Shown here piece after piece: positions 1 through 21,423 of a stretch of DNA of 21,423 nucleotides. A program made the position numbers and the translations under genes. The stretch is taken from positions 1-21,423 of the IMG/VR virus record IMGVR_UViG_3300042898_001876; one strand, written 5' to 3'. Numbering within the stretch: the first letter of the stretch is position 1; the number at the start of each line of letters is the position of its first letter. This DNA comes from a virus. The notes under the pieces are model-generated. The model did no database searches. It had not been told where the DNA came from and worked only from the letters and a program-made list of their open reading frames with translations.

Positions 1-68
1 ATGAAAATTACTTATGGGTAAAAGATTTACCTCAAATAGAATATATCCCAATAATATATAAAAAATAG
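1..68 (+). CDS. 3' end of an upstream gene (partial)
   Basis: The reading frame beginning at base 3 is open from the window edge to a TAG at 66-68 and encodes a protein-like C-terminus (ENYLWVKDLPQIEYIPIIYK). The other two forward frames contain only very short ORFs. The gene lies just upstream of the lysis-type genes on the same strand, so a structural or tail-region gene is likely by position. The visible 21 residues do not identify it. Confidence 0.5.
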   Translation, partial: ENYLWVKDLPQIEYIPIIYKK

Positions 69-76
69 ACCTCAAT

Positions 77-271
77 ATGCACTTTAGATTCTTAGACATA
101 TTAGTATCATTAGTAGGCTTCATAGCCTTACTTGAGAAACATAATTTTTTATTTGCCTCCATAGCTTCAATTTGCACAATTATATATTGGATGTATCGTT
201 TCTTTAATTGGATTATTAAAAAAATAACCAATAAGTCAATTGACGAATTTGAGAAAGGGTTGAAAAAATGA
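77..271 (+). CDS. Small membrane protein, possible holin
   Basis: This 64-residue protein has two hydrophobic stretches, about residues 5-20 and 24-46, followed by a basic and charged tail (IIKKITNKSIDEFEKGLKK). That makes a two-helix hairpin with both ends probably on the cytoplasmic side. Its stop overlaps the next start by 4 nt (ATGA at 268-271), so the two are translationally coupled. Position directly before another small membrane protein and an endolysin suggests a holin or antiholin. Holins cannot be recognised reliably from sequence, so the function is inferred from size, topology and neighbours only. Confidence 0.6.
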   Translation: MHFRFLDILVSLVGFIALLEKHNFLFASIASICTIIYWMYRFFNWIIKKITNKSIDEFEKGLKK

Positions 272-468
272 AAAACATATCACTTAGAAATTATTTTGAA
301 CCCACCCCCAAGAATGTCAAGAAATGGTTATTAGCCATTAAATCTATATTAGGTACAATTTCGGGAGCTGCTTACATCAATGGTAAAGAAAAGGTGGCAT
401 TTTGGATATTAGTAAGCGGTGCAGTTATAGATGGATTAGCAAATCTTTTTAATAATGAATCAAATTAG
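268..468 (+). CDS. Small membrane protein, candidate holin
   Basis: A 66-residue protein with a polar N-terminus containing EPTPKNVKKW, a moderately hydrophobic stretch near residues 22-37 and a clear membrane segment near residues 43-61. Its 3' end overlaps the endolysin start by 14 nt. A small membrane protein immediately before and overlapping an endolysin gene is the usual holin arrangement, and the charge pattern (basic between the two segments) fits a two-helix holin. The family was not recognised with certainty. The other candidate is the preceding gene; one may be the holin and the other its regulator. Confidence 0.62.
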   Translation: MKNISLRNYFEPTPKNVKKWLLAIKSILGTISGAAYINGKEKVAFWILVSGAVIDGLANLFNNESN

Positions 469-868
469 CAAACATATAAGTTTAAATGAGGCAATAGAAA
501 GCCCAACAGCATTGAGAATGAATATAGATAATACACCGACTTCGGAAGTGTTATCAAATATGCAATATGTAGCAGAGAATCTATTTGAGCCTATTCGTAA
601 ATGGTATAAAAAACCAATAAAGATTAATTCATTCTTTAGATGTGTTGCTTTAAATAAAGCAGTAAAAGGGTCAGCAAGTTCACAGCACGTTAAAGGAGAA
701 GCAATAGACATTAGCGGAGGAAATAAGATTGAAAATAAAAAGATTTTTGATTATATAGTTTCAAGTGGTTTGGATTTTGACCAATGTATTAATGAATTTA
801 ATTATACATGGGTTCATATTTCACTAAAAAAAGAAAAAAACAGAAAACAAATTTTGACTATTAAATAA
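455..868 (+). CDS. Phage endolysin, peptidase M15-type (zinc DD/LD-carboxypeptidase fold)
   Basis: A 137-residue single-domain protein. It carries the M15 zinc-site pattern: S-x-H-x3-G-x-A-x-D at residues 76-85 (SSQHVKGEAID, giving ligands H78 and D85) and a C-terminal W-V-H-I with H121 as the third ligand. R62 in NSFFRC matches the conserved arginine region of the family. Enzymes of this kind cut the peptide stems of peptidoglycan. There is no signal peptide, so export would depend on a holin, and two candidate holin genes lie immediately upstream and overlap. The length is normal for the M15_3-type phage enzymes common in Bacteroidota phages. Confidence 0.9.
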   Translation: MNQISKHISLNEAIESPTALRMNIDNTPTSEVLSNMQYVAENLFEPIRKWYKKPIKINSFFRCVALNKAVKGSASSQHVKGEAIDISGGNKIENKKIFDYIVSSGLDFDQCINEFNYTWVHISLKKEKNRKQILTIK

Positions 869-881
869 CAATAAATTAAAA

Positions 882-992
882 ATGGAAGTTGAAGAAATAA
901 ATATAATTGAGATACCTTTGATAGAGCCAAATTATTCGGACGAAGATATATATGGAAACTTCAACAACAGATTTAGAAGAAGTAGTTTATGA
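882..992 (+). CDS. Possible 36-residue acidic protein
   Basis: A short ORF starts at an ATG in an A-rich context (TTAAAAATGG), 13 nt after the endolysin stop. It encodes a protein that begins MEVEEINIIEIPLIEPNYSD and overlaps the next gene by 41 nt in another frame. The start context resembles other starts here, and the space would otherwise be an untranslated 83 nt. The large overlap and lack of any recognised similarity keep confidence low. It could be a real small gene or just the leader of the next one. Confidence 0.3.
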   Translation: MEVEEINIIEIPLIEPNYSDEDIYGNFNNRFRRSSL

Positions 993-1176
993 GGAAGCTG
1001 AAACTTTTTCAGAGATTATATCTTCTTCAACTTACGCCTACCAAATGGTTGAAACAATTGATACGGCTATGGTTTCAAATGAAGAAAAAGAAATGATAGC
1101 CGATATAAAACGTATGGCTTTAAAATTAGTTCATTTTTCTTTGAAATCAATTTACGAAGTAAACATAGAAGAATAA
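952..1176 (+). CDS. Acidic 74-residue protein of unknown function
   Basis: The N-terminus is strongly acidic (TDLEEVVYEEAE), and the remainder is predicted to form amphipathic helices. There is no membrane segment, cysteine or known motif. It ends 9 nt before the metallophosphoesterase start and lies between that gene and the endolysin, so it belongs to the late transcript. No upstream ATG in this frame is available because a stop lies at 922-924. I do not recognise the family. Confidence 0.6.
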   Translation: METSTTDLEEVVYEEAETFSEIISSSTYAYQMVETIDTAMVSNEEKEMIADIKRMALKLVHFSLKSIYEVNIEE

Positions 1177-1185
1177 ATAAAAATT

Positions 1186-2181
1186 ATGGCAGGTCAAACA
1201 AGTATTAAATCAGATATTGCAAAGGAATATTTATTAAAGTTCCCAAACACTGCGAATATGACTTTAGCAAAGAAGATTTATGCTGAAAACAAAAGTGTAT
1301 ACAAAGACCTCGAACAAGTTAGAAGTCACATAAGGGCTTTGAAAGGTGTTCAGGGTGTTAGAAACAAACAAGAAAGGCACGTTGAATTTCGGAAACAATT
1401 TGAACTACTAAAAAAAGATTTGCCAAAAGGAGAAACGGATAAAATAGAACCGTACTATTTGCCAAAATCAAACAGCAAAGTATTGATGTTATCTGACATT
1501 CATTTCCCTTATCAAAACGATGATGCTTTGTTTGCTGCATTAGAATATGGAATAGAGAAAGAAATTGATACTATATGGCTTAATGGCGACACAATGGATA
1601 TGTATGCTTTGAGCAGATTTGACAAAGACCCCCGCAAAAGAAACTTTAAATATGAGATAGATTTAACACGCAACTTTCTAAATGGTTTGAGAGCAATGTT
1701 TCCAAAGGCTTTAATTATATTTAAAATGGGAAACCATGAAAATAGATGGGAGGCTTTTTTGAGAAACAAAGCAGTTGAATTATTGGATATGGAAGAATTT
1801 AAACTATCTGTTATTCTTCATTTTAACGAGTTAAATATTCAATTAATTGAAGACAAGCAGATGGGTTATTGTGGTGAGTTAAAAGTATTACACTATCACG
1901 AATTACCATTAAAGAGCGGAGGTGTTAATCCTGCAAGAGCAGTATATTTAAAAACAGGCGAAAGTGTAATCGGAGGTCATTATCACAGAAAATCAGAACA
2001 CGTTGAAAGGACATTAGGGGGTAAATTAGTTAAAGTATATTCAACAGCTTGCCTTTGCGATTTGTTCGCAGGCTATATGCCTTATAATAATTGGTCGCAT
2101 GGCTTTGCGTATATTGAAGTAAAACCGAATGGAGATTATATGGTCGAAAATAAAACTATTATTGACGGGAAAATTTACTAA
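1186..2181 (+). CDS. Calcineurin-like metallophosphoesterase
   Basis: This 331-residue protein shows the full metal-binding set of the family in order: D-x-H at 104-106 (SDIHFP), G-D at 134-135 (NGDTMD), G-N-H-E at 182-185, H236/H238 and G-H-x-H at 264-267 (GHYH). These residues bind a di-metal centre that hydrolyses phosphomonoesters or diesters. The first 95 residues are a separate, basic helical region that may bind nucleic acid. Phage members occur near packaging, lysis or replication genes; some act on DNA or on cyclic nucleotides, but the substrate here cannot be told. The start has the A/T-rich context AAAAATTATGG. Confidence 0.88.
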   Translation: MAGQTSIKSDIAKEYLLKFPNTANMTLAKKIYAENKSVYKDLEQVRSHIRALKGVQGVRNKQERHVEFRKQFELLKKDLPKGETDKIEPYYLPKSNSKVLMLSDIHFPYQNDDALFAALEYGIEKEIDTIWLNGDTMDMYALSRFDKDPRKRNFKYEIDLTRNFLNGLRAMFPKALIIFKMGNHENRWEAFLRNKAVELLDMEEFKLSVILHFNELNIQLIEDKQMGYCGELKVLHYHELPLKSGGVNPARAVYLKTGESVIGGHYHRKSEHVERTLGGKLVKVYSTACLCDLFAGYMPYNNWSHGFAYIEVKPNGDYMVENKTIIDGKIY

Positions 2182-2203
2182 TTAAAAATATCATCATTAA
2201 CCT

Positions 2204-2539
2204 ATGCAACACATGATAACTTTCGCAATATCTAATATTTTAACATTTATGCTTTTAAAATTTATAATGGATGTAATAGCGCATTATGATTTTTTCACTA
2301 AAATTGGTTGGTCATACTTTTGGAGTAGAGCTGCAAAAGAAGCACCTAAAACTAATTGGCTACACAGATACTTCCCGATGTTTTACGATGCGTGGCATTT
2401 TGCAACTTTTTTAGAAGTAATTCAAGTCTGCATACTATTATCAATACCCTGCGATAACATTTATGTATTTCCTGTATTGGTTACAATAGGGTGTATTTTT
2501 TTTAATATCCTTAATGATTGGGCATCGAAGACTAAATAA
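2204..2539 (+). CDS. Membrane protein of unknown function
   Basis: A 111-residue protein with an N-terminal hydrophobic helix (about residues 4-24) and a second long hydrophobic stretch (about 72-104). They are separated by a polar segment rich in aromatic residues and W-x-H/F patterns (RYFPMFYDAWHF). A second in-frame ATG at 2213 could be the true start. It follows the metallophosphoesterase by 22 nt on the same strand and precedes a promoter. A role in lysis or superinfection is possible from position, but nothing in the sequence proves it. Confidence 0.6.
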   Translation: MQHMITFAISNILTFMLLKFIMDVIAHYDFFTKIGWSYFWSRAAKEAPKTNWLHRYFPMFYDAWHFATFLEVIQVCILLSIPCDNIYVFPVLVTIGCIFFNILNDWASKTK

Positions 2540-2564
2540 TTATATTTAATATAATAGCTATTTA

Positions 2565-2578
2565 CCGCAAAAATGCGG
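2565..2578. repeat. Short perfect hairpin in the intergenic region
   Basis: CCGCA-AAAA-TGCGG forms a 5-bp stem with a 4-nt loop between the membrane-protein gene and the promoter. A further ACCGCAA copy lies at 2597-2603. There is no T-tract on either side, so it is not a convincing terminator. It could be an operator or an RNA-processing site. Confidence 0.3.
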
Positions 2579-2606
2579 AGAAAAGCTAACATATTAACCG
2601 CAAGAA

Positions 2607-2641
2607 TTTGTTGGGTTGTTTGCTTTTAGTATCTTTGCTAT
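2607..2641 (+). promoter_or_regulatory. Bacteroidota-type promoter for the spanin-like pair
   Basis: TTTG at 2607-2610, a spacer of exactly 19 nt, then TATCTTTG at 2630-2637 matches the Bacteroidota sigma consensus TTTG-N19-TAnnTTTG without a mismatch. The ATG of the next gene begins 4 nt after the element, so the predicted transcription start coincides with or lies next to the start codon. Confidence 0.75.
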
Positions 2642-2947
2642 ATGAAAGTAACTCACATAGCTATAATAACCGCAATTACTATTTGTGTAATATTTTACTT
2701 CAATACAAAACCGAAGCCAAATAGCTACGATAGGGAGTGGGTAGAGAATATGAGAGATAGCTTTGAGAGATTAGAAAAACAGCATGATACAATATTTAAG
2801 AAACAAGACACATTTATATACCATGAAAGGAAAATATTTATTACTAAAACTATTGCTATTGATAGCCTTAAATTTGACAGCTTATTCAAGTTATGGACAG
2901 AGAAGGCAAGATTCTACCAACCGCTTTGCGATAGCGCAATCTACTAA
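2642..2947 (+). CDS. Single-pass membrane protein, candidate inner-membrane spanin
   Basis: The protein has 101 residues: an N-terminal membrane helix (about residues 5-20), a proline-rich stretch (NTKPKPNS), then a charged, helix-forming region (about 28-95) that could form a coiled coil in the periplasm. This is the i-spanin (Rz) topology. A second gene starts inside it in another frame and continues past its end, as Rz1 does with Rz. There is no good lipobox: the cysteine at ITIC has I at -1. Function is inferred from topology, nested layout and position after the lysis genes. It has its own promoter, with almost no leader. Confidence 0.55.
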   Translation: MKVTHIAIITAITICVIFYFNTKPKPNSYDREWVENMRDSFERLEKQHDTIFKKQDTFIYHERKIFITKTIAIDSLKFDSLFKLWTEKARFYQPLCDSAIY

Positions 2948-3191
2948 ATGTTTTTATGAAATAAAGTATTGGCGCATGAAAGATAGCATAACAGCCATAA
3001 AGTTACTTTATTTGCAACAAGACAAATTAAATTACAAAGTATTGGCTGATACGCTTCGATACGAAAATATTCGATTAGGTGTAGTTAACGAAAAGTTAGT
3101 AGCTAAAAATGCTTCTCATAAAACTACTATTCGTTGGTTATGGATAGCAGTAATAGGAGAAGCAATTGTTATTGTATTGTTGAAACTTTAG
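2823..3191 (+). CDS. Exported protein with C-terminal membrane anchor, candidate spanin partner
   Basis: The start at 2823 is chosen because it gives a clean signal peptide (MKGKYLLLKLLLLIALNLTA, probable cut near SYG-Q). An ATG at 2784 would put a charged extension before it. The 122-residue product then has a coiled-coil-like region (about 45-95) and a C-terminal membrane helix (about 100-120). The first 125 nt overlap the preceding gene in a different frame. There is no lipobox cysteine, so a classical outer-membrane Rz1 lipoprotein is not supported. The stop overlaps the stop of the convergent gene by 4 nt. Confidence 0.55.
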   Translation: MKGKYLLLKLLLLIALNLTAYSSYGQRRQDSTNRFAIAQSTKCFYEIKYWRMKDSITAIKLLYLQQDKLNYKVLADTLRYENIRLGVVNEKLVAKNASHKTTIRWLWIAVIGEAIVIVLLKL

Positions 3192-3463
3192 AAGGGCATT
3201 TCAAATATATTAGTAGCAAATACCATAATACATTTTTTCTTTAATTGATTTAATTTTGATACTGAAAGAGGTTTCCCATTAATTTTAATAACTTTACATC
3301 TTCCACTCACATAAGTTGATATAGGTTTTAATTTGTATCCAATTTTTTTAAAAACTTTTTCATTTTCAAATACATAATTAGTGTTAGGTAAATAATGAGT
3401 TATTATTACAAAATCACAATTAATTATTGTGTTTTTTGGTATAGCTGAAATGTTCGTTATCAT
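3188..3463 (-). CDS. Unknown 91-residue protein downstream of the integrase
   Basis: A basic protein without membrane segments or recognised motifs. Its first 44 nt overlap the 3' end of the integrase gene in another frame, and no downstream ATG gives a sensible shorter form. Co-transcription with the integrase is very likely. By position it could be a recombination accessory factor, but it lacks a visible HTH or excisionase pattern. The middle (KLKPISTYVSGRCKVIKING) looks beta-rich. Confidence 0.5.
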   Translation of the reverse strand: MITNISAIPKNTIINCDFVIITHYLPNTNYVFENEKVFKKIGYKLKPISTYVSGRCKVIKINGKPLSVSKLNQLKKKCIMVFATNIFEMPF

Positions 3464-4280
3464 TTTTTAAAATTATAGAGCATAAAGGACTTTCAATTTG
3501 AGTAATGTCAGTATCAATAATTTTTATATAATTAGCAGTGGTGTTTATATTTTTATGCCCTGCTAATTTCTGTACGCTTCTTAAATCAACTCCATTTTTT
3601 ATTAATTGGGTCAGGCAACTATGTCTCATAGAGTGGGATGATATGTTTTTACTAAAAGGAATTGCAGCTTTCTTTATAATACATTGAACGCTTTTTACTG
3701 AATACTTTTCGCCTTTTGCGCCCTCAAACAAATATTCTTTTACCTTATATTCACGATAGTAGTCCCTTAAAAGTTCAAGTAAACTAGAATCTAACATTGT
3801 TATTCTGTCAACTTTGCCTTTGCCATTTCGGATATTTATTTTATTGTTATTAGAATCAATATCTTTTATTTTTAAGTTGACAACTTCACTTACCCTAAGA
3901 GCGCACGAATACATTAAACAGATAATAGCCTTATGTTTTAGGTTAGCAGTATTTGTTATCATGCTTTGTACCTCTTCAATAGATAATATATCAGGCTGTT
4001 TTTGTTCGACTTTTGGTCGTGGCAATATCTTGTGGTCAAAATCTCTATCAAAACACAATCTAAAATATGTTTTAAATGAATTAATTATGCTCATTTTTGT
4101 AGATGATGACAAATGTTTATTTTTAAGTAAATATCCTCGAATATCAGTTTCGTTTATATTTTCAGGCTCTTTTTTAATAAACTTAGAGCATTGAATAATA
4201 CTTGAATTGTACATTTTTATTGTACTTGAACTAAAATTTTTTAAATACATCAGTTCGTTAAAGTTTGTGATTGAATCCAT
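3420..4280 (-). CDS. int: Tyrosine recombinase (phage integrase, XerC/D-like)
   Basis: This 286-residue protein has the standard two-domain layout: a SAM-like core-binding domain at about residues 5-90 and a catalytic domain at about 95-270. Catalytic residues are R129 (CALRVSEV), a beta-hairpin lysine near 154-156, H216-x-x-R219 (HSMRH), H242 (LAGHKN) and nucleophile Y251 (TTANYIKI). It would cut and join DNA at att sites to integrate and excise the element. The length is typical of Xer-like integrases. There is no inserted I2 helix between the two halves of the catalytic domain, so it is not an integron IntI. The gene starts 4 nt after a promoter element, and repeats lie just upstream. Confidence 0.93.
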   Translation of the reverse strand: MDSITNFNELMYLKNFSSSTIKMYNSSIIQCSKFIKKEPENINETDIRGYLLKNKHLSSSTKMSIINSFKTYFRLCFDRDFDHKILPRPKVEQKQPDILSIEEVQSMITNTANLKHKAIICLMYSCALRVSEVVNLKIKDIDSNNNKINIRNGKGKVDRITMLDSSLLELLRDYYREYKVKEYLFEGAKGEKYSVKSVQCIIKKAAIPFSKNISSHSMRHSCLTQLIKNGVDLRSVQKLAGHKNINTTANYIKIIDTDITQIESPLCSIILKNDNEHFSYTKKHNN

Positions 4281-4284
4281 AATG

Positions 4285-4313
4285 CAAATATAAACATTTT
4301 ATTTGATATACGC
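4285..4313 (-). promoter_or_regulatory. Promoter of the integrase gene
   Basis: On the minus strand TATATTTG (4285-4292) fits TAnnTTTG. A TTG-containing element (TTGC or GTTG, around 4312-4316) lies 19-20 nt further upstream and fits the TTG form described for Flavobacterium promoters. The ATG begins 4 nt downstream, which predicts an RNA with no, or almost no, 5' leader. The -33 element lies inside the 9-bp repeat at 4307-4315, so a protein bound there would block transcription. Confidence 0.6.
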
Positions 4314-4343
4314 AACTATTCGTAATATATTAGTTATACGCAA
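4307..4343. repeat. Direct and inverted repeats beside the integrase gene (possible recombinase or operator site)
   Basis: TATACGCAA occurs at 4307-4315 and again at 4335-4343, a 28-bp period. Inside, AACTA (4314-4318) and TAGTT (4331-4335) form an inverted repeat with a 12-bp gap. Tyrosine recombinase core sites are short inverted repeats with small spacers, and attP usually lies near int. This is therefore a candidate attP core or an autoregulatory operator. The right copy also forms the boundary of the methyltransferase unit. Confidence 0.4.
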
Positions 4344-4346
4344 GCA

Positions 4347-5132
4347 CTACATTTCGTTTCCAAAGAGAGTTTGCGTTTCAAATTTTTTATTAAAATCTCC
4401 CACCCTCTTTAAAATCATATCATAATACTTTTGTTCTTTTTCCATTACAATAAATTGGCGTTTCGTATTTAAACAAGCTATTGCAGTCGTTCCGCTTCCA
4501 GCAGTATTGTCTAATACTAATTCTCCTTCATTGGTGTAGGTTTTAATTAAGTGTTCAAATAAAGGAACAGGTTTTACAGTTGGATGTTTTATGCTACCTC
4601 TTGCACCAGTTGTAATATTTATAACTGTTCCAATCATTCTGTCTTTATTTGCATAATCAAAAGAGCCATCTTTCATTCCAAATTTATGTTCTGAATTGTT
4701 TATGTAATTTACAGGATATTTAGCCCTTGAATAACCAGTTCCTTTTCTGCTTTCAAATTGTTTATTGTATGTTGGCGTTTTGGTATAAAATACACAAATT
4801 GTTTCGTGGTATCTTAATGGTTTAATATTGCCATTTCCAAAGTCGGCAGGTTTGTCTTTGCACCACACCATATCATACTTAAACAATTTTCTATTGCTCA
4901 ATATTAGTTCTGTTGTAAATGGTTGCGTTCCAAACAATAAAATCGCCCCATTTGGCTTAATAATCCTTTCGTATTGCTCCCATAGTTTGTCAAATGGAAT
5001 TATCGTGTCCCATTTACAAGCCGTAGTTCCATAAGGTAAATCGCAAAGTATCATATCAATACTTCCGTTTGGTATATCCTTCATAAGTTCCAAACAATCA
5101 CCTAATAATATTTCTTTTTTGCCCTCGCTCAT
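4347..5132 (-). CDS. DNA methyltransferase, N6_N4_Mtase family (probable adenine N6)
   Basis: A 261-residue class-beta enzyme, with the catalytic motif before the cofactor motif. DLPY at residues 31-34 is the catalytic motif IV, a D-x-P-Y form usual in N6-adenine enzymes. HPTVKP at 183-188 and DNTAGSGTT at 208-216 make the AdoMet-binding motif I. It transfers methyl from AdoMet to DNA. No restriction endonuclease lies nearby, so self-protection against host restriction is the likely role. It shares its last six residues (LFGNEM) and its leader with the next methyltransferase gene, although the rest of the protein is different. It sits in a unit bounded by attC-like repeats. Confidence 0.9.
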   Translation of the reverse strand: MSEGKKEILLGDCLELMKDIPNGSIDMILCDLPYGTTACKWDTIIPFDKLWEQYERIIKPNGAILLFGTQPFTTELILSNRKLFKYDMVWCKDKPADFGNGNIKPLRYHETICVFYTKTPTYNKQFESRKGTGYSRAKYPVNYINNSEHKFGMKDGSFDYANKDRMIGTVINITTGARGSIKHPTVKPVPLFEHLIKTYTNEGELVLDNTAGSGTTAIACLNTKRQFIVMEKEQKYYDMILKRVGDFNKKFETQTLFGNEM

Positions 5133-5193
5133 TTTAATAAAAAATTTGTTTCGTGTTTCAATTTAAGTTTATCGCTTAATAATCCGTGCCAGC

Positions 5194-5294
5194 GTATAAC
5201 AGCGGCTTTGTGCTATTTGCCCCATCAACATTTGTGGTAACTTGAAACTTTGTGCAAAGGGCAAACAGACACAAAGCCGCAAAACGTTATAAGC
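5194..5294 (-). repeat. attC-like palindromic element 1
   Basis: The element forms nested stems: TATAAC (5195-5200) with GTTATA (5286-5291); an 11-bp perfect stem at 5202-5212 (GCGGCTTTGTG) with 5270-5280; a 3/4-nt internal loop; then TTTGCCC (5216-5222) with GGGCAAA (5259-5265). The two sides are asymmetric: 1 nt (A) separates the outer and main stems on the left and 5 nt (AAAAC) on the right. This matches the plan of integron attC sites: inverted core sites ending AAC and starting GTT, extrahelical bases, and a stem that is conserved in shape rather than sequence. On the minus strand it follows the stop of the second methyltransferase directly. It fills the intergenic space. Confidence 0.6.
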
Positions 5295-5299
5295 AAGTG

Positions 5300-6025
5300 C
5301 TACATTTCGTTTCCAAATAGAGTTCCTGCTTGTAATTCTTTTTCTTTTCTTTTTTCTCCCACCTTTTCTAAAATGGTATTTTCTTTTTCTTTATCAATTT
5401 CTGAAATTATACAATCAATTCCATTCTGCTTACATACTTTCATTGTCGTTCCACTTCCTCCAAAGGGGTCATAAACTACATTCGGTTTGTTAGGTATTGC
5501 ATCAAGTATGTTTTGCACAATTCCATCAGGCATTACTGCTATATGGTTTTGGTCTTTTCTTTGGTGTGTTGGTACTAATCTCCATACATCAGATAAAGAA
5601 TTTTTATTTAGCAACTTTACTTTTGGATTTTTAGTTAACCAGTAAATCCTTTCTGAAAATGGAAAGAAGCGTATTTTATCGCAATTAGCACTTTTACCCA
5701 TATCCCAAGTAATTTCTTGCTTAATCACAAAATCGGTTTTTAAAATCCATTCCATTGGGTGTATTGCTTTCCCATCTTTAATTCTTACTTTATGGTTATA
5801 AAACATACTTCCATTTTCAGAAAGCACTCTATGACATTCATTCAATACTTCAATTTGCCAATTTTGATAATCAGGTTCTTTCATATCATTATTGGCATAG
5901 CTTCCAAATTGCAATCTGTTACTGTGCATTTTGCCTATGTTGTAAGGCGGTGAAGTAATAATCAAATCAATACTATTATCTTCAAATCGTTTTAGCGTTT
6001 CTTCGCAAGGTTCTAAATATATCAT
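5300..6025 (-). CDS. DNA methyltransferase, N6_N4_Mtase family (SPPY type)
   Basis: A 241-residue class-beta enzyme. SPPY at residues 25-28 is the catalytic motif; S-P-P-Y is commonest in N4-cytosine enzymes but also occurs in some adenine ones. DPFGGSGTT at 186-194 is the AdoMet site. It differs clearly from the neighbouring methyltransferase in sequence, apart from an identical C-terminus (TLFGNEM), which comes from an 18-nt identical stretch at the end of both genes. No cognate endonuclease is visible. It is probably an anti-restriction or epigenetic enzyme carried as a repeat-bounded unit. Confidence 0.9.
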   Translation of the reverse strand: MIYLEPCEETLKRFEDNSIDLIITSPPYNIGKMHSNRLQFGSYANNDMKEPDYQNWQIEVLNECHRVLSENGSMFYNHKVRIKDGKAIHPMEWILKTDFVIKQEITWDMGKSANCDKIRFFPFSERIYWLTKNPKVKLLNKNSLSDVWRLVPTHQRKDQNHIAVMPDGIVQNILDAIPNKPNVVYDPFGGSGTTMKVCKQNGIDCIISEIDKEKENTILEKVGEKRKEKELQAGTLFGNEM

Positions 6026-6124
6026 TCTACTTTATTTTAAATTTTATTTTTGCCACCGCACAAAAAAGAAAAGAAAAGGTGTTCGTCTTTCAAATCAAGT
6101 TCTGTGCTATAAATCCGCACCAGC

Positions 6125-6219
6125 TTATAACAGCAGTTTGGCAAAATACCGCCACAAACTTTTGTGCTTAAATCAAACATTCTGCAAGGCGGTACTTCGC
6201 CAAGCTGCAAAACGTTATC
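6125..6219 (-). repeat. attC-like palindromic element 2
   Basis: It has the same plan as the element at 5194-5294: ATAAC (6127-6131) with GTTAT (6214-6218); GCAGTTTGGC (6133-6142) with GCCAAGCTGC (6199-6208), with one G-T pair; 4/4-nt internal loop; TACCGCC (6147-6153) with GGCGGTA (6188-6194). The same 1-nt A and 5-nt AAAAC asymmetry is present. The inner stem sequence is unrelated to that of element 1 but still fully self-complementary. The 40 or so bases beside the conserved end (AATCCG..CCAGC and beyond) are also similar in the two copies. Confidence 0.6.
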
Positions 6220-6220
6220 T

Positions 6221-6291
6221 GAATGACTTATCATACCTTATCGGGTATAATTATAGTTAATGAATGATATATCGTACCCCTTCGGGTATAA
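6221..6291. repeat. Imperfect 30-bp direct repeat, two copies
   Basis: The copies are 6221-6250 and 6262-6291 (41-bp period, 24 of 30 positions equal). Both start with GAATGA and end with CGGGTATAA. Each copy contains a small hairpin (TACC...GGTA in the first, TACCC-CTTC-GGGTA in the second). They lie between the attC-like element and the stop of the next gene. They may be regulatory sites, remnants of the same recombination system, or RNA hairpins ending the upstream transcript. Confidence 0.45.
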
Positions 6292-6321
6292 ACCACACAA
6301 AACAGCGTATATACTCAACCG

Positions 6322-6714
6322 TTATACCCCCACCCTTTCGCCAAGCTGCACAAGTTGTTTTTCTATTTCGGGGCGAAGAGTTTTTTCTACAAAGTCATCA
6401 ATATTATAGGTAAACTCATCTGCTTCGTATGCTTTTTCGGGGGGTACTTCTTTCTTATTGGCGTATATTTTATCAAGCATAAGTATCACATAGTCAATTT
6501 TATGGAAAGCATCCATAACATTCTTTGCTGTATTCCTTGTTTTAAAGAACTGCATATTCTGTGAAATGAAATCTCTATCGTGTTTCGCAGCTTTTAATAA
6601 AGCGTGAATCCTTACGAAGCTAAAGGATATTACCTTTACTTTTTCCTCCCACTCCTTGTCAATTCTTTCTGCTTGCTTACGCATAGCTAAACTTAACTCT
6701 TCTTTGCTTTCCAT
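6322..6714 (-). CDS. Unknown 130-residue helical protein
   Basis: A charged, almost wholly alpha-helical protein (repeated E/K/R with heptad-like leucines), soluble, with no cysteine-rich motif or known catalytic pattern. It starts 50 nt after the primase-helicase stop on the same strand, in an A/T-rich context. Its stop lies inside a GTTATAC sequence similar to the unit boundaries further left, so it may be the last ordinary gene before the cassette-like region or part of it. Function not recognised. Confidence 0.6.
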   Translation of the reverse strand: MESKEELSLAMRKQAERIDKEWEEKVKVISFSFVRIHALLKAAKHDRDFISQNMQFFKTRNTAKNVMDAFHKIDYVILMLDKIYANKKEVPPEKAYEADEFTYNIDDFVEKTLRPEIEKQLVQLGERVGV

Positions 6715-6764
6715 AATTTTTACAAATGTTTAATTTATTATTGATTTATTTAATTAAAATGTGA

Positions 6765-8600
6765 TTAAAAAGGCGCAACATCATCATCATATTCTTCCTC
6801 AACATTAAATGATTCAAGTTTCAAACTTGGTTTAATGGTTTTATTTGAAAATTTTTCCGTGTCCTTTAAATTAGACTGCTCTACTATTGGTTTTGTTACG
6901 GTAGATAAAACTCCTAAATTTTGTGTTCTTTTTAACCATGATGAATTATCTGAACCTTTTGTTTCTAAATAATATCTTCCGTTTTGTAATTGGTATTTTA
7001 AATCAATAGCTCCCGTTTCGCCCCAATGATTAAATTTTATTTTTTGAATTATCATTGTTGTTACATTGGTGTCAAAATTTCTATAAATACAAATACCCAA
7101 ATCGGCTTTGTTATAAAAATTTGCAGAACCGCTTATATCATAAAGACTTGGAACTTCAAATCTTATTCCATCTTTGTCTTTTTTCATCTTTGTAGGATGT
7201 GCAACTAAAAAGCAATGTACATTATTAAGTTCACAGAAATCTGCTAATTTATCTAATTCCTTGCCAACATAAGACGTACTATCGTCTTTATGCTCTAATT
7301 TATTCCAAGCGTCTATAACAAAAAAATCAATACCTTTTAATAAAATTAACCTTTTAACACTACTAAGTATTGTATCTAATGTAAAATCTTTTTCAGGCTT
7401 TATAAACCAAAACTTATCATTAAGGTATTCTTTAACATCGCTCATTTCATCATACGTCATTTTATTATACCCATCCCAAGACTTTCCTATATAAAGCCTT
7501 GCCAATTTACTAAAATGTAATTTTGTAGGTTTATTTTCGGGGGAATAAAAAGCTCCTGTCCATTTTTCGGTTAGATTCAATCTCGTAATAATATAATCAA
7601 GTGCTGCTGTTTTTCCATGTGAGGGTATTCCCGTAATTACAGATATATACCCTTTGTGAAATGAAACTAATTTGTCAATTTCTTCTACTCCTATTTTAGC
7701 TCCAACGGGCAATCCATTGTAATAAAAGTCATCAATATCATCATTAAAATCTTCTATCGTAAAAGCACCCTCTATTGGAAACTGATATTTTTTAGATATG
7801 CAGTCCATAACTTCTTCTGTTCCATATTTTTGCAAACAATCATTAGCATCCTTACAATCATTAAAAGTTATAAAATCACAATTCTCCTTGCCAAACCTTG
7901 TAGCAATAGCATCTCTAAGCATTCTACCTGCAACATCATTATCGGTTGCAATATGAAACCTTTTTAAATGCGATATTTCGTCATAACTATTCTCTATGTA
8001 TGTTAGGTTATTACTATTCAAATTTGCTCCATTAGGAACGCTTAAAACATTAAATATTCCACATTGGTATAAAGACAAGCAATCTATTTCTCCTTCAACA
8101 ATATAACAATCTTCAAAATTTTTAACAGAATCTAAATTGTAAAATATCAATTCAGCGTCTTTATGTAGTTTAAAGTTTTTTGCACCATCCCTATATTTTA
8201 TATTTATCAATTCATCATTCCTAAAATACTGAAACATACATACATTTTCTTCCTTTTGGGTTTGAGGCATCCATTCTTTTTTATCTACTATTTTAAAATG
8301 GTTTAATGTTTCTTGATTAATACCCCTGCTTTCAAACCATTTAATTAAATTTTCACTTGCTCCTGTTTTGTTTGAAGCTATTGGTTTTATATAAGTTTTT
8401 GTTTCTATTTTAAACTCATTAGGTAACCCCCCCTTCCAACCACAATGATTACAATGCCATATTTTTTTATCTAAATTTACACCTAAACACTTTTCTTTTT
8501 TCTTTTTTCGGGTGTGCGAACATTCGGGGCAAATAGCAACTACCTCCCCTTTATATTTATTATTTGGAATATCTATCCCATAATCTGAATATGCTTTCAT
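6765..8600 (-). CDS. Bifunctional primase-helicase (CHC2-like zinc finger, Toprim, DnaB-type helicase)
   Basis: The protein has 611 residues with three domains as in T7 gp4. A zinc-binding domain has C24-x2-C27, C38 and C50-x2-C53 (CPEC, CNHC). A Toprim fold has E169-G-E (VEGEID) and D220-x-D222 (ATDND). A RecA-type hexameric helicase has Walker A GIPSHGKT at 324-331, Walker B VID at 428-430 and VAHPTK at 466-471. It would unwind the template and possibly make RNA primers. Whether priming is active is uncertain, because no separate RNA-polymerase subdomain was confirmed. It overlaps the initiator gene by 4 nt (ATGA), so the two are coupled and probably form the core replisome of the element. 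Confidence 0.92.
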   Translation of the reverse strand: MKAYSDYGIDIPNNKYKGEVVAICPECSHTRKKKKEKCLGVNLDKKIWHCNHCGWKGGLPNEFKIETKTYIKPIASNKTGASENLIKWFESRGINQETLNHFKIVDKKEWMPQTQKEENVCMFQYFRNDELINIKYRDGAKNFKLHKDAELIFYNLDSVKNFEDCYIVEGEIDCLSLYQCGIFNVLSVPNGANLNSNNLTYIENSYDEISHLKRFHIATDNDVAGRMLRDAIATRFGKENCDFITFNDCKDANDCLQKYGTEEVMDCISKKYQFPIEGAFTIEDFNDDIDDFYYNGLPVGAKIGVEEIDKLVSFHKGYISVITGIPSHGKTAALDYIITRLNLTEKWTGAFYSPENKPTKLHFSKLARLYIGKSWDGYNKMTYDEMSDVKEYLNDKFWFIKPEKDFTLDTILSSVKRLILLKGIDFFVIDAWNKLEHKDDSTSYVGKELDKLADFCELNNVHCFLVAHPTKMKKDKDGIRFEVPSLYDISGSANFYNKADLGICIYRNFDTNVTTMIIQKIKFNHWGETGAIDLKYQLQNGRYYLETKGSDNSSWLKRTQNLGVLSTVTKPIVEQSNLKDTEKFSNKTIKPSLKLESFNVEEEYDDDVAPF

Positions 8601-9214
8601 CGTGGAAATGTAATTTTAAAAGGTTCAACTGATTTTATTTTATTTTCTTCTTTCATCCATACGGCAATCATTTTTGATTTCCAATTAACTACTTGTTTAT
8701 TATTAGAATCTTTCCATTCTAAATTTTGATAATAATTGAATGCTGTTTCTGCTGTATGTTTACTATATCCTTTTTCTACAAAATAAGTAGTTACTTCTTC
8801 AATAGTTGGAGGGGTAAATTCTACCCTTTTCTTATTTGTTTTTAAAACTTTGTTTTTATATATGACATCTGTGTCACCCTCCCTCCTGACAAGATTGTCA
8901 CCACCCCCTGACATCTGTGTCACCCCTGCTTCTATTATTATTAACGCCCTAAATTTAACAGAACCGTCTGAATTTAAGTTAATTACACGATTAAGTATTT
9001 TTTTCTCTTCTAACTCTTGTAAATCTCTTTGAATTGTTCGCTCTTCGCAGTCAAAACATTCTGAAAAATGTTTGTTAGAAGCCCAACAATATCCTTTTTC
9101 ATTACTCATGTTAGAAATCATAGCTACTAAAATCTTTTGGCGTGGTGTTATATCTTTTCTATAAAGTATAGAAGCTGTTAAAACTGCGTATTGATTTTTA
9201 TTAAACTCATTCAT
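8597..9214 (-). CDS. Replication initiator with N-terminal winged helix
   Basis: The start at 9214 (MNEFNKNQ) is preferred over the ATG at 9241, which lies inside a leader hairpin. The 205-residue protein has an N-terminal winged-helix domain (about residues 1-85, with NMSNEKGYCWASNKHFSE and EERTIQRDLQELEEKKIL typical of HTH_36 proteins), a low-complexity linker (about 92-125) and a C-terminal helical domain ending in EWKDSNNKQVVNWKSKMIAVW, as in phage replisome organisers. The linker DNA contains three palindromic iterons that the protein probably binds. The primase-helicase follows directly. Initiation of phage replication is the likely role. Confidence 0.75.
   Translation of the reverse strand: MNEFNKNQYAVLTASILYRKDITPRQKILVAMISNMSNEKGYCWASNKHFSECFDCEERTIQRDLQELEEKKILNRVINLNSDGSVKFRALIIIEAGVTQMSGGGDNLVRREGDTDVIYKNKVLKTNKKRVEFTPPTIEEVTTYFVEKGYSKHTAETAFNYYQNLEWKDSNNKQVVNWKSKMIAVWMKEENKIKSVEPFKITFPR
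8863..8922. repeat. Three iterons inside the initiator gene: candidate replication origin
   Basis: TGACA-N4-TGTCA occurs at 8863-8876, 8887-8900 and 8909-8922. The first and third are identical (TGACATCTGTGTCA); the middle one has AGAT in its centre. On the minus strand each is preceded by GG. Periods are 24 and 22 bp, roughly two helical turns. An AT-rich stretch (8823-8862) adjoins the array and could melt. Iterons inside an initiator gene define the origin in lambda-type phages, so this is the best origin candidate in the window. Confidence 0.68.
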
Positions 9215-9227
9215 ATAAACAAAAACC

Positions 9228-9293
9228 CCCCAACAATACAAAGGCAGTCCGAGAGTTGCGTAGATGCAAGCTTAGGCAATGTATTGAAAGGGG
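9228..9293 (-). promoter_or_regulatory. Structured 5' leader of the initiator gene
   Basis: CAATACA (9234-9240) pairs with TGTATTG (9280-9286). A run of C (9228-9231) pairs with GGGG (9290-9293) across a small internal loop, and TTGC/GCAA form an inner stem. The hairpin ends about 13 nt before the start at 9214, so it could limit translation or be the target of an antisense RNA or protein. It is not a recognised riboswitch class. Confidence 0.4.
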
Positions 9294-9331
9294 AATTATT
9301 TTTAATGTCTTCATAATCTCAAACTGCGGTA

Positions 9332-9362
9332 CAAATATAACCCCCGAAACAATAAATACAAA
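9332..9362 (-). promoter_or_regulatory. Bacteroidota-type promoter of the replication genes
   Basis: On the minus strand TTTG (9359-9362), exactly 19 nt, then TATATTTG (9332-9339) is a perfect match to TTTG-N19-TAnnTTTG. Transcription should begin near 9327, giving a leader of about 110 nt before the initiator start at 9214. Confidence 0.75.
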
Positions 9363-9368
9363 TGTTAT

Positions 9369-9632
9369 TTACAATAGTTCAATTTCTTTTTTTACTTCTG
9401 TCCAATATCTATATTCAGTTTCATTTTTATAAGTATGCCATAATAAATCTATTATCTCATTAACTGCTATTAATGCACATTGTTTAGCTAATCTATTTGT
9501 CCAATCTTTATCCCAATCATTAAAAATCAGTTTACTTTCTTTATAATATTCTACTTTTTCAGTGTAAGGTTGAGGTGTTTCTCTCCAAAATTTACCAAAT
9601 AACTCTTTTGCTTTTTCTTGCGGATTACTCAT
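9369..9632 (-). CDS. Small phage protein of unknown function
   Basis: An 87-residue helical protein with the pattern K-A-K-E-L near the N-terminus, then AKQCALIAVNEIIDLL, and a C-terminal YWTEVKKEIELL. I recognise this pattern from unnamed small proteins common in Bacteroidota phages, but no function is established to my knowledge. Its start overlaps the end of a membrane microprotein gene by 8 nt, and its stop lies just beyond the replication promoter. Confidence 0.65.
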   Translation of the reverse strand: MSNPQEKAKELFGKFWRETPQPYTEKVEYYKESKLIFNDWDKDWTNRLAKQCALIAVNEIIDLLWHTYKNETEYRYWTEVKKEIELL

Positions 9633-9729
9633 AATATTTTTTTATTATCGGTTTTAAAGTTATTATCAATACCCACACATGAACAAAAACTATTATTATT
9701 TTTATAAATATTGTTTGATGGTCGTGCAT
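9625..9729 (-). CDS. Membrane microprotein, 34 residues
   Basis: A short ORF starts 3 nt after the MazG-like gene's stop and overlaps the next gene's start by 8 nt (ATGAGTAA), the tight packing expected of a real gene. It encodes a short polar N-terminus (MHDHQT), a hydrophobic helix of about 20 residues rich in I and V, and a basic tail (KPIIKKYYE). It would be a single-pass membrane peptide. Its function is unknown, and it is one of several such microproteins in this operon. Confidence 0.55.
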   Translation of the reverse strand: MHDHQTIFIKIIIVFVHVWVLIITLKPIIKKYYE

Positions 9730-9732
9730 ATT

Positions 9733-10125
9733 TTAATCCCCCCTTGTTTCGTTGTATTCTACTTTCTCGGTCATTACTTGTTGCCAATCAATACCGAAGT
9801 GTTTAGCCATTGAAAAGCATACAAGCATGATGTCTATTAGTTCTTTGTCATCAATATCTTCAAAATAACCATCGTTTGTATGGCTATTTTTAAATTCTTT
9901 GACCTCTTCATCTATCTTTTGAAGAAAATCATTTAAAGTTTTCTCCATTGTTATCTGCCCTCTTTTGATTTGAGCAGCATAATTGCGATTTATTAGTTCT
10001 TGGATGTCTGTTTTATTTTCCATTTCTTTTGCTTGTTCACATTTTTCTTTAAGAGTTGAACTATAAATACCTAATGCTTTAAATTCATCTACTAACCATT
10101 CTACTGCTGTTTGTTTATTTTCCAT
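9733..10125 (-). CDS. MazG-like nucleotide pyrophosphohydrolase with N-terminal small-protein module
   Basis: The start at 10125 (MENKQTAVEW) follows a strong GGAGGTAA; a longer form from 10167 would begin inside the preceding gene. The C-terminal half has the all-alpha NTP pyrophosphatase signature E-E-x-x-E (EEVKE, 73-77) and, 17 residues later, E-x-x-D (ELID, 95-98), which bind magnesium. Such enzymes hydrolyse (d)NTPs or alarmones such as ppGpp. The first 35 residues (EWLVDEF...EQAKEM) match the N-terminus of the adjacent small protein, so the protein looks like a fusion of that module to MazG. Confidence 0.75.
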   Translation of the reverse strand: MENKQTAVEWLVDEFKALGIYSSTLKEKCEQAKEMENKTDIQELINRNYAAQIKRGQITMEKTLNDFLQKIDEEVKEFKNSHTNDGYFEDIDDKELIDIMLVCFSMAKHFGIDWQQVMTEKVEYNETRGD

Positions 10126-10330
10126 CTTTACCTCCGTATGTTTCGTTGTAGTATTGTTCCGCATCATCTAATATTAAAGCAGGATTTTCAGATGCTTCAA
10201 TATAGGTATCAATTATCTGCTCCTTGTGCATTTCTTTGGCTTGTTCAAGTATATGCTGCCCACTTGACTTATCAAACCAAGTTGAAGTTAGTTGTTCATA
10301 TAGCCATTCTGTGGATGTCTGTTTACTCAT
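10115..10330 (-). CDS. Small protein sharing the N-terminal module of the MazG-like protein
   Basis: A 71-residue soluble protein with STEWLYEQL near the start, LEQAKEMHKEQ in the middle and an acidic tyrosine-containing tail. Similar unnamed proteins are frequent in Bacteroidota phages. It starts 6 nt after a GGAGG sequence located in the last codons of the preceding gene, overlaps that gene by 4 nt and overlaps the next by 11 nt. Function unknown. Confidence 0.68.
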   Translation of the reverse strand: MSKQTSTEWLYEQLTSTWFDKSSGQHILEQAKEMHKEQIIDTYIEASENPALILDDAEQYYNETYGGKDGK

Positions 10331-10569
10331 TTGTTACCTCCAATTATTACTTTATTAATTCTTGTAATCAATTCTGTTAAATCATTTACATCGTCTATGC
10401 TCCAACCTGTGTTGGTTTTTAAAACGTAAAAACAACCTTCATCATTATCTATACCAAGTGAAGATTCACATTCTATGGTTAAAATCTCATATATGTCTGT
10501 GGTACTATTACAATTACCTTCTTGTACAAATGTAAATGAACATTTTTCTAATTTTGGTTTATCACTCAT
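10327..10569 (-). CDS. Unknown 80-residue protein
   Basis: An acidic protein with cysteines at residues 10, 20, 34 and 46 and predicted mixed alpha/beta structure (YEILTIECESSLGIDNDEGC, then VNDLTELITRINKVI). A GGAGG lies 6 nt before the ATG, inside the end of the preceding gene, which it overlaps by 8 nt. No family was recognised. Its place in a run of small overlapping genes upstream of the replication genes suggests an early accessory or host-takeover function. Confidence 0.6.
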   Translation of the reverse strand: MSDKPKLEKCSFTFVQEGNCNSTTDIYEILTIECESSLGIDNDEGCFYVLKTNTGWSIDDVNDLTELITRINKVIIGGNK

Positions 10570-10822
10570 TTGTTACCTCCACTTTGCTGTATAGATACTT
10601 TATATTTTCTACGATTTGGCGTTTATCAAAAGATATTCTTGTTTTTTCTTTTTCTATCTCAGCCACAATTTCGGGGATATGATTGTACAAATCCCCGTAT
10701 TTGTGGTTTCTAAGTTCTTCGCACCTTACCAAGTAATCATCTATTTGATTTTGTTTCTCTTGAATACTATTCAAAAGAGTAGTTAAGTTTTCGTTAGCCA
10801 TTGCGATTTCTGTTAGGTTCAT
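10562..10822 (-). CDS. Coiled-coil protein of unknown function
   Basis: An 86-residue protein rich in E, K, N and Q with heptad-spaced hydrophobic residues, including NLTTLLNSIQEKQNQIDDYL and EIVAEIEKEKTRI, so a coiled coil is likely. It has no membrane segment. An alternative start at the second methionine (MANEN, residue 8) is possible. It overlaps the upstream gene by 4 nt and the downstream gene by 8 nt. Function unknown. Confidence 0.6.
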   Translation of the reverse strand: MNLTEIAMANENLTTLLNSIQEKQNQIDDYLVRCEELRNHKYGDLYNHIPEIVAEIEKEKTRISFDKRQIVENIKYLYSKVEVTNE

Positions 10823-11049
10823 AGCGTTATAGTATTAATTTTTTCGTGATGTAATAGTTCTTCTTCTGCTACCTCATAATAAGTAGCTATTAGTTTAAGA
10901 TTATCGAACTCGGTTAGCTTTGGGCTTTTACCCCTTATCCAATTAGTAGCTGTTAATAGCGTAACTCCGTTAAGTTCTGCGATAAGATTTCTTATTCGAG
11001 AATCGTTAATCATCAACCTGCTGTACTTATCGTTTATGGTTGTCTTCAT
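10819..11049 (-). CDS. Small HTH (Cro-like) DNA-binding protein
   Basis: The start at 11049 is preferred because its ATG overlaps the preceding stop by one base (TAATG). The 76-residue product contains a helix-turn-helix-like stretch: IRNLIAELNGVTLLTATNWI then KLTEFDNLKLIATYYEV, the usual recognition helix and third-helix pattern of small phage regulators. It probably binds an operator and controls early or lysogeny genes. No target site can be assigned with confidence. Confidence 0.55.
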   Translation of the reverse strand: MKTTINDKYSRLMINDSRIRNLIAELNGVTLLTATNWIRGKSPKLTEFDNLKLIATYYEVAEEELLHHEKINTITL

Positions 11050-11294
11050 TAGATTAATCCCCCCCACGAAATCATATACCTATCGGTGTACCCCACTTTA
11101 AAACCTCTTGCTCTTAGACTTTCTAAATGCCTATCGGTTAGTGCTTGAGATGGTTGAAGCATAACGATATTAGCAAAGGGTGCTGTTTCTTTAATAAGAA
11201 GATTAACAGCATCTATTGAAACATTTTCTTTACTTTCCGAAAAGATTTCTCTTGCTTCTTCGGCTGTTATATTTGTTATATTTGTTAAATCCAT
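11049..11294 (-). CDS. Small phage protein of unknown function with leaderless-type start
   Basis: An 81-residue protein ending in a short segment, LRARGFKVGYTDRYMISWGG, that resembles the ends (GFKV...Y.ISW) of many small phage proteins of unknown role. The N-terminal half is an acidic helix (AEEAREIFSESKENV). Its ATG comes 4 nt after a TACATTTG promoter element and shares 15 identical bases (ATTTGCATTATGGATT) with the integrase start region. It heads a run of overlapping small genes. Confidence 0.65.
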   Translation of the reverse strand: MDLTNITNITAEEAREIFSESKENVSIDAVNLLIKETAPFANIVMLQPSQALTDRHLESLRARGFKVGYTDRYMISWGGLI

Positions 11295-11298
11295 AATG

Positions 11299-11306
11299 CA
11301 AATGTA
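11299..11306 (-). promoter_or_regulatory. Promoter -7 element with start codon 4 nt downstream
   Basis: The minus-strand TACATTTG fits TAnnTTTG. There is no TTG at the usual 17-23 nt upstream, so the promoter is weaker than the others or needs an activator. The spacing to ATG (CATT) is the same as at the integrase gene. Confidence 0.45.
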
Positions 11307-11340
11307 TTATTTTTTAATGATTACTAAAATTAAAATGTGA

Positions 11341-11409
11341 TTAATCTGTGAGTCTATCCATTATAAATAATATGATAGCAACGATAAATATTGTATATCC
11401 AAGAACCAT
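11341..11409 (-). CDS. Membrane microprotein, 22 residues
   Basis: The ATG follows the preceding stop directly (TAAATG), and the product is almost entirely one hydrophobic helix (GYTIFIVAIILFIM) with a short polar end (DRLTD). No other coding fits this gap. The coupling and the hydrophobic composition support a real membrane peptide, but at this length chance cannot be excluded. Confidence 0.45.
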   Translation of the reverse strand: MVLGYTIFIVAIILFIMDRLTD

Positions 11410-11577
11410 TTAGTCTAATCCCCTTTCTGCTGCAATTCTTTCAGCTTTATCTTGTTGTGCTTGTCTGATAAAATCTCTTTCATCAGATTGGTCTTCTTGT
11501 TGTTCTCTGCGATACCTTTTGGCTTCAAGCCTTTGAAAGTTTTCGTCAATTTCGATTTTGATTGTTTCTATTTCCAT
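11410..11577 (-). CDS. Highly charged 55-residue protein
   Basis: A short gene fills the gap between two others. It encodes a very charged helical protein (RLEAKRYRREQQEDQSDERD and RQAQQDKAERIAAERG). It overlaps the upstream gene by 10 nt. It may be a coiled coil or a nucleic-acid-associated peptide. The family is not recognised. Confidence 0.55.
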   Translation of the reverse strand: MEIETIKIEIDENFQRLEAKRYRREQQEDQSDERDFIRQAQQDKAERIAAERGLD

Positions 11578-11717
11578 GTTATTTGTAATTTACTTAGTTC
11601 ATATTCTAAAATAGTTTTAAGCCTTGTATAATGGCTTTTTGGTACTTTTATGTGTAATGAAACCGTTGGTTCGCTGTACATATTAGGGCGACCTCTTTTC
11701 TTTTTTTTGTCTTCCAT
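11568..11717 (-). CDS. Small basic DNA-binding protein, ribbon-helix-helix-like
   Basis: A 49-residue protein with a basic N-terminus carrying KKKKRGRP (the RGRP core is also that of AT-hooks), followed by a beta-strand-like stretch (TVSLHIKVP) and a helix (HYTRLKTILEYELSKL). This order is that of small Arc/CopG-type regulators. It starts just after the KilA-N gene's stop and overlaps the next gene by 10 nt. It is probably a regulator of the small-gene operon, though this is inferred from composition and fold pattern only. Confidence 0.5.
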   Translation of the reverse strand: MEDKKKKRGRPNMYSEPTVSLHIKVPKSHYTRLKTILEYELSKLQITWK

Positions 11718-11719
11718 AA

Positions 11720-12337
11720 TTAAAACTTCCTATTTTTGTTATTCCAAATTTTTCTTAATTCTTCTAGTAGTTGAGGATATGTTGTAATGTAACCCATATC
11801 AATAGCAAAAGCTAATTTGGTTTGCAAGTCATTAAGTTCTTTTAATTGCTCTTGTGTAGCTATTTGTCTTAGGTTTTTACCGCTTGTGTTAAATATAATC
11901 CATTGCAAGGCAACTGCAACTTCCGCAAAATCATATCCTTTTAACTTAACTCCCGAAGCAGATAATACTCTATAATTATCCCCTGCATCATTCCTTTCTT
12001 TTATCAATTCGTCATAGACAAATCTCAATACTTGTACTTTAAATGTAGGGTTAATCCACATGGCAAAATCAATAAATAAAAGAGGGTTCATCCAAGTACC
12101 TTGACTTTTATTCCCACCCTTAATTACCGATACGACTTTTCTTGTTTCGGCTGATTCTAAGGCTGTTATAAATTCTTTTGTAGCGTCAAGTTTAAGAAAT
12201 GCCGAAACATCTTTCCTTGTTTTTTTAGTAGTATTCCATTGCTTTAAGAGGGCTGTTGCATTGAACATTCCGTCATGTGTTCTTTGATGAACAATTAAAT
12301 CACCCATTTTACGTTCCATTGTTACTGATGTTTTCAT
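11720..12337 (-). CDS. KilA-N domain protein
   Basis: A 205-residue protein with an N-terminal KilA-N DNA-binding domain: DGMFNATALLKQWN near residues 22-35, a middle region with FLKLDATKEFI, and the signature GTWMNPLLFIDFAMWINPTF followed by VQVLRFVYDELIKERNDAGDNYR. The C-terminal third is helical and of unknown role. KilA-N proteins act as phage antirepressors or regulators of lysogeny and host functions. The gene has its own promoter, with repeated AATCAATTG sites further upstream. Confidence 0.85.
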   Translation of the reverse strand: MKTSVTMERKMGDLIVHQRTHDGMFNATALLKQWNTTKKTRKDVSAFLKLDATKEFITALESAETRKVVSVIKGGNKSQGTWMNPLLFIDFAMWINPTFKVQVLRFVYDELIKERNDAGDNYRVLSASGVKLKGYDFAEVAVALQWIIFNTSGKNLRQIATQEQLKELNDLQTKLAFAIDMGYITTYPQLLEELRKIWNNKNRKF

Positions 12338-12355
12338 ATTTTATATATTATGCCA

Positions 12356-12363
12356 CAAAGATA
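12356..12363 (-). promoter_or_regulatory. -7 promoter element of the KilA-N gene
   Basis: The minus-strand TATCTTTG fits TAnnTTTG and lies about 18 nt before the ATG at 12337, leaving a short leader. No good -33 element is present at the expected distance, which suggests a regulated or weak promoter. Confidence 0.45.
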
Positions 12364-12410
12364 AATATATTATTCACTAAAAGAATATATTGATATAAAA
12401 TAAATTAACT

Positions 12411-12438
12411 TTAATTGTAATCAATTGAAAATCAATTG
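12411..12438. repeat. Operator-like repeats upstream of the KilA-N gene
   Basis: AATCAATTG occurs at 12419-12427 and 12430-12438, an 11-bp period that puts both copies on one face of the helix. A third AATTG half site lies just left (12413-12417). They fall 55-85 bp upstream of the KilA-N start element and after the exonuclease stop, where an activator or repressor site would be expected. The remaining bases between 12338 and 12450 are simple AT-rich sequence. Confidence 0.4.
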
Positions 12439-12450
12439 TAAGATGAATAT

Positions 12451-12987
12451 TTATTTCGTTAACTTATAGTAAAGTTGTCTTGTCATTCTTGCATCGTATA
12501 AAGCCCCATGCGCTTGTTTAGGGTCAAAAGGTATTCCCATTTGCTTGCAAATATTTTGAAGTGATAGCGACCCCAAAGAATGTCTTTCATCAATAAATTT
12601 ATTAGCAGCTAACACTAAAACATCTACACTATGAGAGTGAAAATAATCAGTATATTTCTTTTTAGCTGTCCACAAAAACTTATTAACATACTCTGTGTCA
12701 AACTTTTGAGAGTTAAACCCTATCATAGCCCCCTTCTGTCCTCTCAAGTCTTTTATTAATATCTTTACGGCTTCTTCGTGAGGAGTAAATCCCCTAAGTT
12801 CTTCTAATGTTATTTTGCAGAACTCTAATGTAACTGCATTTATAAGGTCATACTTTGAGGGTGCAATGTGAATTTCACGCTCTAATATTTCGCCATTATC
12901 GTATTCGATAATATAGCCTAATTGCCAAATAACCCCACCTCTGTCGGTTTTAAGGTCTGTTGTTTCTGTGTCTAAAAATACTTTCAT
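12451..12987 (-). CDS. DnaQ-like 3'-5' exonuclease (DEDDh)
   Basis: A 178-residue single-domain protein with all catalytic residues: D6 and E8 in FLDTETTD (Exo I), D97 in FNSQKFDTEYV (Exo II) and H160-x4-D165 in AHGALYDARMT (Exo III). The last closely matches the epsilon subunit of DNA polymerase III. It would remove nucleotides from 3' ends, for proofreading, recombination or end processing. No polymerase is present in the window, so it probably works with the host replisome or as a recombination nuclease. It overlaps the HNH-like gene by 4 nt. Confidence 0.9.
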   Translation of the reverse strand: MKVFLDTETTDLKTDRGGVIWQLGYIIEYDNGEILEREIHIAPSKYDLINAVTLEFCKITLEELRGFTPHEEAVKILIKDLRGQKGAMIGFNSQKFDTEYVNKFLWTAKKKYTDYFHSHSVDVLVLAANKFIDERHSLGSLSLQNICKQMGIPFDPKQAHGALYDARMTRQLYYKLTK

Positions 12988-13409
12988 TTTTCTTTTAATA
13001 ATTGTTCTTTAATATTGATACACTCTTCGTAAATCTTCATAGACTTTCTATCTCCCGTTTCCCACATTTGATGATGTTTAACGCATAGTATTTTATGATT
13101 AAGAATATTTGTATATAAAGCAGGATTAGCCCCCTTAGAAATGATGTGAGATACGTTTGCCCCAACGGGATATAATATCTCCTTTCCACATTCTTCACAA
13201 ATACATTTGCCTTTGTTTTTTACGATATTAATTCCGATAGCCATTCGGTAGTAGTTGTTGCTTTCTTTCATTTTAACCTTTCCTTTTTCCGATACTTTTT
13301 TTATTGGCTTTTTCGTGTCGTCAGGGTGGTGTCCTTTTAGGTATCCACTCTTCCAATAGTACCCCATTTGATTACATCCGCATTTGCAGAGTTTCTTTTT
13401 AAGTTCCAT
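12984..13409 (-). CDS. HNH-type zinc protein, putative endonuclease
   Basis: The protein has 141 residues. A first cysteine cluster (CKCGC, residues 8-12) with H27/H28 may bind zinc. The second half has C71-x2-C74 (CEEC), SHIISKG at 87-93, N102/N104 and C109-x2-HH112-113 (CVKHH), which is the order of an HNH nuclease fold with structural zinc. H88 would be the catalytic histidine. Phage HNH proteins nick or cut DNA in packaging, recombination or homing. Its location beside an exonuclease and a DUF1064 nuclease points to DNA processing. Confidence 0.65.
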   Translation of the reverse strand: MELKKKLCKCGCNQMGYYWKSGYLKGHHPDDTKKPIKKVSEKGKVKMKESNNYYRMAIGINIVKNKGKCICEECGKEILYPVGANVSHIISKGANPALYTNILNHKILCVKHHQMWETGDRKSMKIYEECINIKEQLLKEK

Positions 13410-13435
13410 ATTTTTAAAAAATAACCCAATGTGAA

Positions 13436-13475
13436 GGATTCGATACCTACATCTATTACGATTAACGTAACGCTT
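13436..13475. other. Small non-coding gap with an inverted repeat
   Basis: The 94-nt gap between the DUF1064-type gene and the HNH-like gene holds TTACG-ATTAA-CGTAA at 13456-13470, a 5-bp palindrome with a 5-nt centre. No promoter consensus or ORF fits. It may be an operator or a processing site. Confidence 0.3.
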
Positions 13476-13503
13476 ATCTTAGTTGAACAAAGGGTTAATA
13501 TTG

Positions 13504-13848
13504 TTAAAAGTCCTTATCGTAAACTTCCTTAATCTTGATACCATAATACGCTTGTACGCATTTCTTTTTTAAAGAATAGATAGCAGTTTTCATGCCCTTA
13601 CAATCCACATACTCCACTCTATTAGGATATTGCACTTCAAAGTCTAAAAGATATTTAAAGCAAGTAATACCATTGATGATAATTGGAAAAGGCACTTGTT
13701 CTTTAATACTTAGCACTTTATCGTTACCCTTTGCTTTGGTAAGTAAGTCTAAATGCTTTCTGTATCTCATCTCAAGTTTACTCATGTAAGTAACTCCTTT
13801 GAGGGTACGCTGCGACTTGGGGGCTATGTTGTACTTTCCTTTTCTCAT
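13504..13848 (-). CDS. DUF1064-type putative PD-(D/E)XK endonuclease
   Basis: A 114-residue protein with the family layout: KGVTYMSKLEMRYRKHLDLL (residues 18-36) with the acidic residue of the first helix, then D69 (YLLDFEVQY) and E79-x2-D82-x-K84 (EYVDCKG) as the metal-site core, then YGIKIKEV at the end. DUF1064 proteins are phage nucleases or Holliday-junction-resolvase-like proteins. In this position a role in recombination or replication-fork processing is likely. It overlaps the upstream small gene by 4 nt (ATGA). Confidence 0.72.
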   Translation of the reverse strand: MRKGKYNIAPKSQRTLKGVTYMSKLEMRYRKHLDLLTKAKGNDKVLSIKEQVPFPIIINGITCFKYLLDFEVQYPNRVEYVDCKGMKTAIYSLKKKCVQAYYGIKIKEVYDKDF

Positions 13849-14006
13849 CTTAATTTATCCAAACCTTTTTTTCTTAGAGTTTCTAAAACCTCGTCAATCT
13901 TATCTTGGGGTAGTTTTTTAACTTTTGGAATCCCAATCTTTTTGTAAACCCCATTTACTCTTGCCATACCTTTATTTTTAAGGTCGTTCATTGTCCATTT
14001 AGCCAT
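13845..14006 (-). CDS. Small basic protein, 53 residues
   Basis: The ORF fills the gap between two genes. It begins 2 nt after the preceding gene's stop and overlaps the DUF1064-type gene start by 4 nt (ATGA). The product is basic: MAKWTMNDLKNKGMARVNGV, then a K/P-rich middle and a helical end (DEVLETLRKKGLDKL). Similar short proteins appear beside phage nucleases, so it may assist the nuclease. Its function is not known. Confidence 0.6.
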   Translation of the reverse strand: MAKWTMNDLKNKGMARVNGVYKKIGIPKVKKLPQDKIDEVLETLRKKGLDKLR

Positions 14007-14008
14007 AA

Positions 14009-14194
14009 TTATCCTTTTATAAGCACCTCCAAAAGCTTACTTAAATCACATTTTAAATACTTCGCTATACTTTCGGTAGCTACTACTTTATCATCAGGAT
14101 TACTTGCGAGAATACGACTTATAGTTCTCCTTTGAGGTGGCGTGAGAAATTCTATGTGTTTGTTGATTAAAGGTATTACTTCTTTGGTTGTCAT
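14009..14194 (-). CDS. Unknown 61-residue helical protein
   Basis: The start at 14194 is preferred because its ATG overlaps the preceding stop by one base (TAATG); an ATG at 14206 also exists. The protein is helical with a possible HTH-like arrangement (PPQRRTISRILASNPDDKVV, then ATESIAKYLKCDLSKLLEVL). A DNA-binding or DnaA-accessory role is possible because it is two genes downstream of the DnaA-like gene. No family was recognised. Confidence 0.55.
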   Translation of the reverse strand: MTTKEVIPLINKHIEFLTPPQRRTISRILASNPDDKVVATESIAKYLKCDLSKLLEVLIKG

Positions 14195-14397
14195 TAGTCT
14201 ATCCAATTTTCTTTAAAAATAACTTCCTTGAAAAACCTTTTTTCAGAATCGCTATATTGCTCAAGGTTATCAATATCTTTCTTGTTCTTGTAGATAGATA
14301 TAATATCATTCCAAGCTGTTTTAAAAGCAACTCCTAAACATAGCATAGTGGGTATTGAAACCGATGCTATAATGATTATTTGGTAATAGTGTTTCAT
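14194..14397 (-). CDS. Small single-pass membrane protein
   Basis: A 67-residue protein with an N-terminal membrane helix (about residues 6-26, IIIIASVSIPTMLCLGVAF) and a charged C-terminal tail of about 40 residues, probably cytoplasmic (KNKKDIDNLEQYSDSEKRFF). It begins 5 nt after the DnaA-like gene. Its function is unknown. It belongs to the set of small membrane proteins scattered through the early operon. Confidence 0.6.
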   Translation of the reverse strand: MKHYYQIIIIASVSIPTMLCLGVAFKTAWNDIISIYKNKKDIDNLEQYSDSEKRFFKEVIFKENWID

Positions 14398-14402
14398 AAT
14401 TA

Positions 14403-14849
14403 CTAATCTAATAAATGTTTTGTTATTTCATACAAGGGCATAAGGTTATTATCTTTTACTTGCAAAAGGTCTTCTATTCCATCCCTTGCGTGAATTACGG
14501 TTGAATGGTCTTTATTACCTAGCTTCTTACCTATCCAAGCGAGAGAACCTATTCTCTTGCGATAGCAATAGTATGTTATGAGATGTCTTGATAAAACAAC
14601 TTCTCTCCTTCGGCTTTTAGAAAGAATATCTTGACGATAGACACCCGATGCTGCGGATACGGTTGAAAGAATATCTTCAAAAATAGTGTTAGAAATTTCC
14701 AATTCAGGATAATGCTTTACGGATGATTGAGAGTTTTCTATAATATCCATATAGTTGCTATAATCCTTCGTCATATCTTCTATGTTATACTTGTCTTGCA
14801 AATACTTGAAAAAGCCTTGCGCTTTAAAATCTGCCCTACGTTTTGTCAT
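14403..14849 (-). CDS. Stand-alone DnaA domain IV protein
   Basis: The C-terminal 95 of 148 residues match the DNA-binding domain of DnaA: ILSTVSAASGVYRQDILSKS, RRREVVLSRHLITYYCYRK, then the signature GNKDHSTVIHARDGIEDLL (DHSTVIHA, 114-121). There is no AAA+ ATPase domain, so it cannot initiate replication like DnaA but could bind DnaA boxes. It may compete with host DnaA or use host boxes for phage replication or regulation. The first 50 residues are not recognised. An AGGAGGAG sequence precedes the ATG, and the start overlaps the ATPase gene's end by 14 nt. Confidence 0.82.
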   Translation of the reverse strand: MTKRRADFKAQGFFKYLQDKYNIEDMTKDYSNYMDIIENSQSSVKHYPELEISNTIFEDILSTVSAASGVYRQDILSKSRRREVVLSRHLITYYCYRKRIGSLAWIGKKLGNKDHSTVIHARDGIEDLLQVKDNNLMPLYEITKHLLD

Positions 14850-16077
14850 ATTCTCCTCCTATAAACTCAATAGTTAATTTGTCTTGACCCCTTACAACGT
14901 GTTCCAACATAACTTGCCAATTATTCTTTTTGGCTATTTCTAAGATGTATTTAAGCCTATCGTTACCAATGCTCTCTCCATGCTCTAAACAGATGATACC
15001 TAATTCGGGATTTTGAGCCATCTTCATTTTAAAGCCAAGTTCTATAATCTCACTTGTAGCCATACTATTGATATGTACGGGAGTTCCTTTATAAACCAAA
15101 CCCTCTTCATCAAAAGAAAGCCCATCTACGATAGGGTCTAAAGACTTAACACATTCTTGTAGTTCGTGTCTTTTAGTTTCAATCCTAACGGTATAGTTAC
15201 CCGCTTCTTCTTTTAGCTTTTCTACTTCGGCAACCTTTTTCTTTTGTTCGGCTGCCTGATGAGCTATTTTATTATGCTCGCTGATAGTATCAAATTGAGA
15301 TGTAATAGTTCCAATATCTACCTTCTTGTTGGTAAATAGCCATTTCTCCGCAATATCAATATCTGTTTTATCTTTCTCACACTTAGCCATTAAAGCAGCT
15401 ATTTCTTCTTCCCACTTAGCTATATTCTGTTTGCGTGTTACTATTGAGTTTGTGGCTCTATCCCACATATCGTTAATCTTATTAGCCTTCTCAAGTTCGT
15501 ACTGAATTTCAGCAGCATCTTTAGGCTTGATGTCTAAGTCTTTGCCGAAAAGGGGACTCTCTTTGATAAAGCCCTCCAAAGTTTTTATTTTAGAATTAAC
15601 ACCTGCCCTGTCTTCAAACTCTGCTTTAATATCGTGTTCAATTCGTGCCATCCATTCGATAACCTCTTGAGGCATCATATTCTTATAGATAAGAACTTGC
15701 TCTTTACGTCCCTTTTCTGTTTCGGATAGTTTAACGAACTCATCAATATCAAAGTCAATCTTACCCACGATAGCAGCGATAGCAGACTTGCTACTATCTT
15801 TCATACCATCGCACTCAACTACTACTTTTGTTTTACCATCTTTTAACTCTAAAGAGAAAACATATTGCTTTCCATCTTTATCAGCCCAAACGTGTCCACT
15901 TCCGTTAGTGTTGGGGGGAATAGCGTTCTTACTACCTAAAGCGGCTTCTATGAACTGCATGAGGGTTGATTTCCCCATGCCGTTCTCGCCTTTTATCCAT
16001 ATATTTTGACCATCAATCTTTAAATCAATGTCTTTAAGTTTCTTAAACTCTTTAATCTTTACTCTCTGAATTTTCAT
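14836..16077 (-). CDS. RecF/SMC-like ATPase with coiled coil
   Basis: A 413-residue protein. The N-terminus (IQRVKIKEFKKLKDIDLKI) and Walker A GENGMGKST at 30-38 are those of RecF/SbcC-type ABC ATPases. The middle (about 120-310) is a charged coiled coil. Near the C-terminus a beta-strand plus GIICLEHGESIGNDRLKYIL stands where Walker B and the signature are expected, with a degenerate sequence. Phage relatives act in DNA recombination or replication and sometimes partner a nuclease. Here the nuclease could be the DUF1064, HNH or DnaQ-type protein a few genes away. Confidence 0.8.
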   Translation of the reverse strand: MKIQRVKIKEFKKLKDIDLKIDGQNIWIKGENGMGKSTLMQFIEAALGSKNAIPPNTNGSGHVWADKDGKQYVFSLELKDGKTKVVVECDGMKDSSKSAIAAIVGKIDFDIDEFVKLSETEKGRKEQVLIYKNMMPQEVIEWMARIEHDIKAEFEDRAGVNSKIKTLEGFIKESPLFGKDLDIKPKDAAEIQYELEKANKINDMWDRATNSIVTRKQNIAKWEEEIAALMAKCEKDKTDIDIAEKWLFTNKKVDIGTITSQFDTISEHNKIAHQAAEQKKKVAEVEKLKEEAGNYTVRIETKRHELQECVKSLDPIVDGLSFDEEGLVYKGTPVHINSMATSEIIELGFKMKMAQNPELGIICLEHGESIGNDRLKYILEIAKKNNWQVMLEHVVRGQDKLTIEFIGGEYDKT

Positions 16078-16171
16078 GTTCTATTTGTTTAAGTTGTTCG
16101 ATTTCTGCATTAGTGAGCAATGATTGCTCGTACTCCCTCTGTTCGAGGGCTAAGTCTTTTGTACTAATCAT
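16052..16171 (-). CDS. Small acidic protein, 39 residues
   Basis: The ORF fills most of the gap between the SSB-like gene and the ATPase gene, overlapping the latter by 26 nt. The peptide is helical and rich in E and Q (LEQREYEQSLLTNAEIEQL). The spacing to neighbours supports it, but no family is recognised and the overlap is fairly long. Confidence 0.45.
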   Translation of the reverse strand: MISTKDLALEQREYEQSLLTNAEIEQLKQIEHENSESKD

Positions 16172-16183
16172 AATTGTTAAATT

Positions 16184-16849
16184 TTAAAACGGTAAATCTT
16201 GAATTGAATCCATGAAGTCTTCGCTTGCTTCGTTCTTAGCTTTTTGGTTTTCTATTACACGTTCTCTTTGTGTAGGTACATCTGTTGTGCCTTTAACCAA
16301 GTTTACGATTTTAGTAGTAAATACATTTTCGTAGAACTCTCTTGTTTCAGAATCGTCATACACTTGTATCCCATCTTTTAACATAGGCTTACCACTCGGT
16401 AATGTTACCGCTAACCTTTTAGGTGCTTCACTAGGTTGGAAAGCCCACGCCATTTTCTGCCCTTCATTTTCAATAAAAGCATTTCCATAGTGTTTGCCAT
16501 CTTTTGACGACTTGTAAACTTTAATCTTTAACTCCCCAAGTGTGTGTGCTAACGATGATAATGTGTTGATAATAGAGTAGGTAATAGAATTGTGTGTCAT
16601 CTCAATCTGTGAGATTTCATCTCCATCTGCTAACTTAATCTTAAAGATGTTTTGTTTAGCACCTTGATACTCTTTGACAGCTATTTCAGCACCTACGAGG
16701 CTACCCGATATAGTATCAAATGTTTCTGTAATTTGCCACTTGTCATTTACTTTCTCGTAAAATCCGAAATGTGGTTTGTTTGTTTCATCAGCCTTTGCTT
16801 TAAGGGAATAAAACTTGATTTGCTTTGAGTTACTGTTACTTGCTCCCAT
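16184..16849 (-). CDS. Probable single-stranded DNA-binding protein
   Basis: A 221-residue, largely beta-rich protein whose last residues are acidic and end DFMDSIQDLPF. This is the acidic tip with a final P-F characteristic of bacterial and phage SSBs, which recruits other replication proteins. A typical OB-fold signature could not be confirmed by eye, so SSB is an inference from this tail, length and position beside replication and recombination genes. It has its own promoter element and heads the block that includes the ATPase and DnaA-like genes. Confidence 0.6.
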   Translation of the reverse strand: MGASNSNSKQIKFYSLKAKADETNKPHFGFYEKVNDKWQITETFDTISGSLVGAEIAVKEYQGAKQNIFKIKLADGDEISQIEMTHNSITYSIINTLSSLAHTLGELKIKVYKSSKDGKHYGNAFIENEGQKMAWAFQPSEAPKRLAVTLPSGKPMLKDGIQVYDDSETREFYENVFTTKIVNLVKGTTDVPTQRERVIENQKAKNEASEDFMDSIQDLPF

Positions 16850-16872
16850 TGTTTGTTTATTAAATTGTTTAA

Positions 16873-16880
16873 CAAATGTA
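16873..16880 (-). promoter_or_regulatory. -7 promoter element of the SSB-like gene
   Basis: The minus-strand TACATTTG fits TAnnTTTG and lies 23 nt before the ATG. No -33 TTG stands at the usual distance. Confidence 0.45.
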
Positions 16881-16927
16881 ATTAATTATTTATAGAAAAC
16901 TATTGTTTTTGAAAGTTTAATTGAAAT

Positions 16928-17092
16928 TTAATCTATTACTCCTTCGCCATTACAAGTATTGCAAACAGCTATATCTGAATGTTCTTTACATTCGTAGCAT
17001 ATTAGCATATCTGAATCAATACTTGCTCCGCAGCAATCAGATACTATATCTTCGCTACCCTCGCAGTCGGGGCATATTTTTATTTTTTCCAT
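16928..17092 (-). CDS. DnaJ-type zinc-finger microprotein
   Basis: This short gene lies between the SSB-like gene and a hypothetical gene. The 54-residue product has CPDCEG (7-12), CC at 20-21, CYEC (32-35) and CNTCNGEG (44-51). Four cysteine pairs and the C-x2-C-x-G-x-G pattern resemble the zinc domain of DnaJ. With four pairs it should bind two zinc ions. It could be a chaperone-like accessory or a nucleic-acid-binding protein; there is no J domain. Confidence 0.65.
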   Translation of the reverse strand: MEKIKICPDCEGSEDIVSDCCGASIDSDMLICYECKEHSDIAVCNTCNGEGVID

Positions 17093-17109
17093 TGTTATTT
17101 TATTAAAGT

Positions 17110-17319
17110 TTAATAATCCATATCACTCTCGAAGCTAAAAGAAACATAAACTCTACTTTCTGAAAACTCAGAGTACAATTCATATATCTTACTTCTAAAG
17201 AACTCTATATTTTCTTTTTCTTCGTCCTTGTGAAAGGGGCAATCAAGTACCCACGTTTGAGATTGAATACCGACAGAGGGGTCGCCAATATCATGTACTA
17301 TACATTTTTCTTGTTCCAT
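17110..17319 (-). CDS. Unknown 69-residue acidic protein
   Basis: An acidic soluble protein, with C6 and H9 near the start and C27 and H30 (CPFH) further on that could together bind a metal. The end is beta-like (RVYVSFSFESDMDY). It lies 17 nt upstream of the DnaJ-type zinc gene and 4 nt after the preceding gene. No family recognised. Confidence 0.55.
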   Translation of the reverse strand: MEQEKCIVHDIGDPSVGIQSQTWVLDCPFHKDEEKENIEFFRSKIYELYSEFSESRVYVSFSFESDMDY

Positions 17320-17323
17320 AGTT

Positions 17324-17554
17324 TTAGTTTTTTATAATTTGATTTTGAAAGAACAAGGGCAAAGACTCTTTGTTCGTAATAACATATCCTTTAGTGTTAG
17401 CGAATATTATAGCTTCTTGGAGGTCTTTACACTTGATGGTTTTTTCGGGGGTTTTAATAATAGCCCTACTACCTATTTTAATTATTTCTGCTTGCATCAT
17501 TACAAATGGATTTATGGTTATACTACCATTACAAATTTGATTTAATTTTTTCAT
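17324..17554 (-). CDS. Unknown 76-residue protein
   Basis: A basic, probably alpha/beta protein; the middle (EIIKIGSRAIIKTPEKTIKC followed by DLQEAIIFANTKGYVI) looks like a small two-strand, one-helix fold. It is separated by 23 nt from the methyltransferase stop upstream and 4 nt from the gene downstream. No catalytic pattern or membrane segment is seen. Confidence 0.55.
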   Translation of the reverse strand: MKKLNQICNGSITINPFVMMQAEIIKIGSRAIIKTPEKTIKCKDLQEAIIFANTKGYVITNKESLPLFFQNQIIKN

Positions 17555-17577
17555 ATTTTTTGTGTTTGTTTTAGTTT

Positions 17578-19053
17578 TTAAATTTTTTCAGGCAATACCT
17601 CTCCTTTTATTTTGGCATACGCTCTGTTAAGTTTTTCCCAAATTTTTTCATCTTTAAATTTAAGGTGCATTGTGCTTTTCTTAAACAACTTGAACTCAAA
17701 GAACTCCCAATCGTACCATGTGTTAGGTTCAAATTGATTATATCTTAATATCTTATCTCCGTACCCTGTATTTCTATCGCTCGAAACCCTATGTCCTTTC
17801 TCGGTCAAATAACCCTCTTCATTCTTATCGCAGTTAGCGTATTCAATGCTCATCATTTTATCGTGGTTAGTTCCCGTTATATTACAGATAACTTTGATTA
17901 AGTCTTCTATCTTCTCAAAGTTGATTCCATATCCTTTTACCCTCAAACCTCTTACATAGCTTGGTTCTGCTATATAATCAACGATAAACTTTTTATTCAG
18001 CATATATCCGCTATTGGTTTTCCATCCTTCAACGCCATATCTATTTTCGTGTGTATGCTGTGTGAATTTGTCAATAGCTTCAACGAGTGCCTTGTTAAAA
18101 GTTTGGTCTTTAGTACCCACGATAATATCAAACATCTTATAAATGTTTTTAACCGTAAAGGGGATGTTAGATTGATGTTCAACAAAATTGTTAATATCTT
18201 TCATAACTCCGCTTGTAAGATATTTGTTTAAATTCATTTTATCAAAGATGTACTTCCAAGACTTTTTTTGCAGATGTTTAGAAAAATCGGATTTAGTAAC
18301 AACCGTTTTATCGTAAGCAACAGAATAAGAAAACCCATTACCCATACCTACGGGGCTGCAAAGGCTTGTCATTCTAGCGTTAATAACAGAAAACTCGTCA
18401 TAGCATTTAATAGCACCCATGTAAGAATTAACAAGGCTTTGAACTTCATTGTATTTCATTATGCCGTTACTTCCTGCTGTTTCAGGTTCAGCATCCATGT
18501 AAAAGCCTTCAAAGTTTGTACTTTGATTGGTAACGGGTTTGTAAAGTTTAATACAAGATACACTTACGTTTGTTTTTCTTTCGGCTGTGCTAAAACATTC
18601 GCCTAAGCTAACAGAGTTACCATAAGAACTTATAAGCGTACCTATTTCGCTTTGTCTTCCCCAATGACTTATACTATCTGAATTGCATAAACTTATTATC
18701 TCGCACCCATCAGGGGCAACATTCCAAGCGTGTAATATATGTTTTTTAGATTCTGAAAAAGGAGGATTCATAACAATTTGAGTTATGTGGCTTATTTCTT
18801 CACCCGTTACCTTTAAGAAATCATTTTTAATGAATGTTGCCTTTGGCTTGCAGATAGTTGCTAAATCTTCGTTTATCTCACAGAAAGAAATATTTGCAGC
18901 ACCATGTAATTTAAGGTAGGTTATGATGTTACCCTTCCCTGCACTCGGCTCAAGTACCGTATGCCCTACACAATCAATTTGCATAAGGTCAAGGACTTTG
19001 GAGGGGGTGGGGTACATATCCTCGTGAAATATGTTACTATATTTGCCTTCCAT
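17578..19053 (-). CDS. DNA adenine methyltransferase fused to DUF4942
   Basis: The protein has 491 residues. The N-terminal domain (about 1-190) has EPSAGKGN (35-42, AdoMet site) and NPPF (96-99, catalytic), in the I-then-IV order of class-gamma N6-adenine enzymes. The C-terminal part (about 200-490) matches the DUF4942 region often fused to phage methyltransferases, ending in WYDWEFFEFKLFKKSTMHLK. It probably methylates phage DNA against host restriction. It is unlike the other two methyltransferases in motif order. Its start overlaps the coiled-coil gene's end by 17 nt. Confidence 0.85.
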   Translation of the reverse strand: MEGKYSNIFHEDMYPTPSKVLDLMQIDCVGHTVLEPSAGKGNIITYLKLHGAANISFCEINEDLATICKPKATFIKNDFLKVTGEEISHITQIVMNPPFSESKKHILHAWNVAPDGCEIISLCNSDSISHWGRQSEIGTLISSYGNSVSLGECFSTAERKTNVSVSCIKLYKPVTNQSTNFEGFYMDAEPETAGSNGIMKYNEVQSLVNSYMGAIKCYDEFSVINARMTSLCSPVGMGNGFSYSVAYDKTVVTKSDFSKHLQKKSWKYIFDKMNLNKYLTSGVMKDINNFVEHQSNIPFTVKNIYKMFDIIVGTKDQTFNKALVEAIDKFTQHTHENRYGVEGWKTNSGYMLNKKFIVDYIAEPSYVRGLRVKGYGINFEKIEDLIKVICNITGTNHDKMMSIEYANCDKNEEGYLTEKGHRVSSDRNTGYGDKILRYNQFEPNTWYDWEFFEFKLFKKSTMHLKFKDEKIWEKLNRAYAKIKGEVLPEKI

Positions 19054-19240
19054 ATTCTATTATTTTAAATTCTTGTAAATGTTTATTAAACTCTTTTAAC
19101 CTATCAACATTATAACTAAATCGGCTGCAATTATGATAGTCTAAACTTTCGCATATACTATATATTTCGTCCGACAATTCTATTGTTAGTATTTCTACCT
19201 TTTGTTGTAAGTCTTTAATTTTTTGTTGATTCGTTTCCAT
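19037..19240 (-). CDS. Coiled-coil protein, 67 residues
   Basis: The first half (NQQKIKDLQQKVEILTIELS) has clear heptads, and the second half (CESLDYHNCSRFSYNVDRLK) is helical. It sits immediately before the methyltransferase gene, which it overlaps by 17 nt, and 1 nt after the preceding stop. It may be an accessory peptide. Function not recognised. Confidence 0.55.
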   Translation of the reverse strand: METNQQKIKDLQQKVEILTIELSDEIYSICESLDYHNCSRFSYNVDRLKEFNKHLQEFKIIEYGRQI

Positions 19241-19241
19241 A

Positions 19242-19532
19242 TTAGCTTAGTATAAATTTTTGTTGGTTTAAATTAGGGTACACTATCTTGAGGAAGCTTT
19301 CAATCTTCATGCTTTCCTTTTGAGTTTCGGGCATTACTACTATGTAGCCATGTTCGGATAATTTTTCAGCCATTTCATCTAAGAAGTATTTATGATTAGT
19401 TGGCGTTAACTGCTTTTCAATTTCATCAATAATCTCTTGCGTATCAAAGTTTAATACTTTTTCAACAGCTTGCGTAAGCGTAAGTTCTTGTTCTTCTACT
19501 TTAGGTATTGGTATTTGTTTTTTAGTTTTCAT
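19242..19532 (-). CDS. Unknown 96-residue helical protein
   Basis: A charged helical protein with no membrane segment or cysteine. The middle (QEIIDEIEKQLTPTNHKYFL) and the later beta-like VVMPETQKESM suggest a small alpha/beta fold. It starts 2 nt after the membrane microprotein stop. Function unknown. Confidence 0.55.
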   Translation of the reverse strand: MKTKKQIPIPKVEEQELTLTQAVEKVLNFDTQEIIDEIEKQLTPTNHKYFLDEMAEKLSEHGYIVVMPETQKESMKIESFLKIVYPNLNQQKFILS

Positions 19533-19534
19533 AA

Positions 19535-19633
19535 TTATCTTTTCTTTTTAAATTGTTTATACAAAATGATTGATACAAAGTAGAATACTACTATAAACTC
19601 AAATATAATAAATTGATTTTTGGGGTCTTGCAT
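19535..19633 (-). CDS. Membrane microprotein, 32 residues
   Basis: The ATG at 19633 overlaps the preceding stop by one base (TAATG), the same coupling used elsewhere in this operon. An ATG at 19645 would add four residues. The peptide has a short polar start (MQDPKNQ), one membrane helix of about 19 residues (FIIFEFIVVFYFVSIILY) and a strongly basic tail (KQFKKKR). It fills the gap exactly, ending 2 nt before the next start. Function unknown. Confidence 0.6.
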   Translation of the reverse strand: MQDPKNQFIIFEFIVVFYFVSIILYKQFKKKR

Positions 19634-19989
19634 TATGTTTTGCATAGATGTTCTTTAATTAGTTTTGCGTTTGTTTTGTTTAACTTGAATTTTTGGTCGT
19701 CCTTGTAAAGTTCAAACCACGTTTGTTTCATATCTTGCCTAAACTTAAATCCTTCGTTTACTAGATTTAAAGCCCTTGCAAAGCCTATGTAGCCGTTATG
19801 TTTTGGCATCTTTCTAAGGTTATAAGGACTAGCATCTAATCCATAGTCAAAGGTGTACCCAATTGCTCTACACTCTTGCAATAGCAATTGGCAATTCTCA
19901 TACGTTTCGTCATCAAAAGCGTGTTTGATAATTACTGCTTTTAACTCATCGGGTGCATTGTCTAAATCTTCAAATAAATCTTTACTCAT
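19633..19989 (-). CDS. Unknown 118-residue phage protein
   Basis: The start at 19989 (MSKDLFEDLDNAPDELKAVI) is chosen because it overlaps the preceding gene's end by 8 nt (ATGAGTAA); an upstream ATG at 20055 would give a 66-nt overlap and a basic extension. The pattern CRAIGYTFDYGLDASPYNLR is typical of a small-protein family of Bacteroidota phages and mobile elements that I know only as uncharacterised. It is soluble and has no membrane segment. Confidence 0.65.
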   Translation of the reverse strand: MSKDLFEDLDNAPDELKAVIIKHAFDDETYENCQLLLQECRAIGYTFDYGLDASPYNLRKMPKHNGYIGFARALNLVNEGFKFRQDMKQTWFELYKDDQKFKLNKTNAKLIKEHLCKT

Positions 19990-20173
19990 TTTCTTTTCCT
20001 TTCGTAAATTCAATTTTGATACACTTTTTAAATACTTCGAGGGGATAACGCTCAACGCTGAACATTTTATCTACGAAGTAATCTTTTGCAGCCTTTTCGT
20101 CTATTGTGCTGCTTACGCTTGTCGTATAGTCGTACTGACTATCCTCGAAGAAAACTTTTACGGAGTTTAACAT
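19982..20173 (-). CDS. Unknown 63-residue protein
   Basis: A small alpha/beta-like protein: VKVFFEDSQYDYTTSVSS would form a beta hairpin, and KAAKDYFVDKMFSVERYPLE a helix. It lies 3 nt after the preceding gene's stop and is coupled to the next gene. No family was recognised. Confidence 0.55.
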   Translation of the reverse strand: MLNSVKVFFEDSQYDYTTSVSSTIDEKAAKDYFVDKMFSVERYPLEVFKKCIKIEFTKGKENE

Positions 20174-20176
20174 GGT

Positions 20177-20413
20177 TTAAAAATGAATTAAGTTTTTAAC
20201 GTCTTTTTGTGATTCTTTGGATAAAGGTTTGTATTGATTAGCTTCATTTAATAAAGCCACATGAATAATTGTTTTGGGCAATATAAAATTGTTTTCTGCA
20301 TTTTCTGTATCAACTCCTCCGCTATTATAAAGCCTTTCGCACTCTTTTAATAGTGCTTTTTGATGTTCTTTTGCCATTACTTTAATTTTGGCTGTAAATT
20401 CCTTTTGTGTCAT
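20177..20413 (-). CDS. Unknown 78-residue protein
   Basis: A helical, lysine- and glutamate-rich protein (EFTAKIKVMAKEHQKALLKE, then LYNSGGVDTENAENNFILPK). It starts after a 66-nt gap that holds the near-promoter sequence TTAGTTTG on the minus strand, one base from TAnnTTTG. A weak promoter may start here. No similarity recognised. Confidence 0.55.
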   Translation of the reverse strand: MTQKEFTAKIKVMAKEHQKALLKECERLYNSGGVDTENAENNFILPKTIIHVALLNEANQYKPLSKESQKDVKNLIHF

Positions 20414-20479
20414 TTTGTTTGTTTGTTTTGGAATAGTTGCACCCTTAGCACGAGGGGGTCGGGTACAAACTAAACACAG

Positions 20480-21217
20480 TTAGTTATATAATGATTTGAA
20501 ATATATTTTATCTTGAGCGAATGTTTGTTCCCACTCACTATTTGATTGAGCAGCCCCGCAGTTGTCAACTTTTAAGCTAACAACATTGAGCATTGCATAC
20601 CTTAGCAAATAGGGAGTACAGAATAAGTGAGCAAGGTTTGCGAGGTTAACGGGTTGCTTGTAATCTTTTACGCATACCTCGAACAGATAGGGGTTGCTTG
20701 CAGATGTTGGTTTTGCCATACCTATAAAAGTTATTTTTGTGTTTACTTTATTTTTTTGGTACTCGTTAACGGTGGCAATAACCTCACAGAATCTTTCGTA
20801 GAACTTATCAGCCTTGACACCCGAAGGAGCGAACACATTTACAAATATTTCTACTTTTTTGTTTTCGTGTTCGGTTCTGTTAGTTACCCAACAATCAGGG
20901 TCGCCTTGCAAAACTGCATCCATATTAAAGTATTCGCCACTAGAATCCATAGTTTGAAAGGACTTGTTTTGTACTTGTATTTGTACATCCTTGCGACTTT
21001 GAATAGCTTTCCTATACAATTCTACATTAGACTCAAATAAGCCCTTGTTAGCTGCTTCTACGTTGTCATATTCTTTATCGCAAGCCCACTTATAATTAGT
21101 ATTCTGTTGTCCATTAGCTTTGATAAGGTCAACATACAACTCATTAAGGTTTGCATATTTGAATGTGATAAGAGTAGCAGACTTGCTACTACTCTTTTTG
21201 GTTGATTTTCTTGGCAT
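20480..21217 (-). CDS. Phage protein of unknown function, resembling DUF7192-type proteins
   Basis: A 245-residue protein with a basic serine-rich N-terminus (PRKSTKKSSSKSATLITFKY), a central GDPDCWV (about residues 105-111) followed by a conserved-looking block with VEIFVNVFAPSGVKADKFYE and a C-terminal LLRYAMLNVV. The central pattern (G-x-P-x-C then V.I.VNV.A..GV) recalls a family of uncharacterised phage proteins; the match is from memory and weak. Its ATG overlaps the upstream stop by 1 nt (TAATG). Confidence 0.6.
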   Translation of the reverse strand: MPRKSTKKSSSKSATLITFKYANLNELYVDLIKANGQQNTNYKWACDKEYDNVEAANKGLFESNVELYRKAIQSRKDVQIQVQNKSFQTMDSSGEYFNMDAVLQGDPDCWVTNRTEHENKKVEIFVNVFAPSGVKADKFYERFCEVIATVNEYQKNKVNTKITFIGMAKPTSASNPYLFEVCVKDYKQPVNLANLAHLFCTPYLLRYAMLNVVSLKVDNCGAAQSNSEWEQTFAQDKIYFKSLYN

Positions 21218-21423
21218 TATAGTAATGAATAAGATTGAATAATATTATCAGATACGATTGATTTAACCACAATTTCGTATGCTTCGCTTTCTGAATACCC
21301 TACACTTACAAGGTTGTATGCTTGTTTGATATTCCTAGTAGTGATAGCAACTTGCTCAACTTCTAAGGTTTTCCTTAAATCGTGATACTTTTTAGCTACA
21401 TCGCCAAAGAGTTGAAGCTCAAG
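21217..21423 (-). CDS. 3' part of a gene of unknown function (partial)
   Basis: An open frame runs from the right edge of the window to a TAA at 21217-21219 and encodes 68 residues (including LFGDVAKKYHDLRKTLEVEQ and VSVGYSESEAYEIVVKSIVS) of a helical soluble protein. The stop overlaps the next start by one base. The start and most of the gene lie outside the window. Confidence 0.6.
   Translation of the reverse strand, partial: LELQLFGDVAKKYHDLRKTLEVEQVAITTRNIKQAYNLVSVGYSESEAYEIVVKSIVSDNIIQSYSLL

Follow-up and report, generated by a model that had tools for sequence, protein, structure and literature searches.

A probable integron-type cassette array with its own I2-less recombinase in a Bacteroidota phage

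Layout of the locus and its hairpins

The window, i.e., the whole stretch of DNA analysed here, is an entire IMG/VR virus record of 21,423 bases and carries phage genes for an endolysin, a primase/helicase, replication initiation, and an exonuclease subunit. A megablast search of INPHARED with the whole window as query gave no match. A DUF4942 domain (residues 259 to 484) was observed in a 491-aa protein encoded at 17578 to 19053; this is a domain assignment only.

The gene of a 286-aa tyrosine recombinase, the putative integrase of the array, lies on the minus strand at 3420 to 4280, with all catalytic residues present and without the I2 insertion of IntI. Next to it on the plus strand are an attI-like site (4281 to 4333; AATATATTAG|TTATACGC), whose insertion point G4333|T4334 is 53 nt from the recombinase start codon, and two gene cassettes. 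Cassette 1 (4334 to 5286, plus strand, as is the top strand of its attC) contains a gene for an N6/N4 DNA methyltransferase of 261 aa on the minus strand (4347 to 5132; Pfam N6_N4_Mtase, 3.5e-25), and the left flank of its attC (5186 to 5200) is complementary to the start at 4333 to 4347. Cassette 2 (5287 to 6214, plus strand) contains a second such gene, for an N6/N4 DNA methyltransferase of 241 aa, also on the minus strand (5300 to 6025; N6_N4_Mtase, 1.5e-31); its start, TTATAAGC, is complementary to the left flank of the second attC, GCTTATAAC. Each cassette thus very likely consists of one methyltransferase gene and one attC. A preliminary description, made without database searches, had pointed out the two hairpins but overlooked the recombinase and attI site at 3420 to 4333, with which the locus is a complete integron-like array and not merely a pair of attC sites.

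The first hairpin, attC1 (5195 to 5291, plus strand), has the left box GCGTATAAC and the right box GTTATAAGC, a cut at G5286|T5287, and an outer 15-nt complementarity starting at 5186. The second, attC2 (6126 to 6219, plus strand), has the left box GCTTATAAC, the right box GTTATCTGA, and a cut at G6214|T6215, and forms the end of the array. The preliminary description had given both elements the same outer boxes, TATAAC/GTTATA. This held in part: attC1 has TATAAC at 5195 to 5200 and GTTATA at 5286 to 5291, and attC2 has TATAAC at 6126 to 6131, but its right box at 6214 to 6219 ends in C (GTTATC). The asymmetric spacers (A and AAAAC), the main stem of 10 to 11 bp, and the small internal loop were confirmed as described, as were the two 7-bp inner stems, unrelated in sequence yet perfectly paired. 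The covariation read from those stems, however, had to be refined. Their difference comes from the two elements belonging to separate attC families, not from a single site that covaried step by step, and the strongest covariation is that between the left flank of an attC and the start of its own cassette. It had also been overlooked that the outer boxes pair best with the preceding junction, not within one element of the array. Near-identical copies of attC1 adjoin other genes in loci L088, L180, L185, L170, L203, and L160, and an Rfam search of the elements returned no match.

The minus strand, which is the bottom strand when TATAAC..GTTATA is taken as top, folded with z = −5.7 (attC1) and −4.1 (attC2), and 0 of 200 shuffles were equally good. 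Corresponding values for the plus strand were −3.4 and −2.1. When each attC was rebuilt as it would be in a circular cassette, folding was even better (z = −8.1 and −6.1, respectively). Among 612 attC, the bottom strand was the more stable in 532. That the folded single strand is the substrate, as had been proposed, remains an inference.

Complementarity across junctions and the attI site

An integron cassette is a circle before insertion, and its opening bases pair with the left box of the attC that it carries. Because the cassette was once circular, the complement of an attC left box sits at the previous junction in the array. Both cassettes of the window conform to this: GTTATACGC at 4333 matches the reverse complement of GCGTATAAC at 5192 to 5200, and GTTATAAGC at 5286 matches that of GCTTATAAC at 6123 to 6131. 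A further complementary box after attC2, TCAGATAAC, is absent from the window. Over 282 consecutive attC pairs from all loci, the match averaged 3.81 of 5 variable positions and was perfect in 159, against 2.06 when the left box was compared with the element's own right box and a mean of 1.93 (maximum 2.12) in 1000 shuffles. Among the matched pairs, complementarity extends over 15 nt, position 11 being a conserved A/G mismatch; from position 16 on, agreement is random. With regard to the strict boxes GTTRRRY / RYYYAAC, GTT was invariant, position 4 was A in 92%, and T was the commonest base (58%) at position 5, although the detector itself required GTT[AG]. Since positions 5 and 6 are often T or another base, GTTRRRY fits only loosely. 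Furthermore, the detector demands pairing, and so counts of paired stems on its matches are not independent evidence; the box chain, the attI site, and the breakpoints described below are.

To locate the attI site, the stretch separating recombinase and array was scanned for a sequence complementary to the left box of the first attC; this identified a junction in 65 of the 71 virus cases and in 34 of the 37 cellular ones. The virus junction is mostly 37 to 53 nt from the start codon, with the consensus TATATAATAG|TT; the same position and TATATAATAG|TT recurred at most of the 56 distinct virus junctions showing an 8-nt box match. The cellular junction lies about 60 to 150 nt beyond the stop codon and has an ATATAAA..AG|TT-like end. 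A few long distances between recombinase and junction possibly represent missed first cassettes.

The recombinase family and its distribution

The recombinase matches Pfam Phage_integrase (1.9e-38). Its best NCBIfam model is NF040815, with 188.5 bits under a curated cut-off of 220, and the IntI criterion TIGR02249 is not met (142.6 bits; cut-off 265). Catalytic residues were kept in nearly all of eight aligned relatives from attC loci. The additional domain of IntI (the I2 helix) near patch III is missing, the protein having about 40 residues fewer. The alignment to 2A3V is gapped there (query 173 to 204, chain 179 to 257), the TIGR02249 matches are split at about 181/240, and the distance from the K-motif to HxxRH is 58 to 72 residues in 197 relatives vs 105 to 107 in IntI. 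An AlphaFold model (mean pLDDT 79.6, pTM 0.61) was built on 8 sequences only; its domain arrangement is unreliable, and it is regarded as support only. By sequence, its closest PDB entries are XerC-like and XerA proteins. Archaeal and bacterial XerA-XerD recombinases (NF040815, 4A8E, 5HXY), the best PDB and NCBIfam matches, share the domain plan and length of the window protein. Unlike them, it falls under the curated cut-off, groups with IntI and not with XerC/D, and is tied to attI/attC arrays rather than to dif. In the tree, the recombinases group with IntI, apart from XerC/D, in a clade of 27 rows with support of 98/100. As outgroups were few, other tyrosine recombinases thinly sampled, and the archaeal branch very long, we regard them only provisionally as a lineage without I2 that is sister to the sampled IntI. 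According to Messier and Roy (cited in PMC9668308), integron recombination requires the additional domain of IntI, and in the accepted account it was acquisition of the I2 helix that took integron integrases from recombining double strands to recombining single strands (PMC7790495). The missing I2 domain therefore counts against the window recombinase acting as an integron integrase.

The suggestion that similar elements occur in Bacteroidota chromosomes proved correct, and it extends to many Bacteroidota virus contigs. A gapped pattern search returned 60 contigs from viruses and 36 from genomes, and the genome contigs were almost all from Bacteroidota. Archaeal pattern matches (L125 and L131) were treated as chance or binning, as the structural detectors did not pick them up. 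Applied to 205 loci, the detector for the hairpin plan picked up 199 elements, against none in reversed and shuffled copies of these loci. In the relatives, the ends are conserved while the paired centres vary, and successive matches are usually separated by a single gene, which supports the attC reading. Recovery of nothing but exact copies of one repeat, which would have refuted it, was not seen; the elements differ. The attC interpretation of the preliminary description thus held, on the box chain, the attI site, the geometry, and breakpoints at G|TT.

A locus search with the window recombinase as a single protein gave no confirmed relative, and an alignment of eight was needed. With it, 318 relatives were found in virus contigs, of which 80 were kept, on contigs of up to 310 kb; arrays of the same type are present in many Bacteroidota virus contigs. 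Most of these contigs are metagenomic, and their hosts are inferred. In virus loci, the array has the recombinase at one of its ends, in a single orientation, together with a conserved attI site: 226 attC lay on the expected side and strand, 1 had the inverted geometry, and 14 were elsewhere. Most of these loci were chosen by recombinase, not by attC. The same family occurs at the attI end of chromosomal arrays (40 loci), where, unlike in the virus loci, the recombinase reads toward the array. Such a recombinase is present in only 4 of 50 virus records that were chosen by attC and absent from the other 46; many arrays would therefore need one in trans or are fragments. Thus, most phage arrays seen have no recombinase of their own, and the window is among the complete ones. 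Related integrases without an attC array in the stretch read were encountered in the Cellulophaga phage Ingeline and the Polaribacter phage Freya, and that of phage Leef had one weak attC match in the 12.7 kb read. A Chryseobacterium plasmid (L404:8924-13543) also carries the recombinase with an array; there, a 143-nt GTTGGGA... repeat is present three times beside attC-like boxes and may represent a small insertion within attC.

Surveys relying on the additional domain to recognise integrases found very few Bacteroidetes integrons, and IntegronFinder 2.0 named one complete case, Salinibacter (PMC9024848), vs a strong match to the recombinase in 112 of 395 sampled Bacteroidota genomes in our study.

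Cassette content, exchange, and the integron reading

Among 104 viral cassette proteins, Pfam identified 15 N6/N4 methyltransferases, 3 D12, 2 C5, 1 Dam, 1 Mom, and 3 PAPS reductases, and the 49 cellular cassette proteins were varied, with toxin and abortive-infection types included. The methyltransferases are inferred to guard phage DNA against host restriction. Viral cassette genes are read from the attC end (191 vs 9), whereas cellular ones are read toward the attC (52 vs 15). In long phage attC (over 110 nt; e.g., L019, L024, L028, L040, and L055), the start codon is often within the hairpin loop, where the longest ORF began in 26 of 71; one arm of the recombination site therefore encodes a protein N-terminus.

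Shared blocks between otherwise different loci ended within 10 nt of G|TT in 185 of 1339 cases, where 16 were expected (maximum 28 in 200 trials); a stricter set gave 85 vs 5 expected. Loci L030 and L184 have one cassette in common, and their similarity starts and stops exactly at G|TT. The DNA of window cassette 1 (4333 to 5201) is 92% identical over 869 nt to a 170-kb phage contig (L234:8202-9070). This match begins exactly at G|TT (G4333) and stops at the attC left box; therefore, the cassette 1 gene was exchanged without its attC, which simple cassette insertion does not explain. The near-copies of attC1 that adjoin other genes are the converse of this case.

Taken against the features that define an integron, the window has a tyrosine recombinase gene adjoining the array (3420 to 4280, with the geometry of the virus loci), an attI insertion point beside that gene (G4333|T4334), attC hairpins with complementary end boxes and a preference for bottom-strand folding, and attC left boxes complementary to their own cassette starts in both cassettes; the shared-block ends attest to cassette exchange between arrays at G|TT. 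The cassette gene should also read toward its attC, with the attC at the 3′ end, and this is not met, as both window genes are opposite. A gene reading toward the attC is usual but not obligatory in known integrons, and hence orientation was not treated as defining. The definition of a CALIN, an attC cluster without integrase, does not apply to a window that has a recombinase with attI. We consider it very likely that the cassette array in the window, small but complete, is of the integron type and is carried by a Bacteroidota phage. This rests on sequence; recombination itself is inferred, without an assay. Units bounded by G|TT, circle-derived complementarity of the boxes, best folding of the bottom strand, a conserved attI, a fixed geometry of the recombinase, and G|TT breakpoints of cassettes common to unrelated contigs are shown. 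In the mechanism we propose, the recombinase at 3420 to 4280 would be the one acting on the array; it would insert circular cassettes at the attI beside its own gene, might excise or reorder them, and would act on the folded bottom strand of attC. The cassettes would arm the phage against host restriction.

With known integrons (IntI, attI, and attC; Vibrio and class 1), the system shares the order recombinase, attI, cassettes, the G|TT cut, hairpin attC with asymmetric spacers, circle-derived box complementarity, better folding of the bottom strand, and cassettes common to several arrays. Unlike them, its recombinase has no I2 domain, the cassette start and attC left flank pair over 15 nt with the conserved A/G mismatch, and virus genes are read from the attC end, the cellular arrays of this type having the usual orientation. 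A 2023 study had already described attC sites and integrons carried by phages, among them an array with two methyltransferases in a Polaribacter phage (PMC9892861). IntI1 recombined an attC of the Polaribacter phage P12002L via its bottom strand, and no recombinants were recovered from the top strand (PMC9892861). Elements of the same plan were found by us in P12002L, without an A1-family recombinase. These phage CALINs of Qi et al. (PMC9892861) likewise have attC around methyltransferase genes in a Bacteroidota phage, but were reported without integrase. With phage-borne attC already published, the window system is a variant with its own I2-less recombinase and attI, of a type shown here to be widespread. 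In the open literature searched, which left subscription papers and preprints outside its scope, no paper linked Bacteroidota arrays to an I2-less recombinase.

Three other explanations were considered. The array could be a CALIN-like relic, with genuine attC beside an unrelated lysogeny integrase and cassettes moved in trans by a host integron integrase. The 46 of 50 attC-chosen records without a recombinase and the Ingeline, Freya, and Leef integrases are in its favour. However, the virus recombinase stands at the attI end in one orientation (226 vs 1), the first cassette junction is at a near-fixed distance from its start codon, and the same family occupies the attI end of chromosomal arrays. 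We therefore hold this explanation to be very improbable. Palindromes of the REP or MITE kind, terminators, or insulators between phage genes would account for elements that are palindromic, intergenic, and in many copies. They would not account for a left-flank complement at the previous junction instead of in the same element, on which ground the terminator, REP, and MITE readings were rejected, nor for gene blocks exchanged at G|TT and the absence of an Rfam match; this explanation is practically ruled out.

A third possibility competes only with the single-strand step and not with the array itself, i.e., that the recombinase treats the array as a series of double-stranded sites of the usual Xer type, and that the hairpins are incidental or have a role in expression. 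The lack of I2, the XerC-like and XerA matches in PDB, and the gene starts inside the loop in 26 of 71 long attC speak for it. In contrast, stem sequences vary freely with pairing kept, 532 of 612 attC fold better on the bottom strand, which is also the polarity of known attC, and the published relative gave recombinants from the bottom strand only (PMC9892861). Thus, this explanation appears unlikely.

Beyond the integron-type array, which remains our preferred reading of the window, we lean by a small margin toward a bolder view: a second integron lineage, common across Bacteroidota and the phages that infect them, with an integrase that needs no I2 helix to recombine attC folded as single strands. 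Through this lineage, phages would trade anti-restriction genes in reverse-oriented cassettes, and it would have supplied tet(X) to pathogens. If this is true, single-strand recombination predates I2 or does not need it. An I2-less sister lineage beside attI and hairpin attC arrays makes the I2-acquisition account directly testable. Phages would also have their own system for trading cassettes, with DNA methyltransferases abundant among the cargo.

The drug-resistance gene tet(X) resembles a cassette of the window type (L403:2967-5117, L406:5040-7230, L430:1300-2700). On Acinetobacter plasmids, a recombinase of the family and then a junction G|TTATGTGCC precede tet(X3), and the truncated left arm of an attC comes after it. 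An 86% identical homologue on a Bacteroidota chromosome starts at the same G|TTATGTGCC and ends in an attC with a complementary left box. The TnpF/XerD gene beside tet(X3) on the plasmids belongs to the recombinase family of the window (49% identity) and is likewise followed by an attI-like G|TTATGTGCC and a cassette gene. The unit differs in being a captured remnant inside ISCR2-type units with its attC truncated. The XerD gene beside tetX had been noted as a gene of a mobile element, not as part of an integron (PMC11194056); the window system explains why a recombinase stands next to tet(X3).
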